A program made the translations under genes and the position numbers. Below are positions 1-64,000 of a stretch of DNA of 64,000 nucleotides, piece after piece (the stretch's first letter is position 1; each line of letters opens with the position of its first letter). Source of the DNA: a bacterium (GTDB lineage Bacteria > Bacteroidota > Ignavibacteria > Kapaibacteriales > UBA2268); the NCBI GenBank assembly GCA_024711295.1, contig JANJTB010000016.1, positions 1 to 64,000 on the forward strand, given 5' to 3'. A model generated the notes under the pieces. The model saw nothing but the letters and a program-made list of their open reading frames with translations, had not been told where the DNA came from and searched no databases.

Positions 1-1221
1 AATACTATCTCGCATGTTCAGTTTTCTCCCGATGGCTCTAAGCTGGGGGTGGTTTCTTATGATGGTAAATACGTTGGTAAATTTGTGATGTATGATGCTT
101 TAACTGGAGAAGAACTTTGGCAGTTTGGCTTAGCAACTCATTATTTTAAACAATTTTCTTATTCACTTGATGGTCAGCACATCTATGTTTTACCCCCAAG
201 TAATCTTAAAATAAGTGTTTTAAAAGTTTCTAACGGTGACTTAGTTGATACATTACCTGTAACAAAAGGAGAAAATGTAAAATTTGACTACGACCAGGTA
301 TTTCAGACTAATAATTCAAATATTCTCTTATTGAGTAACTATAATGGTTACTTTGCATTGTATGATGTAAATCAACGGAAGATTACAAAAGAAAAAGCAA
401 CAAATAGAGTAAGCAGAATAAATGCGAGTCCATACAGTGATTACTTTATATTAGCTTACCAATATGAATCTAGCAATACATGGAAAACTAAGATTAATAT
501 GTACGACATAAATACCTTAGATTATGTTGCAACCTTAGGTGAGGAAGAAGGACTTGTGGAAAACGGAGGTGAAGCCAAAATATCCTACAACGGCAAATAT
601 GCAGCAACAAATTTTGGTGGTCGAGCATTACAAATCTGGGACCTTGAGAATAAAAAATTATTTAAAGAGTATCCACCAACTATTCCAACTCAATCAACTA
701 ATGGCACAGGTGGTCAATTATCTTTAGCTTTTTGTTATGATAACGAATTATTAATAAACTGCGGAGGAAATTATTTATTTGACACAAAAGGTACTTCTAC
801 CACTATAACTAATATAGTAAATAATAAAAGAGCTTTAATGATTGACACAATGGCTGGAGCAATGAGCTTAGATGTTAATAAAAATGACAATTTAATTGCA
901 TATCCAAGGAATGGACATAATATTGTCATATATAAACTTCACAAAGATGCAGTTCCCGTAAAAGAATATTCTCAAAATTCAGAGCCAGAGATATATCCCA
1001 ATCCTGCTACCGACTACATCAATATCCAATTGAGCAACAAAGTGCTTCAGCCCTTTGCAGTGGCTGATAAAATACAAATTTTCGATATGCTAGGTATTGA
1101 AGTATTAAACGAATCAACACCGACTATGACTTCAAGTCATCGGATGAATATTGAGAAATTGGCTGCAGGTGTATATTTCATTAAAATTGGCGCTAAAGTA
1201 GAAAAGTTTTTGAAGATGTAA
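1..1221 (+). CDS. Secreted WD40-like beta-propeller protein with T9SS sorting tail (5' partial)
   Basis: The reading frame is open to the left edge of the window, so the N-terminus and signal peptide are missing; 406 residues are visible. The first residues (HVQFSPDGSKLGVV) and repeated stretches such as LSLDVN and YDVNQRK look like WD40/propeller blades. The last ~75 residues are a T9SS type A sorting domain: YPNPATDYINIQLSN, then IQIFDMLGIEV, then LAAGVYFIKIG and the terminal KVEKFLKM. The family exports such proteins across the outer membrane and removes or anchors the tail. No enzymatic motif is visible. A paralogous tail occurs in the broken gene at 56.5-57.8 kb. The substrate or partner is unknown. 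Internal GTG at 49 is not taken as the start because the frame and the repeat continue upstream. Confidence 0.85.
   Translation, partial: NTISHVQFSPDGSKLGVVSYDGKYVGKFVMYDALTGEELWQFGLATHYFKQFSYSLDGQHIYVLPPSNLKISVLKVSNGDLVDTLPVTKGENVKFDYDQVFQTNNSNILLLSNYNGYFALYDVNQRKITKEKATNRVSRINASPYSDYFILAYQYESSNTWKTKINMYDINTLDYVATLGEEEGLVENGGEAKISYNGKYAATNFGGRALQIWDLENKKLFKEYPPTIPTQSTNGTGGQLSLAFCYDNELLINCGGNYLFDTKGTSTTITNIVNNKRALMIDTMAGAMSLDVNKNDNLIAYPRNGHNIVIYKLHKDAVPVKEYSQNSEPEIYPNPATDYINIQLSNKVLQPFAVADKIQIFDMLGIEVLNESTPTMTSSHRMNIEKLAAGVYFIKIGAKVEKFLKM
1039..1056. repeat. Degenerate copy of AAAGGGC-TTCA-GCCCTTT palindrome inside coding sequence
   Basis: The sequence AAAGTGCTTCAGCCCTTT differs from the perfect palindrome at 57614-57631 by one base in the left arm. 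It lies at the same codon position of a homologous T9SS tail and encodes KVLQPF. Confidence 0.6.
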
Positions 1222-1298
1222 CATTAAGATGTGGCACATTTACAAAATTTACCAGCCCAAATAAAGTAAAAATATTGAGAAAAATTTAGAATTGCAGA

Positions 1299-2315
1299 AT
1301 GAATAAGAATAACGATATTTTACATAATAATTATGATAATCTAAAAAATGAAATTGGATTATTGTTGCAAAAAGGCAGAGAGCAGGCAGGCAGGGCTGTA
1401 AATACAATTTTGCTCCAGACTTACTGGAATATCGGCAGGCATATTGTAGAATATGAGCAAAAAGGTGAAGCAAAAGCCGAATATGGTAGTGAGTTGATAG
1501 ACCGTCTTTCAATAGACCTCACTATTGAATTTGGCAAGGGTTTTAGCCGTTCAAACCTAATCTATATACGTAAGTTTTACTTATGTTTTCCAAAAAGTGA
1601 GACACTGTCTCACCAATTAAGTTGGAGTCATTATTTCGAGATAATAAAGTCTGATAATGACCTTGAAATTAGTTTTTATATAAAGCAATGCGAAATAGAA
1701 AATTGGAGTGTAAGAGAACTCAAGCGTCAAATGAAAAGTATGCTATTTCACCGTTTCGCATTAAGTAAAGATAAAAAAGGTATATTGGAAATCGCTAATA
1801 ATGGGGTGGATGTTCTTAATCCACAAGATATTATCAAAGAACCTTATATTTTTGAGTTTTTGAATATTCCACAAAAGGAAAAGTATCTCGAAGGTGAACT
1901 GGAAGAAAAACTCATAAATAATTTGGAAGATTTTTTGTTAGAATTGGGCAAAGGTTTTGCCTTCATTGGTCGCCAATATAAAATTACTCTTGCAAACCGG
2001 CATTTCTATGTAGATTTGGTTTTTTATCACCGCATTCTTAAATGTTTCGTTTTGATTGATTTAAAACGTGGCGAAATCGAACATAACGATATTGGACAAA
2101 TGAATATGTATCTAAATTATTTTATTAAAGAAGAAAATGTAGAAGATGACAATCCACCAATTGGTATTGTTTTAGGTGCATACAAAGATACAATTATGGT
2201 TGAATATGCTACGAGCGGGATTACAAATCAGTTATTTGTAAGTAAATATCAATTATATTTACCCGATAGGAAACAATTGCAGCAGGAATTAGAAAGATTA
2301 ATGTTCATAGAGTAA
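1299..2315 (+). CDS. DUF1016/YhcG-family PD-(D/E)XK nuclease-like protein
   Basis: A 338-residue protein with the two halves typical of the YhcG/DUF1016 family. The N-terminal domain (~15-160) contains TYWNIGRHIVEYEQKG, YGSELIDRLS and LSWSHYFEII. The C-terminal PD-(D/E)XK nuclease fold (~175-335) has the core FYVDLVFYHRILKCFVLIDLK, in which the Asp after FYV and the later D-x-K are the expected metal/catalytic residues. Family members are often linked to mobile or restriction-type loci and Holliday-junction-like nuclease folds; the natural substrate is not established. It starts 77 nt after the T9SS gene and is followed within 30 nt by an orphan T9SS tail, so it appears to sit between or inside T9SS gene ends. 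No methylase or other restriction subunit is adjacent. Full length for the family. Confidence 0.88.
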   Translation: MNKNNDILHNNYDNLKNEIGLLLQKGREQAGRAVNTILLQTYWNIGRHIVEYEQKGEAKAEYGSELIDRLSIDLTIEFGKGFSRSNLIYIRKFYLCFPKSETLSHQLSWSHYFEIIKSDNDLEISFYIKQCEIENWSVRELKRQMKSMLFHRFALSKDKKGILEIANNGVDVLNPQDIIKEPYIFEFLNIPQKEKYLEGELEEKLINNLEDFLLELGKGFAFIGRQYKITLANRHFYVDLVFYHRILKCFVLIDLKRGEIEHNDIGQMNMYLNYFIKEENVEDDNPPIGIVLGAYKDTIMVEYATSGITNQLFVSKYQLYLPDRKQLQQELERLMFIE

Positions 2316-2323
2316 TTTGGAAA

Positions 2324-2374
2324 ATCTTTTACAGAACATTAGGCGATAAAGTGGAGAAGCTTTTGAAAATGTAG
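2324..2374 (+). pseudogene. Orphan remnant of a T9SS sorting-domain C-terminus
   Basis: Translation in this frame gives IFYRTLGDKVEKLLKM followed by TAG, which aligns with the last residues of the T9SS tails at 1.2 kb (FIKIGAKVEKFLKM) and 57.8 kb (FIRVGDKVEKFVKM). No start or upstream domain exists in frame, since the nuclease gene lies immediately before it in another frame. It is therefore the 3' scrap of a lost gene. Confidence 0.7.
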
Positions 2375-2389
2375 AGCAGAATCCATCCA

Positions 2390-2424
2390 CCCCGCCTGCT
2401 TGGGCAGGCACAAATCAGGCGGGG
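2390..2424. repeat. GC-rich nested palindrome (REP-like)
   Basis: Outer arms CCCCGCCTG (2390-2398) and CAGGCGGGG (2416-2424) pair perfectly. An inner alternative hairpin GCCTGC-TTGG-GCAGGC lies at 2394-2409. The element is far richer in G+C than the surrounding DNA and lacks a T-tract, so it resembles a dispersed repeat element more than a terminator. Confidence 0.65.
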
Positions 2425-2470
2425 AATTGAGAGTTGTGGAAATGTTTGGGAGGGTGTAGTTATAAATTTA

Positions 2471-3478
2471 CTATTCGAACAGGAATTTCATATCATACAT
2501 CCTAAGATTTGAGAGAATGTGCTTTACATCTTCCGGATTCATTGATTCCATCATACCGGCTCTGATTTCTGATGCTCCGTAAAAGTCGTATGTGTAAATT
2601 TTCAGGAATCTTCTCATTATTGCAAAGCTTTTTTCGTTTGTCCAAGTATCTGCATATAGTTTGACATGCTTCCAAAGCAGTGTCAATTTCTCTTCAGGCG
2701 ATTTATAAGTTTGCTCTTTATTAAATAGCCATGGATTTTTGAAAATTCCTCGTCCAACCATTACTCCATCAATATTGTATTGATTAATTTTTTCATAACA
2801 TTCATCGAGTGATACAACGTCACCATTACCGATAATCAATGTATCTTTATTCAATGAATTTCTTACATTAACGGCTTTTTCGATTTCGTTCCATTCTGCA
2901 GGAAAATCGCTCATCATTTTTTGAGTTCTGCAATGAAGGGTTATCACTTCTGGGTTGACTTCGAGTAAATTTGAAATCCAATTTTCTGTTTCATGCACTT
3001 TAATGCCGGTCCTGGTTTTTACTGAAACAGGTATTTTGGATGCTTCCTGCGTTGCCAGAATGATTTCTTTAGCTAATTCGGGATATTTGATGAGCTCGGA
3101 GCATGATGCCTGCTTAACAATTTTTTTAACCGGACATCCCATGTTAATGTCAATCCCATCAAAATTGTATTCGTCATTGATGATTTTTGCGGCTCGGGCA
3201 AACTTTTCAGGATCCGAACCCCAAATTTGTGCAATAATTTTGACATTAGATGAGTTGAGCAGTTCTCTTTCGGTCTCGCTTATTAGCAATCTATGACTGA
3301 CTTTGTCCTTTCCGATGGGATGGCACAATCCATCAACAGATGTAAATTCTGCGAATACCACATTTAATGTTCCGGGTTCGGATATTCCAAGCACAATCTC
3401 ACGAAATACAGTATCGGTAACATCTTCCATCGGAGCAAGAGCAATAAATTTATTCTTACTGTTTTTCCAAAAGCTCAT
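2471..3478 (-). CDS. tRNA-dihydrouridine synthase
   Basis: A 335-residue FMN TIM-barrel enzyme that reduces uridines in the D-loop of tRNA. It shows the family's N-terminal FMN motif (LAPMEDVTDTVFRE, 14-27), the catalytic-cysteine motif DINMGCPVKKIV (Cys115), the SVKTRTGIK strand, and the phosphate-binding end IIGNGDVVS...DGVMVGRGIFKNPWLF. Two motifs differ from the usual consensus: KQASCSELI where most Dus proteins have a Gly/Ala-rich stretch, and LHCRTQKM where many have LHGRTR. The start codon overlaps the stop of the upstream glycosyltransferase (ATGA), so translation is probably coupled. Which Dus subfamily it belongs to cannot be read confidently, so no symbol is given. Confidence 0.92.
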   Translation of the reverse strand: MSFWKNSKNKFIALAPMEDVTDTVFREIVLGISEPGTLNVVFAEFTSVDGLCHPIGKDKVSHRLLISETERELLNSSNVKIIAQIWGSDPEKFARAAKIINDEYNFDGIDINMGCPVKKIVKQASCSELIKYPELAKEIILATQEASKIPVSVKTRTGIKVHETENWISNLLEVNPEVITLHCRTQKMMSDFPAEWNEIEKAVNVRNSLNKDTLIIGNGDVVSLDECYEKINQYNIDGVMVGRGIFKNPWLFNKEQTYKSPEEKLTLLWKHVKLYADTWTNEKSFAIMRRFLKIYTYDFYGASEIRAGMMESMNPEDVKHILSNLRMYDMKFLFE

Positions 3479-4596
3479 GTTCTTTGTAACTCCTCAGCAA
3501 AGCTGATAATATTATCCGACAAACTCTTCCACGAAGCAATCAGTTTATAATTGGCAATATTTGCAGTATAGTTTGAATAATGCGATGCGAAGAAGTTCTT
3601 GATTGTATCGGAAATCCCCCTTGCGCTAAGTTCATCAACCATTATTCCGCTTCCGTAAGGCTCAATCATCTCGCTAAGCCCACCAACTTTGGTTGCTATA
3701 ACAGGCAGGTCAAAATGATATGCTATGGCTACTATGCCGCTTTGTGTCGCAGATTTGTAAGGTAGCAAGTTGCAATCGGCAGCAGAGAAAAACAGTGGCG
3801 TTTCGTCGTCAGAAATGTATCTTGTATAGAGAGTAACTCTTTTGCTGAGCTTATGTTCTTTAATAATATTACGGTACTTATCAAATGAACCATATACTTC
3901 ACCTGCAATCAGCAAATGATACGAATCATCAAGATAGCGTAATGACTCGAGAGCCAGGTCAATTCCTTTGTAGTCGCGTATAAACCCGAAACAAAGTATA
4001 ATTTTTTTATCCTGAGGTAATGCAAGCTCCGCTCTTGCTTCTCTTTTATTTATCTTTTCACCGAAATGATTATATAATGGATGCTGAACCATTATATATT
4101 TGGCATCGGGCTTAAGTTGAAGCAAATCTTTCTTGACTGACTCACTCATTACAACAAACCCGTCATTACGCTCAAGGAAATAGTTGATAAATGTCATATC
4201 GCCGTGTCTTAGCTCGTGGGGTATCACATTATCCAGTATACTGATTCTTTTAGCTTTGGTTAATTTTCCTGCAACATATCCCAGAGATGGAGCAAAGTAT
4301 GGCATCCAGAATTTGGTAAGGAAAATGTCAGGGTTGTATTCATTAATTATTTTAACAGATTTCTTAAAGCTTAATGGATTAATAGTACTTAATATTCTGA
4401 TGGAATCAATTTTTTCGGCATTATCTCCTTTTTGCACCATCTGGGTTTTTCCGGGAAAAAGCAAAGGTGGGTATTGCAAGGTAAAGGTATATGGCATAAC
4501 TTCGTGCCCGGACTTCAGCTCATTATACAATGAAGCGTTGAACTGAGCTATACCGCCACGATAAGGATAGAATGTTGACAAATAGGCAATTTTCAT
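3475..4596 (-). CDS. GT4-family glycosyltransferase
   Basis: The protein has the two Rossmann halves of a GT-B fold. The N-terminus MKIAYLSTFYPYRGGIAQFN carries the glycine-rich acceptor-side loop. The C-terminal half has FGFIRDYKGIDLALESL, then LIAGEVYG, and finally the donor-site region SGIVAIAYHFDLPVIATKVGG. It should transfer a sugar from a nucleotide donor to a glycan or lipid acceptor; the sugar is not predictable. I chose the ATG at 4596 rather than the longer frame because MKIAYLS is the canonical GT4 beginning and the nine extra residues have no counterpart. It overlaps dus by 4 nt and is divergent from the methyltransferase at 4663. Confidence 0.88.
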   Translation of the reverse strand: MKIAYLSTFYPYRGGIAQFNASLYNELKSGHEVMPYTFTLQYPPLLFPGKTQMVQKGDNAEKIDSIRILSTINPLSFKKSVKIINEYNPDIFLTKFWMPYFAPSLGYVAGKLTKAKRISILDNVIPHELRHGDMTFINYFLERNDGFVVMSESVKKDLLQLKPDAKYIMVQHPLYNHFGEKINKREARAELALPQDKKIILCFGFIRDYKGIDLALESLRYLDDSYHLLIAGEVYGSFDKYRNIIKEHKLSKRVTLYTRYISDDETPLFFSAADCNLLPYKSATQSGIVAIAYHFDLPVIATKVGGLSEMIEPYGSGIMVDELSARGISDTIKNFFASHYSNYTANIANYKLIASWKSLSDNIISFAEELQRT

Positions 4597-4662
4597 TTGT
4601 AATAAGCAATTTTTAAAATACAATTACGTGAACTACAAATTTAATATTTTTTCGACAGATAA

Positions 4663-5475
4663 ATGTCAGATAAAATTCGAGATTTAGTTTTTGGTAGTAA
4701 TATTTCCGATAATGATAAATATTATTGGGGGTATATGTATGATTTGGGCAGGGAAACCATCGTGCCATATCTGACAGAATTGGGAGCATTTGAAGGTGGA
4801 AATTCCGTGATAGAAATCGGCTCTGCCGAAGGTGGTGTTTTGCACGCTTTTGCTGACAAAGGGGCAGTTAATTGCATAGGTACCGATATATCACTTCCGC
4901 GTCTTGAAATGGGAAGAGTCATCAGTAAAATTGCAAATCTAGATGTAGAATATGTATCAAATGATATAATTTACGAAGAACCTCAAAGTGAGTGGGTAGG
5001 CAAATACGATCTTGCTATACTTCGTGACGTTATTGAACACCTTGACGATACTGTAATTGCTCTAACAAATATTAAAAAAGTAATCAAAAAAGGTGGCTTT
5101 CTTTATGTTACTTTCCCGCCATATAACTCTCCCTACGGAGGTCATCAACACACATTAGCGGGTGATATGCTGAGTAAATTGCCTTTTATTCATCTTTTGC
5201 CCGAAAGTATTTTCAGAAATTTGATTCAAAGTGGCAGACCTCAGGACATCGAAGAAGTTGTTCGTTTGTTAGATATTAGATTGTCGCCCGAAAAATTCAA
5301 AAAAGCAGCATTGGAATCCGGTTACGAAATATTTAAGGAAGATTATTATTTGCTGAGACCTGTATTTAAAATGAAATTCGGTTTGCCTACTCTAAAGATT
5401 AACTCAATAGCAAAATCCTCATTTGTAAGAAATTTCTTTTGTATGGAAGCATCTTACATACTGCAAGTCAGGTAA
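4663..5475 (+). CDS. Class I SAM-dependent methyltransferase
   Basis: A 270-residue protein with a Rossmann methyltransferase core. Motif I is VIEIGSAEGGVLHAFADKG (about residues 49-67), the acidic loop is CIGTDISLPRLEMG, and post-motif residues are YDLAILRDVIEHLDD followed by KKGGFLYVTFPPYNSPYGGHQH. The HQH stretch and the helical C-terminal third are typical of small-molecule or glycan methyltransferases. Its position beside a glycosyltransferase makes modification of a surface glycan plausible, but the substrate is unknown. It is followed by a strong hairpin terminator at 5498-5533. Confidence 0.82.
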   Translation: MSDKIRDLVFGSNISDNDKYYWGYMYDLGRETIVPYLTELGAFEGGNSVIEIGSAEGGVLHAFADKGAVNCIGTDISLPRLEMGRVISKIANLDVEYVSNDIIYEEPQSEWVGKYDLAILRDVIEHLDDTVIALTNIKKVIKKGGFLYVTFPPYNSPYGGHQHTLAGDMLSKLPFIHLLPESIFRNLIQSGRPQDIEEVVRLLDIRLSPEKFKKAALESGYEIFKEDYYLLRPVFKMKFGLPTLKINSIAKSSFVRNFFCMEASYILQVR

Positions 5476-5497
5476 AAATTTAATTATCTAAATATTC

Positions 5498-5533
5498 TGC
5501 TCCGACTTATAGATAAATCGGAGCATTTTTTTT
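5498..5533 (+). terminator. Rho-independent terminator after the methyltransferase gene
   Basis: Perfect 8-bp arms TGCTCCGA (5498-5505) and TCGGAGCA (5518-5525) enclose a 12-nt loop and are followed by eight T residues. It lies between convergent genes. Confidence 0.88.
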
Positions 5534-5539
5534 GATATT

Positions 5540-5941
5540 TTAATTGGCTCTTGCTTCGGTATAAACATTAAATGAAGGTGGGTCAAATATTGTTTTTTTG
5601 ACTGCACATTGGTTTACTGATTTAACGAGAGCATCATAGTATTTTTCAGGGAAATCAGGCGGTACTGATATTTTGATTATTATTTCTGATACGCGCTGAT
5701 TTACTGAATCATACTTCAAACTTTGAAGAAGTTCGATATTATCTGCCGGTATTCCTCTACTATCGCAAAAGCCTTTTACATAAATTCCGCCGCAAGTAGC
5801 TATTGATGCGAGGAATAATTCGTATGGTGCCGGTGCTGTACCATCTCCACCTCCATTTACAGGTTGGTCGGTCTGAATTAAAAATCCGTTTTGTTCAGCA
5901 TATACTTTTTTGTTGCCGGGGAAAAACACTCTAATTGCCAT
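5540..5941 (-). CDS. OsmC/Ohr-family protein
   Basis: A 133-residue OsmC-like protein. Family features are the central TAPAPYELFLASIATC segment with the first redox cysteine in ATCGGIYVKGFC and the second in NQCAVKKT. OsmC/Ohr proteins reduce organic or fatty acid hydroperoxides in the cytoplasm as dimers. The ATG at 5941 is preferred to a longer frame because a GGAG Shine-Dalgarno sequence (complement of 5948-5951) sits 7 nt before it and MAIRVFFPG is the usual start of the domain. This subtype is closer to the YhfA-like OsmC branch than to Ohr. It is divergent from mltG. Confidence 0.88.
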   Translation of the reverse strand: MAIRVFFPGNKKVYAEQNGFLIQTDQPVNGGGDGTAPAPYELFLASIATCGGIYVKGFCDSRGIPADNIELLQSLKYDSVNQRVSEIIIKISVPPDFPEKYYDALVKSVNQCAVKKTIFDPPSFNVYTEARAN

Positions 5942-5968
5942 TTTAGTCTCCAAATTTTTATATATTTG
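5935..5968 (+). promoter_or_regulatory. Possible Bacteroidota-type promoter for mltG
   Basis: TTG at 5935-5937 is separated by 23 nt from TATATTTG (5961-5968), matching the -33 TTG and -7 TAnnTTTG elements at the long end of allowed spacing. It would start transcription near 5975 and place the palindrome at 5991-6018 in the leader. Weak on its own. Confidence 0.35.
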
Positions 5969-5990
5969 TATAAAATTTATATTATTTAAC

Positions 5991-6018
5991 AACTATATTG
6001 CTATACGGCAATATAGTT
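5991..6018. promoter_or_regulatory. 11-bp perfect inverted repeat between osmC-like gene and mltG
   Basis: Arms AACTATATTGC (5991-6001) and GCAATATAGTT (6008-6018) flank the 6-nt loop TATACG, 21 nt before the mltG start. There is no downstream T-run, so it is more likely an operator or leader hairpin than a terminator. Confidence 0.6.
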
Positions 6019-6038
6019 TATTTTAGCGTATTAACGTA

Positions 6039-7058
6039 ATGAAAAAATTTTTAATGTATTTGACGTTAATTTTAATTATTGGAGTAGTAGGTGGATTCTT
6101 ATACTCCAATTATTTACTTAACGAAAAAATTTCGTCCGACAATCCACTGAAAGTAATAATTCCAAAAGGTTCGGGTACTAAGAAAATCAGCAAAATACTG
6201 ACTCAATCCATAGATGCAAATCCAACTTGGCTATATGAGTTATATTTGAAATATTCATCATTTGTTGACAAAAAATTTCTTAAGGCAGGAGTATATTTAT
6301 TCCCGACAGGAATAACAAAAATTGAGATAATAAATGCTCTTTTCGAAGGTAAATATTTATATACTGCAAGAGTTACATTCCCTGAGGGAATAAGTTACAA
6401 AGATTTTGCCTCAATATTGCAAAAAAAAGTTCTGGTTGACTCAGCCAAATTTGTAAAATTGTGTGAATCGCAGGAAGTTCTGGACAAATATAATATTCCT
6501 TCTAAGAATGTAGATGGTTATCTCCTGCCCGAAACATACGAGTTTTATATGGAAAGCCCGGCTGAAGAAGTTATTTCCAAACTACTTGATTTTCACAAAC
6601 GTATGTTCGACAGAATTCAGTCTTTATCATCAAATACTGAAAGTCTTTCAAAGCACGAAGCACTTACTTTAGCTTCGATAGTCGAAGCTGAAACTCCCGA
6701 AGAAAGCGAAAGAGCGAGAGTTGCCGGATTGTACCTGAATCGAATAAAAAAGAATATGCTTTTGCAGGCAGACCCGACTGTCAGCTATGCTTTGGGTGGC
6801 AAACAAAGGCTACTTTATGAAGATTTAAAGATAGACAATCCATATAATACATACAAATATTCTGGATTTCCGCCCGGACCAATTAATAATCCCGGTGCAA
6901 AATCAATTAAAGCTGCTCTGAATCACGAGAAACATGATTATATTTATATGGTTTTGATCGGTGATGACAGCAAAAAACACAATTTCTCGGAGAATTACAA
7001 ACTTCATACTCAATATGTAAATGAGTACAGAAAAAGAATTAAGCAAAATAATAACTAA
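6039..7058 (+). CDS. mltG: Endolytic murein transglycosylase MltG
   Basis: A 339-residue YceG/MltG protein that cuts nascent glycan strands and so helps set their length. It has one N-terminal membrane segment (residues ~5-23), an accessory LysM-like region (~36-105) and the catalytic domain. Diagnostic motifs are LASIVEAETPEE with conserved Glu216, LLQADPTVSYALGG, and GFPPGPINNPGAKSIKAALN. It probably opens a run with the transglycosylase lipoprotein and the Rel gene downstream (59 nt and 6 nt gaps). Pairing MltG with a second lytic transglycosylase suggests a peptidoglycan-processing unit. Length is normal for the family. Confidence 0.95.
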   Translation: MKKFLMYLTLILIIGVVGGFLYSNYLLNEKISSDNPLKVIIPKGSGTKKISKILTQSIDANPTWLYELYLKYSSFVDKKFLKAGVYLFPTGITKIEIINALFEGKYLYTARVTFPEGISYKDFASILQKKVLVDSAKFVKLCESQEVLDKYNIPSKNVDGYLLPETYEFYMESPAEEVISKLLDFHKRMFDRIQSLSSNTESLSKHEALTLASIVEAETPEESERARVAGLYLNRIKKNMLLQADPTVSYALGGKQRLLYEDLKIDNPYNTYKYSGFPPGPINNPGAKSIKAALNHEKHDYIYMVLIGDDSKKHNFSENYKLHTQYVNEYRKRIKQNNN

Positions 7059-7117
7059 TTTTTAGTTGTTGTTTGCGTCTAAAAAACTATTATTAAAAAA
7101 TTAAGTTCACCAAAATT

Positions 7118-8011
7118 ATGAAAATTAAGTATTTATTCCTTGTATTAGCAGTTATTTTTTTGTCCTGTTCGGATAGCAAACCACTTATCAGTGATGATAA
7201 AGAGCATGAACAAAATTTTTATGAATTCATCTCGGCGATAAAGCTCCCCGAAAAGCTGGAATTCTGCGGAGAGAATCTCCCACTTGATGATATTGAAATC
7301 CGTGAGCGCGCAGAAAGGGAATTTTATCTTATGCTACAGCAACCCGGACAGTTGATACTTTATATCAAAAGGTCAGGGAGATATTTCCCGATGTTCGAGA
7401 AGGTTATCAAAGAGCATAATTTACCCGACGACCTTAAGTACCTCTCTGTTGCCGAGAGTGCCTTATATCAGGCAAAGTCTGCAGTAGGTGCAATCGGATT
7501 ATGGCAGTTTATGCCTGAAACAGCTAAGATGATGGGTCTTCAGGTTGATGAATATGTCGACGAAAGACGCCATCCGGAGAAATCTACACATGCGGCTATG
7601 AAATATCTGAAACAGGGTTTCAGCAAGCATAAATCATGGGTACTTACTGCAGCAGGATACAATATGGGGCATACTGGATTATCCGATAATCTTAGTTTTC
7701 AGAGTGTTGATAATTATTTCGAGCTTCACTTAAATGAAGAAACATCAAGGTATATTTTCAGAATAGCGGTGATAAAGCATCTCATGACCTATTCAGATAC
7801 CTATGGCATAAAAATACCTGAAACAGAGAAGTATTCATCACCCAAAACACAAAAGATAAAGGTGAATTCAGCTATTCAGGATTTATCCGCATGGGCTAAA
7901 GTGAACGGAACAAGTTATAAGAAGGTCAAGGAACTAAACCCATGGATACTTAAGAGGATGTTGCCGGCGCCACCGAAAGGCGTATTTTATGAAATTGAAA
8001 TTCCTGCATAA
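7118..8011 (+). CDS. GH23 lytic transglycosylase lipoprotein (MltD-like)
   Basis: A 297-residue lipoprotein. The signal peptide ends in the lipobox IFLSC with the lipidated Cys17. The SLT/GH23 domain (~95-215) contains YLSVAESALYQAKSAVGAIG with catalytic Glu113, then GLWQFMPETAKMMGL, and the YNMG motif. It should cleave peptidoglycan to 1,6-anhydromuropeptides at the periplasmic face of a membrane. The last ~60 residues (IQDLSAWAKVNGTSYKKVKELNPW) resemble a single degenerate LysM/MltD-type linker. It lies between mltG and a RelA/SpoT gene that begins 6 nt after its stop. Confidence 0.92.
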   Translation: MKIKYLFLVLAVIFLSCSDSKPLISDDKEHEQNFYEFISAIKLPEKLEFCGENLPLDDIEIRERAEREFYLMLQQPGQLILYIKRSGRYFPMFEKVIKEHNLPDDLKYLSVAESALYQAKSAVGAIGLWQFMPETAKMMGLQVDEYVDERRHPEKSTHAAMKYLKQGFSKHKSWVLTAAGYNMGHTGLSDNLSFQSVDNYFELHLNEETSRYIFRIAVIKHLMTYSDTYGIKIPETEKYSSPKTQKIKVNSAIQDLSAWAKVNGTSYKKVKELNPWILKRMLPAPPKGVFYEIEIPA

Positions 8012-8017
8012 TTACTT

Positions 8018-10069
8018 ATGATTTCAGATGAATTATTAGCTCGGCTCGATAAAGCAACTTCAAAAATTTACGATGAAGAAAATCGGAAATTTGCTTCATT
8101 ACTGGCTGTAGAAGTTTCAAACCTGAGATTTGACGAAAGCTCTGTAATTACTGCATATTTGCTTAGGTCGGATACAAAAGACAACAATATCAGGCAATTA
8201 ATTAAACAGCAGTTCGGTGCTGATATTTTAGAGAATGTAGAGTTAATCCGAAGATTATCTACAATTTCTTTTACTGAAACTCAGAAGAATATTTCGCAGT
8301 TACGTAAATTATTTATCGAAATAACTGACGATGTAAGAATAATATTCATAAAGTTAGCCGAAAGATTGATAAATTTGAAGATTGCCGATGAAATGCAATC
8401 AGACGATTTGGAAAGATTATCTGAGGAAGCTTTGTACTTTTATTCTCCGATAGCTCAGCAGCTCGGTATTCGTAAGTTTTATACAGAATTAGAAGATATC
8501 GCATTCAGAAACCTTTTCAAAGATGATTTTATTTATCTCGAAAAGATGATTGAATCAAAAAGGAATGTATTTACAGCAAAGCTGAATGCAATGAAGTTTG
8601 ACCTCAACAAAGTATTGTCGAAATACAATATAAAGGTTCGATTTCAGGCACGTGTCAAGAGGCCATACAGTATTTATCGTAAGCTGAAAAAGCAAAAAAT
8701 TTCCCTAGAAAAAATATATGACTTGCTTGCTTTACGAGTAATTACTGATACAAGAGAAAATTGCTATATGACTCTTGGGGCTGTTCATAATAACTGGATA
8801 CCCCTCGAAGGGCGATTTCGTGACTGGATTACCTTCCCCAAAGCGAATGGCTACCGTTCAATTCAGACAACAGTTGCTACAAGAAGCGGTGATAAATTTG
8901 AAATACAAATTCGTACTGAGGAAATGCATCACGAAGCAGAGTATGGTACTTCTGCACATTGGGCATATAAGCAGGGAGAAGAACTAAGAAAAGGTGATTG
9001 GATATCACGTTTGAGGGAGTTTTTGGAGAATGATGAATATTTTGATAATCCATTCGAGGTATTCGACAAGCTCAAGAATGAAATGAAGAGAGATTATATC
9101 AATGTACTCACCCCAAAAGGTGACATTCGCTCTCTGCCCGAATGCTCAACACCACTTGATTATGCTTTTGCCGTACATACCGATTTAGGCTACAAAACCA
9201 CAGGTGCAAGGGTTAACGGTAAGTTTGTATCTTTGAAGACCGAGCTAAAGTCTGGCGATGTGATTGACATTATTACATCAAATAATGCGACTCCTTCGAG
9301 AGACTGGTTAAACATTGTTAAAACGAATCGTGCACGCTCAAAAATTTTGAGATGGTTTAAAAAGAATGAGCAGGAATTACTTGTATCCGAAGGGAAATTA
9401 CTTTGGGAGAAGTTAAAAAATAAGTATCGCAAAAAATTGCTGGGTTTCGAAGACGAGCAGAAATTTAAAAGTAATGTTGCCAAAAGCGGGCATAAGTCCC
9501 TTGATGATTTCTATTACAGTGTTGCTACCGGTGGTGTAAAATGTACTCTCTTTCAGTTAAAGAAATTATACCCTGAAGCATTCAAGAAGGTCGAGGAGCG
9601 CAAGAAGAAGCCTTCGGGGATGAATTATTCCGACCAGAAGCCGCATATAAGGGTTGAGGGGCTCGACAACCTTGAGGTTGTAATGGCGAAGTGTTGCAGT
9701 CCCATCAAAGGCGAGCCGATAGTAGCTTATATTACACGCAAGTCAGAGCTGAAAGTTCACTCGGCAAACTGTTTTTATATCAAATCTCAAGAATTTGATT
9801 CTGAAAACTTCAAAAAAGCAGAATGGCTCGGCGGTGATTATATCCAAATTGTTAAGCTAAAAATATTTGGCGAGAGTTACAGCAAAATACTTAAGCTTGC
9901 CGTAGATATAGCAGAATCTCTTAAAGTGAAAATTTATGATACCAAAAAGCTGTCGAAAGGTAACTCAGAGGGATTGTATATTGAAATTGAAGTAAAAGAA
10001 ATTGAACAATTGAACAATTTTAGGAATAAAATAATAAACAATAAAATTGTTGATGTCATAACATCATAA
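8018..10069 (+). CDS. RelA/SpoT-family (p)ppGpp synthetase with degenerate hydrolase domain
   Basis: A 683-residue long RSH protein. The N-terminal HD hydrolase region lacks the family's key residues: where bifunctional Rel has HD it reads LLRSDTKDN (48-56), and KLADRLHNMRT is replaced by KLAERLINLK (112-121). The synthetase domain (~205-320) looks intact: KRPYSIYRKLKKQ, GRFRDWITFPKANGYRSIQTT, EIQIRTEEMHHEAEYG and AHWAYK. The RFRD tetrad is of the RXKD type seen in bifunctional enzymes, not the EXDD of classical RelA. A TGS domain follows (~358-422), then helices, a Cys-Cys motif KCCSPIKG (559-560) with SANC (582-585), and an ACT domain (~608-683). It probably makes (p)ppGpp on starved ribosomes but cannot hydrolyse it. 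Confidence 0.92.
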   Translation: MISDELLARLDKATSKIYDEENRKFASLLAVEVSNLRFDESSVITAYLLRSDTKDNNIRQLIKQQFGADILENVELIRRLSTISFTETQKNISQLRKLFIEITDDVRIIFIKLAERLINLKIADEMQSDDLERLSEEALYFYSPIAQQLGIRKFYTELEDIAFRNLFKDDFIYLEKMIESKRNVFTAKLNAMKFDLNKVLSKYNIKVRFQARVKRPYSIYRKLKKQKISLEKIYDLLALRVITDTRENCYMTLGAVHNNWIPLEGRFRDWITFPKANGYRSIQTTVATRSGDKFEIQIRTEEMHHEAEYGTSAHWAYKQGEELRKGDWISRLREFLENDEYFDNPFEVFDKLKNEMKRDYINVLTPKGDIRSLPECSTPLDYAFAVHTDLGYKTTGARVNGKFVSLKTELKSGDVIDIITSNNATPSRDWLNIVKTNRARSKILRWFKKNEQELLVSEGKLLWEKLKNKYRKKLLGFEDEQKFKSNVAKSGHKSLDDFYYSVATGGVKCTLFQLKKLYPEAFKKVEERKKKPSGMNYSDQKPHIRVEGLDNLEVVMAKCCSPIKGEPIVAYITRKSELKVHSANCFYIKSQEFDSENFKKAEWLGGDYIQIVKLKIFGESYSKILKLAVDIAESLKVKIYDTKKLSKGNSEGLYIEIEVKEIEQLNNFRNKIINNKIVDVITS

Positions 10070-10118
10070 ATTTATGATATTGTTGATAATTATATTTTTT
10101 TCTTAGAATTAAATTAAG

Positions 10119-10126
10119 TAATTTTG
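10119..10126 (+). promoter_or_regulatory. Possible -7 element upstream of recA
   Basis: TAATTTTG fits the Bacteroidota -7 consensus TAnnTTTG, 36 nt before recA. At the expected -33 position there is only a T-run with no TTTG, so the promoter call is tentative. Confidence 0.35.
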
Positions 10127-10162
10127 ATGTTTATATTAAAGCAAATTATCAGGAAATAAATA

Positions 10163-11236
10163 ATGGCAAAAGAACAGACCAAAGACCAGAATACATCTGG
10201 AACAAAGACTGCAGATGAGAAAATGAAAGCAGTTCAGATGGCAATTGACCAGATTGAAAAAGCTCACGGAAAGGGTTCGATTATGCGTCTCAATGATCAA
10301 CATGTTGTAAATGTAGATGCGATATCAACCGGGTGTATTTCATTGGATGCCGCAATAGGTATCGGTGGTGTACCGCGTGGTAGAATCATTGAGATATTTG
10401 GTCCGGAGTCGTCAGGTAAAACAACCGTGTGCCTTCATGTTATTGCAGAAGCACAAAAGATGGGTGGGCTGGCTGCATTCGTTGATACAGAACATGCTTT
10501 GGATATCAATTATGCACAAAGATTAGGTATTGACCTTAATAACTTGTTGTTGTCGCAGCCGGAATTTGGTGAGCAGGCTCTCGAAATCGTTGAAACGCTG
10601 GTAAGAAGCGGTGCTATTGATGTGATAATTGTTGACTCTGTTGCTGCACTAACCCCAAGAGTTGAAATTGAAGGTGATATGGGTGATGCTCAGATGGGTT
10701 CGCAGGCAAGACTTATGTCTCAAGCTATGCGTAAGCTGAATGCTGCCATTGGTAAATCAAAAACTACTGTTATATTTACAAATCAGCTGAGGAGCAAAAT
10801 CGGTGTTGTTTATGGTAATCCTGAAACTACAACCGGTGGTAATGCTCTTAAGTTTTATGCTTCGGTAAGAATAGACATTCGCAGAAAAGAAGTAATAAAA
10901 GATGGTCAGGAAATAACTGGTAATCGTGTCAGATGCAAAATTGTGAAAAATAAGGTATCGCCACCATTCAAGGAAGTTGAATTCGACATTATGTATAACG
11001 AAGGTATATCGAAGATGGGTGATCTTATTGACGTAGCAACCGAATACGGAATTGTTGCTAAAAGCGGCTCATGGTATTCTTTCAAGGGTGAACGCAGCCA
11101 GGGCAGAGAAGGCTTGCGCAAACTGCTTATTGATAATAACGACCTTTATGTTCAGCTTGAAGCTGATGTTAAGAGCGTTCTTCAGCAAAAGCCGTCAAAT
11201 AGTAAATCCGAAGTTTTGCTCAGCGAAGTAAATTGA
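10163..11236 (+). CDS. recA: RecA recombinase
   Basis: A 357-residue RecA. It has the Walker A GPESSGKT (80-87), the Walker B-type run [12 protein letters not shown]-like ([15 protein letters not shown]), the L1 region with [23 protein letters not shown], and L2 [32 protein letters not shown]. It forms the ATP-dependent strand-exchange filament in homologous recombination and, in organisms with LexA, triggers SOS cleavage. No clear LexA box was recognised upstream. The start is preceded by AGGAAATAAATA, a plausible Shine-Dalgarno. Its C-terminus ([18 protein letters not shown]) is short and less acidic than in Escherichia coli. A terminator follows immediately. Confidence 0.98.
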
Positions 11237-11258
11237 TTTACTAATTGGTATTATCATG

Positions 11259-11295
11259 GGGTTTAATGTTATAAAAATATTAAACCCTTTTTTTT
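11259..11295 (+). terminator. Rho-independent terminator after recA
   Basis: Arms GGGTTTAAT (11259-11267) and ATTAAACCC (11279-11287) pair perfectly around an 11-nt loop, followed by eight T residues. Confidence 0.9.
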
Positions 11296-11314
11296 ATATT
11301 CTTGAGGGAATGGT

Positions 11315-12019
11315 ATGACTGAAAAGATTGTTTATTTCTTGAGAAGTTTATTCTGGAAGACAGGTTATGACTTTCATAAAATTGACAACATGAATTTTCT
11401 GTATAGTCTAATTTATAGAAACTATGATAAGAATTTCGTATTCCTGCAGATTGGAGCCAATGACGGAGTTAGGTTCGACCCCATTAATTTTATTATAAAA
11501 AAGTTAGGATTGACAGGATTTTGTGTTGAGCCGATTCCTGAATACTTTGCTGAGTTGGAAAGGAATTATGCAGGAAATGATAAAGTGAAGTGTATCAATT
11601 TTGCAATTCACTCACAGACAGGCAAGATTAATATGTACAGGCATGTTCGTACCTCCGACAGCAAATCGTGGACTAATGGTATTGCTTCTGTTAATCCTGA
11701 GCACTACAAACTTAATAATCTTGAATCGAATGTTATTGAAAAGGTAGAAGTTGATGCCATTACTTTTGAAGATTTATTTTCGAAAATGAGAATTCAAAAA
11801 ATTGACCTATTGGTAATGGATACCGAGGGTTATGATTATGAACTTTTGAAAATGTATCCGTTTGAAAGCCATAAACCGAAAATAATTCAGTTCGAACATG
11901 GTTTACCGAATAATTTTATGACCTTTGAAAAATACGGTGAATTAATTGCAATGCTAACATCTTTAGGGTATAACTCTATTAGCGGATACTTCGATACAAT
12001 AGCTTATCTGGAAAAATGA
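11315..12019 (+). CDS. FkbM-family methyltransferase
   Basis: A 234-residue FkbM-type SAM methyltransferase. The SAM-binding motif is FLQIGANDGVRFDP, followed by GFCVEPIPEYFAELERNY, and the characteristic C-terminal signature IDLLVMDTEGYDYELL plus IIQFEHG. Family members methylate hydroxyl groups on sugars and other small molecules, often in surface-glycan loci. The ATG is preceded by GAGGG, a good ribosome-binding site. It is isolated by the recA terminator upstream and has no clear partner downstream, so its substrate is unknown. Confidence 0.9.
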   Translation: MTEKIVYFLRSLFWKTGYDFHKIDNMNFLYSLIYRNYDKNFVFLQIGANDGVRFDPINFIIKKLGLTGFCVEPIPEYFAELERNYAGNDKVKCINFAIHSQTGKINMYRHVRTSDSKSWTNGIASVNPEHYKLNNLESNVIEKVEVDAITFEDLFSKMRIQKIDLLVMDTEGYDYELLKMYPFESHKPKIIQFEHGLPNNFMTFEKYGELIAMLTSLGYNSISGYFDTIAYLEK

Positions 12020-12130
12020 TATTTCGGGTATTTGTGATAGTTTGAACATTATCCGAGTTATTTTGCCGCAACTTTATTACTTTTGTAAGTGGTTCATATT
12101 CAAATATTCGAATCAGGAATTTGTTAAGAT

Positions 12131-12904
12131 ATGATAAAATTTATTATTATTCTCCTCGCAGTCTTGATAAGCAATTCACATCTCTTATTTAGTGATTGCA
12201 ATATTGTTAATGAATTCGGTAAGTTCGTAACAGCAGAGCTAAACAGTTACGAAGGTACTTTATATCTCAGAACTGAAATTAAAGTTGTTGATGATGATTT
12301 TCCCTATGCTGATATTATTCGAAGCAATTCAGGATATTTTGATTATTTGCTCACAAATTTCTCTATGGTTTATCCTTCAGAAAATTTATCTGAGAAAATG
12401 GATAGTGCAACCATAAGGTCACAATATTTGGAGTACCTCAGGAGTGATACTATCTTTACTCCTTTGATGTGCGAATTTTACAATAAGTCTATAGTCAGGT
12501 CACATTCCAAAGATACAATAAACTTATCTAAATTGATGAATATTGCAGTCAAATTCTTTACTTTGATGGACATTGATGCTAACGGGAATTTTGTTGCAAA
12601 GATATGTACCGGAATGAATGCTCTAAGTAGCACAGAATCGAATCGTAACCCTCATCTTGAAGCATTCTGCTTTTCATCAATAATCAAAGATTTTATGGAG
12701 CCGAAAGCAAATCTTGGCAGTATATTCGAAAATTCCATAAGAGATTTGTACAAAATAAACTGGGGTACAGATAAAAATGAAAAGTTGCTCAGAGCCGAAG
12801 GTGCATTATTTATGCTTATGAGTAAAAATGAAAAATTCATCAATTATTTGATAGGTGAATACAATACTAAATCTGAAATGCTGCCTTTTGTTTTAAAATT
12901 ATAA
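12131..12904 (+). CDS. Exported protein of unknown function
   Basis: A 257-residue protein not recognised as a known family. It begins with a signal peptide-like segment (MIKFIIILLAVLISNSHLLFS) and probable cleavage before DCNIVN, so it is likely periplasmic or secreted. The remainder is predicted to be mostly helical with acidic, evenly spaced leucines, and no repeat, metal-binding or catalytic motif is apparent. It is followed after 29 nt by terC and may be cotranscribed with it. There is no T9SS tail and no lipobox. Confidence 0.7.
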   Translation: MIKFIIILLAVLISNSHLLFSDCNIVNEFGKFVTAELNSYEGTLYLRTEIKVVDDDFPYADIIRSNSGYFDYLLTNFSMVYPSENLSEKMDSATIRSQYLEYLRSDTIFTPLMCEFYNKSIVRSHSKDTINLSKLMNIAVKFFTLMDIDANGNFVAKICTGMNALSSTESNRNPHLEAFCFSSIIKDFMEPKANLGSIFENSIRDLYKINWGTDKNEKLLRAEGALFMLMSKNEKFINYLIGEYNTKSEMLPFVLKL

Positions 12905-12933
12905 TGATTTAAAAAAAATAAGAGAATTAATAT

Positions 12934-13647
12934 ATGGAATTATTTTTAAATCCTGAAACATGGATCGCCATTGTAACATTAACATTCCTTGAGATTGTTC
13001 TTGGCGTAGATAATATTATTTTTATATCAATTGTATCAAACAAGTTACCTGCTAACCAGCAGGCAAAAGCAAGAACCATAGGCCTCACGCTTGCAATTCT
13101 TATACGTGTGGGTATGCTCTTGGGTATCAGCTGGCTAATACACTTCACCAAGCCTCTGTTTACAGTATTCGACCAGGGATTCAGCGGTCGTGACATTATT
13201 TTGTTTCTTGGGGGATTGTTCCTCTTAGCAAAGAGCACCTCTGAAATTCACCACAAAGTCAGCCACGAACCTGATGCTGTAAATGTAAAAGCCGTCTTGT
13301 CTATGCGAAATGCCATTACTCAGATTGTTATGCTTGATGTGATTTTTTCTTTCGATTCAATCCTTACTGCAGTTGGTTTGACAAATGAGGTTATTCTGAT
13401 GATAATTGCAGTTGTTATTTCTATGGTGATAATGATTATTTTTGCGGGAAGGATATCTGATTTTATTGCTAAATTCCCTACACTTCAGATGCTTGCACTT
13501 GCGTTTTTAATTCTTATCGGGTTTATGTTGGTGCTCGAAGGCTTCCATGTTCATGTGCCAAAAGGATATATTTACTTTGCGGTATTCTTCTCCTTGGTTG
13601 TTGAATATTTGAACATAAAAATAAGAAAAAAACATACTGTACATTGA
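12934..13647 (+). CDS. TerC-family integral membrane protein
   Basis: A 237-residue polytopic protein with about seven membrane segments. The N-terminal signature is FLEIVLGVDNIIFISIVSNKLP, with the conserved acidic Glu20 and Asp26 inside the first helix. A second copy of the motif is VMLDVIFSFDSILTAVGLT, giving the internal duplication typical of the family. TerC-like proteins have been linked to metal (manganese) export and metalation of secreted enzymes, and to tellurite resistance in plasmid systems. No ter genes are adjacent, so the housekeeping YgdQ/YoaE-like branch is more likely. It is followed after 31 nt by the glutamine cyclotransferase lipoprotein gene. Confidence 0.92.
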   Translation: MELFLNPETWIAIVTLTFLEIVLGVDNIIFISIVSNKLPANQQAKARTIGLTLAILIRVGMLLGISWLIHFTKPLFTVFDQGFSGRDIILFLGGLFLLAKSTSEIHHKVSHEPDAVNVKAVLSMRNAITQIVMLDVIFSFDSILTAVGLTNEVILMIIAVVISMVIMIIFAGRISDFIAKFPTLQMLALAFLILIGFMLVLEGFHVHVPKGYIYFAVFFSLVVEYLNIKIRKKHTVH

Positions 13648-13678
13648 TTTTTTTTCGAATAATTTATTTCTGATTAGC

Positions 13679-14494
13679 GTGAAAAATTTATCCAAATTCT
13701 TGTTGCTGATGATTATGTTCTTCGGTTCAATTTCTTGTGGAGGGCACGAAATCAAGCAACCTAAGGAACTAAAGAAAATTGAGATTCAGTCTGAGCCGGT
13801 TCAGACTGAGGAAAGTAGTTTTGTTTTGTTAAAAACAGTACCTCACGATACTAAAGCATATACTCAGGGTTTGATAATTTCAGATGGCTTTTTGTACGAA
13901 AGTACCGGGCATTATGGAGCATCATCAATACGTAAAATTGATATTGAATCAGGCAGTATATTGTCTAAAACACCTTTGCCAAACCTATACTTTGGCGAAG
14001 GTATAACCGTATTTCAGGATAAAATTTATATGCTTACCTGGCAATCAAGACAGTGCCTGATAATAGACAAGCAAACTCTCGAAATCAAGGACGCATTCTC
14101 TTATTCAGGTGAGGGGTGGGGTATAACCGATAATGGTGAAATGCTCATCATGAGTGATGGCAGCAATATTCTTAAATTTATTGATGTAAGCAGCAGGAAA
14201 GTGGTAAAAATGCTTTCTGTGACAAGTATGGGCAAACCACTCGACAGGCTCAACGAATTGGAATTTGTGGACGGTAAGATTTTTGCAAATATTTATGAAG
14301 AAGATAAAATAGCAGTAATTAATCCTGAATCAGGAAATGTTGAGATAATTCTGGATTTCTCTGAATTGCGTAAGTACGAAAAAGATAATGCACTTGCCGA
14401 GGTTATGAATGGTATTGCATACGATAAGGTAAATGATGTTTTTATACTTACAGGCAAAAATTGGCAAAATTATTACCATATTAAAATAAATTAA
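13679..14494 (+). CDS. Glutaminyl-peptide cyclotransferase (glutamine cyclotransferase) lipoprotein
   Basis: A 271-residue lipoprotein that starts at GTG and has a lipobox ending GSISC (Cys20). The mature part is the five-bladed propeller of PF05096-type glutamine cyclotransferases: HDTKAYTQGLIISDGFLYESTGHYGASSIRKIDI, then FGEGITVFQDKIYMLTWQSR, YSGEGWGITDN, and LNELEFVDGKIFANIYEEDKIAVI. Such enzymes convert N-terminal glutamine of exported proteins to pyroglutamate. This fits an organism with many T9SS substrates, since pyroglutamate N-termini are known on secreted proteins of Bacteroidota. It probably shares a transcript with terC. Confidence 0.9.
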   Translation: MKNLSKFLLLMIMFFGSISCGGHEIKQPKELKKIEIQSEPVQTEESSFVLLKTVPHDTKAYTQGLIISDGFLYESTGHYGASSIRKIDIESGSILSKTPLPNLYFGEGITVFQDKIYMLTWQSRQCLIIDKQTLEIKDAFSYSGEGWGITDNGEMLIMSDGSNILKFIDVSSRKVVKMLSVTSMGKPLDRLNELEFVDGKIFANIYEEDKIAVINPESGNVEIILDFSELRKYEKDNALAEVMNGIAYDKVNDVFILTGKNWQNYYHIKIN

Positions 14495-14525
14495 TTTGCA
14501 ATTTTCGAAAGAATAGTTAATTTTG
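14495..14525 (+). promoter_or_regulatory. Bacteroidota-type promoter for the priming glycosyltransferase
   Basis: TTTG at 14495-14498, exactly 19 nt, then TAATTTTG at 14518-14525 gives a full match to TTTG-N19-TAnnTTTG. Transcription would begin near 14532, leaving a leader of about 140 nt before the gene at 14674. Confidence 0.6.
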
Positions 14526-14573
14526 TATCTGTTGTTTATACATTCTTCAAAAAATCCTCTGGAGTTACTATAG

Positions 14574-14588
14574 TAGGTAAAATACCTA
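14574..14588 (+). promoter_or_regulatory. Small hairpin in the leader of the priming transferase
   Basis: Arms TAGGTA (14574-14579) and TACCTA (14583-14588) around a 3-nt loop. It is one of two inverted repeats in the predicted 5' leader. Confidence 0.4.
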
Positions 14589-14609
14589 ATTAGTATTTCG
14601 AACATAATA

Positions 14610-14620
14610 GGGCTGAAGCC
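14610..14620. repeat. Intergenic copy of the GGGCTGAAGCC core
   Basis: GGGCTGAAGCC is the exact reverse complement of GGCTTCAGCCC found within the palindrome at 57614-57631. Here it is flanked by ATA and TAT, extending the dyad, and lies in the leader of the priming glycosyltransferase. Confidence 0.5.
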
Positions 14621-14673
14621 TATACCTCACATATACATCGTGAATTATTACTCTTGTTTAACTAGGAGAAATT

Positions 14674-15348
14674 ATGGATTACGTTCATGGTGTAGAACCT
14701 CAAAGAGTTCTTGAACTAAGACAAACAGTAGAAAGCAAAGAAATCTACCTTGTATTCAAAAGGATGTTTGATTTCTTAAGTGCAACATTTTTGATTATTT
14801 TATTTTCCCCGCTACTTTCGGTGGTATATTTAATAATCAGGATTACATCTCCGGGACCTGCAATTTTCAAACAAACGCGTGTCGGAACCTTCGGAAGAGA
14901 ATTTACGCTTTACAAATTCAGAACTATGTATTACGGAGAGCACAATGATTTGTCAAAATTTGTTAGCGAAGATGAAAAGAAAAGAGGTTATTATGTAAAG
15001 ACTGATAAAGACCCAAGGATTACACCAATAGGCAGGTATTTACGGAAAACAAGCATTGACGAGTTACCGCAATTATTTAATGTGCTCAAAGGCGACATGA
15101 GTCTGGTGGGTCCACGTCCGGTCATTAAGTATTTCCTCAATGCTTATCCTCATGTAATTGATTTGCGAACTGTTGTAAAGCCCGGGCTTACTGGGTTGTG
15201 GCAAATAAAAAACAGAGCACACTCTGCAACAATAATGGATATGATTGATTACGATTTAGAATATATTGACAACGTAAGCTTGTATCTTGATATTAAAATT
15301 TTACTCGAAACTATTCCTACTGTACTTAAATGTGAGGGTGCAGCATAG
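14674..15348 (+). CDS. Exopolysaccharide/capsule priming glycosyltransferase (bacterial sugar transferase family)
   Basis: A 224-residue polyprenyl-phosphate hexose-1-phosphate transferase of the WcaJ/WbaP catalytic-domain type. It loads the first sugar onto undecaprenyl phosphate at the inner membrane. The single re-entrant membrane helix is at ~32-55 (FDFLSATFLIILFSPLL). Family motifs follow: GPAIFKQTRVG, FTLYKFRTMY, the catalytic DKDPRITPIGRYLRKTSIDELPQLFNVLKGDMSLVGPRP (split here across residues ~110-148), and KPGLTGLWQI. It has a strong AGGAG ribosome site 6 nt before ATG. It stands alone between a promoter and a terminator, rather than inside a glycan operon. Confidence 0.93.
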   Translation: MDYVHGVEPQRVLELRQTVESKEIYLVFKRMFDFLSATFLIILFSPLLSVVYLIIRITSPGPAIFKQTRVGTFGREFTLYKFRTMYYGEHNDLSKFVSEDEKKRGYYVKTDKDPRITPIGRYLRKTSIDELPQLFNVLKGDMSLVGPRPVIKYFLNAYPHVIDLRTVVKPGLTGLWQIKNRAHSATIMDMIDYDLEYIDNVSLYLDIKILLETIPTVLKCEGAA

Positions 15349-15410
15349 CAGGAGAGTGATTAAGCAGCGGTGGTATGATTGGGAATGAGGCATCACGGTG
15401 CTGCTAAATG

Positions 15411-15446
15411 AATCCGGCAGATAATTTATCGCCGGATTTATTTTTT
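15411..15446 (+). terminator. Rho-independent terminator after the priming transferase
   Basis: Perfect arms AATCCGGC (15411-15418) and GCCGGATT (15431-15438) with a 12-nt loop, followed by TATTTTTT. Confidence 0.88.
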
Positions 15447-15504
15447 AATTATTCATTAAATGTCATAAGTAAAATATATCAAATATATTTAAAACAAAAA
15501 AATA

Positions 15505-15535
15505 TTTGATAAATTGAATAAATTGATTAATTTTG
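15505..15535 (+). promoter_or_regulatory. Bacteroidota-type promoter for the 15.6-kb lipoprotein gene
   Basis: TTTG at 15505-15508, 19 nt spacer, TAATTTTG at 15528-15535. The predicted start lies ~50 nt before the ATG at 15594. Confidence 0.6.
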
Positions 15536-15593
15536 TGTTGTTTAGAATTAAAAAATGTAAACAACTGATTATAAATATTTCAAAGGTGTGAGT

Positions 15594-18500
15594 ATGAAAA
15601 GCTCATCCGCCTCCGTCAGAATAATACTTTTACTGGTATTATTATCATTCGTTTTTTTCTCGTGCGATTTATTCAAGAGCAACAATCCTGTATCACCGAG
15701 TGGTGATGATAAGATTGAGTTGGGAGATGAGGTTGAACTAATAAATACTCAATCATCAGCTGGAAGCAAAGTAATAGTAAATAAAGCGGGTGATGCTCTT
15801 AATGGTCTAACCATAAACATTCCCGACGGAATTTTTGATGGGAACAGAATTTTTAAAATCAGCTCTTATGAAATTAAAAAGCATGAGCTTGGTCAGTATG
15901 TTAATCCTATTAGCCCTTTAATCAAAATTACAAGTAGCGGGGGTTATGCTAAAGGTGCGTTTGAAGTAAAAATACCAATCCAACTTGCAGATGGCGAATT
16001 CCCTTTGGTGTTTATATATGACGACAATACCAAAAAATTAGAGCCATTGCCACTTGACAGTTACGATCAAACATCAGTTACAGTTTTGACAAGGCATTTC
16101 TCTACCTCCAAACTAACAGCAGGGAGCATTATAAGTAAAGATGCACCGGTATTGCAGTCTGATGAAGCTTATACAAAGATGCTTGTAAGCTCTATGAGAG
16201 AATCATTAATAAAACAAACTCCTGTAATATCAAGTGGGTTCAGACTAGGAGTTGATGATTGGGAATTTGTAAATAGAGGTTCGTACATATCGCCTGGTGG
16301 ACACTGTGCCGGACAAACTATGGGGGCACTATGGTATTATTATGAAATGAAACTTAAAGGCGAGCCAAATCTTTTTGGTCTATTGAAAAAACATCCTATT
16401 TTGTGGCAAGATAATAACAGAGGTTACCGCTTTTGCTCGGTATTGCAGGAAGACCAGGATTGGGATGGAATGGTTAGTTCATTCTTTTGGAAACATATTG
16501 ATAAGGAACAAAGTTTGGACAAAATGAAGTTTTATCTTATAGCCGGTGCAATGCTTGCAACAGGTGAACCTCAGAATATAGGTATTTACCGCCAAACAGG
16601 AACAAACCAGGACGGCACTCCAAAATATGGAGGTCATGCACTGATTTGTTATCAGGTAGAGCCGGCAAGTGGAAAATTACTGATTGCTGACCCTAACTAT
16701 CCGGCAGTACCACAGTCAATAAACTTTGTAAATGATAGATTTTTGCCATACGAAGGGAAATTAAACGCTGATGATGTTGTTAATTCATATCCAATGATTA
16801 CATATTATGCAAAAACAGCTGTTATTGAATGGGATAAAATAGCTGATCGCTGGAAAGAGGTTATTAATTATAAAATCGGTACAGTGGAACCAAATAAATT
16901 TCCAAGCTATCAGCTGTGGTCACCTGATAATGGTGGCTTTGAAATCGATGATGAGATTGATATTGACTTTGACACTCTTAATGTTTGGGTAAAAGTTCCA
17001 GGTGCCGAAGCATGCTATACCATTAATGGAGAAAGTTACGGTGATGTTGATATTTATAGGGCAGATGGAGGACTTTTTGCTAAAGCTGTTTTAAAAAATG
17101 ATATATTCTTTGTATTTAATACTCCAGGCAGTTATAAATACGGCTTTGAGATTTATGCATTCAGAGAAAAGGCAAAATATAGCAATGGTGAATATAAGCC
17201 CAGGTTTATTGACTTTAGATGGGTTACAATAAACTACAAAAAATCAAATGCTAAAATAATTCCAAATAAAATGAGTGGTGATGCCAATATTGAATACACC
17301 TGGAACATGGACGTTTCAGATTTACCAAAAGAGAAAAAGTATTATATTGTATGGAGCATGGGTGATGATAAATCAGATGTTAAGAAAAGCAACGAGAATT
17401 TTATAAAATATAAGTACGAGGTTGGCGGCTCGTACAGGTTAATAGCAAAACTCTATGACGAGTCTAATAATAAGATGATGGCTCGTGATACTGCTTATGC
17501 TGAGATTGCCGGTGTTGGTGGAATATCGCCCGGTTCGGGACCTGCAGGTCAATTAATTACTATTACAGGCTCAGGTTTTGGAAATCGAAATGATGGAGAC
17601 GATGTAACCTTGCATTGGACTGTTGACTCAACTAATCATAATTACAGAGCAATTACTACAAAAACCTGGTCTGACAATAAGATTGAAGCTGTGGTTGCTG
17701 ATGAAACAAAGAATTTCATTGGGAAAGTATTTATTAAAGTTAGAAAATATAACAAAGATAAAATGAGTTATAAGTGGTTTGGTCCCTGGGAATTCGATTT
17801 GCAAAAGTGCAAAGTTGAATTAATAGATCCTGACACTATAAGTACTGGTGATTTGTTAACCATTAACGGAGAAAATTTTGGAGCAAAAGCTGTTGGAGAT
17901 ACTGTTCTCTTTGATAATTTACCCGTTGCTTCGATAGTGTCGTGGTCGAATAGTACAATTGTTTGCGAGGCAGTTGAAATGCCCGCTCAGGGTGATGTGT
18001 CGGTCTATGTTTCTAAACAATCATATAAACAATATAAATCTGAAGAATCGCCTTACTGGAAGCCTAAACCTGCAAATATTGCTAATTATCTCAAAAGTAA
18101 ATTGATATCCTACGGTTCTATGATTAAATATAAGGTTAATACTGTGGTAACATCGTATAACAATAAGGGTGAGCCTTATAATACTCATGACTTTGAGTAC
18201 GACGATACCCGATATCTAGATGCCTCCGACTCTAAAGAAAGCTCTTTTTCTGCAAATGGATTAGATTTTCAGTCCAGCTTCAAGTACAATTCTACAAATA
18301 TTACTGTTTCTTATTCAGGGACAGTATCAAAGGATGGTAAAACCCTTGAGAGCTTGACTATTACAAGATATGACGGAGAAAAGCTCGAACTTAGGATTGT
18401 TTTGAAAGATGTTCCTTTGATTAACTATGGAAAGTACTATTCCAACTTTTCGTGGGAATACGGCACTAATTCAGCTCAAGGATATCTAACTGATTTTTAT

Positions 18501-18599
18501 ATGGCTTCGTATTATAATGACGGGAAATTGCAAACTGACTATAAGCTCAAAAATGCTGTGAATGTCAGATTTAACTTTTCATGTAAGTTTATTGACTGA
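15594..18599 (+). CDS. Large lipoprotein with ZU5-like, cysteine-protease-like and IPT/TIG domains
   Basis: A 1001-residue protein starting at ATG 15594 (a GTG two codons earlier is less likely; AAAGGTG precedes). The lipobox is FVFFSC with Cys24. Residues ~68-175 resemble a ZU5-type beta domain (NIPDGIFDG, NPISPLIKI, FPLVFIYDDNT). Residues ~225-370 look like a papain/C39-fold peptidase: PGGHCAGQT with Cys238, YGGHALICYQ with His348 and LLIADPNYP with Asp366. Two IPT/TIG beta-sandwich domains follow (ISPGSGPAGQLITITGSGFG and IDPDTISTGDLLTINGENFG), then an unassigned C-terminal beta region. It is probably surface-exposed. The protease assignment rests on motif order only; it could also be an inactive peptidase-like binding module. 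Confidence 0.78.
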   Translation: MKSSSASVRIILLLVLLSFVFFSCDLFKSNNPVSPSGDDKIELGDEVELINTQSSAGSKVIVNKAGDALNGLTINIPDGIFDGNRIFKISSYEIKKHELGQYVNPISPLIKITSSGGYAKGAFEVKIPIQLADGEFPLVFIYDDNTKKLEPLPLDSYDQTSVTVLTRHFSTSKLTAGSIISKDAPVLQSDEAYTKMLVSSMRESLIKQTPVISSGFRLGVDDWEFVNRGSYISPGGHCAGQTMGALWYYYEMKLKGEPNLFGLLKKHPILWQDNNRGYRFCSVLQEDQDWDGMVSSFFWKHIDKEQSLDKMKFYLIAGAMLATGEPQNIGIYRQTGTNQDGTPKYGGHALICYQVEPASGKLLIADPNYPAVPQSINFVNDRFLPYEGKLNADDVVNSYPMITYYAKTAVIEWDKIADRWKEVINYKIGTVEPNKFPSYQLWSPDNGGFEIDDEIDIDFDTLNVWVKVPGAEACYTINGESYGDVDIYRADGGLFAKAVLKNDIFFVFNTPGSYKYGFEIYAFREKAKYSNGEYKPRFIDFRWVTINYKKSNAKIIPNKMSGDANIEYTWNMDVSDLPKEKKYYIVWSMGDDKSDVKKSNENFIKYKYEVGGSYRLIAKLYDESNNKMMARDTAYAEIAGVGGISPGSGPAGQLITITGSGFGNRNDGDDVTLHWTVDSTNHNYRAITTKTWSDNKIEAVVADETKNFIGKVFIKVRKYNKDKMSYKWFGPWEFDLQKCKVELIDPDTISTGDLLTINGENFGAKAVGDTVLFDNLPVASIVSWSNSTIVCEAVEMPAQGDVSVYVSKQSYKQYKSEESPYWKPKPANIANYLKSKLISYGSMIKYKVNTVVTSYNNKGEPYNTHDFEYDDTRYLDASDSKESSFSANGLDFQSSFKYNSTNITVSYSGTVSKDGKTLESLTITRYDGEKLELRIVLKDVPLINYGKYYSNFSWEYGTNSAQGYLTDFYMASYYNDGKLQTDYKLKNAVNVRFNFSCKFID

Positions 18600-18652
18600 T
18601 TTACACAAGTTGTTTAGTGTGTAAAAAATAATTCTTTATAAAGAATAAAAAA

Positions 18653-18689
18653 CCGGTTGAATCTAACTCTGAATCAACCGGATTTTTTT
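18653..18689. terminator. Bidirectional terminator between lipoprotein gene and smpB
   Basis: Arms CCGGTTGA (18653-18660) and TCAACCGG (18674-18681) with a 13-nt loop, preceded by A-rich sequence and followed by seven T residues, so it can serve both converging transcripts. Confidence 0.88.
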
Positions 18690-18730
18690 GAAAAATTTAA
18701 TTTATGATAATATCAGGAAATGAATAAGGA

Positions 18731-19204
18731 CTATCTCATAAAATCACGACGTATTTCTCTTTCGGTATCACGTTTCTTAACGTCTTCACGTTTGTCGTAT
18801 TTCTTTTTTGAGCGAACTAGAGCTAATTCAATTTTTACAAGATGACCTGAGAAATAGGCATTGAGAGGTATCAGTGTAAGTCCTTTTTCCTCAACCTGAC
18901 CTTTTAGTTTGAGCATTTCGCGATAGTTGACCAATAATTTTCGCTCTCTGTTCGGTTTGTGGTTTTCCCTGTTGCCAAATTCATACTCATTTATGTGCAT
19001 GCCGTAAATATAAAGCTCACCTTTAAGAAATCCTGCATAAGAATCCTGAAGGTTACACTTGCCTGCCCGCAATGATTTTACTTCGGTACCCTGAAGTACT
19101 ATTCCACATTCGATAGTCTGCAATATCTCATATTCAAACCTTGCTTTACGGTTTGTTGTGATGATACGCTTTGTTCTCTCTTTTGCGGCTTGTTTTTCTA
19201 TCAT
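18731..19204 (-). CDS. smpB: SsrA-binding protein SmpB
   Basis: A 157-residue SmpB, the tmRNA partner in ribosome rescue. Motifs are NRKARFEYEILQTIECGIVLQGTEVKSLR, NLQDSYAGFLKGELYIYGMHI, and the tail KKKYDKREDVKKRDTEREIRRDF that enters the mRNA channel. I use the ATG at 19204 rather than an upstream TTG. It follows the GT4 gene by 57 nt on the same strand, so it may be the last gene of the kinase-glycosyltransferase run or have its own promoter. The ssrA gene itself was not found here. Confidence 0.96.
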   Translation of the reverse strand: MIEKQAAKERTKRIITTNRKARFEYEILQTIECGIVLQGTEVKSLRAGKCNLQDSYAGFLKGELYIYGMHINEYEFGNRENHKPNRERKLLVNYREMLKLKGQVEEKGLTLIPLNAYFSGHLVKIELALVRSKKKYDKREDVKKRDTEREIRRDFMR

Positions 19205-19261
19205 TGCTACCAATATGCTAATTATTATCTTACAACACTTATAGACGATTTATTGCAATAA

Positions 19262-20434
19262 TTACTTTTTGACTGGTTTATTGTTCATGATTACTTGTTT
19301 ATAAAGTTCTTCAAGTCTATTGATTAATACTGATTCGTCGTATTTATCTTCTAAGAGTTTATGGCAGTCGTCTGCCATCGCGCTGATATTTCTTCTGTCT
19401 TCAATCAGACTCAGCAACTCATGTATATCAGGTTTGTCGTAATCAATTTTGCGAACACATTTATACCCTTCATACTCGCTAAGATATGCTTCGTTTGATG
19501 CAAGTACAGGCGTTTCGACACTTATAGACTCAATTACAGCTATGGGCTGAGCCTCGCCATAAGAAGACATCAGGAATAAATCCATCTCAGAAAGTGTCTG
19601 AAATTTCTTATCTTCATATACAGGTCCCATTAGCTTGATGTAAGACCCGGCTCCTAAACTGTTGATCAGGTTTTGCAGTTTTACATCATAGAAACGCTCT
19701 GCAGGTCCATATATAAGATATTCTAACTCAGGGTTGTGCTTGTAAAGCTCAACCACTAACTTTATTGCTCTTTCAATTCCCTTAACGTAGCTTAGGCGGC
19801 CCAAAGTACATAATTTAATTTTTTCGGATTTATCTTTTTTGAGCAGTCCTCTCTGAATCTTTATTCCGTTTGTGATTTTTACAATTTTATCTTTATCAAA
19901 ATATTCAAGTAATGAGTCTGTTTCGATATCTGATACTGATATATAAGCACCTGCTTTGAGATAGTAAGGCCTTAACATTTTGATAATAATTGCTTTCGGA
20001 ATTTTGAGTAAACGGTTAGAATCAAAATTACTTTTTATAAGCATTCCATGTGTTTGTAATAAATATGGAATATCATATTCTAAGCACAGTTCTAAAATGG
20101 GTTTTATGAAAAAATATGAAAATACATCGGATATGTGCACAACATCATATTTATGAATATTATCAACTGCCCATTTTTTGACTCCAAATCCATTGTAAAA
20201 ATTGAATTGCCGGGCAAAGTGATTGTGAAAATTACGAAACCTGACCACCTCAACACCATTGATATATTCATGAAGACAATTGATTCTGTTATTTAAATCA
20301 AGTACATCAGTTGTTAATATGGTTACATTGTGATCTGATTTTGATAGGCATTCTGCTTGAAACTGAGTCGCATATACGATTCCACCACATGAGAATGCTG
20401 GTATATAATGAGGTTGAATGAAAAGAATATTCAT
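19262..20434 (-). CDS. GT4-family glycosyltransferase
   Basis: A 390-residue GT-B enzyme. The start is MNILFIQPHYIPAFSCGGIVYATQ, with the acceptor-side GG loop. The central helix region includes VVHISDVFSYFF. The donor half carries LCTLGRLSYVKGIERAI, YLIYGPAE and FLMSSYGEAQPIAVIESISVETPVLAS, matching the E-x7-E signature. It overlaps the upstream GT2 gene by one base (TAATG), so the two are translationally coupled and probably act on the same surface glycan. The sugar specificity cannot be told. Confidence 0.9.
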   Translation of the reverse strand: MNILFIQPHYIPAFSCGGIVYATQFQAECLSKSDHNVTILTTDVLDLNNRINCLHEYINGVEVVRFRNFHNHFARQFNFYNGFGVKKWAVDNIHKYDVVHISDVFSYFFIKPILELCLEYDIPYLLQTHGMLIKSNFDSNRLLKIPKAIIIKMLRPYYLKAGAYISVSDIETDSLLEYFDKDKIVKITNGIKIQRGLLKKDKSEKIKLCTLGRLSYVKGIERAIKLVVELYKHNPELEYLIYGPAERFYDVKLQNLINSLGAGSYIKLMGPVYEDKKFQTLSEMDLFLMSSYGEAQPIAVIESISVETPVLASNEAYLSEYEGYKCVRKIDYDKPDIHELLSLIEDRRNISAMADDCHKLLEDKYDESVLINRLEELYKQVIMNNKPVKK

Positions 20435-21267
20435 TAAGCATTTTTCAAAATTGTTAACTTAAGATATAGCTTTTTGGGGAGAATAGTGATAAGAGTTAAT
20501 ACAAAAAAGTCATATAAAAAATACAGATAATTAGCAAATTTAAAATTAAGCTTAGATTTACAAGCCCACTTGATTTTTATAGCACCTAATAATGATTTCG
20601 CTGACTTGCGGTTAAAGTCTGATTGATAATGGTACACAAGAAGAATATCTTCTAGATTATGCAAATTTGCACCCTGTAAAAACCAACTTACTACTAATCC
20701 ATAATCATCAGCCCTGTTATTTGCTTGGGTAGTATTTTGATATCCTCCGTACTTATTAAAAGAGGTAAGCCTAAAAATTAAGCTATTTCCATGCATTGGA
20801 TTAGTTCTTTTAATTTCATTTGGTATATTGTTATATTTAATTAGTGGCATTGTATAACTATTATCATCTTCGTAGATTAGTTTTAATGCTGATCCGCACA
20901 TATCAATATGTGGGTTATTCTCCATAAAGCTAAATAGTGTTTCGAATCTGTGAGGTAGTGATTCATCATCTTGGTCGTGAATGATAATATATCCTGATCT
21001 GACTAAGCCGAGCCCGATATTCCGTGATTTGATAACACCAAAGTTTTTTTCATTTATGTGGTATCTAACTCTGCTGTCATTTTGGGCATAATCCTTAACT
21101 ATTTTAATACCTGAATGAAAATCCGGATTATCAATAACAATAATTAATTCCAGCTCTCTTAGTGTTTGATTAAGAACTGATTTAATGGCTCTGTGAAGCT
21201 GATAGTCGGGAGCGTTATGAGTAAGCATCACACAGCTTACCCTAGGAGTAATTGAGTTGATTGTCAT
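20434..21267 (-). CDS. GT2-family glycosyltransferase
   Basis: A 277-residue GT-A fold enzyme. The N-terminus reads VSCVMLTHNAPDYQLHRAIKSVLNQTL, followed by ELIIVIDNPD, NFGVIKSRNIGLGLVRSGYIIIHDQDDESLPHRFE with the metal-binding DQDD, and an acceptor region HGNSLIFR. It transfers sugars onto polysaccharide or lipid acceptors at the cytoplasmic side. The start codon overlaps the stop of the kinase gene (ATGA), and its stop overlaps the GT4 start (TAATG), so three different activities are tightly coupled. A hydrophobic C-terminal stretch (YLYFLYDFFVLTLITIL) could attach it to the membrane. Confidence 0.9.
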   Translation of the reverse strand: MTINSITPRVSCVMLTHNAPDYQLHRAIKSVLNQTLRELELIIVIDNPDFHSGIKIVKDYAQNDSRVRYHINEKNFGVIKSRNIGLGLVRSGYIIIHDQDDESLPHRFETLFSFMENNPHIDMCGSALKLIYEDDNSYTMPLIKYNNIPNEIKRTNPMHGNSLIFRLTSFNKYGGYQNTTQANNRADDYGLVVSWFLQGANLHNLEDILLVYHYQSDFNRKSAKSLLGAIKIKWACKSKLNFKFANYLYFLYDFFVLTLITILPKKLYLKLTILKNA

Positions 21268-23195
21268 TTCTTCCCGATAGTAAAATAAAATGTACTGCCT
21301 TCATTTACTGTGCTTTCGACCCAAATCTTACCTTTATGCTTTTTGATAAACTCGTTGCAAAGTATCAATCCAAGCCCACTGCCGATTTCGTTATTAGTGC
21401 CGATGGTAGTTATATGATTTCCGATTTTAAACAGTTGTTTGATAGTTTCAGGAGGGATACCTGTACCGTTGTCTTTTACGAAAAAGTTAATCTTTCCCTC
21501 TGACTCACCCTGACCTATAATAACATTCTTATTTCTGTGTGAGAATTTGACAGCATTAGTCAGTAAATTTCTGAATATTGTCTTAAGCATATACGGATCT
21601 GCAAAGACTTCGATACTACTACCTATCTCAAGCTTAATATTTACTGCTTTTTCTTCGGCGTAATTGCTTATTAATTCGATACACTCCCGTGCAATGTAGG
21701 ATACATTCACTTTCTCGGGATGAAATGCTATTATACCTCTCTGGGCTCTTGACCACTCAAGCAGGTTGTCGAGTAGCTCCGACAAGCTAAGAGATGATTT
21801 ATGCAACAGTTTGAGCATCTCGAGGCGCTCATCATCACTAAATGCAGTATAATCAGTGCTCATCATGTCGGTAATATTCTTGAAGGTGCTTATCGGCGAC
21901 CTAAGGTCATGGGCGATGATGGAGAAGAATTTATCTTTGGTGGCATTGAGCTCCTTGAGCTCTGCTTCACTTTTCTTTAGAGAATATTCTGCCTGTTTTC
22001 TTCTTTCGATATCTTCAACAATGCCTATTCCACCAACTACTTTATTATTCAAATTAATAATAGGGCTGAATAAAACTCTAACCTGGGTTATCTTGCCCGA
22101 TGTGAAAGAAGTGTATTTCCCTTCATATTCTGCTGTTTTACCTACTAAGCATTTGTTGAGTATATTCTGAATATTTGAGTCCGGAAGTATTCGCATATCC
22201 AGACCTATTAATTTATCGAAGCTGGAGCCGAGTATATCAACGAAATTCTTATTGCAGGAGTTGATTACTCCTTTTGCATCGAATTGCAGAATACCAATAG
22301 GTGCATTCTCGAATATTGAGCGATAGCGGGCTTCGTTTTCTACTAATATTTTTTCGTGTTGCTGATGCTCGGTAATATCTTCATTTATAGCTATTATACC
22401 TGTAATATTGCCTCGTAAATCGGTTATAGGCGAAATTACCGAAGACTCATAAATTTTATTTCTGTCTTTGCCTAAGGTTTTGACAATTCCGGTCCAGGAA
22501 TTACCCGAGAGTACAGATTCAATTATCTCGTCAAACTCATTTTTGCTTCTTTGCAGGTAATTGAAAAGCACATTTTTGGAGTTGATAATCTCCTCACGAC
22601 ATGTTCCTGTGAGATTGCAAAACTTAGGATTAACATATTCAACTTTTCCGGTAGTGTCGGTAATTACAACACTGACTGGTATTTGCTCAAAAGCAGTATA
22701 AAGTGCGTTGAGCCGCTCCTGAAGGTTCTTTTTTGCAGTAATATCCCGCAAGGTATAAACAATATTTATAGGAATATTATTGGAGTTACGGACAATTGAA
22801 GAGTTGATTTCGCAGTGAAATTCTGTACCGTCAATTCTTTTCATCAAGTATTCAGCTATGCCGGGGTTATTACCTAGCAGTAGCTCTCCAAACAGATATT
22901 TTGCTCTTTCAAAGTCGTTTTCAGGAACGAAATTGAATATATTCTTTCCAATTACTTCAAATTCATCATCGAAACCCCACATCTCGAGGCTTCTTTTTGT
23001 TGCGAAGATTATTTTACCGGATAAGTCGGATATTGCCAGTCCGTCGGGTATAGACCTTATGATTGACTCAAGCATGGAGCGATTGAGAAATAATGAAGGC
23101 ATATCGCTATTTTTCAGCTTCTCGAATTCAATATTTATATCGTCAGCGATATTAAATAAATCTTTTTTTTCACTATGTTGCTCAGTCGTTTGCAT
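21264..23195 (-). CDS. Soluble PAS-domain sensor histidine kinase
   Basis: A 643-residue kinase without membrane segments. Three PAS domains are visible (about 40-155, 165-278, 290-400), the second and third preceded by coiled linkers ending DITAKK and DITEHQ. HisKA carries the phosphoacceptor His429 in FFSIIAHDLRSP. The HATPase domain has NLLTNAVKFS (N box), VKDNGTGI (G1) and GSGLGLILCNEFI (G2). It should autophosphorylate in response to a cytoplasmic cue and pass phosphate to an unlinked regulator, as no response regulator gene is adjacent. It heads the GT2-GT4 run with a 4-nt overlap. The kinase at 61.5-63.4 kb is a paralogue with the same core. Confidence 0.93.
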   Translation of the reverse strand: MQTTEQHSEKKDLFNIADDINIEFEKLKNSDMPSLFLNRSMLESIIRSIPDGLAISDLSGKIIFATKRSLEMWGFDDEFEVIGKNIFNFVPENDFERAKYLFGELLLGNNPGIAEYLMKRIDGTEFHCEINSSIVRNSNNIPINIVYTLRDITAKKNLQERLNALYTAFEQIPVSVVITDTTGKVEYVNPKFCNLTGTCREEIINSKNVLFNYLQRSKNEFDEIIESVLSGNSWTGIVKTLGKDRNKIYESSVISPITDLRGNITGIIAINEDITEHQQHEKILVENEARYRSIFENAPIGILQFDAKGVINSCNKNFVDILGSSFDKLIGLDMRILPDSNIQNILNKCLVGKTAEYEGKYTSFTSGKITQVRVLFSPIINLNNKVVGGIGIVEDIERRKQAEYSLKKSEAELKELNATKDKFFSIIAHDLRSPISTFKNITDMMSTDYTAFSDDERLEMLKLLHKSSLSLSELLDNLLEWSRAQRGIIAFHPEKVNVSYIARECIELISNYAEEKAVNIKLEIGSSIEVFADPYMLKTIFRNLLTNAVKFSHRNKNVIIGQGESEGKINFFVKDNGTGIPPETIKQLFKIGNHITTIGTNNEIGSGLGLILCNEFIKKHKGKIWVESTVNEGSTFYFTIGKK

Positions 23196-23230
23196 TTATG
23201 ATTTTATTGAAATCTCATTTTTAATTATTT

Positions 23231-23238
23231 CAAATATA
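23231..23238 (-). promoter_or_regulatory. Possible -7 element for the PAS kinase run
   Basis: The minus strand reads TATATTTG here, matching TAnnTTTG, 36 nt before the kinase ATG. No TTTG is found at the expected -33 spacing, so support is partial. Confidence 0.3.
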
Positions 23239-23339
23239 TGAAACAAATATTAATTAAGTAACTAATATTTATCAAAAAATAGATAGAAAAAAATGTGCCA
23301 TATTTTTTTCTGTTGCTAAATATTTATAATTATTATTAT

Positions 23340-25535
23340 TTAGTGAGAGTTGAGCTTTATTATTTTTTTTCGATAAATACCATTATCGGTACTAATTCTA
23401 ACAAAATAGTTTCCTGCCGGTAGTAATGATATGTCAATTTCAACTTCATTTTTATTGAATTCCCTGCTAAACAGTTTTCTACCCTGAATATCAGTTATAT
23501 CTATACTAATTATATTTACCAAATCGGAATTGGAAGCGATTGTCAGTTTTTCATATACCGGCTGAGGATATACTTTGATGTCATCACTGTTATAATCATA
23601 ATTTACGTTTGATTCAATTTCTTTATCTCCATACGCAACCACTTCCCATAATTTGAAAGTTGTATCACTTGTTGAGATGAGATTGATTTTTATGTATCTG
23701 AAAGTATAATCAATACTGTCAATTATTGTAAGTCGTGAGTCAGTAACGGGTTTCAGGTTGATTGTATTCCATGATTGCAAATCTTTCGACACCTCAACTG
23801 AGAATTTTTCAGGCATTTGCTTTATCCATATCAGTTTGAGCAAATCAACTTTGTACACAGTATCTAAGTCGATCATAACCCACTCATTTTTATTTGAGTT
23901 ACTTCTCCAAAAAGTATTATAACTGCCGTCATTAACCGCTTTAATGGTATATGTTGAATCGAGAGGGATAGATGATACCATGACTTGCTTTTTCCAAGCA
24001 ATATTTCCGGGCATTGGATTTTCATCGAAAATTACACCCGGGGCTCTGCCGATTGATTCGCTTAACTCTTTGAAAGCATGATAATTGCCTGCTATTTTTG
24101 GTCCACCCCAAAGTCTAGTGGACAAAACTCTAAGAGTGTTCATTATTTCGTTTGCAATATGCCCTTCAGTTTCGGTATTGGGATGGTCACACCATACCAA
24201 AAATGTAGAGCCAAGATTGTTAGGATGGTCGCGTGGTACTTCCTTGAGCTCATTAAACTGATGAATTTCCCACCTTTCGTACATAAAATAATCATAAATC
24301 AGCCAGCCGGAACCGGTAACATAATACAGGTAATTCCATGCACAATTTGAAATTTTATATCCCTGCTCAATGTATTGAGTCGGAAAGTCTCTGCCTTCCC
24401 AGTAATCCACAATAATATTAGTATCAATTCTAGCATGGTAATTTGCAGGGTAAGTGTGGCGTATGCTAATGGCATCATTAAATATTCTGAGTGTTTTGCC
24501 ATGAGCTCTGACAATTTGATTTATGAAATTTACAAAATCGAAATAAGTATCTAATGCCTGTGCATCAGGTCCATATTTTTCAGTAGCAAATTCAAGAAAT
24601 TGCGGATGCTCATGTAGGTTGATGTATTTGTATTCATCACCACCCATGTGCCAGTAGTGTCCGTCAAATAGTGGTAAATATTCCTCCAGCAGTTTTTTTA
24701 TGAAATTACGGGATTCATCAAGGGAGATGTCAAGAAAAAAGTCTGCCCTGCCACCTTCGTAATCAGTCAGACACAGCTCTTTTCGATTACGCAGTAATGC
24801 GCCCATGTGTCCGGGCATATTAATCACAGGAACGATTGTAACATGATATTTTTTTGCAAGCTTTTGCAAATCTCTTATTTCTTCTTTTGAATAATGTTCT
24901 TCTGATACAGCATCGGGGTAGTTTTCTGATTCTAACCTGTAATCATCATTATCACCAAGATAAAAATAAAAGTAATTAAGTTTGTTATAGGATAAATCTT
25001 TGATGTGATTTTCGAGCCATTTAACTGTAAAATACTTACGTCCGTTATCAATGAAAAAAGACCGTTCTGCTCTGTCGGGCCAATCTTTAATTTTGCCTTG
25101 AGGTATAGATCCGTAAAACTTGATTAACTGAAGCAGGGTGCGGGTGGCATAGAATATTCCTTTACTGCTGTTTGCAGAAACTTCGATTTTGTCACTGATA
25201 TTCATTATGTAACCTTCGGTGCCGAGTAATGAATCGTAAGCTCCTATTGTGAAGTATATATCCATATTAAACGGTGTACCACCGCTTGATATACTAAGTC
25301 TGTAGCCGCTCAGGTTTTCCAAATCTTCATTGAATGTATTAATATCATCAATCAATTGTTCATAAAATTTATCATTTATAATTATTCTTGAGTTCTTGCC
25401 GAAAGCAAATACATCTTTACCTTTTTCCCATTCTCGTACACTTGGTACAGATTTTATATAATCCGGTTCAGTTTGTGAAACTATGTCTGAAAAGTTAATC
25501 AGAAATAGTGATAACACGATGATTATTTTTAACAT
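23340..25535 (-). CDS. Secreted GH20 beta-N-acetylhexosaminidase with discoidin-like and T9SS domains
   Basis: A 731-residue exoenzyme. It has a signal peptide (residues 1-20, ending IVS-Q), a GH20b N-terminal domain (~30-145), and a GH20 barrel (~155-480). Catalytic landmarks are NMPGHMGALLR and HMGGDEY with the Asp300-Glu301 pair that polarises the substrate acetamido group and protonates the leaving sugar. A discoidin/F5-8C-like domain follows (~520-640; DGSYNTFWRS, EWVMIDLDTVYKVD). The T9SS tail is VYPQPVYEKLTIASNS...LLPAGNYFVRIS ending in IYRKKIIKL. It likely releases N-acetylhexosamines from glycoproteins or chitin-like polymers. It is a single gene. Confidence 0.93.
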   Translation of the reverse strand: MLKIIIVLSLFLINFSDIVSQTEPDYIKSVPSVREWEKGKDVFAFGKNSRIIINDKFYEQLIDDINTFNEDLENLSGYRLSISSGGTPFNMDIYFTIGAYDSLLGTEGYIMNISDKIEVSANSSKGIFYATRTLLQLIKFYGSIPQGKIKDWPDRAERSFFIDNGRKYFTVKWLENHIKDLSYNKLNYFYFYLGDNDDYRLESENYPDAVSEEHYSKEEIRDLQKLAKKYHVTIVPVINMPGHMGALLRNRKELCLTDYEGGRADFFLDISLDESRNFIKKLLEEYLPLFDGHYWHMGGDEYKYINLHEHPQFLEFATEKYGPDAQALDTYFDFVNFINQIVRAHGKTLRIFNDAISIRHTYPANYHARIDTNIIVDYWEGRDFPTQYIEQGYKISNCAWNYLYYVTGSGWLIYDYFMYERWEIHQFNELKEVPRDHPNNLGSTFLVWCDHPNTETEGHIANEIMNTLRVLSTRLWGGPKIAGNYHAFKELSESIGRAPGVIFDENPMPGNIAWKKQVMVSSIPLDSTYTIKAVNDGSYNTFWRSNSNKNEWVMIDLDTVYKVDLLKLIWIKQMPEKFSVEVSKDLQSWNTINLKPVTDSRLTIIDSIDYTFRYIKINLISTSDTTFKLWEVVAYGDKEIESNVNYDYNSDDIKVYPQPVYEKLTIASNSDLVNIISIDITDIQGRKLFSREFNKNEVEIDISLLPAGNYFVRISTDNGIYRKKIIKLNSH

Positions 25536-25777
25536 AGAATTATTGAAAATTACTTTTTTAAAAAATGCAGACAGCCATATTTATAAAGACACATCAATTT
25601 GATTTTTGTCCCAAAAAAAATCAAAAAATTTCAAATAATCTAATTTTTATTATGTATTTACAATTTTGGAATCAAAATATGAGTTGAATATGCTGATTGT
25701 TAATATTATTGGGATAACTACACCTCAGTATGTTGTACTTTTGTAATAATGATTAATCCAAAAAATGAAAATTTATA

Positions 25778-28375
25778 TTGACGAAATTAGATAAGATATT
25801 AAAGCAGTATTTTGGTTATGATGGCTTTCGAAATGGTCAGGAAGAGATAATAAATACAATACTTGCTTGTCGTGACGTGTTGGCAGTGATGCCAACAGGT
25901 GGTGGTAAGTCCTTGTGTTATCAGTTGCCTGCTATTGTAATGCATGGTACTGTACTTGTGGTCTCACCACTGATAAGTTTGATGAAAGACCAGGTAGATT
26001 ATTTAAATTCATGTGGAGTAAATGCGACTTCTATCGACAGTACAATAGGATTTGAGGAGCTTAGAGTACGATTCCAACATGCTGCAAATAGTAAATATCA
26101 ATTGATATATGTAGCACCCGAGCGTCTAGGTAGCAAGATTTTTCTGAATCTTCTCAAAACTATTCATATTCCGTTTATTGCTATTGATGAGGCTCACTGC
26201 ATATCGGAGTGGGGGCATGATTTCAGGCCCTCCTACCTGAATATCAATAATATATTTAATCATATTGAGCGATGTCCGATTATTGCACTTACAGCAACTG
26301 CAACACCCGAAGTTCAGAGAGATATTGCAGAAATACTCAAACTTCACCAACCTAAAATTGTGGTTAAGGGCTTTGACAGAAAAAATCTAAGCTATTTTAC
26401 GGAATATTGTACCGAGAAGGCACTCAGGATTGCAGATATTTGTTCCAGAACTAAATCAGGCTCGACGATTGTGTATGCCGGTTCGAGAAAGAAAGTTGAG
26501 TTAATGTCGAAGGAACTGAATGAATGTGGTATAAAATCTGAACCATATCATGCAGGTATGAAGACTTTGCTCCGCAGTGCTATACAAGACCGGTTTATAA
26601 ATGGCCGCACACCTGTGATAGTGGCAACAAATGCATTTGGAATGGGTATTGATAAGTATGATGTTCGGAATGTAATTCACATTGATTTTCCACTTACCAT
26701 TGAGTCGTATTATCAGGAGGCAGGTAGAGCCGGAAGGGACGGCAAACCTTCTGATTGTTATATCCTTTATAATGAACTGGACGAAAGTCTTCCTGAGTAT
26801 TATATTCAGGCAACTTATCCCTCTGAGAACATAATCAGACGGGTATATGATGCTATTGATGCCCATATTCGCAAGACCGAATTCAGTCCCGAAAGGTTAT
26901 TATCCATCCCTGAACCGGTAAATCTTGCTAATGAAATTAATCTTGACTATCTGACTGTTGAATCTGTTTATAAGTTATTTATCCGCAATGGAATAATCAG
27001 TTCGGGTAAAGTTATGAGCAGTGCAAGAATCAGGATTACCACCAGCCGCGAAAGAATAATGGAATATTATAATAATTTAAATCCTGAGAAACAACAATCA
27101 CTCGAGGCAATTCTCCGCTCATCGAGCTCTGACATTTTCGATCGGTTTGTGAACATTAACATACGTGATATATTGCAAAAACATGGTATCAGCAGGCAGC
27201 AATATGACGACATTGTCAAATCTCTTCAAATGCTAAACCTTGCTTCTTATTTTAGTGATCAAGAAGCAGGATCTTACTCATTAAGCAAGTTCTTTGGCAG
27301 CTTTGATGATTTACCTCTTGATATGTCAGCATTGCGAACGAGATATGCTTTTGCTTTGGCTAAATTTGACAAAGTAATTGAATATACTCACACTAAAGAT
27401 TGCAAAAGAAATTTTATTCTTAACTATTTTGAAGATGAAGAATTTGATGATAAATGTAAAAAATGTGTTTCGTGCAAAGAAATAAAAATTAAAAATTACT
27501 TACTTACGTCATACCATAAATTTTTGGAAAAGGTCATTCTTGGGGAGCTTTCAAATTTTGAATCCGGGGTTGATTCAAATAAATTAATGCAAAATATCAT
27601 GGCGTTTGTAAGTTCGACACCTGACGCTACTTATGATAATGCAGCCAATAACAGGATAGACATTTATTACAATAAAGCGATACAAAATTTACTTCAGCGA
27701 CGAATAATTAAATATAAAGATAGATTTAACAAAACCATTTCCATCACTCCCGAGGGTGAGGAATTCATAAAGCAAATACCGGAGCAAATTAATCTTATGG
27801 CAAGGCGAGAAAAGGAGAAAACAGAAAGTGAAATCATTTTTAGCAAACTTGTTACATTACGCAGAGAAATAGCTGAACATGCTGGTGTAGTACCAAGGGG
27901 TATCATCAGTGATGTTGCTTTGAGAAAAATTGCTGAAGTGATGCCATCTACCGAATATGACCTAAAAAATGTTTCTGGGGTAAGTCAATTGTTCGTTCAA
28001 AAATTTGCCAAACTTTTTCTGCAAGAATTAGCAAAAATTAAGTTAAACCCAAAAGAACAAAAAGTTTCGAAGGTTGCTCAGGATACTCTGAGAATGCTTG
28101 AACAAGGTTCGGATTTCGAAACTATCAAAACCAGACTCTTTGCAGGTAATTTGGCAATGATGGCAAACTATATTGTCGAAATTATCGAAGCAGGCCAAAA
28201 ATTACCACGTAAGCAGCTTGTACCGGATGCCGTTTATACAAAAGTAAAAGCTGCAATCAAAAAATTCCCCGACTTGGGAGCCAGAGACATCCAGCCCAAG
28301 CTTACCATCGAAATTGACTCACCTACTCTCAAGATAGCATGTGCTTTTGCAAAAGCTGAGCTTGGCTTATTGTAG
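25778..28375 (+). CDS. recQ: RecQ-family ATP-dependent DNA helicase with long C-terminus
   Basis: An 865-residue RecQ, longer than the usual 600-730. It shows Walker A MPTGGGKS (38-45), DEAH (137-140) followed by CISEWGHDFRP, and the helicase C motifs (HAGM, VATNAFGMGIDKYDVRNVIHID, QEAGRAGRDG). The RQC zinc site is Cys542, Cys560, Cys563, Cys566. A winged-helix region follows, then an HRDC domain (~682-752) and an extra C-terminal module (~760-865; VAQDTLRMLEQGSDFETIKTRL) like the HTH_40 domain. It unwinds DNA 3'-5' in recombination and replication restart. The start is a TTG at 25778; upstream ATGs are out of frame. Its terminator is at 28415-28436. Confidence 0.95.
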   Translation: MTKLDKILKQYFGYDGFRNGQEEIINTILACRDVLAVMPTGGGKSLCYQLPAIVMHGTVLVVSPLISLMKDQVDYLNSCGVNATSIDSTIGFEELRVRFQHAANSKYQLIYVAPERLGSKIFLNLLKTIHIPFIAIDEAHCISEWGHDFRPSYLNINNIFNHIERCPIIALTATATPEVQRDIAEILKLHQPKIVVKGFDRKNLSYFTEYCTEKALRIADICSRTKSGSTIVYAGSRKKVELMSKELNECGIKSEPYHAGMKTLLRSAIQDRFINGRTPVIVATNAFGMGIDKYDVRNVIHIDFPLTIESYYQEAGRAGRDGKPSDCYILYNELDESLPEYYIQATYPSENIIRRVYDAIDAHIRKTEFSPERLLSIPEPVNLANEINLDYLTVESVYKLFIRNGIISSGKVMSSARIRITTSRERIMEYYNNLNPEKQQSLEAILRSSSSDIFDRFVNINIRDILQKHGISRQQYDDIVKSLQMLNLASYFSDQEAGSYSLSKFFGSFDDLPLDMSALRTRYAFALAKFDKVIEYTHTKDCKRNFILNYFEDEEFDDKCKKCVSCKEIKIKNYLLTSYHKFLEKVILGELSNFESGVDSNKLMQNIMAFVSSTPDATYDNAANNRIDIYYNKAIQNLLQRRIIKYKDRFNKTISITPEGEEFIKQIPEQINLMARREKEKTESEIIFSKLVTLRREIAEHAGVVPRGIISDVALRKIAEVMPSTEYDLKNVSGVSQLFVQKFAKLFLQELAKIKLNPKEQKVSKVAQDTLRMLEQGSDFETIKTRLFAGNLAMMANYIVEIIEAGQKLPRKQLVPDAVYTKVKAAIKKFPDLGARDIQPKLTIEIDSPTLKIACAFAKAELGLL

Positions 28376-28380
28376 GATTT

Positions 28381-28608
28381 TTACTCTTTCAACAACATTT
28401 TGAATAATGCAATCAGCCGGTCTGTGCCGGCTTTTTGTATATTTGTATTTAACCTTGCAAACCTGATATGTAGTTCGGGCTTGCGAGATATGTAATATTT
28501 CTTTCTTTTGATTAGAACAGGAAACAAAGCACCCTCGATTCTTTGCCTTTTATCAAGGTTTAAAGCTTCTTCACTTGGGTATATATATTTAACTTTTCTA
28601 GTTCCCAT
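28381..28608 (-). CDS. Small basic protein of unknown function
   Basis: A 75-residue frame with no recognised family. It is rich in Lys/Arg (RKVKYIYPSEEALNLDKRQR, KRKKYYISRKPELHIRF). It starts 4 nt after the stop of the DUF481 gene, the spacing expected in an operon, which is the main argument that it is real. Against it, its 3' third overlaps the recQ terminator hairpin on the opposite strand. No signal peptide or membrane segment. It could be a small nucleic-acid-binding protein, but that is only suggested by charge. Confidence 0.5.
   Translation of the reverse strand: MGTRKVKYIYPSEEALNLDKRQRIEGALFPVLIKRKKYYISRKPELHIRFARLNTNIQKAGTDRLIALFKMLLKE
28415..28436 (+). terminator. Rho-independent terminator after recQ
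   Basis: Perfect arms AGCCGG (28415-28420) and CCGGCT (28427-28432), a 6-nt loop and a T-run to 28436. It lies about 40 nt past the recQ stop and inside the small opposite-strand gene at 28381-28608. Confidence 0.8.
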
Positions 28609-28612
28609 AATG

Positions 28613-29413
28613 TTAAAATGTGATAGTGATACCGTTAGATAATTCTAAATCATACTTCTTAAGGTCGCGAATCGGTTCGTTGTCGTATCTGAGAATGGTA
28701 TTTACAAAAAAAGCAAAATGTTTGGTAATGCTAAAAGATACCCGATTCTCATTGAGAAATCTATAGTCTATAAAGTCATTTATGTATGGCTGATAATATG
28801 CTACTGCATAGAAGTTGAAAGATTTGTTGAAGGAGTATCTAATATTTAAGAAGTTGGTTGATCTTATATATTTTGTTACAGGTTTTTTGATATCGTCAAC
28901 TTTTTCGTACTCATACATAGCACCAACACCACTCTCAATACTTAATCTGTGCAGTGAATCATTTGTGTATGTGTCTGTAATTATGAACCTCAGTCCGGCT
29001 CCTGCCAGATATCGTTCTTTAAGAAATATGAAATCATTATAGTCAATTTGTGCAAATAGTTCAGGCTCGATTAATTTATCCTTATTATATATAAACCTGA
29101 AATGTGCAAATCCCTTGTTAGTGATTAGCCTGTTATTGCCCTCTTTGTACTCCAGGTTGCCAACTATATATGTTATAAAGTTATTCTTATTATAGTCAAT
29201 CCTGTAATCGCCCTGATATTTGAAGTACTCTTCATTACCTTTATTCAAATTTACAGAAAAATTTAATGTGTGAAAGAAGCCATTGCCTCTGTTATCCTTA
29301 AATTTTTCGGTATTTTTTTGGGAATAAGCGCTTGCAAATGAGAGTGTCAGAAACAGGCAAGTCGGTATAAATATTATTTCTATCTTTCTTAGCCAAGCAA
29401 AACTATTACTCAT
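28613..29413 (-). CDS. DUF481-type outer-membrane beta-barrel protein
   Basis: A 266-residue protein with a signal peptide ending FASAYSQ and a mature part of alternating beta strands: FFHTLNFSVNLNKGNEEYFKYQGDYRIDYN, HFRFIYNKDKLIEPELFAQID, FLKERYLAGAGLRFII, and a closing strand KKYDLELSNGITITF ending in Phe, the usual last residue of outer-membrane barrels. This pattern fits the DUF481 (YdiY-like) family, whose function is not settled. It overlaps the upstream helical-protein gene by 8 nt, so the pair is coupled. Confidence 0.82.
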   Translation of the reverse strand: MSNSFAWLRKIEIIFIPTCLFLTLSFASAYSQKNTEKFKDNRGNGFFHTLNFSVNLNKGNEEYFKYQGDYRIDYNKNNFITYIVGNLEYKEGNNRLITNKGFAHFRFIYNKDKLIEPELFAQIDYNDFIFLKERYLAGAGLRFIITDTYTNDSLHRLSIESGVGAMYEYEKVDDIKKPVTKYIRSTNFLNIRYSFNKSFNFYAVAYYQPYINDFIDYRFLNENRVSFSITKHFAFFVNTILRYDNEPIRDLKKYDLELSNGITITF

Positions 29414-29885
29414 ATCCGTAAAACTTGTATTCCTGAGTATAGTCGTGAATATGCTTTTTTATAACTTCCATAATCAGTTTATTCTCAGCAATTATCCTTC
29501 CAAAAACCGATGGAGAATCAATATACTGGCTAAGGTATTGGTACATCTTGTTAGACTCTCTCAAATAATTAAATGCTGTGATAAGTACATCACCTAATAG
29601 ACTGTGTTCGCCAACAACTTCTGTCTCTTCGATAGCACTCAGGATTGGTGCAGAGTCTAAATTTGCCGGTGTTGAACCACTATTTCTAAATGAAAGTGTA
29701 GCTGCATTTTTACTTAAATCCGAAATCATCTGCTTGGTTGCAATTTTGCTTTTAGCAAAGGTTTCGAAATTAATCTTCAAATCAATATTACGATGAAATT
29801 TTCTGGATAAACCGGAGAAAAAATTTATTCCCTGCTCTTCGAGCTGAGTAGCCAAACTTAGATTTTTTAATATTATGTCATTCAT
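29406..29885 (-). CDS. Helical protein, possibly degenerate ferritin-like
   Basis: A 159-residue protein with no signal peptide. It is predicted all-helical with four main helices (about 1-28, 40-60, 95-125, 130-152). The pattern LEEQGINFFSGLSRKF followed by FETFAKSKIATKQMISDL recalls rubrerythrin/ferritin-like bundles, but the expected ExxH metal ligands are not kept in the second helix (KSKIATK), and only ENKLIMEVIKKHIHDY in the last helix keeps Glu and His. I therefore do not assign iron binding. It is upstream of, and overlaps by 8 nt, the DUF481 barrel gene. It could alternatively be a coiled-coil partner of that protein. Confidence 0.65.
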   Translation of the reverse strand: MNDIILKNLSLATQLEEQGINFFSGLSRKFHRNIDLKINFETFAKSKIATKQMISDLSKNAATLSFRNSGSTPANLDSAPILSAIEETEVVGEHSLLGDVLITAFNYLRESNKMYQYLSQYIDSPSVFGRIIAENKLIMEVIKKHIHDYTQEYKFYGYE

Positions 29886-30065
29886 GTTATGATAGCCTAA
29901 GATAATTTACTTTTTTCAAAAATACTAAAAATCAAGCTTTTATAAGCATACAAATTTTCTAATAATTACCATAATATAGAAAATTAAATGAGATATTTAT
30001 TAGATAATCAATTCGAAATGGAAAAAAAATTAAGATTTAAGCAATTACTATAAATAATTGCATGT

Positions 30066-31154
30066 TTACATTGACACAGGAATAAATGCACGGACGGTAA
30101 TAAAATCACCGGGTTTACTTTCGATGGAAAGCTTTCCATTGCAAATTTCTACAATTTTTTTTGCAATAACCAAACCCAGACCTATTCCCTGCTGTTCATA
30201 CAAATTTCTTTTGAACTGGACAAATGCATCAATACTGTTTATTTCATCCCGTTCCATACCGCGACCAAAATTAGTAATATTTATTATATAGTAAGCATTA
30301 CTTACTATACTGACAACTTTGATTTTTGTACCATTGTCTGCAAATTTAAAAGCATTATCTATTAGTTCTGAAATGATTTTCGTAAAATAGAAATTCGATA
30401 TATTGAGAGTAATATCGGGGCTTAGGTCATAAGAGATAACGCATTTTTTGTCATAATCTCTGAATGATTGATCACCGATTTTTTTTATGATTGTTTCGGG
30501 ATTATGAATTTTTGAGGTAGTAATATCAGAAGATGAAATAGAATTGCTGATTAAATTATTGAAAATATTATAATTTTCGACTAATCGCAGAAGTCTTTCG
30601 CCCGACTCTTGAATATCGCCAATGAATTCCTGAAAAGAAGTTGCGTCAAATTCGCTTTTATTGCCTTGAAGTAGTTTTGAATAACTTACAATTGCATCAA
30701 GAGTTTTTTTCAAATTATCAGGGATTGAGTAGCTTATGTTTTTCTTTACGTCGTCGAGTTTCGTAACCAGATTATCTTTCAATTTTCTGCTTTTTGCAAG
30801 CCTTATGTCAACTGCTTTAAGAAGTTCGTTGCTCTTGTAGGGCTTTGTCAGATAATCATCAGCGCCGAGACGCATTCCGAGTCTGACAGCATCATTGCCT
30901 GAATTAGCTGTAAGGAAAAGGAATGGTGTCATGTAGTATTCAGGGTATTTGCGTAGTTCCTGAATTAACTCCAAACCACTCATAACCGGCATATTAATAT
31001 CGCAAATAATCAGGTCTGGATTTGTGGAAAGTATCATTTTGATGCCTTCTTCACCATTATTGGCTACAGAAACTTCGTAATCATGAATTTCCAATAAATC
31101 TCTCAGATTGTTGGTAATATCCTCTTCGTCATCAATAATCAGAATGCGGGTCAT
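30066..31154 (-). CDS. Receiver-domain protein fused to a HATPase, lacking the phosphoacceptor histidine
   Basis: A 362-residue protein starting at ATG 31154. The N-terminal receiver domain is complete: acidic DDEED (8-12), phosphorylatable Asp52 in ICDINMPVMSG, Thr82 and Lys104 in YLTKPY. The following dimerisation helix reads SYSIPDNLKKTLDAIVSYSKLL, where related kinases have LPHELRTPL-like sequence, so the His is replaced by Asp146. The C-terminal HATPase has SELIDNAFKFAD (N box), ITNFGRGM and QQGIGLGLVIAKKIVE. It probably binds ATP but cannot autophosphorylate at the usual site, acting as a scaffold, a modulator or a response regulator. It follows the GT4 gene by 62 nt. Confidence 0.88.
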   Translation of the reverse strand: MTRILIIDDEEDITNNLRDLLEIHDYEVSVANNGEEGIKMILSTNPDLIICDINMPVMSGLELIQELRKYPEYYMTPFLFLTANSGNDAVRLGMRLGADDYLTKPYKSNELLKAVDIRLAKSRKLKDNLVTKLDDVKKNISYSIPDNLKKTLDAIVSYSKLLQGNKSEFDATSFQEFIGDIQESGERLLRLVENYNIFNNLISNSISSSDITTSKIHNPETIIKKIGDQSFRDYDKKCVISYDLSPDITLNISNFYFTKIISELIDNAFKFADNGTKIKVVSIVSNAYYIINITNFGRGMERDEINSIDAFVQFKRNLYEQQGIGLGLVIAKKIVEICNGKLSIESKPGDFITVRAFIPVSM

Positions 31155-31216
31155 TTGCAAAATTTGTTAATTATTCTTTTTAAAAATTTAAAGACGGATT
31201 TTTTTGCTCAAAATTT

Positions 31217-32431
31217 TTATTCACTTAAATAAGTAAATTCATCAGGCTCTGCTACATTCAGAAGTCTTCCCAAAAACCTGACAAGTCTTTCAAAGTCCCT
31301 GTCCCAGCTGTAATGGCACTTAAATGCAAGTAATGCAGATTCGGACATTTCTACCAAGCGTTCATAATTCGAGTCACTAACAAATTGTATGATAGTGTCA
31401 GCAATCAAATCAATATTTTCGCAATCAATAGCAACTCCGCAATGTGTTTCGTGATTTAACCGTATCATTGGGTCGGCGAGTGAAGTAATCATAGGTTTGC
31501 CTGCGCCCATGTAGTCGAAGTATTTATTGGAAATTGTCTGATTGATATGCTCATCAATTCTGTATGGAAGAATACCAAAATCCATCTCACTGTAGAGATT
31601 TTTTATCTGTCCATGTTCAAATTTCCCTCTGAAAACAATATTCTGAGAGGAATCCAATTTTGATGCAATTATCTTGAGATGCTCTTCAAGCTCTCCATAT
31701 CCAGCAATTATCAGTTGTATGTCATTACGCACATGCCATGCCATATCAAATGCATAAATTAATTTTTCGAGATTTCGCTCGCTGTTGATAAGTCCATGAT
31801 ATGCAAATACTTTTGGCTTGATTAGCATGCCGCGTTTTACGTCATGAAACCAGATTTTCTTAGGTGTATTATGTACGATATGTAGCTTGGATTCATTATA
31901 GTTGTAAGCTCCCGCGAGTCGTTTATTTTGTTCCTCGCATACCGTAAGAATGGCATCCATCATTAAGACAGATTTTTTCTCTATTTTGTCGGGCAATCTT
32001 AAGTCATGGACCAGCCACCTGACAAGAAAGTTCTTCTTATATTTATTCCATCCTCTCATCACAACCGGGTAATTTTCGGCCATATCCATTACAACAGGTA
32101 TGTTGTTCTTCTTCGCTATTTGGGCAACATCAATAGCGAGCATTATCTCGCGAACAATTATCAAATCAGGTTTAAATACTTTAACTGCATTTTTTATTGA
32201 AGAACGCCAAAATGGATTGTATGGAACAGGCAGACTTAGTTTAGAGGAAAATTTACCAAGGTGAAAGATACGTATCCCTTTGTAATAATCTGAGCCCTCA
32301 CCTTCAAATACTCTGCATAGAATAGCTGTCTGGCAACCAATTTCTCTGAATGATTCGGTGATTTTCTCAGTACGAATATCAAATGGATGCTTGTCTTTTG
32401 TAATGTATAATATTTTTTTTTCGCTCAGCAT
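31217..32431 (-). CDS. GT4-family glycosyltransferase
   Basis: A 404-residue GT-B protein. The N-terminal half (KILYITKDKHPFDIRTEKI, LIIVREIMLAIDVAQIAKK) and C-terminal donor half (AYHGLINSERNLEKLIYAF, LIIAGYGELEEHLKIIA, MDFGILPYR, NKYFDYMGAGKPMITS) fit the family. The usual E-x7-E motif is replaced by NKYFDYMGAGKP, a common variant in acceptor-diverse GT4 enzymes. It is divergent from the glycosyltransferase at 32586 and precedes the receiver-HATPase gene on the same strand. Acceptor and sugar are not predictable. Confidence 0.88.
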   Translation of the reverse strand: MLSEKKILYITKDKHPFDIRTEKITESFREIGCQTAILCRVFEGEGSDYYKGIRIFHLGKFSSKLSLPVPYNPFWRSSIKNAVKVFKPDLIIVREIMLAIDVAQIAKKNNIPVVMDMAENYPVVMRGWNKYKKNFLVRWLVHDLRLPDKIEKKSVLMMDAILTVCEEQNKRLAGAYNYNESKLHIVHNTPKKIWFHDVKRGMLIKPKVFAYHGLINSERNLEKLIYAFDMAWHVRNDIQLIIAGYGELEEHLKIIASKLDSSQNIVFRGKFEHGQIKNLYSEMDFGILPYRIDEHINQTISNKYFDYMGAGKPMITSLADPMIRLNHETHCGVAIDCENIDLIADTIIQFVSDSNYERLVEMSESALLAFKCHYSWDRDFERLVRFLGRLLNVAEPDEFTYLSE

Positions 32432-32472
32432 AATTACGAAAATAATATTAATTGTTAATAAAACTAAATAAA

Positions 32473-32506
32473 TTGTTTCTCATGTAGAATATTTTTTTTA
32501 CATTTG
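32473..32506 (+). promoter_or_regulatory. Possible promoter for the 32.6-kb glycosyltransferase pair
   Basis: TTG (32473-32475), 23-nt spacer and TACATTTG (32499-32506). The -7 element is a full TAnnTTTG match; the -33 element is short and the spacing is at the upper limit. Confidence 0.35.
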
Positions 32507-32585
32507 ATATTCTGCCATGCCGCTTATTTGTTTAATAAAATGTCAAATTTCCTGTCAATTTAGTATCTCATTTGGAATCATGTAA

Positions 32586-33974
32586 ATGAAAAAAATATTA
32601 AAGCTATATAATAATCAAAAGTACAGAGATTTATTTGTTGATTTATTCTTACCATTTAGTGTTGCTAAGTTTTATCTTGGAGTAATTTATGCAAATACCA
32701 GGAATTTGACAGAGGCAAAGAAAGTCTTTTATTTATTATTGATGGCTATTCTTCAATATATCTTTATAATTCCATTCTTGGTATATAATTATTCAAGTCT
32801 AAGGATCCGATTGCCAAGGATATTAGAGAAAAAGAAAGTCTTTGATGGGGAAATCAAAAAGGTAGGGCTTTATTGCCCTTACTTTGACATCTTTGCCGGA
32901 GGCGGAGAAAAAGTTTCTGCACATGTAGCAGATATTTTGGAGAGAAAATTTCCTGATGCCTATATTGAAATAATTCTTGATGATTTCAATATGTATAAAG
33001 TTAATGAAATCATGACTTTGGAACAGGTCAATAATAAATATGGAACAAGCCTGAAGAAAACAGTTTTTAAAATGTATGATCACGGTTATCTTAAAATGCC
33101 TTTTTTTCGCTTTGAGGAAAGTTTTATTAATACTTCGCAACAGTTCGATTTGTTTATTAATTTGACGATGAATTCATACCCGGGATTTGGAGCAATTAAT
33201 ATTCATTACTATCACTTTCCTGTTAAGACAGTAAAAGACAAATATTTTCAGGAATTATACAGCACTGCTTATGATTCTTATGTAGCTAACTCTGAATTTA
33301 CAAATAAATGGCAGAAAGAGATTTTCGGTACCGAAAACAATGTAGTAATTTATCCACCGGTAATTGTTGATAGATATAATAAGTCAATTCAAAAGAAGAA
33401 TATCATTATGAGTGCGGGGCGAATTTGCGAATCAAAAAATTATGACAAGATGATTGTTTTTTTTCAAAATAATGAACACTTGCTTGAGGATTATGAATTT
33501 CATATCGTAGGTACACTAAATCCTAACGCATATTATTATTATGATTATTTACAAAGTTTGATTGTATCTGACAAAATAAAATTCTTTAAGAACATTTCTT
33601 ACGAAGAGATGTGCTTAAGATATGGAGAATCAAAAATTTACTGGCACTCAATGGGCTATGGAGTAGATTACGAAGCTACTCCGGGTATGCTCGAGCATTT
33701 TGGTATTACCATAGTTGAAGCTATGTCGCATGGATGTGTGCCTGTGGTATTTGCAGGCGGAGGTCCTGCAGAAATTGTGGCAAACGGTCATTGCGGCTTT
33801 GTTTGGAAAAATGAAAGTGAACTCATTGAAAGTACTTCATTTTTAATTAAAAATCCCGATTCTTTGAGCAAACTATCGGAAAAATCAATCGCTGCATCAC
33901 AGCAATACTCTCATGAGGTATTTGAATCAGAAATGAGTAAATTAATTGACAAGTTAATTGAAGAAAAATTATGA
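32586..33974 (+). CDS. GT4-family glycosyltransferase (Alg11-like) with membrane anchor
   Basis: A 462-residue protein. An N-terminal hydrophobic segment (FYLLLMAILQYIFIIPFLVYNY, ~47-69) should hold it in the inner membrane, as in Alg11-type mannosyltransferases. The GT core begins VGLYCPYFDIFAGGGEKV. The middle has HYYHFPVKT and SEFTNKWQKEIFG. The donor half contains IIMSAGRICESKNYDKMI, FHIVGT, and HFGITIVEAMSHGCVPVVFAGGGPAEIV, a clear E-x7-like donor motif. It overlaps the next glycosyltransferase gene by 4 nt (ATGA). Probably builds a lipid-linked or surface glycan. Confidence 0.88.
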   Translation: MKKILKLYNNQKYRDLFVDLFLPFSVAKFYLGVIYANTRNLTEAKKVFYLLLMAILQYIFIIPFLVYNYSSLRIRLPRILEKKKVFDGEIKKVGLYCPYFDIFAGGGEKVSAHVADILERKFPDAYIEIILDDFNMYKVNEIMTLEQVNNKYGTSLKKTVFKMYDHGYLKMPFFRFEESFINTSQQFDLFINLTMNSYPGFGAINIHYYHFPVKTVKDKYFQELYSTAYDSYVANSEFTNKWQKEIFGTENNVVIYPPVIVDRYNKSIQKKNIIMSAGRICESKNYDKMIVFFQNNEHLLEDYEFHIVGTLNPNAYYYYDYLQSLIVSDKIKFFKNISYEEMCLRYGESKIYWHSMGYGVDYEATPGMLEHFGITIVEAMSHGCVPVVFAGGGPAEIVANGHCGFVWKNESELIESTSFLIKNPDSLSKLSEKSIAASQQYSHEVFESEMSKLIDKLIEEKL

Positions 33975-35155
33975 AAAGGTATGTATTAAAAGAGCTGTCT
34001 GAGTTTTTCGGCAAAGAGTATAAATCATTGCCTTACTTTCTGAGGGTTATTCCTGCAATAATATTCTATTTCCTGTATTACAAAGATATTTTTGGAATAA
34101 ACTTTTTGATAAGTAAGATTAATTACAGAAACAAAACACAGAAAATAAACTCAAAAATTGTCTTTTTCGAAGATGAATCGAACCATGTTTTTCTTGCGCG
34201 GAAAGTTGCTGTTGAGGGCAGTCAGCTAATCATCAAACCTAATAAAATTTATAGAAGATACCGAAGTGATTTTATTTGTTTTATGCTCGAGCACGACTTT
34301 AGCAACTGTGATATAATTCATGTAGGTACGATTGAAAATTTGCATCTGTCTAAAGAAAAATACCTTAAACAGTTTAAAAAATTACCTCAATACAAAGTTG
34401 TTACTGCACATTTATTCATAAACGATAATGAAGTCAAATATTTGTCACAATACTTTGATATGGTTTTAACTTTGACTGAATGGCAGGCAGAACATCTTAG
34501 AAGTTTAGGCATCAGCAATGTTGATTATATTCATCATCCGGTGCTAACATCAAATATTAAAACACCTGATAAAACATTTTGCAGGAAAAAGTATAATATT
34601 CCTGAAGATAAAATAGTGCTGTCATTTGCCGGTAATATCCGTAAACAAAAAGGAATTTTTCTTGTAATCAATGCTATCAAAAAGCTGGAGCCCGAGTATC
34701 AGAGTAGATTTTTTCTCAATATTTCGGGTAATACTTCATTCCTAGATAAAGAGAAATTAATTAAGAGCATTAGCGAACTCAATATTTCTAAAAGAATTGA
34801 TGTCAGAAGTGATTATATGCCTTTCGAAGAACTTGTCGAAAATATGGTTCTGGCTGACTATTTTTTGCTGCCTTATCATTACAGTTTCAAGAATATAAGC
34901 GCTCAATTGATAGAATTGGCGCATCATGGAGTAAAATGTATCGGAACAGACTCTTCCATTATTTCAGCAATGATAGATACCTATGGTCTTGGTTTAACTT
35001 TTAAGAGTAATGATTTAGATTCTTTTAACGACTTGCTTAGAAATATTGCTGATGACAAAGTCAGCACCAAAATTCCAAAACGTGACTTTGACAAAGATTA
35101 TGACTTCGACGACATTATCAATAAATATAAAATGATTTATAAATTGAATAATTAA
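33971..35155 (+). CDS. GT4-like glycosyltransferase
   Basis: A 394-residue GT-B-like protein. The donor half is recognisable: VLSFAGNIRKQKGIFLVINAI, FLNISGNTS, MPFEELVENMVLADYFLLPYHYSFKNISAQLIELAHHGVKCIGT. The N-terminal half is more divergent, with a hydrophobic stretch (FLRVIPAIIFYFLYY, ~23-37) that may contact the membrane. Translation is coupled to the preceding glycosyltransferase by an ATGA overlap. After it comes a 211-nt gap holding only a lone TACTTTTG (35198-35205), then the acyltransferase gene. Confidence 0.82.
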   Translation: MKRYVLKELSEFFGKEYKSLPYFLRVIPAIIFYFLYYKDIFGINFLISKINYRNKTQKINSKIVFFEDESNHVFLARKVAVEGSQLIIKPNKIYRRYRSDFICFMLEHDFSNCDIIHVGTIENLHLSKEKYLKQFKKLPQYKVVTAHLFINDNEVKYLSQYFDMVLTLTEWQAEHLRSLGISNVDYIHHPVLTSNIKTPDKTFCRKKYNIPEDKIVLSFAGNIRKQKGIFLVINAIKKLEPEYQSRFFLNISGNTSFLDKEKLIKSISELNISKRIDVRSDYMPFEELVENMVLADYFLLPYHYSFKNISAQLIELAHHGVKCIGTDSSIISAMIDTYGLGLTFKSNDLDSFNDLLRNIADDKVSTKIPKRDFDKDYDFDDIINKYKMIYKLNN

Positions 35156-35366
35156 ACTATGCTGATTTTATTCGCTGATAATTAATCAAAATATTGATAC
35201 TTTTGTACTATCCTGACTTAACTAATTCAGCAGGATATGTGTATGTGCCGGGAATAATTTTATTATCAACTGATATTGGTTAAACAATAATTTTGTTAAT
35301 ATAGTTATTCAACAAACGTAAAACAGATTAGTATTTTTTTTTGTTTAACACAATTTAATTACAATT

Positions 35367-36497
35367 TTGAATTATAATAATTTTTTAGAGAAATTCCGAA
35401 GAAAAACAACAAGCGGTGATTATTACCCCGAGGTAGATGGTCTTAGATTTATAGCAATTATCACTGTTCTGTTATTTCATATATCGCTTTCTGTCAAAAC
35501 GACAGGGCAGCCTGCAATCATCGGACTTAACATTTTGGAGCTTATTTTTAATAATGGATGGCAGGGTGTTGAGTTGTTTTTTGCTATAAGCGGCTTTATC
35601 ATTGGCCTTCCTTATGCAAAGCAATACATCAACGGTGGACGTCCGGTTGTAATCAAAACTTATTTGCTGAGGCGTGTTACAAGATTGGAGCCACCATATT
35701 TTGTTGCTTTAATACTTTTTCTTATAGTCCAATTGGCAATGAACCAAACAGAAATTTATAATGGTTTGCTAAGCTTATTTCAATCAATGTTTTACTTCAA
35801 TTTTTTAATAAATAATAATCTTGATTACCTGATAATTTCTGTAATTTGGTCATTAGAAATTGAGGTACAATTCTATTTGTTGGCTATTCTGTTGTCAAAA
35901 GTTTTTAAATTGAAGCTTTTTATACGTAGAACAGTTTTAGTTCTTTCAATCCTAATTTTCCCAATATTACAAATTTATGTAGTTTCATTGCCGACGACAA
36001 TATTTAATTTCATTCAATTTTTCCTTATTGGTTTTCTACTTGCAGATTTATTCCTTGATTCACGAAAATATGAAAGTTCAAACAAGATAACTGTTTTTTT
36101 AGGATTTGTAGCATTGGGTGTTATCCTTTTGGTTGACCACCGGATGAACATTTTTTATCAATATTTGTATTTAGTGAGTATGTTCTTGTTTTATTTCATT
36201 GTAATGAATAATGATTTTTGGAAGAAAATGATGTCATTAAGATTGATATCAGTTATTGGTGGTATGTGCTACACCATTTATCTGATTCACAGCCCAATTG
36301 TATCAGCATACTCAAGGATTTCATCATATTTAGCAATTTCCGATTATTACCTGGTTAATTGGATTATTGCATCATTTGTAATTACTCCGCTTGTCTTATT
36401 AGCTTCAGCGGTATTTTTCAGATATGTTGAGCAACCATGTATGGACAAAAATTGGTTTAAAAATCTACTAGAAAAATTCAACCCAAAAACAAAGTGA
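35367..36497 (+). CDS. Acyltransferase 3 family membrane protein (OafA/YrhL-like)
   Basis: A 376-residue polytopic protein. The family signature is at the N-terminus: EVDGLRFIAIITVLLFHISL with the catalytic-region His, and WQGVELFFAISGFIIGLPYAK. About ten membrane segments follow, with the usual RRVTRLEPPYFVAL loop. Such proteins transfer acetyl or other acyl groups onto exported glycans, O-antigen or peptidoglycan. Placed after two glycosyltransferase genes, it probably decorates the same glycan. The start is TTG at 35367, because a stop lies four codons upstream and no suitable ATG is available before the first conserved motif. Confidence 0.9.
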   Translation: MNYNNFLEKFRRKTTSGDYYPEVDGLRFIAIITVLLFHISLSVKTTGQPAIIGLNILELIFNNGWQGVELFFAISGFIIGLPYAKQYINGGRPVVIKTYLLRRVTRLEPPYFVALILFLIVQLAMNQTEIYNGLLSLFQSMFYFNFLINNNLDYLIISVIWSLEIEVQFYLLAILLSKVFKLKLFIRRTVLVLSILIFPILQIYVVSLPTTIFNFIQFFLIGFLLADLFLDSRKYESSNKITVFLGFVALGVILLVDHRMNIFYQYLYLVSMFLFYFIVMNNDFWKKMMSLRLISVIGGMCYTIYLIHSPIVSAYSRISSYLAISDYYLVNWIIASFVITPLVLLASAVFFRYVEQPCMDKNWFKNLLEKFNPKTK

Positions 36498-36589
36498 ATC
36501 TAAAGAATGTGTAAGCAAAATTCGATTTTTTTTGCTGAACTGCTAAAATAATCCTATTAATTTAAAATGGTTTCATTAGCAATAATCAA

Positions 36590-36982
36590 TTAATCTTTCA
36601 TATATACTTTTACTATTATCTGTAGCCACTCTTCGTGCCAGGCTTTGTGAACAAGTTGTCCAAAAATTACTTTTCCGGCATCCATGAGATTAGCTAATAT
36701 TTCATTTTTGTCTCTGGGGATATAGCCGAGCTTGCTTCCGTTAATATCAACAATTTTTATTGCTTTTTTGTCATGAGTATTATTGGGCTCTCTGACAAAA
36801 ATCATTTTATCGCCAACTGTTAAATTTGCTTCTGTTTCTTTTAGATCCAGATATGATGTACCTGCAACATGAGTTTTGATCAGGAATATTTCTCTCAAAA
36901 AAGGCATAGGCAAATTCTTGCCGTCAAAAGAACTTTCTATTGCATGAATTAATGAACTTTCAATTTTTACTAAGCTTTCCAT
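36590..36982 (-). CDS. HIRAN-domain protein
   Basis: A 130-residue protein whose C-terminal ~95 residues are a stand-alone HIRAN domain: IKTHVAGTSYLD (36-47), LTVGDKMIFVREPNNTHDKKAIKI (54-77), and KLGYIPRDKNEILANLMDAGK (84-104). HIRAN domains bind DNA ends, including 3'-OH termini, in the helicase HLTF, and are also found as small bacterial proteins of unclear role. Its first 23 nt overlap the end of the coiled-coil/HPD gene, implying coupled translation and a shared task. No helicase or nuclease domain is attached. Confidence 0.88.
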   Translation of the reverse strand: MESLVKIESSLIHAIESSFDGKNLPMPFLREIFLIKTHVAGTSYLDLKETEANLTVGDKMIFVREPNNTHDKKAIKIVDINGSKLGYIPRDKNEILANLMDAGKVIFGQLVHKAWHEEWLQIIVKVYMKD

Positions 36983-37793
36983 GTTCTGATATTAATTTAA
37001 GTTGTTCGATATGTTGTAAATAATTTTCGATACCTTTGTTAAATTGTTCGATCTGAATATTTAAATCCAACTTGTGATTTTCTATCCATTGTTCGTCGTG
37101 GATTTTGTATTTAAGTGTAAAAGGATATGTTGAAAGAATTTTCTGTATTTGAGAATTTAATTCTTTAATATTTTTTCGGGTTAGAGATATTATAGCATTT
37201 ATGTCATTTTCAACAATTTCTGATTTAGTGATATTTTTATTTAATATTAAATTGTAGATAAACCTCAGAGTTTCCAAGTCGGAGTTTTTGTATGCCTCTA
37301 ATGTAATATTCCAATATTTTAAATCGTGTTCATCAAATCCTATGTTGATATCAGGATGAATCCTTTTGACGATTTCTCTGAACAGTTGAATCAGCTCTTC
37401 TGCATCTTCCTTGCTAAGAACATTGAATTTATTATATACGGCTTGTTCATATTTTAAACGTAGATTTTCGAGTGCTTCGTGCCATGATTTGAGTTCTTTT
37501 TCTATAGCTGTTTCTATGACTTCGTAATCTACCTCTTCGCCTTTATTTATCATTGACTGCATCATTTCTGCCATAAATTTCAATCGTCGGTACTCAATTT
37601 CTAAGTTGATGCACTTTAGCTTGAGATTCCCTATTTTTGAAAAGAATTCAGTTTCGATAGACTTTGCAATATGACTGCCAAGGTCTTCTTTATATACAAG
37701 CAAAGTAGAAAGCTCGTCCTGAAGTATTTTCAGAACTGCTTTCTTTTCTTGATATTCTGTATTAAAGCCAATCTGGTTGTTTTCTGTTGTCAT
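36960..37793 (-). CDS. Coiled-coil protein with J-domain-like HPD motif
   Basis: A 277-residue cytoplasmic protein. Residues 15-125 form long charged helices typical of coiled coils. Residues ~133-185 read LIQLFREIVKRIHPDINIGFDEHD followed by YWNITLEAYKNSDLETLRFIY, which matches the end of helix II, the HPD loop (146-148) and helix III of a J domain, the region that stimulates Hsp70 ATPase. The C-terminal ~85 residues are again coiled coil. It lacks the Gly/Phe and zinc regions of DnaJ, so it would be a type III-like J protein. It is coupled to a HIRAN gene by a 23-nt overlap. Confidence 0.68.
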   Translation of the reverse strand: MTTENNQIGFNTEYQEKKAVLKILQDELSTLLVYKEDLGSHIAKSIETEFFSKIGNLKLKCINLEIEYRRLKFMAEMMQSMINKGEEVDYEVIETAIEKELKSWHEALENLRLKYEQAVYNKFNVLSKEDAEELIQLFREIVKRIHPDINIGFDEHDLKYWNITLEAYKNSDLETLRFIYNLILNKNITKSEIVENDINAIISLTRKNIKELNSQIQKILSTYPFTLKYKIHDEQWIENHKLDLNIQIEQFNKGIENYLQHIEQLKLISEHGKLSKN

Positions 37794-37819
37794 CAGTAAT
37801 TAGTACATTATATCTTGCG

Positions 37820-40800
37820 TTACTTTCGGATAATAAAACTTTCAGTTTGCCGGAATGAAGGTGTTATCAAGCTAATAAAGTATTTTCCGGAGCTTAAGAT
37901 TTTTGATGGTATTAATATTTCAGTAGTTCCCATCACTCCATCAAGCGAGATTGTTTCTGTCACTACTCCGTTAACATCATAAATGTTAAGATAAGTAATG
38001 CCTGACTCAATCAGATTTAATAGGATCATTATGTCGGAGTCAGCAGGATTTGGAGTTATTGAAATTATACCTCCATCTTCAGTATGATTATAAAGTCTTG
38101 CACCTCCTTCAAGGCATATTCCCAATGAAGTAAATTTCCCATTATTTGTGTTTGTACCTACAAGATTGTTATTCGTTGTAAAGTTTATAATTTCCAACTG
38201 AGATTCTAATGAATTTCCAAGCCCTGAGATAAATGGTAAGGTCAATGAAAATCCTTTTGTTTTATCGAAATCAATATTTTCGATTTTAATAATTCCTACT
38301 CCATCCGAAATGTTCAGATTGGCATCATAATCAGGGTATAACATCGTAGAATTATATTTTAGACTAAAACTTATTTTATCTACATCAATAAATTCCAATG
38401 ACTCTGTATCACTTATCTCAAAATGAAGATTAATCTTATCACCTGTATATGCCTGAGCATCCAATACATTAAGAGTCATTCTCGGTTTGCCGATTACTAC
38501 AGTATTAATTTCTATTTTATCAGTTATGTTGCAGATTTCATCAACTATCATTATGCTTTCGGTATAATTGCCGATTGTAGCATTAGATTTCCATTCAAAA
38601 TCAATAATAGCACTTTCTCCGGGTCCAATATTTATACCGGGCAAAGAAATTTCAATTTTATCTGAAGTACTAAATGTAAAATAATTGCTTACTGTTCCAT
38701 TGTTGAACACCGTGAAAGAGGATTGTTTACTATCGGATTGGTTAACTATACCTAAATCAATATTTTTATCCATTACCGAATAATCGGTTATCTCGAAATT
38801 ACCGGATATGCTGTAACGCACTTCAGGATTACCTTCTGAATTTGATATTATTACAAGTTCAGCTTTATTCAATCCGGTTTTTAAGGGTATAAACTCCAAT
38901 ATGATTTCTTCATTTTCTCCGGGCAGAATAGAAGTATTATCATAATTTCCGATTTTGAATGATTCAGAATCATCACCTTCGATTTTAATACTATTTATTA
39001 ACAGTGTTTCATTTCCATTATTTGAAACCAAGAATTTTTCAGATTTCACAGTGCTGCAGTTTAAAATACCAAAACCTTTGAAATTTGCCGCAAGTACAGG
39101 TCCAATACGCTGTTTAACATCAGCTTTTAATCTGATTTCTGAAATTGATTTACATAAAGTATCAGTAATAACTAATTTTTCAGAAAAACTTCCTTCGTTA
39201 GCCGATCCACTGAAAATAATATCTAACCCGACTGATTGATTTGGCAATAAATAAATTGCTGTCTTATCTGTAATGAAGTTGTTTAGGTTATTCAAAACGA
39301 AATATCCCGCATAATTACCTGTATTCCGTATGATTACGTTCTGAGTAGAAGGCTGATTCAAGTTAAGTACACCGAAATCAATGTTATCTCTATCGGGTGA
39401 AGCTTTTACACCATTGAAGTTTAAAGTAAACGGTACTTTATACAACGCATTTGGATTTGCATTACTTTCTGCAACGAGTGATGCAGTTTTAAAACCAGGA
39501 TTAACAGAATTAAACTTTATTGTCAGATTTACACTTGAAAATGGTTTGATAGTTAATGGTAAACTTGAAATTATCGTGAACTCATCGGAGTTATTTCCTT
39601 CAAAATAAAGTTTATCTATGATTAAGTCTTTACTGCCATTATTACTTACAGTAATTTCAGATTCAGTGTTGCCTTGGCAGAACAAATCTTCAAGAATGTT
39701 ATTGGCGATGTTGATATCAGGATTAGGATTAACACCTTCACCCAATAATTGAATTATCGCGGGGCTTCCGGTAACATCGTAGTGGAATTCGAGTGTTCCG
39801 GACGTTTTACCGATAATTGACGGTGTGAATCTTAGACTCAGTTTTGCTGATTCACCAACTCCAAGTGTAATACTTCCACCTCCGGAAATGGTTTTGAAAT
39901 CTTTGTCGTTAGGAGGTCCATACTTAGTATCAAGTATGTTGATTATTTTTGAGCTTTTGTTTACAACTGAGGCGGCATTGAGTGTATCCTTCGATTCACC
40001 TACAGGAACCTTGCCAAAATCAATTACCGTATTTGCTATTTCGAGCTCCGGAACAAGACCTACACCGGTAATTTTTCTGTAAAGTGTATCCGATTGTGTA
40101 TAGATAATTAAGTCAGCACTGTGATTACCTGTTTTAAAAGGTCGAAATTCAAAACTTCCGGATAATGCTGATTTGCCCTGAATATTTGTGTTGGTTATCG
40201 GGGTAAGCATTCTGAATGCTGATTGCTCAGCACCAGTAAGTATTACTTTTTCAATAAAGCAATCAAAATCAGAGATGTTGATGATAAAGTCGGATACAAC
40301 TGTGTCGCTCATACTTCCGACAAAAACATCTCCCATATCAATATTCCGGGCATTAATCAATGGCTGAACTATTGCCCACAGAGAATCTGAAATATCTGTT
40401 TGCAAGTCATTCCTGCCTCCACCTGCACCCCAAACGTAGGTATCACTTAGTCCGATATCTGTTGTCAGAATTTTAGTGCCAAATGTACCTGCCTGAGTAA
40501 AATATCCGGCAATGAAATGGTTGCCAAGTGCATCGAGAGCTATTGACATTCCCATATCAGTTCCTAATCCACCTGCTGATTTAACACTTAGGATATTGCC
40601 ATCTGTGTCGTATTGTGCAACAGATACATCATGGAATCCTTTGCTTTTGAGATTAAATTTCCCGAAATTTGCATCCAAATAATATGTTCCTGCAACATGT
40701 ATCCGGTTTGATGAATCAACCTCGAGAGCATAGGCAAAATCATTCCCCTTGCCTCCTGCACTTTTTGCCCAGATAAACTGACCCTGTGCATCCATTTTAG

Positions 40801-43201
40801 CTACAAACATATCGGCTGTTAAGTTAGCAGTTCCTGATGGTACAGGTGTTACGGAGTGAGGTCCGAAATTTGAACGCTGATAAACATAACCTGATATAAC
40901 AGGATTACCTTTGAAGTCAACTTTGATGGAATAAGATTCATCATCACCATTGCCACCTGCTTTTTCTACCCATTGCAAAATGCCTCCGGGAGTGTACTTT
41001 GCTACATAAATGTCATAATCTGCAAATTCAGGATTAGTTCCTGCACCGGTCAGTTTGATGCTGCCAAAGTCAGCTTCCTTGCTGAATTTACCCGTAGTAA
41101 ATATGTTGCCCGAGTCGTCGGTATCAATGGATGTACCTTCATCGAAATAGAGTCCGCCGTTTGATTTAGCCCAAAGCATCTTTCCATCTGAGGCGTACTT
41201 TGCAATAAAAATGTCATTACTACCGGCACTCTTGAGAAGGATATCGCCGAAATAGGCTTCACCGGTATATGCTCCGGTGACTATAATATTGCCAAATTTA
41301 TCAAGTGAAATTGAGTTGCCAAAATCTTCTCCTTTTCCTCCGGGTGTTCGAACCCAATCTACTGTTCCGTCAGGTAACAGCTTTGCTATGAATACATCAC
41401 TGCCACCTCTACCATAGGTTATTCTGTCGTCGTAACTGATTAATTTATTGAATCTGCCTGTTATATAAGAGTTTCCGAACTCGTCAATATCAATACCGGT
41501 GGCATAGTCAGAGAACTGTCCACCCAGAATTCTGTGCCAAATCAGTTTACCTTTGCTGTCGTGCTTTGTGACTATTATATCCTCTTCACCGACTGAATTG
41601 ATTTTTTTATCTCCAATATTAATTATCCCGGCAAAATGAGTTGCAGTATAAATATTACCAAATTTATCTATCTTGATTCCGGAGAACTGTCCCTGAATAC
41701 TATTTATAAAATCTGAACCGATTCTGTAAGCAAGTTCGGGATCTGAGGTTTCTGAAGAGCTGATTTGAGTAACCTTTACAAGGCAAACATCAGAAATAGT
41801 TTTTGGTATTCTTTTCCAATAATAGCTTCCGCCGCTTGCTTTATTTGAAATTAGCTTCCAGGTATTTCCGTTATCGTAACTGTATTCGATTCTAACTGTA
41901 TCTGTAGTTGGAATACCAGTCCAGGTAATCAATGTATCACTACCGACCAAAAACACTTCGCCACCGTTTGGATGCGTAACAATCAATTTACTTTTCTCAG
42001 GCATTTTCGGTTGATATGCAGCAGAAACAAAAAAACGTGCAGGGCAGAGATTATTGAATATTTCCATTCTTGCCCAGTTGAATGTAGGACTTTCCGGTGC
42101 AGTATAAGATATTTTCAACTGCATGGACTGGCCCTTAGCAATGATGAATTTTCGTGGATATACATCGAAGGCGGGATTGTCGAACTTAATGTCAGAAACA
42201 TTCATACTGCCACTGTTGGCAGTAAGTGTAATAATGGTATCGCGTGTTGTTCCGGGTAATGCATTCCGGAAAAATACTGACTCAGTGCTTAGTGTTACAC
42301 CTGGAGGTAATCCGCTTGGTAACTGATAAGGTAAAAGTCTGTTTACATTAAGCGGATAAAACTCAACGTCGGCAACTCTTTCGCCTTCTTTACAGGCAAT
42401 ATCGCTTTCCCAAACTATCTCGCAAGCTTCTGCTCCCTGAACTACCGTCAGAATAGAGCGGTAAATTTCTTCTGCCTGCTCTCGGGTGCTAACGTTTTCG
42501 AAATAGTTGCCACCTGTTGAGGTAGCAATATTCCTTAAAGAGGCAGGGCATGGCATACCCAAAGTGACAGCGAAGATAACAGCTCCCTGGTTAAGTGCTT
42601 CACCTATTATTGCCGATTCGTCAGGTGGAAAATTTGGCAAACCATCAGTCATCATTACGATGATTTTTTTGAAAGGTCTGGGCCTGCTCATTATTAATCC
42701 GCCAAAATTGTCGTCAATTAGTGCAGCATTGTAATTTGTACCCCCTGATGCGAATAAATCATTTACTTTAGTATTTAATATTAATCTGTCATTTGTGAAA
42801 TCCTGAATCAAATGATTAGTGCTGTTGAATGCTACAATTGCACATTCTGATTGTCCCTTGGGGAGTGCCTGTATCCAGGCTCTTGCTGCTGATTTTGCCA
42901 ATTCCAGATAGCGTCCCAGCATCGAACCGGAAGCATCCATTACAAGTACTGTTGATACAGGTTCGAGCACTATTCTTGAATTACACGTTACTGAGATAAT
43001 ATTTCTGTCGTTTCCTTCTTCTCTTATGCTGAAATCTGACGGACTCAGGTTAGTCAATTGTGAATCAAGAGCATTAAAAGCTAGAAACTTAGCACGCATT
43101 TTTGGAAATTGGCTATTATCAATATCAAACATATCGAATCTTTGCGAATAGGTATCATTCGCAATTAACAGTATAATTATACTAAGTAAAATGCTTTTCA
43201 T
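37820..43201 (-). CDS. Giant T9SS exoprotein: VWA domain, SBBP-like repeats and ASH/Ig repeats
   Basis: A 1793-residue secreted protein. The ATG at 43201 is preferred to an upstream GTG because it gives a standard signal peptide ending NDTYSQ. A VWA domain (~80-255) has a full MIDAS DASGS and TDGLPN. An Ig-like segment and HPNGGEVFLVGSDTLITWTG follow, then about seven SBBP-like repeats (VDKFGNIYVTG-type: IDKFGNIYTATHF, IDEFGNSYITGRF, LDKFGNIIVTGAY). Next come at least five ASH/choice-of-anchor-D type repeats (DFGKVPVG, LTIKFNS, LKFIPL) and a T9SS tail (ITPNPADSDIMILLN, SGKYFISLI, FIIRK). It is likely a surface or released adhesion/scaffold protein; no enzyme motif. Confidence 0.9.
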   Translation of the reverse strand: MKSILLSIIILLIANDTYSQRFDMFDIDNSQFPKMRAKFLAFNALDSQLTNLSPSDFSIREEGNDRNIISVTCNSRIVLEPVSTVLVMDASGSMLGRYLELAKSAARAWIQALPKGQSECAIVAFNSTNHLIQDFTNDRLILNTKVNDLFASGGTNYNAALIDDNFGGLIMSRPRPFKKIIVMMTDGLPNFPPDESAIIGEALNQGAVIFAVTLGMPCPASLRNIATSTGGNYFENVSTREQAEEIYRSILTVVQGAEACEIVWESDIACKEGERVADVEFYPLNVNRLLPYQLPSGLPPGVTLSTESVFFRNALPGTTRDTIITLTANSGSMNVSDIKFDNPAFDVYPRKFIIAKGQSMQLKISYTAPESPTFNWARMEIFNNLCPARFFVSAAYQPKMPEKSKLIVTHPNGGEVFLVGSDTLITWTGIPTTDTVRIEYSYDNGNTWKLISNKASGGSYYWKRIPKTISDVCLVKVTQISSSETSDPELAYRIGSDFINSIQGQFSGIKIDKFGNIYTATHFAGIINIGDKKINSVGEEDIIVTKHDSKGKLIWHRILGGQFSDYATGIDIDEFGNSYITGRFNKLISYDDRITYGRGGSDVFIAKLLPDGTVDWVRTPGGKGEDFGNSISLDKFGNIIVTGAYTGEAYFGDILLKSAGSNDIFIAKYASDGKMLWAKSNGGLYFDEGTSIDTDDSGNIFTTGKFSKEADFGSIKLTGAGTNPEFADYDIYVAKYTPGGILQWVEKAGGNGDDESYSIKVDFKGNPVISGYVYQRSNFGPHSVTPVPSGTANLTADMFVAKMDAQGQFIWAKSAGGKGNDFAYALEVDSSNRIHVAGTYYLDANFGKFNLKSKGFHDVSVAQYDTDGNILSVKSAGGLGTDMGMSIALDALGNHFIAGYFTQAGTFGTKILTTDIGLSDTYVWGAGGGRNDLQTDISDSLWAIVQPLINARNIDMGDVFVGSMSDTVVSDFIINISDFDCFIEKVILTGAEQSAFRMLTPITNTNIQGKSALSGSFEFRPFKTGNHSADLIIYTQSDTLYRKITGVGLVPELEIANTVIDFGKVPVGESKDTLNAASVVNKSSKIINILDTKYGPPNDKDFKTISGGGSITLGVGESAKLSLRFTPSIIGKTSGTLEFHYDVTGSPAIIQLLGEGVNPNPDINIANNILEDLFCQGNTESEITVSNNGSKDLIIDKLYFEGNNSDEFTIISSLPLTIKPFSSVNLTIKFNSVNPGFKTASLVAESNANPNALYKVPFTLNFNGVKASPDRDNIDFGVLNLNQPSTQNVIIRNTGNYAGYFVLNNLNNFITDKTAIYLLPNQSVGLDIIFSGSANEGSFSEKLVITDTLCKSISEIRLKADVKQRIGPVLAANFKGFGILNCSTVKSEKFLVSNNGNETLLINSIKIEGDDSESFKIGNYDNTSILPGENEEIILEFIPLKTGLNKAELVIISNSEGNPEVRYSISGNFEITDYSVMDKNIDLGIVNQSDSKQSSFTVFNNGTVSNYFTFSTSDKIEISLPGINIGPGESAIIDFEWKSNATIGNYTESIMIVDEICNITDKIEINTVVIGKPRMTLNVLDAQAYTGDKINLHFEISDTESLEFIDVDKISFSLKYNSTMLYPDYDANLNISDGVGIIKIENIDFDKTKGFSLTLPFISGLGNSLESQLEIINFTTNNNLVGTNTNNGKFTSLGICLEGGARLYNHTEDGGIISITPNPADSDIMILLNLIESGITYLNIYDVNGVVTETISLDGVMGTTEILIPSKILSSGKYFISLITPSFRQTESFIIRK

Positions 43202-43327
43202 ACTCTTACTTTGGATTTGCACGAGAAAAAAAACTAAATTAATTTTTTTTTTCGATTATTGCAAATTAATAATTATTCACATAAATTTCAAATGTTCTTC
43301 AAAGAAATCAAGTGAGAAAACCAAAGT

Positions 43328-46249
43328 TTATTTTTTGATGAATTTTGATGTATAATTGCCTGTTTTAATAATGTACATACCTGCTGAAAAATGAGATAGA
43401 TCGATTGTTATTAAGGCAGACTCATTATTCTGATAATCATTAATTATCTGACGAAAAACTTCAACTCCCATGTAATTAAATATCCTGATAGTATTATCAG
43501 AATATCTGCTGAAATTGTCATATTGAATATTAATTACATTTTCGGATGGGTTAGGATATAATTTCAGACTAGCATTATCAAATTCAAAACTTTTTACAGA
43601 AACCAATACTGAAATTGGAGAAGTATAAATTGTATCTCCGCAAATTGAACTTATTCTGCAAACATACTTTTCATCAGAATCTGATTCTTCTGAATTGATT
43701 ATTCTAAGAGTTTGTGTGGCAGTACCTTTATATTTATCATTGTCCAAGAGTAATTGATTATTCCGAAACCATCTGAATGAAAATGACTTGCTGATGTCGA
43801 AATGTTGTTCCGAGAAAAGAACGTTTATCAAAATATCTTTATTTATTCCTGATTGTATGGAATTCTCTACTGGTTTGGCTGAGTTAATTCTGATGACAGC
43901 CAAATTTATATCAGGAGTTTGGGTTGTCAGCTGAGGGTTAAAATTCTCTATTATGCAATAATATTTACCGGCAATTTCTGTATTAAATGAATCTAATGTA
44001 AGTTTTGGGTTTTTGGCATTTTCGATTGGAGTATCATTATAAAACCAGGAGTATGATTTGATGCTTCCTACAGCATTTACAAAAAGCTCAATTTTGGAGT
44101 CTTCGCATAAATCAGTAGATTTTGATGAATTTAATATTAATATTTCTGAGTCATTGGTTTCGAAAGAATAAATATCAGAGTCTGTAATATACGAACCTTT
44201 GGAAAATGAGCGTACCTGCCAATAGTATTTTTTACCTAATTCAAGTGTTTTTGTCAGCCTGAATAAAGAATCTGTAATGAAAGTCTTACCGGTAACAATT
44301 TTGGTAAATGACTCATCTTCGGCTATTTGTACTCTGTAATAATTATTATTCAGATTATGCATCCAGACCAAAGTTGGAAGAATGCTGGTTTTTTCCTGAT
44401 TATCCAAAGGAGAAACAAGTACGGTCTTGTCAGGAATTGTGTGGAATTCACACACGTCCGACCATGGCGATAACTTTGAGGAGTTTCGCCATTTAACTCT
44501 AGCAAAATAGGCTTTACCCTTTAGTAGTTCAGTTTTGAGTGTATATGATGTATCCAACAGTTCTACCCCTTTGGCTATAATATTCCTGAAGTTTATATCA
44601 TCAGAAACTTCTACGTCGTAGTTGAACGCCGCTGGTACTTTAGCCCACTTAATTATCGGTAAAAGGGAATTATCATAACTCTTATTTGCTGGAGATTTAA
44701 TAACTGTTCGCTGTGTATATCCAATCTGAAATGTAATGGTTTCGCCAGGAGATCCGATATTATAAATTTCAATATTTACATTCTTGGGAGAGTTCAGACT
44801 TAAGCTTGGATTGGTGAACGCTCCTATTGATGTTCTGTCAAAATCTTTAGTAAAGTGAGCTGCACCGATATTCCCATCAATGACAGAGCTTCCGTCGGGG
44901 CGAAGCAAGTATATTTCATCAGGTGGTCCCTGGGCATTTCCCTGATATGCACGTTCGTTGTTGATGTAATAAACCAAAAGTCCATTGCCGGGAATTCTAC
45001 TGTCGTAAGTTGCAGTTTTCTTTCGGTATTCCAAAATTAAAAAATCTTCAGAGTTATCAATATTAATTTTATAAATATTACTGTCCGAGTGGGTTGTGGG
45101 GTAGAGTTTATAGGTACCTTCTTTGATTATTGTCGGAATTTTATCTACCCAGCCGGTATATTGATATTTTAGATAATTACACATAAATTGAGGTGGATTA
45201 GAAGTTTCGGACATTAAATCCCATACTCCGGTAGGGCGAAATCCGTCATAGTTGTAATGGTACAAATCCGGTGCTCCGAGCGTATGAAAGAACTCATGCA
45301 CAATTGTTCCAAGCCCATAGTTGTTGTCGAATGTCAGCTCAGAAATACCTACATTGTAATCAAGAACTTTTGCCCCATTTATTGTGGTTTTGGAATTGAA
45401 CATCCAGGAACGATGAGGCCAAAGCAAGGTACTCCAGCCTGTTGGAGTTCCTTTGAGAATAAAGGTGACATTATCAACATAGCCGTCATCATTCGAATCA
45501 AAATCAATATCTTTAGGAATGTCGGCAATTGCATATTCTAAAGCACGTTCTAACAAATAATTTTCGCGGTTTTTTCTTTGCTCATAACCATCATATCCAT
45601 CAGGATTACCTATTTCGCTATATGGAGAATAGAAGTTTCTGCTCCTGATGTCGGTGTAAGAAACTATTGTTTCTCTTTGAGGTGGATAAAAGTGTGTAGT
45701 AACGTCGAGTCTGTCGTACGAGGCAGCCATGTAATAATTTTTGAAAGAGACTTGTCCGGGATGATTATATAAATCATCATAGTCGCTAAATTTATCATTA
45801 TATTCAGTGTCTTTCAGAAATTTGATAAAAATTACTATATTGTTTAGCTTTCCTTCACGTGCAAGTAAATTAACATCATCTTTAGATTTTGAAAATTTGT
45901 CATAATTGGATTGAAATTCTTTACGATATTTTATTGACTCTTCATCAGGTTGTAACCACTTTTCGATCTTTAACCCAGCCGGGTTAATCCTGTCTGCTCT
46001 AAAAAGGGTAGTTACAATTTTTCCATCGGTTTGGTCGGATAAATAGTAATAACCGTCATTTCCCTGTTTGATAAAATATCCCTCGCTTGTGTGATAGTAA
46101 TTGAAAAATTCATCTCCGGATACATAGCATTCAATTACTGAACCATCGGGTTGTGATAGCTGTACAGGATAATTTTTAATAGGTGCGGAAACCAGATGGA
46201 CTGTCACCATAATAAATATAATAAATATCGCTAAAAGATGCTTTGTCAT
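43328..46249 (-). CDS. Secreted M6-family metalloprotease with Fn3/Ig-like and T9SS domains
   Basis: A 973-residue exoprotease. The ATG at 46249 is used; a TTG seven codons upstream is less likely. Signal peptide ends LVSA. The M6 (immune inhibitor A-like) peptidase occupies ~25-490. Its zinc motif is HEFFH (318-322) followed by TLGAPDLYHY and the Met-turn region VWDLMSET. A calcium-binding-like DFDSNDDGYVDNV precedes. Then come two Fn3-like repeats (SPANKSYDNSLLPIIKWAKVPA; SPLDNQEKTSILPTLVW), Ig-like regions, and the T9SS tail LYPNPSENVINIQYDN...FSAGMYIIKTG ending KFIKK. It should degrade extracellular proteins. The stretch of about 130 nt between it and the VWA gene suggests they could share a transcript. 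Confidence 0.92.
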   Translation of the reverse strand: MTKHLLAIFIIFIMVTVHLVSAPIKNYPVQLSQPDGSVIECYVSGDEFFNYYHTSEGYFIKQGNDGYYYLSDQTDGKIVTTLFRADRINPAGLKIEKWLQPDEESIKYRKEFQSNYDKFSKSKDDVNLLAREGKLNNIVIFIKFLKDTEYNDKFSDYDDLYNHPGQVSFKNYYMAASYDRLDVTTHFYPPQRETIVSYTDIRSRNFYSPYSEIGNPDGYDGYEQRKNRENYLLERALEYAIADIPKDIDFDSNDDGYVDNVTFILKGTPTGWSTLLWPHRSWMFNSKTTINGAKVLDYNVGISELTFDNNYGLGTIVHEFFHTLGAPDLYHYNYDGFRPTGVWDLMSETSNPPQFMCNYLKYQYTGWVDKIPTIIKEGTYKLYPTTHSDSNIYKINIDNSEDFLILEYRKKTATYDSRIPGNGLLVYYINNERAYQGNAQGPPDEIYLLRPDGSSVIDGNIGAAHFTKDFDRTSIGAFTNPSLSLNSPKNVNIEIYNIGSPGETITFQIGYTQRTVIKSPANKSYDNSLLPIIKWAKVPAAFNYDVEVSDDINFRNIIAKGVELLDTSYTLKTELLKGKAYFARVKWRNSSKLSPWSDVCEFHTIPDKTVLVSPLDNQEKTSILPTLVWMHNLNNNYYRVQIAEDESFTKIVTGKTFITDSLFRLTKTLELGKKYYWQVRSFSKGSYITDSDIYSFETNDSEILILNSSKSTDLCEDSKIELFVNAVGSIKSYSWFYNDTPIENAKNPKLTLDSFNTEIAGKYYCIIENFNPQLTTQTPDINLAVIRINSAKPVENSIQSGINKDILINVLFSEQHFDISKSFSFRWFRNNQLLLDNDKYKGTATQTLRIINSEESDSDEKYVCRISSICGDTIYTSPISVLVSVKSFEFDNASLKLYPNPSENVINIQYDNFSRYSDNTIRIFNYMGVEVFRQIINDYQNNESALITIDLSHFSAGMYIIKTGNYTSKFIKK

Positions 46250-46493
46250 CAAAATTATCCCGATTAACAAAAAAAATGTAACAATTTTATAAAAAAGACC
46301 AATTACAAATATAACTTAATTTCTTTTAAATATTAAAAATAACTGATAATTGGAATCAAAGTTAAATTTAATTTAATTGGTAAACCCAGCAAAATACAGC
46401 AAATCATAAAAATTACATCAATTTGTAACTAAACGATTTATCAAAGCGTCTATATATAAACAGTTTGCTAACATATTTCGAAAATCACAACAA

Positions 46494-49400
46494 ATGTACC
46501 GATATTTTCTAGTTTTCTTCTTGTTTGCTTTTGTAAATACCGCTTTTTCGCAGGTTAATGTTACAGTGCAATTTATACCGCCTCAATATAATATACAAAT
46601 GGATGCATTTCCTCTGATGAAACTAAATGTCAGGGTGAATGATGGAGGCAATCAGGTAGCAATTACTACCAAAGATGCTTATATATTGGAAGAAGCAATG
46701 GTATGTGAGCCAATCGAAGTTGGACCGGTTGTTGACGGCTGGCAAACTGTGAAATGGTACACCAAACTGACGGATTTCACCAAAATCGGTCAGGATAATA
46801 AAGATTATTTCGGTAATTTACTTGTTATATATAAAAATCAACCATACCGAACGTTAATTTCAGGAAATATTCAACAAGCTCCATATTTGATAGTAGTCAG
46901 CAGTATAACAAATTTACAGATCCGTGAAGCATACTGGCCTATCGTAACGCCGGGTAACTCTGTACCATATCCTTTAATGATCAGAGGATTTATGCGAGAT
47001 ACCCGTACCGGACAGCAGACTAATTTAAAAATTGACTCTATAAAAACCCGGACTCCATACTTCAAACATAAATGGCTTGGTCCTTTAATCGGGGAGAAAA
47101 GAGAGCCACCTGCAGAAATCGGTGTGGATATTGATTATCTGATAAATGTTTATTTCGAACCGGATAAATTTGGATATTTCCAAGATGTAATGACAATTTA
47201 TTTTAATAACGGAATGACGCGCCATATACCTCTATATGGAAATAGTTTTAAGGTTGAACTTGAGAAATTAATTGAGCTTGTCGAGCCTAAACCAGGTATG
47301 GCACTTGCTCCTTGTCAAAGTGTTACATTAAAATGGAAGGGGCATGACCCTGCTTATCCTGTTGACTTATATTACTCAATTGATGCAGGATTTAACTGGC
47401 GAAAAATTGACTATACCCAAGACTCTACATATCAATGGATTGTCCCAAATGTTGAGACACAATTTCTACATCTTAAGGTTAGACAAGATTTTCAGAACAG
47501 CAAAACGGAATTGCTCAGAGAAGACTTTTTCCCGGTATTCAGTGTCAATTATAATTACAGCGGTACACAACTTGCATCTGTAAACTCAATGGGCAAAGTG
47601 CTGTCGTGGGATTTGACATCTGCGGGTACTCCCACCATAATCAAAAGGCAACATATAGAGCTGAATGATGAGGAATCCGAGGAACGCTTCTATTCTTTTG
47701 GATTAGAATATTCGGCTGATGATAACAAGATTTTTGTAGGTTATCGAAATCTTTTGCTGCCTCCGGCAATTCGACGTGATACTATTGCTGTATTCGAAGG
47801 AATAAATGAATTTCCGGTACAGAAAATTGCTTTGCCACAAGGATTTATCACAAACAAAATTTACGCTGACAGACAAAAACAAACTTTGACTGCCTTTCCG
47901 CATTACGGCAACAGAATTTTACAATATTCTATGTTAACTGGGGCTCAAATTAAAGATATGTCGTTTGATTCGCCTATCATGGATATTGCATTTAATACCA
48001 GGACAGAAACAGCGGCAATTCTGTTTATTAATGGAAGAATCAAACTTTATAATTTGCCTGATTTTACAGTAATTGATGAACTTAATTTTGATATATTCCC
48101 TAACTTTCTTAAAATTGCATTTTCACCCAACGGTAAAATGCTTAGTATAGGCAGTCAGGCAGATGGATCAGGATTAAGAACAAACAGCTATCTTATAGAT
48201 ATTGCAACCAGACAGATTGTTAAAGTGTTTACACCGTCTTCGGGTAATCCTGTCGCTATGCAGTTTAATCCTACTTCCACTTCAGTAGTTGTAGGCTCCG
48301 AAACTGACAGACAAATAGCAATCTATGACCTCACTTCTACAGAAACTACATCTAACTTATTCGGTCACACCGAAAATATGACCGATATGAAGTTATCTCC
48401 AAATGGGCTTTCTATTATTTCAACATCATTATCAAAAAATGACAATATTGTTTATCGCACTTTTACTTATCCTCAGGAAGACCAAACTGACGGTTACTTA
48501 ATTATTGAGCAACCAAAGTTGAATCAGGAGATTGTAAAAATACCTAATGCTTATTTAGGAACTGATAACCTGCACTCAATTACCAGTGTTTGTAATCTTG
48601 GTCTTTCTATGGCAGATATATACGATGCCAGATTTAGAAATGGCACTCATTACAAACTTGTGGAAACATGGAACAGAGATACTGCACTTGCGAATCAGTG
48701 TTTCAATTTTGATATTGTTTTTAGTCCGCTTGATACTGGTATCATTCGTGATACTCTTATTATGTATCACTGTACTAAGCAATATCTTATTCCATTCGAG
48801 TCATATTCGTACTCAAGAAGAATAACCCTTTTGAGCAATAACGTTGATTTTGGCGAGGTATGTCTGGGTGATACATTAGTCAAAGAAATAGAATTATTTA
48901 GAAACGATGACCCTGCTCCTCTTAAACTGAATTATACCCAGCTATTAAGTAAAGAAGGTTTAGCATTCGGTTTGATTTTAGGAAAACGCGATTCAGTTCT
49001 TCAACCTGGAGAAGTGTATTTGTTAAAAGTTAGATTTGTACCTAACGCTATTGGTCTGCAAACAGGAGATATTCAAATATACCATTCTAATCAAAACAAA
49101 TACATTACAATCTCAAAAGTTCAGGGAACCGGTATTGGTTCTTATCTGGAGTTATCGCACGAGACATTAAGGTTTATACCTGAGCAAACCACAAGAGAGA
49201 TTACCATGAAGAATACCGGTGTTACTGATGTCTTTTTTGAGCAATTCAGAGTATCACCCGCAGGAGCATTCGAGGTGCTTACTCAGGCAGGTTTCAATCT
49301 TAAGCCGGGTGAGGTTAAGACAATTCAGGTTAGATGGAATGGTGTTGACGAAACACCTGCCCAGTTAATAACAGATGCAAATCCATGTCTGGTGCAGAAA

Positions 49401-50120
49401 TATATTCCTCTTAATTTTTACAGGGGTGGAAGCCAAATCACGATTCCTACTGTTACTGCTGAAGCTTACAGCGAGAATGTTAGAATTCCGATTGTCTATA
49501 CTAATACCGAAAATGGTGAATATAAAGGAATAAGAGATTTCGAAGCTTCGTTTGATTTAGATTACAGATTGTTTTTACCAAGAAGAATTGAAACTAAATA
49601 CAACTCTGCAGAAATTACATCCAATCGCGTTAATTCGAACGTTAGAACTTTTGGTATCAAAGTCAGTGGTGATTTTGCTCTAAAAGATACTATTGCAACT
49701 ATCATTGGTGTAGCTGGATTAAGCGAAATAGACAGAACACCGATTACTTACAACGAAAATTCACCCGGTTGGAGTAAATTCATTTCTACCGTAACAATTC
49801 CTGGTGAGCTTATAATATCCGGAATATGTGAAGACAGATATGTCATAAAACTAAACTCCAAGATTAAAGAAGTGATGGTAATACCCAATCCTGTTTCGAT
49901 GATGGCTAAAATAAGCTACGAACTGTCAGAAGATTCTTATGTTGACTTTGACCTTGTTGACAACAACGGTGTAGTTCACAATTTAATTAAGAAGTTGTCT
50001 GCTTTCAAGGGTAATAATACAACAGATATTGATATTTCATCATTTGGTACAGGTAATTACAAACTTAGAATAACTGCCGGATCGGAGTTTTTGACCAGAA
50101 ATATAATAATATTGAGATAA
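46494..50120 (+). CDS. Giant secreted WD40/ASH repeat protein with T9SS-like tail
   Basis: A 1208-residue protein with a signal peptide ending NTAFSQ. A first beta-rich region (~20-260) contains a KPGMALAPCQSVTLKWKG Ig-like start. It is followed by a WD40-type propeller (~355-660; KVLSWDLTSAG, FSPNGKMLSIGSQ, FGHTENMTDMKLSPNGLSIIS). ASH/Ig-like repeats come next (NVDFGEVCLGD, LLKVRFVPNAIG, EITMKNTGVTDVFF). The C-terminus, VIPNPVSMMAKISYELS...SFGTGNYKLRITAG ending IIILR, matches T9SS type A tails. Start codon is ATG with no strong Shine-Dalgarno. nadD begins 2 nt after its stop. Role unknown, likely surface-associated. Confidence 0.88.
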   Translation: MYRYFLVFFLFAFVNTAFSQVNVTVQFIPPQYNIQMDAFPLMKLNVRVNDGGNQVAITTKDAYILEEAMVCEPIEVGPVVDGWQTVKWYTKLTDFTKIGQDNKDYFGNLLVIYKNQPYRTLISGNIQQAPYLIVVSSITNLQIREAYWPIVTPGNSVPYPLMIRGFMRDTRTGQQTNLKIDSIKTRTPYFKHKWLGPLIGEKREPPAEIGVDIDYLINVYFEPDKFGYFQDVMTIYFNNGMTRHIPLYGNSFKVELEKLIELVEPKPGMALAPCQSVTLKWKGHDPAYPVDLYYSIDAGFNWRKIDYTQDSTYQWIVPNVETQFLHLKVRQDFQNSKTELLREDFFPVFSVNYNYSGTQLASVNSMGKVLSWDLTSAGTPTIIKRQHIELNDEESEERFYSFGLEYSADDNKIFVGYRNLLLPPAIRRDTIAVFEGINEFPVQKIALPQGFITNKIYADRQKQTLTAFPHYGNRILQYSMLTGAQIKDMSFDSPIMDIAFNTRTETAAILFINGRIKLYNLPDFTVIDELNFDIFPNFLKIAFSPNGKMLSIGSQADGSGLRTNSYLIDIATRQIVKVFTPSSGNPVAMQFNPTSTSVVVGSETDRQIAIYDLTSTETTSNLFGHTENMTDMKLSPNGLSIISTSLSKNDNIVYRTFTYPQEDQTDGYLIIEQPKLNQEIVKIPNAYLGTDNLHSITSVCNLGLSMADIYDARFRNGTHYKLVETWNRDTALANQCFNFDIVFSPLDTGIIRDTLIMYHCTKQYLIPFESYSYSRRITLLSNNVDFGEVCLGDTLVKEIELFRNDDPAPLKLNYTQLLSKEGLAFGLILGKRDSVLQPGEVYLLKVRFVPNAIGLQTGDIQIYHSNQNKYITISKVQGTGIGSYLELSHETLRFIPEQTTREITMKNTGVTDVFFEQFRVSPAGAFEVLTQAGFNLKPGEVKTIQVRWNGVDETPAQLITDANPCLVQKYIPLNFYRGGSQITIPTVTAEAYSENVRIPIVYTNTENGEYKGIRDFEASFDLDYRLFLPRRIETKYNSAEITSNRVNSNVRTFGIKVSGDFALKDTIATIIGVAGLSEIDRTPITYNENSPGWSKFISTVTIPGELIISGICEDRYVIKLNSKIKEVMVIPNPVSMMAKISYELSEDSYVDFDLVDNNGVVHNLIKKLSAFKGNNTTDIDISSFGTGNYKLRITAGSEFLTRNIIILR

Positions 50121-50122
50121 TT

Positions 50123-50725
50123 ATGACTAAGGTCGGGATTTTAGGTGGCTCATTCAATCCCGTGCATACGGCTCATATTAAAATTGCTTTGGCAATGAGC
50201 AGGCAACTCAACACTGAAAAAGTGTTGTTTATACCTTGTTATGCATCACCATTCAAAGATAGAAGTGAGTACAAGGTATCAGATTTTCACAGAATTGAAA
50301 TGCTGAAGAAAGCTCTATGCAATTATCCCCAATTCGAAATTGAGGATTATGAGATTACCAAAAGTGAAACAAGCTTTACTATAGATACTTTAAAATTTTT
50401 AAAGAAAAAATACCAGAGCTCCCAGCTTATTTTACTTATGGGTGCAGATCAAAGCATATCATTCGAAAAATGGAAATCATGGCAAGAAATACTTCAGCAG
50501 GTTACTTTATGTATCGCACGCAGAGATGGAAATGAAGTACTATTGAGCAGTGTTGTTGAAAAGTATATTATAACCCATAATTTACAAGTAGAATATTTGG
50601 ATTATCAGGAATTGATGATATCTTCAAAGTTAATTCGCGACAAGATAGCTAAAAATGACTCAGTCTTTGGATTAGTACCTGAAACAGTTGAGGAATATAT
50701 TATTTCGAATAATTTATATAGATAA
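50123..50725 (+). CDS. nadD: Nicotinate-nucleotide adenylyltransferase
   Basis: A 200-residue nucleotidyltransferase that adenylates nicotinate mononucleotide in NAD synthesis. Motifs are GILGGSFNPVHTAH (5-18), FIPCYASPFKD, FTIDTLKFLKKKY, LLMGADQSISFEKWKSWQEI and ISSKLIRDKI, with the Ser-Ser-x-x-Ile-Arg end motif. The nucleotide-binding signature is HTAH rather than the usual H-x-G-H, a single Gly-to-Ala change worth noting. It begins 2 nt after a giant T9SS gene, an unusual partner; the pair may simply share a promoter. Length is normal. Confidence 0.94.
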   Translation: MTKVGILGGSFNPVHTAHIKIALAMSRQLNTEKVLFIPCYASPFKDRSEYKVSDFHRIEMLKKALCNYPQFEIEDYEITKSETSFTIDTLKFLKKKYQSSQLILLMGADQSISFEKWKSWQEILQQVTLCIARRDGNEVLLSSVVEKYIITHNLQVEYLDYQELMISSKLIRDKIAKNDSVFGLVPETVEEYIISNNLYR

Positions 50726-50765
50726 CTTATTTTTCAGTATTACACATATTATCGTTAATATATAT

Positions 50766-50796
50766 TTTGGTTTGAATAAGAAACGTCGTACTTTTG
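50766..50796 (+). promoter_or_regulatory. Bacteroidota-type promoter for the 50.8-kb lipoprotein gene
   Basis: TTTG (50766-50769), 19-nt spacer and TACTTTTG (50789-50796), a full consensus match 31 nt before the ATG. Confidence 0.62.
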
Positions 50797-50826
50797 AATA
50801 AATAAACCTAATATTGGTGGTATATC

Positions 50827-52041
50827 ATGAAAAGAATATATCAAGCTCTATGGTCAGCATTAATTGCAATTTTAATATTTGCCTGCGATGACTCAAATGT
50901 AAATATTGTTGATAATGATATTGACAATCAATTTTCAAAAATTTTATTTACTCCTGACTCACTTTCATTTCCAAATGATACTACGATTGCTCAAGTCACA
51001 TTTTATGGTATTGATTTCAGTAAGATTATCCCGGATTCAATTATCATTGATAACTCAAATGTAAGCTTTGAAAGGCTTGAAGTCAAAAAAATAATTGCCA
51101 GCCTAAAAGGAATATCAAGAGGCACCCACAGCATTGATTTCTTTCATAAATCGAGCAAAGTAACTCTTGATAAAAAGCTAATTATTACTTATGATGAATC
51201 AGCTCCTCCAAGTGCCAAGAGTATTTATTTCACACCTGATACTTTGTATATTGATATGATAAATTACCAAAATACTATAAACTTATACGGAGTATCATTT
51301 TATAAATATAAGATTGATTCTGTATTCGTAGGTAAGGAAAAGTGTCAATTAGGTAGTAAGGGGGTTTCAATACTTCCAATTCATACCACAATAACTAAGA
51401 CTGGCAATTATCCGGTAATTATATATTATAAAGGAAACAAAATTGAACTTCAAAAAAAATTGACAATAATTAATTCAATTATTGATTTTGATGTACAATT
51501 TTTTGACACTATAATTTATTCGGTTCAAAATATACCAATTTTATACAAATATTCCAACTTTCCTGAAAGGCAAATTATGTTTAATCAAAATTATGAATTG
51601 AATCAATTTACACGAAATTTAAATAGGGATGTATTCAAAATAAATTATTCAAAAGGGATTACAAGTTTTGATATGAGTATTGAGTTTGACAATCAGTATA
51701 GGATTATTAAGAAGTTAACATCAGGTAGTTACAACAGAACAAGCTATAATCCACCTTATGTAGAACACCAAAATAGATTAACCTTATATAATCTCCCATT
51801 TAAAATCAATAGATATGACAACAATAAGATAGAGCTGGCTATTGATCTGATTGGTTCTATTATTAATGACTATTTCCCATTGACAGTATATGAATATGCA
51901 TGGTGGGGTGGAAGCCAAAAAAATAATGATCGTTCGTATGGGTTCACAACTACTAAAGTCGAACCAACAACAGGGAGAGATATAAATTATTACCCGGCAA
52001 CGGAATCGTCTTCTATAAGAATTTATCTTAGGAATTACTAA
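50827..52041 (+). CDS. Lipoprotein of unknown function with repeated beta domains
   Basis: A 404-residue lipoprotein with lipobox ILIFAC (Cys20). Two similar segments, ILFTPDSLSFPNDTTIAQVTFYG and IYFTPDTLYIDMINYQNTINLYG, suggest tandem Ig/IPT-like beta domains in the first 200 residues. The rest (NQNYELNQFTRNLNRD, FDMSIEFDNQYRIIKKLTSGSY) is beta-rich without a recognised family. It has its own promoter. It probably sits on the outer membrane. No enzyme motif and no T9SS tail. An antitoxin fragment lies just downstream on the other strand. Confidence 0.75.
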   Translation: MKRIYQALWSALIAILIFACDDSNVNIVDNDIDNQFSKILFTPDSLSFPNDTTIAQVTFYGIDFSKIIPDSIIIDNSNVSFERLEVKKIIASLKGISRGTHSIDFFHKSSKVTLDKKLIITYDESAPPSAKSIYFTPDTLYIDMINYQNTINLYGVSFYKYKIDSVFVGKEKCQLGSKGVSILPIHTTITKTGNYPVIIYYKGNKIELQKKLTIINSIIDFDVQFFDTIIYSVQNIPILYKYSNFPERQIMFNQNYELNQFTRNLNRDVFKINYSKGITSFDMSIEFDNQYRIIKKLTSGSYNRTSYNPPYVEHQNRLTLYNLPFKINRYDNNKIELAIDLIGSIINDYFPLTVYEYAWWGGSQKNNDRSYGFTTTKVEPTTGRDINYYPATESSSIRIYLRNY

Positions 52042-52107
52042 AATAAAGCTCCTGTTGCCACCCAACAAAGCGACAGTCGGTATTTTTTCAAATTAATAAT
52101 TGATAAA

Positions 52108-52224
52108 TTAACAGAAGCTAAAATCCTCAACCGGTAAATCGATTTTTTTATTTATCTGCTTTATGTTGTTGTGAATATCAAGGAATAATTTTTCGATATT
52201 TTCTAAATCTTTGCCTTCAAAAAA
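52108..52224 (-). pseudogene. Truncated copy of the MqsA/YgiT-type zinc-finger antitoxin gene
   Basis: On the minus strand this frame reads FFEGKDLENIEKLFLDI then HNNIKQINKKIDLPVEDF and SFC followed by TAA, closely matching the last ~40 residues of the gene at 55417-55668 (YFEGKDLENIEKLFFDI, NNRKQVNKKIEVPVFDF). The CxxC half is missing and a stop lies just upstream in frame, so it is a decayed duplicate. Part of the DNA around 52188-52220 is almost identical to 55496-55531. The upstream 100 nt also reads VVVPPINVSVVEDF in another frame, hinting at a second antitoxin scrap. Confidence 0.75.
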
Positions 52225-52360
52225 TCTTCAACTACTGAAACATTAATTGGAGGAACAACAACGTCAAAATTCAAATTATAATATTTCTACTACTTACAGC
52301 CATAATAACTAATAAGAAGAAAAAATGGCAAATAAACAATCTTAGTTTGCATTACAATTA

Positions 52361-55309
52361 TTACTTCAAAACAATCAATTTTTTCGTTACAATTCCCTGT
52401 GGAGATTCAATAACAAAATAATAGCAGTCAGAACTAAATTCATTTAAATTCATAGAGAAGTTCTCTTGATATTCTCCTGGAGCATAATTCCCTTCATTTA
52501 AGTCTTTAAGTTTGAGCCCATTAATATCATAAATTGAAAATTTTAAATATTTTTCATATTTTAAATTAAATTTTATACTAAAATTGCTTTGAATTGGATT
52601 TGGAAATAATTCTTCCATCATAATTACATTTGTAGTATCAATAATTATAGAATCTTGATTTTTAATATCTAATATTTCAATTTTTGCAAAATAAGTATAA
52701 CTATTGGAAATCAACCCTGAAATATAGAATATATTGGATGAATCCCAATAAATCTTATTTCCTCCGCTATTTAAATAACTCAAAATATAAGTTTTATCAG
52801 TATTTTCCTTCAAATCATAATATCTGATTGCTAATTTGTTATCAATATTATACAATATTATAGCCTTATCATCTGGAACATAAACAAAATCTTGTTGAAC
52901 ATTAATTGTATCTGAATATAAAACTCTCTTGTAAATTTCATCGGTTAATAGATTTATTTTAGCAAAAATTTCTCTCTTTTTTAAATCAACATAGAAAATA
53001 TATAATTCATTTCCAACCTGATTCATTTTTACATTTACTATAAATTGAGAGCCATAATCATCAGGTATTAAATAATCCTTAATTACCTTTCCCTCATAAT
53101 CAATCTTAGAAATCATTAAATTCTTTGTTGTTACAAGACGTGAGAGGTAAAAACCATCTTGTATCTTGTTTGTATAAGCATTTGCTAAAGAATTTGTATG
53201 AGTAAACCAAGCAGTAAATTCAGGTTTGTTAGTAATAATTTTTTTGTTATTTATAATTTGAAAATCATATTTGTCGCCTTTTGAATTTAATTTAAGAACA
53301 GCAACTCTCCCAGAATCATCTAAGCAAACTGCGTATGGTAATTGCCCATAACTTACACCATTAATCAATGGTACCAATGTATCGGAACTAATGTAATCAT
53401 ATATAGCACTACCTAAAAATATTTTCTGACCAGTCTTATAATTTCTGTACTCATTGATACCTTTGGTATCTTGTAGAATCTTATTATTACCATTAGTGTC
53501 AACATTATTTACATCAATCCAGTGATATTTTGATGGATATGGAGCTCCTTCTGTCAATTGTATATAAACATTACCTGAATTATCCTTAAAAAAAGGGCGA
53601 AATACAGATCGCCAATAATTATATATGCCATTAAAATTTTGTTTTGAAAACTTTAGTTTTTCAATATCTTTATGGAAAACCTTATAATATTTTGAGAGAA
53701 CATAGAAGTATCCATAAGCATTTTTGATAATATATTGTATTTTATATGAACCAACTTGTGGAAAATCAAGATAAGGATTATTTTCATCTACAGTATCATT
53801 AACAATCCAGGTATGTGAATATGGGTCATCAACTGGTTGTGTTTTATTAACTATTTTGACAGTTGCGGGAGCATATCCAATTGGTGGGTCTAAATCAAAA
53901 TCCGGAGTAAGCAATTGTGCAATATTAATCAACTCCTTTTTTTCTATTATTTTGTATTCAGATTCAAATTCTACTTCAAGTGTTACAGAATATTTCCCCG
54001 GTTTCTCGTAGATGTGAATAGGATCTTTCAAATTTGAAGATTTACCATCTCCGAAATTCCATTTTATTGATTTTGAATTTCCTAAAATTGTACTAAAAAA
54101 GTGTACTTCTTCATTAATTCTGTAGCGAGTTCCTGATGCCGAGAAAAACGTTGTATCAACATTTTGATACAAATAAGGTTTTATCCATTTTAAAATAGAA
54201 TTACATTTGCCACTATTGATTTCTTGGTTACATCTAAAAATAATACCCTTTTTTCCTTTTAACATAATTGGTGATGTATTATAAGAATCCACAAAAGTAA
54301 ATTCTTGAACAATATTACCATTTTCTATGTCAGTCAGGGCAATGTTTTTACCATTATAAAAACAACTAAAACCTTCAATATCAGAAATTATACCTCCGGA
54401 ATTATCTTTATATCTACCCTTATTAGGTATAATTTGTTTTGTTTCAAGAGAATAAATTAATGGTGAGTTGGCTAATGCAAAAATGATTTTCTCATTTGGT
54501 ATTATTCTTAGGTCAAAGTAATTAATTTTTGTGGAACTGATATTATCCATTCTTGAGATTTTCTTAAAATTAATATCATATTCACAATATAAAGTTGGAC
54601 CTTGGGATACTATAAACATAACCTTATTATTTACAATGTCCCATTGAGGTTTGTCTACGTTGTAGTTATTAATTAAAACTTTGGATAAATCACTTGTATT
54701 TATAAAATAGGTTTTATACTTGTCATAATAATTTGGCGTCCCATTGTATGTAGAGATTGCCCAGTTTGATCTACAAGTTGTTAAAATATATTTTCCATCT
54801 TCTGATTTGAATGAACTAATTGAGATATTATATTGGTGTTCGCCATATTTTTTGGTTTCAAACCATGTTTCTTCAAAAATTTTATTTTTTTTATCAAGAT
54901 CATATACAGCATAATAAACTTCATAATTATCTTTTTTTTCACCACTATCAATTAATTTAAACCATGAATAGGAGCAAATGGTCATATCATCATTTAAATC
55001 AATGGAATATTGATATTTTGTATCTTTTTTAATTGTATCGCTAAGAACTTTGATAGTATCAGATTTTATTATTTCGGCTGTTTCCAGACTTAGTTGAGTA
55101 ATATAAATATCTTTATCAAAAGTAAATCCTGATATATAAAGAAAATTAGTATCAATATTATGTACTTTCAGGATACTTTTGGGATCAACATTAGGGTTAG
55201 CAAAGTAATAAGTAGAATCTTTTATCCAGTTTCCTGATTGTGTCATACAATCTGTAGAAAAAAGCAATATTCCTAAAAGAATTAATAGACAATGTAAAAA
55301 TTTTTTCAT
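52361..55309 (-). CDS. Secreted PKD-domain protein with T9SS tail
   Basis: A 982-residue exoprotein from the ATG at 55309 (other in-frame starts lie 4 and 14 codons upstream). Signal peptide: MKKFLHCLLILLGILLFSTDCMTQS. Residues ~20-380 form a beta-rich, propeller-like region (ETAEIIKSDTIKVLSD, YDLDKKNKIFEE). Two PKD domains follow: IKWNFGDGKSSNLKDPIHIYEKPGKYSVTL and PIGYAPATVKIVNK...FPQVGSYKIQYIIKN. A second beta-rich region then leads to the T9SS tail FPNPIQSNFSIKFNLK...EFSSDCYYFVIES ending KKLIVLK. Codon use is very AT-rich. Likely surface-exposed; function unknown. Confidence 0.88.
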   Translation of the reverse strand: MKKFLHCLLILLGILLFSTDCMTQSGNWIKDSTYYFANPNVDPKSILKVHNIDTNFLYISGFTFDKDIYITQLSLETAEIIKSDTIKVLSDTIKKDTKYQYSIDLNDDMTICSYSWFKLIDSGEKKDNYEVYYAVYDLDKKNKIFEETWFETKKYGEHQYNISISSFKSEDGKYILTTCRSNWAISTYNGTPNYYDKYKTYFINTSDLSKVLINNYNVDKPQWDIVNNKVMFIVSQGPTLYCEYDINFKKISRMDNISSTKINYFDLRIIPNEKIIFALANSPLIYSLETKQIIPNKGRYKDNSGGIISDIEGFSCFYNGKNIALTDIENGNIVQEFTFVDSYNTSPIMLKGKKGIIFRCNQEINSGKCNSILKWIKPYLYQNVDTTFFSASGTRYRINEEVHFFSTILGNSKSIKWNFGDGKSSNLKDPIHIYEKPGKYSVTLEVEFESEYKIIEKKELINIAQLLTPDFDLDPPIGYAPATVKIVNKTQPVDDPYSHTWIVNDTVDENNPYLDFPQVGSYKIQYIIKNAYGYFYVLSKYYKVFHKDIEKLKFSKQNFNGIYNYWRSVFRPFFKDNSGNVYIQLTEGAPYPSKYHWIDVNNVDTNGNNKILQDTKGINEYRNYKTGQKIFLGSAIYDYISSDTLVPLINGVSYGQLPYAVCLDDSGRVAVLKLNSKGDKYDFQIINNKKIITNKPEFTAWFTHTNSLANAYTNKIQDGFYLSRLVTTKNLMISKIDYEGKVIKDYLIPDDYGSQFIVNVKMNQVGNELYIFYVDLKKREIFAKINLLTDEIYKRVLYSDTINVQQDFVYVPDDKAIILYNIDNKLAIRYYDLKENTDKTYILSYLNSGGNKIYWDSSNIFYISGLISNSYTYFAKIEILDIKNQDSIIIDTTNVIMMEELFPNPIQSNFSIKFNLKYEKYLKFSIYDINGLKLKDLNEGNYAPGEYQENFSMNLNEFSSDCYYFVIESPQGIVTKKLIVLK

Positions 55310-55416
55310 AATTTTTCTCATAAGAAACTTATAATAATTATATATATACACAATTATAATATTTAAGTTACAAAGTATTTTATAATTATTTGAATTTCCC
55401 TGAATTATTTCTCAAT

Positions 55417-55668
55417 TCAACATACTTCAAAATCAAAAACCGGTACTTCAATTTTTTTATTTACTTGCTTTCTGTTATTAATAATATCAAAAAATAGCTT
55501 TTCGATATTTTCTAAATCTTTGCCTTCAAAGTACTGCTCACCACAAAATGCACAAACTTTGCTCGGCACATCATTTACAATCATAAACTTAGAATCATGC
55601 TTATAAATATACTGTACATATTTTTGTTCTAAGTTTTTATTCCCACAAAAGACACTTTTATCCTTCAT
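55417..55668 (-). CDS. YgiT/MqsA-type zinc-finger antitoxin-like protein
   Basis: An 83-residue protein starting at the ATG at 55668, supported by AAAGAGG 5 nt upstream; a start five codons earlier is less likely. It carries VFCGNK near the N-terminus and VPSKVCAFCGEQYFEG, the VPAxVCxxCGE signature of YgiT-type zinc fingers, followed by a helix-rich region (DLENIEKLFFDIINNRKQ) that resembles the dimerisation half of MqsA. One Cys of the first CxxC knuckle is absent (only FCG), so zinc binding may be weakened. The usual partner toxin (DUF4258 or MqsR) is not present. A truncated duplicate lies at 52.1 kb. Confidence 0.72.
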   Translation of the reverse strand: MKDKSVFCGNKNLEQKYVQYIYKHDSKFMIVNDVPSKVCAFCGEQYFEGKDLENIEKLFFDIINNRKQVNKKIEVPVFDFEVC

Positions 55669-55697
55669 ATTAACCTCTTTCATAAGAACTTGAAAAC

Positions 55698-55886
55698 CTA
55701 TACAATTGCAAGTTCTCTTTTCAAGTCAGTATGTGAAACCCATATTTTGTTTTCCTGTTTGACTTTTAGTGCAGAATCGTAATCTTCTTTATCCTGCTCA
55801 ATAACCTTTAATCTTTTATATTCTTCATAATCAAGAATTACAGCTATTGGATTATTGCTCTCTCTAATAATCTGTGTTTTAATCAT
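55698..55886 (-). CDS. Phd/YefM-like antitoxin
   Basis: A 62-residue protein, MIKTQIIRESNNPIAVILDY followed by EEYKRLKVIEQDKEDYDSAL and ending WVSHTDLKREL. This is the layout of prevent-host-death antitoxins that pair with RelE/ParE toxins: a short DNA-binding beta-alpha N-terminus and a toxin-wrapping C-terminal tail. It lies directly after the toxin gene on the same strand, and its start falls 8 nt inside the toxin's ancestral 3' end. The order toxin-then-antitoxin is the HigBA-like arrangement. It looks intact, unlike the toxin. Confidence 0.78.
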   Translation of the reverse strand: MIKTQIIRESNNPIAVILDYEEYKRLKVIEQDKEDYDSALKVKQENKIWVSHTDLKRELAIV

Positions 55887-56145
55887 TATAAATATCCTTT
55901 CGATGTTTTATTTCTTAGACGAACATAATATTATTTTCATTGTCGAATATAACTCTATAATTACCAATCCTTAATCTTCTAAATTCTCCGAATCTGCCTT
56001 TCAAAAATTTAATATCATGCTTATCTAATGGAGATGAAGCATATCTTTCAATACCAGTTAAAATTCTTTCTGCATCTTTAAAATTTGAAGCCGAAATATT
56101 TTTTATTTGCTTAACAGCCTTTTCTGAATATTTTATTTCGAGCAT
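55879..56145 (-). pseudogene. RelE/ParE-type toxin gene interrupted by an in-frame TAA
   Basis: The intact part (from 56145) encodes 76 residues: MLEIKYSEKAVKQIKN, ILTGIERYASSP, DIKFLKGRFGEFRRLRIGNYRVIFD, all typical of RelE-superfamily mRNA interferases. The frame stops at TAA 55915-55917 after NNIMFV, but continuing past it reads EIKHRKDIYND and a second TAA at 55879-55881. That continuation is the conserved last strand and catalytic-end motif (HRKDIY) of the family. Thus one nonsense codon removes the conserved C-terminus. Either the toxin is inactivated or the product is truncated. The antitoxin downstream is intact, a state that is harmless to the cell. Confidence 0.82.
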
Positions 56146-56295
56146 TTTTAAAAGTAATTAATTTTTAATAATGTTCGATTTCTATTTAAAAACAAACGAT
56201 ATTTAACTTTTCAATTTAAATTCTACCGACATACATTTACTAAAATACAAAAAATTACATACTCACAAAAACGTTTTATAGTTTCAATATTGCCC

Positions 56296-56319
56296 GTAGA
56301 GAAATTTGTTAAGATGTGA
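56296..56319 (+). pseudogene. Orphan remnant of a T9SS 'VEKFVKM' tail
   Basis: This reads VEKFVKM followed by TGA, identical to the last seven residues of the tail at 57.8 kb. Nothing upstream in frame resembles a T9SS domain, so only the end survives. The 3' flank also aligns with that of the 57.8-kb gene (CCACACCCAAAAAGTG against CCACAACCCGAAAGTT). Confidence 0.62.
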
Positions 56320-56352
56320 GTTTTTGTCATTTGAATTGAATTAAAGAGATAT

Positions 56353-56377
56353 TAGTGCCACACCCAAAAAGTGTAGC
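56353..56377. repeat. Imperfect hairpin shared by T9SS-gene 3' flanks
   Basis: GTGCCACAC and GTGTAGCAC pair with one mismatch around CCAAAAA. Related sequence follows the T9SS stop at 57.8 kb (CCACAACCCGAAAGTTTGGTGCATTTAC), and its right half appears after the T9SS stop at 1.2 kb (GTGGCACATTTACAAAA). Confidence 0.5.
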
Positions 56378-56542
56378 ACAATTTATCTAAAAATTTGTAA
56401 TTTTTACAAATCTGAAAAATAATTTAAAAAAAATGAGCAAAAAAGTGATTTTTTTCATTTTTTTTGAGACGTTTTCAAATTTGATGTGTTACTCTTAAAG
56501 TAGAAAGTTACAAATTCTAAAAAAGTTGTATAGGAAACGGAA

Positions 56543-57796
56543 ATGAAGAAATTATTAATGATGTTCATTGTATTGTTTTTTAATACTAATTGCAACCTTA
56601 AAGCAGATTATTTGTTTGCTTGGGGTTTGAATGACTACGGTCAGCTTGGAAACGGAAAAAACGAGAGAACAATTTTATATCCAATACAAATTGGATATGA
56701 TTCAACATGGGTTGATATACAATCTGGCGAAAGGTTTTCTATGGCTTTGAAAAGTGACGGTACTCTATGGGCTTGGGGTCAAAATAACTTTGGACAATTA
56801 GGTGATGGTATTCAAATTGATAAATTTATTCCATCGCAAATTGGTAAAGACAGTGATTGGCTGGAAGTTTCTTGTTGGACAGAACACGCATTAGCACTTA
56901 AAAAAGATGGTACAATGTGGGCGGTAGGAAGTAATGGTGCCGGTCAATTAGGTGATGGTACTCAAATTGATAAATGGGGATTTATTAATATTGGTAAAGG
57001 TTTCAAATGGAATAAGATTGCTGCCGGAACTTCTCATTAATTAGCTATCAGAGAAGATAGTACATTATGGTCTTGGGGCAATAATTCTTACGGCGAGCTT
57101 GGTGATAGCTCAAGAATTGGAAAATTTTATCCTACTCATATTATGACAAATAACAAATTTATTGACGTTTCTGCAGGGTGGTTTAAGTCAATTGCTATTG
57201 ACACTGGTGGGAATTTATGGTACTGGGGAAGACGACTAATATCAACAACAGACCAACCATCAGGTCAGGATGGCTTAATTCCATCTTCATATAAATCTTT
57301 AATTAATTGGTTACATGCTGAATGTGGATATTATCATGCTGTAGGAATTAAAAAGGATAATTCAATTTGGGCGTGGGGCAGAAATTGGGAAGGACAGATA
57401 GGTGATAGTACAAATAATCATCAAGGTGTACCTATCCAAATTGGTCATAATAATTTATGGACTAAAATTAATGGGAAATGGTTCTTTACACTTGCTTTAA
57501 GCAAAACTGGACAAAAAGAAACGACTTCCATAAGGGTGAATAGTGAGCATACAAATTTTATTTCAATCTATCCCAATCCTGCAGAGGATTTTATCACAAT
57601 CCAATTAAGCAACAAAGGGCTTCAGCCCTTTGCCGCAGGAGACAAAGTTCAAATATTTGATATTCTTGGGATTGAGATTATGTACGAATTAATTCATCCG
57701 ATGACTGCCAGTCATCTGATGAATGTCAAGAAGTTACTAGCAGGGGTATATTTCATCAGGGTCGGAGATAAGGTTGAGAAGTTTGTTAAGATGTAA
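56543..57796 (+). pseudogene. RCC1-repeat T9SS protein gene interrupted by an in-frame TAA
   Basis: One frame of 418 codons encodes a signal peptide (MKKLLMMFIVLFFNTNCNLKA), about six RCC1-type repeats (LFAWGLNDYGQLGNG, LWAWGQNNFGQLGDG, MWAVGSNGAGQLGDG, LWSWGNNSYGELGDS) and a T9SS tail (YPNPAEDFITIQLSN, VQIFDILGIEI, LLAGVYFIRVGDKVEKFVKM). It is broken by TAA at 57038-57040, within AGTSH-stop-LAIREDSTLW, where the repeat expects Ser; TCA to TAA is a single base change. The downstream half remains open from that point. AGGAAA precedes the ATG. A truncated 165-residue product without a T9SS tail would be exported to the periplasm at most. Confidence 0.85.
57614..57631. repeat. Perfect palindrome AAAGGGC-TTCA-GCCCTTT within a T9SS tail
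   Basis: Seven-base arms flank a 4-nt loop. The element is read through as KGLQPFA in the T9SS domain. Related copies occur at 1039-1056 (coding) and 14610-14620 (intergenic). Confidence 0.7.
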
Positions 57797-57855
57797 TCCG
57801 GTATAATTGTTCCACAACCCGAAAGTTTGGTGCATTTACAAAAATTTCTATAAAA

Positions 57856-57891
57856 ATTCCCGCTACCACCAAAAACTGCGATAGCGGGAAT
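57856..57891 (-). terminator. Terminator of the sdhCAB operon
   Basis: Arms ATTCCCGCTA (57856-57865) and TAGCGGGAAT (57882-57891) pair perfectly. Read on the minus strand the hairpin lies 22 nt past the sdhB stop and is followed by a short T-rich stretch. It may also stop the converging RCC1 transcript. Confidence 0.75.
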
Positions 57892-57912
57892 ATTTATAAA
57901 AACTCTAAAATT

Positions 57913-58659
57913 TTACTTACTCGAAATAGCAGCACTCATATATTCACGGTTTAACATTGCAATGAAGTTCACTGAAATGCTCTTTGGGCATGCCGCTTCA
58001 CATTCATAATGATTTGTGCAGGCACCAAATCCTTCTTTGTCCATCTGCTCCACCATTGCAAGAGCTCTGCGTTTACGCTCTGCTTGTCCTTGAGGTAGAA
58101 GTGCATACTGACTGACTTTTGCACCTGTAAACAGCATAGCAGCACCATTAGGGCAAGCGGCAACACATGCACCACAACCGATACACTGCGCTGCATCCAT
58201 GGATTTATCCGCTTTTTCCTTTGGTACGGGTAGGGCATTGGCATCAGGGGCATGACCGGTACCGACACTCACGTATCCACCTGCAGCTTGTATCCTGTCG
58301 AGTGCAGATCTATCCACCACCAAATCCTTGACCACAGGGAATGCTTTTGCTCGGAATGGCTCAATATACAGAGTCTGACCATCAGAAAATTTCCGCATGT
58401 GTAACTGGCATGTAGTTGTAGCTTTTTCTTCTCCGTGAGGTCTTCCATTTATAGTTAGAGAGCAACATCCGCAAATACCTTCGCGACAATCATGGTCGAA
58501 GGCAATAGGATCGTCACCTTTTGTAATAAGGTCTTCGTTGAGTACGTCCAGCATTTCGAGGAATGACATGTGTTCGCTAACGTCATTAACATCATACTTA
58601 ACAAAGTCTCCATTCGAGCTACTGTTTTTTTGTCTCCATACGTTTAAAGTCAATTTCAT
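57913..58659 (-). CDS. sdhB: Succinate dehydrogenase/fumarate reductase iron-sulfur subunit
   Basis: A 248-residue subunit carrying the three Fe-S clusters that wire the flavin to the haem subunit. Visible ligands are Cys58, Cys63, Cys66 and Cys84 for [2Fe-2S]; [15 protein letters not shown] (Cys159, 162, 165, 169) for [4Fe-4S]; and Cys214, Cys220, Cys224 in [15 protein letters not shown] for [3Fe-4S]. Its start overlaps the sdhA stop (TAATG). The N-terminus [19 protein letters not shown] and the b558-type operon order match Bacteroidota/Bacillus-like enzymes that use menaquinone, which can work as succinate:quinone or quinol:fumarate oxidoreductase. Confidence 0.96.
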
Positions 58660-60575
58660 TATTTATAACTCCTGACTGTTAAGTGAACATTTTCGAATTC
58701 TAATGGCTCGACGTGGCGAACCGGTTTTTTATCTACGCCTTGGTATTCCCAGGCAGCAACATGAGCAAAATCCTGGTCGTTACGTTTAGCTTCACCATCT
58801 TCGGTTTGGTGTTCTTCTCTGAAGTGAGCACCGCATGATTCGTCTCTTTCGAGAGCATCCCAAACCAAAACTTCTGCAAACTCAAGGAAATCTGCTACTC
58901 TGAGAGCTTTTTCGAGTGCAATGTTTACATCGGAATTTTCCCCGGTTACATTAACATTGCTCCAGAATTCTTCTCTTATTTGAGGAATTTGTTGCAAGGC
59001 TTCTTTCAATCCTTTTTCGTTACGTCCCATACCTGCCTTATCCCAAACAATTTTACCTAGTTCGCGGTGGAATGAAGTAGGAGTACGCTTACCTTTTATG
59101 GAAAGTAATGTACTAATACGATTTTTCGCATCTTCCTCAGCTTTCTTAAATTCTGCATGATTTATGTCAATAGAGCGGTCAAGTGCTGCATTAGCAAAGT
59201 AATGTCCTATTGTGTAAGGAATTACGAAATACCCGTCTGCAAGTCCTTGCATCAAGGCACTTGCACCAAGACGATTTGCACCGTGGTCGGAGAAATTAGC
59301 TTCGCCAATTACATGAAGACCCGGGATTGTGCTCATTAAATTATAATCTACCCAAAGCCCGCCCATAGTATAGTGTGAAGCGGGATATATACGCATAGGT
59401 GTCTGATATGGGTCGTCGCCTGTAATTCTCTCGTACATTTCAAACAAGTTGCCATATCTTTCTTCGATAGCACTCTTTCCAAGTCGTTTGATTGCATCAG
59501 CAAAATCGAGATATACACCGTATCCCGAAGCGCCTACGCCACGTCCTTCGTCGCAAACTTGTTTGGCAGCTCTCGATGAGATATCTCTTGGTGACAGATT
59601 ACCAAAGCTCGGATATTTTCTTTCTAAGTAATAATCTCTTTCATTTTCGGGAATATCTTCAGGTCTGCGCTTGTCTCCTGCTTTCTTTGGCACCCAAATT
59701 CTACCGTCGTTTCTCAGTGATTCCGACATAAGTGTGAGTTTGGACTGATAATCTCCGCTGACAGGAATACATGTAGGATGTATTTGTGTAAAACAAGGAT
59801 TAGCAAATGCAGCACCTTTTTTGTATGCTCTGTAAGTTGATGTAACATTACATGCTTGTGCGTTTGTTGATAAAAAGAATACGTTGCCGTAACCACCTGT
59901 AGCCAGAACTACTGCATCACCAACATGTGATTCAATTTTGCCGGAAACAAGATCACGGGTAACAATACCTCTTGCAACACCGTCAATAACTACAACATCG
60001 AGCATTTCTTTACGAACATGCATCTTAACTTTATTAGCGCCGACCATTCTCATCAGTGCAGAATATGCACCCAATAATAATTGCTGGCCTGTTTGCCCTC
60101 TTGCGTAAAATGTACGGGATACTTGAGCACCACCAAATGAGCGGTTAGATAATGTGCCTCCGTATTCACGTGCAAAAGGGACACCTTGTGCCACACATTG
60201 GTCAATAATATTTGTACTTACCTGAGCAAGTCTGTAAACGTTATGTTCGCGGGCTCTGAAATCTCCACCTTTGACAGTATCGTAAAACAAACGCCAAACA
60301 CTGTCTCCGTCATTCTGGTAATTTTTGGCTGCATTGATACCGCCTTGGGCAGCAATACTATGTGCTCTGCGTGCACTGTCGTGATATGTAAATGCTTCAA
60401 CATTATAGCCTAACTCAGCCATAGTAGCTGCAGCAGATGCTCCTGCAAGGCCTGTACCCACAACAAGGACTTTATATTTTCTTTTGTTGGCGGGGTTAAT
60501 CAGTTTCATATCAAATCTGTATTTGTCCCATGACTGTGCTATTGGTCCGCCAGGTACTTTTGACTCTAATTTCAT
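58659..60575 (-). CDS. sdhA: Succinate dehydrogenase/fumarate reductase flavoprotein subunit
   Basis: A 638-residue catalytic subunit. The dinucleotide-binding motif is [19 protein letters not shown] (38-56), and the flavin-attaching His is His72 in [15 protein letters not shown]. Further motifs include the capping-domain stretch [38 protein letters not shown] and [25 protein letters not shown]. It interconverts succinate and fumarate on the cytoplasmic face of the membrane. The gene overlaps sdhC by 4 nt and sdhB by one base, giving strict coupling and equal expression of the three subunits. Length is typical of the non-classical (b558) type. Confidence 0.97.
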
Positions 60576-61342
60576 AATCCTACTACTCCTTTGCCTAATC
60601 CAAAAATCATTACAGAAACAGGTACAGAGCTAAATCCTATAAATAAACCCCATCCAATAATTCTACTGACACTATTTAATATCGGGGTTAGTCTGGGACC
60701 ATTCCATCCAAGAGTTTGAAACATACTCTGTACTGCATGCGTGAGGTGTAGTCCTACAAACAGCACAAACAGTATATAAACAACAGATATATGCCATTTG
60801 CTGAATCCTGTGATGACCATTTTGAAGGCATCGTGCCTTGAAAAAATTCCATCGCCGGCACTACGCGAAATCATCTCACCATCAACTTCGATAATTGCTT
60901 CTGTCTGAAGTTTAGGACCGTAAGGTTCTTCATAAGTTGCATATTCGGGGTTTGTAACATGAGCTGTAAAATGAAGTAAATGATAAAACGCAAACAGAAA
61001 TATTAATATTCCTGTATAAATCATAGTTCTAGAATACAAAGTTGATTTTATGTAATTCTTAACTTTGTAGTTCTCCGGTTTTGCAGAATTGTTCAATAAT
61101 TTGAGCTTAATTGATGTAATAACATGCAGTATTATGCTCGCCAAAAGCACAAGCCTGACAACCCAGAGCAATTCGCCTGTTGATTGAAGGAAATGCGCAT
61201 AAGTATTGAATACTTCTCTTCCGAGAAATACCTGCAAATTACCCAACATGTGACCAATCAAAAACAGGACTAGTAATGCACCTGTAGCTGCCATAATCAC
61301 TTTGTTGAATATCGTTGAGTTAAATGGGTTAAATTTACTCAT
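60572..61342 (-). CDS. sdhC: Succinate dehydrogenase cytochrome b558 subunit
   Basis: A 256-residue membrane anchor with five predicted membrane helices (roughly 12-34, 55-75, 105-130, 178-200, 225-248). Conserved His residues in [30 protein letters not shown] and [15 protein letters not shown] are candidate ligands of the two haems b expected in this single-subunit anchor type. It delivers electrons between the Fe-S subunit and menaquinone. First gene of the sdhCAB operon. Two TAnnTTTG-like sequences lie upstream on the minus strand but lack a -33 partner. Confidence 0.94.
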
Positions 61343-61492
61343 AACAATTTTTAGTTAGTTTATAAATATGTAAAATATAATCTTTGTTGTGATAAAATAA
61401 CAATAAACAAAAATATCAAAATTATTTATAATACCGTTATTTTTATTTGACGAAAAATTTATTTTTTATTAGTAAAATCATTAAAATTGAAA

Positions 61493-63376
61493 TTACGACT
61501 TTTTCCATATTGGTAAAGTAATATAAAAAGTACTGCCACTTGATGTATCGCTCTCGACTCTGATTTGCCCGTTATGTTTTTCGATAAACTCTTTGCATAG
61601 CAATAGCCCTAATCCTGTACTTGGTTCTCCGTCAGTTCCGAGGCGGGATACTTTTTTGTCTATTCTGAATAAATTATTCATCATTTCTTCGCTCATTCCT
61701 ATTCCGGAATCTCTAACAAATATGGTTGCCAATTCATCATTTGAAACCTCTGATAGTCCAATTTCTATCTTTCCTTCTGCAGGGGTAAACTTGATAGCGT
61801 TACTAATCAAATTGCGTAATACTGAATTCAACATTTGCATATCAGCATTCACATACAAGTCAGGCGGGATATTGTTAGTAGCTTGTAGACCTTTGTTTTT
61901 GAATGTTTCAGCAGTGATATCAAGTATATTGCGAACCAAATGACTTGGGCTGCACTTAACAGGCTCGAACGACATTACTCCGCGCTGAATTCTTGACCAC
62001 TCCAACAAGTTGTCAATCAGCTTATAGAGATTTTCTGCGGATTCTTTTAATTTACGACTTACTTCCTGAACTTCTTTCATGGTCAGGTTGTCAATATCTT
62101 CTGCCATGATTCTTGTTAACCCCAAAAATCCCGAGAATGGGCTTCTTAGGTCGTGAGCAATAATTGAGAAAAACTTGTCTTTTGATGAATTAAGCTGGGC
62201 AAGCTCAATGTTTTTTAATCTGAGCTCCTCTTCTGCTAACTTCTTTTCTGTTATATCTGTGCAACTTCCGTATATCTTCTTTTTGTTGGTAATATCGTCG
62301 TAGGTGCTTTTTATTGAAAACTTCAACCACTTCAGTTCATGATTATTCTTTAAAATTCTCACTTGAATTTCTTTACTGACTCCAGGCTCAGTAGTCAGAA
62401 ATTGATTCCTGAATTCTTGTAGATCTTCATTGTAAATCATAAAATCAAGCGATTGATTTTTTAAAATTTGTGATGAAGTATATCCTGTTACCTTTTGCGT
62501 AGCACCTGTAACCCAGTTTAGTACATAGTTTTCATCAATCTGAAGATAAGAAAATGTAAAATCAGATGTTGTATCCGACAAAATTCTGTAACGCTCTTCA
62601 CTCTCTTTGATAGCTGCTTCGGAGAATATTCTCTCTGATATATTCCTGTATATTGATTGGTAAGTATTATCCGGCATTTTTTTTGTGCGCATCTCTACAT
62701 AAACCTTAGTTCCGTCAGGTCTTATCAAAACTCTGTTGTTTTCAACAATCAAACCCTCATCAAGCAAATCAAATCTGAATGGCTTACTCAACACACTGTG
62801 CTCTTCGAAAGGTATTTCCGAGATGTGCTTTCCGATAATCTCACCACGCTCAAGCCCGGTCATTTCGCAGAATGCTGAGTTTGCCAAAAGTATTTGACCT
62901 CCTGTATTACCAACAAGTATTCCATCTACTGCCAACTCAATTAATTCTCTGTAAATAGCTTCGCTGCGTGCAAGATCCTCTTCAATCATTTTTCGTTCTG
63001 TAATGTCACGACCGGTACCGAGCAACGCAATTATATTCCCTTTATTGTCGAAAATACTTTTTGATGCCCAGCCAATCCATCTCCAACCAATAACTGTCAT
63101 TGCCCTTTCCTCGTAATAACAACTGTAAGGTGGCTCGAAAAGCTTCCTGATGGCTTGTTCTACTGTACTTAAGTCTTCCGGATGAACTAATGGAATATAA
63201 GAATTGCCAAGCAATTCTTCCTTTGTTTTGCCAAAGAATTGGCAGTATGAAGGGCTTGCGTAGATGAACTTTCCTGCTACATCAGTTTTTACAATTAAAT
63301 CTGTTTGATTCTCGACCAATATTTTGTATTCTTCATCACTCCTGATCTGAAGTGAGTCAACAGTATCTGAACCCAT
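61493..63376 (-). CDS. Soluble PAS-domain sensor histidine kinase
   Basis: A 627-residue kinase without membrane segments. There are three PAS domains (~12-128, 138-250, 262-380); the first and third end in PAC-like DITERK and DITEKK stretches. HisKA has His408 in FFSIIAHDLRSPFSGF. The HATPase domain has NLISNAIKFT, VRDSGIGM and STGLGLLLCKEFIEKHNGQI. It is a close paralogue of the kinase at 21.3-23.2 kb, sharing the motif around the His and the C-terminal ESDTSSGSTFYITLP-like end. No regulator is adjacent. The 150 nt between it and sdhC contains no terminator, but they may be separate units. Confidence 0.93.
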   Translation of the reverse strand: MGSDTVDSLQIRSDEEYKILVENQTDLIVKTDVAGKFIYASPSYCQFFGKTKEELLGNSYIPLVHPEDLSTVEQAIRKLFEPPYSCYYEERAMTVIGWRWIGWASKSIFDNKGNIIALLGTGRDITERKMIEEDLARSEAIYRELIELAVDGILVGNTGGQILLANSAFCEMTGLERGEIIGKHISEIPFEEHSVLSKPFRFDLLDEGLIVENNRVLIRPDGTKVYVEMRTKKMPDNTYQSIYRNISERIFSEAAIKESEERYRILSDTTSDFTFSYLQIDENYVLNWVTGATQKVTGYTSSQILKNQSLDFMIYNEDLQEFRNQFLTTEPGVSKEIQVRILKNNHELKWLKFSIKSTYDDITNKKKIYGSCTDITEKKLAEEELRLKNIELAQLNSSKDKFFSIIAHDLRSPFSGFLGLTRIMAEDIDNLTMKEVQEVSRKLKESAENLYKLIDNLLEWSRIQRGVMSFEPVKCSPSHLVRNILDITAETFKNKGLQATNNIPPDLYVNADMQMLNSVLRNLISNAIKFTPAEGKIEIGLSEVSNDELATIFVRDSGIGMSEEMMNNLFRIDKKVSRLGTDGEPSTGLGLLLCKEFIEKHNGQIRVESDTSSGSTFYITLPIWKKS

Positions 63377-63703
63377 ATTTCAATTCCGTAAAATTCCGGT
63401 TTTTACTAAAAAAGGGAATAACATATTTAATATTAGCCATCTAAGATAACTAATTATTTAATAAAAATCTCATTGTTATTATACTAATATAAGAAAAAAA
63501 GAAATATGTAATTACTTAATATTTTATTAATTTATTCATTTTGTAAAAAATCAGCTGATTTTATTTGTAATTAGGTTTTAGAAACTATGGTTCGGCAAAA
63601 TTTTTTATGAAAATTAACGTTTCTAATTAATTGATTACAAAGTAAATCAATTTTTGTGAATTGAGTTAGTTATTGATTAGATAAGATTTAAATTGGATTA
63701 TTA
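63377..63703. other. Divergent intergenic region with two inverted repeats
   Basis: This AT-rich region lies between the divergent kinase and VWA genes. It holds a perfect 16-bp palindrome (63547-63562) and a looser inverted repeat AATTGATT-N8-AATCAATT (63629-63652). I see no RNA gene and no full promoter consensus. Confidence 0.55.
63547..63562. promoter_or_regulatory. Perfect 16-bp palindrome, candidate operator
   Basis: AAAATCAG-CTGATTTT is a perfect dyad without a loop, the shape expected of a dimeric regulator's operator. It lies 141 nt before the VWA gene and 170 nt before the kinase start on the other side. Confidence 0.4.
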
Positions 63704-64000
63704 ATGAATTCATACAGTTTGGGTATATCAGGTTCGTGGTGGTTGATGGTTTTATTATTGGTAATATCAGTAATATTCACAATATTTGTTTACTACCGAA
63801 CAAACCCGCCTGTAAGCAAACAAAAAAGGGGATTGTTGGCTCTGCTAAGAAGTATTGCACTATCATTGTTGATATTTGCAATATTCGAACCTGTGCTGAC
63901 AGGCGTCAGAAGCAAAATTATTAATCCTAAAATTGCTGTAATGATGGATAATTCTTCATCAATGAATCTTGATGATGCAGGTGGCAACCGTAAGTCGAAG
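63704..64000 (+). CDS. Membrane protein with VWA-like start (3' partial)
   Basis: The frame opens at ATG 63704 and runs off the right edge, giving 99 visible residues. Two hydrophobic helices (WWLMVLLLVISVIFTIFVYY, ~12-31; LLALLRSIALSLLIFAIF, ~44-61) are followed by PKIAVMMDNSSSMNLDD, which resembles the first strand and MIDAS (D-x-S-x-S) of a VWA domain. The layout of two N-terminal helices followed by VWA is that of BatA/BatB-like or DUF4159-associated membrane proteins of Bacteroidota. Function and length cannot be judged from this fragment. Confidence 0.72.
   Translation, partial: MNSYSLGISGSWWLMVLLLVISVIFTIFVYYRTNPPVSKQKRGLLALLRSIALSLLIFAIFEPVLTGVRSKIINPKIAVMMDNSSSMNLDDAGGNRKSK

Follow-up and report, generated by a model that had tools for sequence, protein, structure and literature searches.

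The analysed window, a stretch of 64,000 nucleotides (C10:1–64000) of a 3.45 Mb genome in 40 contigs, encodes two T9SS type-A sorting tails on the forward strand, tail 1 at 991–1221 and tail 2 at 57566–57796, stop codons included. Both match TIGR04183 at the protein C terminus, directly before the stop codon (42.1 and 35.9 bits, respectively, with the cut-off of 23), and, judged from sequence, are T9SS type-A sorting domains, i.e., predicted export signals. Their paralogy, noticed in a preliminary description of the window, is confirmed by a gapless alignment of 231 nt with 73% DNA identity and by a search of the own genome (E 3e-33). The genome encodes at least 150 such domains, this number being a lower bound, since TIGR04183 scored 150 out of 222 candidates. 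The closest named-record matches of the tail are Bacteroidota metagenome-assembled genomes, the nearest being “Bacteroidota bacterium isolate Reactor_maxbin.046.”

The gene of tail 2 (56543–57796) has an in-frame stop codon at 57038–57040, with ORFs 56543–57040 and 57143–57796 lying in one frame; this split may reflect a decayed gene, a sequencing error or two genes. A 117-nt direct repeat with 79% identity (52105–52221 and 55414–55530) flanks a 996-codon ORF. Several contigs have sorting-tail sequence at or next to their ends (C24:10, C25:236770–236949, C30:8–169, C34:66638, C40:9066), as expected if the assembly broke at near-identical tails.

Tail 1 and the tail at C24:3866 share 93.9% identity over 230 nt, a stretch that starts with the second tail base and reaches the stop codon, and nothing else in the two regions is aligned by blastn. 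Five cargos with related tails, including those of both window genes, yield no mutual blastp match at E ≤ 0.01. Tail identity without identity of cargo or flank means that a shared module exists, mostly the coding domain alone, and the earlier suggestion that one tail is common to unrelated cargos is thus supported.

The preliminary description went further and proposed that the sorting domain spreads together with a downstream hairpin, as similarity seemed to continue past the stop codon. For the two window tails, the strings in question are indeed present, starting 9 and 15 nt after the stop, but the piece common to both, CATTTACAAAA, is offset, lying 15 and 36 nt after the stop codons, respectively, and an all-against-all comparison of the downstream stretches of 145 tails gave no BLASTN match at E ≤ 0.01 for this pair. 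With five more tails added, all 150 own-genome tails with downstream DNA were then compared for near-identical pairs (at least 85% identity over at least 100 nt, reaching the stop codon). Five out of 23 such pairs have downstream similarity (E ≤ 1e-3), and 18 have no downstream BLAST match, although two of the latter agree at 14 of the 15 nt that follow the stop codon. Thus, the observation of repeated tails with a common 3′ flank is partly confirmed, and its interpretation as a cassette is partly supported: the tail plus flank is rejected as a general rule and retained as a minority form.

Two minority units cross the stop codon. One consists of the tail end, the stop codon, CATTA, and the 33-bp palindrome AGATGTCCGACACTT-NNN-AAGTGTCGGACATCT or its near-copies, and is found in C22 (two places), C23, and C28. 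The other is the tail end and stop codon followed by the CCACCCCGCCTGCT repeat, and is found in C24 (two places), C34 and C40 (in both cases at contig ends), and in the window at 2340–2424. In the window copy, a forward-strand tail-end remnant with its stop codon (2340–2374) is by eye nearly identical to the tail end at C24:1–239 and continues past the stop, so that 2340–2390 is a near-copy of C24 ~206–261; it is followed by the palindromic repeat P6, CCCCGCCTGC..GCGGGG (2390–2424), also seen downstream of other tails. A second forward-strand remnant, encoding VEKFVKM and a stop codon, lies at 56296–56319, with 56296–56317 showing 82% identity to one tail end and 91% to the other; the tail fragments reported earlier are therefore real.

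Downstream of this second remnant, a palindrome at 56355–56379, GTGCCACACCCAAAAAGTGTAGCAC, folds well as RNA (z −5.2) and resembles the palindrome, denoted P7, around a transposase gene of a related genome (locus L328, see below). A possible palindrome remnant after tail 1 (1227–1243), which is the 3′ flank of the preliminary description, contains TAACATTAAGATGT, which by eye is also present in C22, C23, and C28, there ahead of a full palindrome. After tail 2, a possible decayed palindrome (57809–57839) looks similar to P7 when the two are set side by side, and has no RNA fold signal (z 0.8). By eye, the best interpretation of the strings after both window tails is that they are left over from REP-like palindromes of a kind also found without tails, and they may come from P7 in particular.

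Palindromes also occur within both coding tails, a feature that the preliminary description did not mention; they were first met as short both-strand matches in a DNA search of the own genome. Two places are occupied. Loop 1 contains the P1 palindrome, AAAGGGCTTCAGCCCTTT in tail 2 (57614–57631; RNA fold z −3.1) and the degenerate AAAGTGCTTCAGCCCTTT, one mismatch away, in tail 1 (1039–1056). Loop 2 contains P2, ATTCATCCGATGACT-NNN-AGTCATCGGATGAAT, with the length of 33 bp or 11 codons. The tail 2 copy of P2 (57692–57724) encodes IHPMTASHLMN, has one mismatched pair, and folds as RNA better than 200 out of 200 shuffles (z −4.1), whereas that of tail 1 (1117–1149, core TATGACTTCAAGTCATC) is degenerate, and the hairpins of tail 1, both imperfect, are not exceptional as RNA compared with shuffles (z −1.3 and −1.0).

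The AlphaFold2 model of tail 2, built from 11 sequences, has six strands and mean pLDDT of 82.8. In this model, P1 encodes a part of the loop formed by residues 14–26, of which residues 17–21 are below pLDDT 50, and P2 encodes residues 43–53, namely a turn (43–48) and a strand (49–53). PDB matches of the model include T9SS CTDs 8glj_D (TM 0.71, E 0.04) and 8qb1_A (TM 0.74, E 0.01); none of the T9SS CTDs matches at E ≤ 0.001, and the best matches by E are other proteins.

In the own genome, P2 (GATGACTNNNAGTCATC, at most one mismatch) occurs at 10 places, and its reversed control at one. Of the 10, four lie in T9SS tails, in frame, and five elsewhere; the last, at C19:52242, we take by eye to be 16S rRNA and set aside as a chance match. 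Allowing two mismatches, P1 (AAAGGGCTTNAGCCCTTT) is found at seven forward places, all but one within tails; allowing three, a third family, P3 (ACCTTCNGAAGGTTTNAAACCTTCNGAAGGT), is found once, in a tail. Coding palindromes with the score of at least 10 were found in 11 of the 145 tails scanned, at loop 1 or 2 in eight of them, with several families at loop 1; those scoring about 10 in tails of C31, C7, and C11 look accidental and were not counted as elements.

At the more stringent score of 13, a palindrome is present in four out of 151 own CTDs, and, among the 124 with sufficient upstream sequence, in four CTDs and no cargo windows. Taken alone, this contrast is weak. At loci of relatives, 21 out of 54 CTDs, in a set biased towards P2, reach this score, as do 18 CTDs and no cargo windows among the 43 with cargo windows available, and a strong loop-1 palindrome is also seen in 12 out of 17 P2-containing tails, loop 1 having not been selected for. 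Hence, the case for palindromes in CTDs draws its strength from the CTDs of relatives and from the unselected loop 1 rather than from the own genome. At loci of named genomes, a palindrome of this score was found in one out of 80 CTDs (a decayed P2 in the nearest named relative) and in none of the 75 cargo windows.

Exact P2 is present in 19 out of 123 genomes of the order, all 19 belonging to the own family (54 genomes), while the reversed pattern is found in one genome; in a sample of the phylum, six out of 395 genomes have exact P2, three of them from the own family. P3 (CCTTCNGAAGGTTNNNAACCTTCNGAAGG) is present in 14 out of 54 family genomes, with none for the reversed-pattern control. Copy numbers in relatives reach 38 per genome for P2 and 56 for P3, compared with few in the own genome. 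In P2, pairing ends at 33 bp: counting outward from the core, the eighth position is paired in 70 out of 75 sites, and the ninth, in five. The seventh outer pair takes all four Watson–Crick forms and is paired in 65 out of 75 sites (shuffles: mean 35.5, maximum 45). No conserved tag, including GTAG/GTGG at the hairpin foot, was found beside P2 among these 75 sites, whereas one other loop-2 palindrome, in genome G084, has GTAG..CTAC ends.

The context of P2 was read at 75 out of 100 exact sites of the order and, together with two own variants, at 77 sites. In 17 of them P2 lies in a CTD at loop 2, read in the frame IHPMTxSHRMN in 16 (some degenerate) and as SSDDWESSDD in one. For P3, eight out of 16 fetched sites, of many more existing, are in CTDs, seven at loop 1 as PSEGxxPSEG and one at loop 2. 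P2 and other 33-bp palindromes of relatives are found in the same tail loops, in intergenic regions, on the flanks of RAYT-type genes, and in frame within some of these genes. P2 is also in frame in other proteins, including a protein that has a guanylate-cyclase domain and, separately, a histidine kinase; in the kinase, two P2 copies (G057 L274:901 and 949) are inside the stretch matched by HATPase_c. In two seemingly orthologous intergenic regions by a protease-like gene (G083 L304:901 and G084 L307:901), both genomes have P2, with different central triplets and outer bases. In G067 (L288:901), P2 lies ~20 bp after the stop codon of a sorting-tail gene whose loop 2 has a variant P2.

Comparison of orthologs shows that the palindromes differ where the surrounding genes are conserved. 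In genomes G083 and G084, two neighboring orthologous genes, A and B, have cargos that are 89.6% and 89.5% identical over the compared stretches. The loops of gene A carry P3 and P2 in G083, versus ATCAACCCTACGGTTAACCGTAGGGTTGAT and GTAGAGACAATTCATGAATTGTCTCTAC in G084; in gene B, G083 has a degenerate P3-like stretch in loop 1 (score below 13) and AGACACGGCATGCCGTGTCT, whereas G084 has the ATCAACCC palindrome, in degenerate form, and P2. The core strands that separate and follow the loops are alike, and identity in gene B extends ~30 nt beyond the stop. Similarly, in orthologs from G083 and G085, with 185 out of 188 aligned cargo bases identical (in two alignment rows), the palindrome of loop 1 differs, and loop 2 contains P2 in both. 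Paralogs show the same: at loop 2 of three neighboring tails in G070, nearly the same flanks enclose P2 in one, P3 in another, and a 9+4+9 palindrome in the third; another tail of this genome, more distantly related, has AGACATCCGATGTCT-NNN-AGACATCGGATGTCT at this place. Residues beside the loops change along with the palindrome type in the G083/G084 pair, and therefore recombination blocks can exceed the element, which speaks against a pure exchange of elements. A true ortholog with a bare loop was not found, and most of the ortholog pairs had palindromes in both members.

Entry to a transposase subfamily was provided by an ORF of G057 that has P2 at its start, inside, and at its end. This subfamily is found in 11 out of 54 family genomes, eight of which have close members (57–75% identity to the G057 protein). 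NF047646 (REP-associated tyrosine transposase) matches nine out of nine proteins (the eight close ones and that of L331) at 4e-14 or better, although eight of the nine are below its cut-off; Y1_Tnp matches on the same nine proteins are weak, three being below the cut-off. The motif HFH is invariant in eight aligned RAYT-type proteins. In the own genome, no RAYT was found at E ≤ 1e-8 with PF01797, or at E ≤ 1e-5 with the close group.

One palindrome family is present on both sides of the RAYT-type gene in 10 out of 15 distinct loci, none of them in the own genome, and arrays and pairs of palindromes surround some of the genes. At L321, L322, and L328, the gene itself also contains the flanking palindrome in frame, at a single position that is without an insert in the genes of L326 and L327. 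The flanking families include P2, P3-like palindromes, and P7 (AGATGTGCCACAC..GTGTGGCACATCT), which the window hairpin at 56355 resembles; the AGATGGACTCCACC family flanks the RAYT of G067, a genome of the same genus, and also occurs in loop 1 of an own tail, C14:16988. As for PF01797 loci in general, nine out of 30 have a palindrome with the score of at least 15, and 21 do not.

P2 or P3 is present in all eight genomes with the close RAYT subfamily, and in 14 out of 46 others (p 3e-4, kinship being ignored and P3 having been added after the first result); for P2 alone, the numbers are six out of eight and 13 out of 46 (p 0.017, kinship ignored). The link holds for the close subfamily only, as that between P2 and any Y1_Tnp transposase is not significant (p 0.15, kinship ignored).

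Taking all this into account, we consider it likely that the sorting domain is a shuffled module, and that two surface loops in some tails are encoded by REP-like palindromes linked to an atypical RAYT group, exchanged by insertion and/or short-patch recombination. Recombination between paralogous tails would move the coding domain, roughly from the PNPA motif to the stop codon, among unrelated secreted proteins, usually without downstream DNA. The palindromes occupy, in some tails, the loop that joins strands 1 and 2 and the turn from strand 3 to strand 4, presumably due to tolerance of these loops, and, as they are often 15+3+15 = 33 bp or 11 codons long, their insertion or exchange keeps the frame. 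Several palindrome families that flank, and sometimes sit inside, RAYT-type HUH transposase genes of relatives are presumably mobilized by these proteins as single-stranded hairpins; the same palindromes are also scattered through intergenic DNA. Once in a tail, a palindrome would spread with it and may be swapped for another one by short-patch recombination and/or new insertion. In the own genome, where no RAYT is detected, several of the copies are decayed. This reading explains in ordinary terms the recurrent tail ends and hairpins reported earlier.

REP elements are usually treated as extragenic, and intragenic palindromes, as probably neutral. Here, one abundant protein signal appears to have acquired REP-like palindromes time and again at two recurring positions, and the same gene carries different palindromes in sister species. 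This raises the questions of whether mobile DNA can supply interchangeable protein loops and whether such transposases replace elements in place. If our reading is true, mobile DNA can serve as ready-made protein loops. We think it unlikely that the process goes as far as a RAYT-driven, frame-preserving generator of diversity, in which 33-bp palindromes are actively replaced at two fixed places of the tail, with the transposase or single-stranded intermediates as the machinery; were this so, orthologous secreted proteins would carry combinatorially different loops in their export tails.

Among competing explanations, the one that fares best, which we regard as possible but not probable, is that only the tails recombine: a few ancestral tails would have acquired palindromes long ago and carried them along ever since as parts of tail segments, with no element entering tails today and RAYT being incidental. 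It agrees with the sharing of tails by several genes, with the co-variation of loop-adjacent residues and palindrome type, and with the lack of a detected RAYT in the own genome, but it does not explain why these palindrome families are also seen away from tails and next to RAYTs, why the three G070 paralogs differ in palindromes between near-identical flanks, and why P2 is read in two frames. A role of the hairpins in RNA, e.g., in mRNA stability or translation pausing, for which they would be kept, could be suggested by the covariation of an outer pair of P2 and by several unrelated palindromes at one place; we find it very unlikely, as 147 out of 151 own CTDs have no strong palindrome, and covariation is also expected of DNA hairpins recognized by a transposase. 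Spread of the tail and downstream hairpin as one unit is highly improbable as the general explanation, given the 18 near-identical pairs, and the window pair itself, without a downstream match and the occurrence of similar palindromes without tails; the five pairs with common downstream DNA and the units of C22, C23, and C28 and, with P6, of C24, C34, and C40 speak for its minority form. Finally, accidental hairpins of AT-rich coding DNA, which may well explain the weak palindromes of C31, C7, and C11, are refuted as the source of the strong ones by the cargo windows (0/124, 0/43, and 0/75 at the score of 13) and by the reversed patterns (none for P3, and one genome versus 19 out of 123 for P2).

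Elements of this kind have partial precedents. As outlined in PMC6006769, RAYT/REP systems (REPtrons) include an atypical Bacteroidetes subclass, 2.6, and a self-inserted one, 2.4. Like these REPtrons, the relatives' loci have a RAYT-type gene between its palindromes, with copies elsewhere in the genome; like subclass 2.4, they have in-frame palindromes within the RAYT gene; and like subclass 2.6 (YIH[QN]NP), the RAYT-type proteins of relatives contain the motif YIHQNP, although with THFH instead of NH[LIV]H. Unlike canonical GTAG REPs, P2 has no GTAG tag, and unlike REPtrons, the palindromes studied here recur in frame within a secretion sorting domain, where they occupy two places and are exchanged between orthologs. 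Intragenic REPs, as described in PMC3733652, are short palindromes lying in frame in genes, possibly as loops or linkers. They are scattered among genes that are not related, with about one site in common between the recB genes of two Xanthomonas species; in the present case, a single domain family is involved, with two places and several palindromes per place. Rickettsia palindromic elements (~150 bp; PMC10969869) are likewise in frame in protein-coding genes, as P2 is in genes of unrelated proteins, but the elements described here are typically 33 bp long, belong to Bacteroidota-like genomes, and have a RAYT beside the same palindromes.

Among the titles and abstract openings covered by a partial search of the literature on T9SS and on RAYTs of Bacteroidetes, none describes palindromes in T9SS tails. 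Thus, while REPs are already known within genes and, in frame, within RAYT genes, recurrent swappable palindromes of an export signal were not encountered in the literature searched and are apparently new. The host domain is the same as the known T9SS type-A CTD (TIGR04183), and what distinguishes the tails considered here is that two of its loops are encoded by palindromic elements differing between orthologs.
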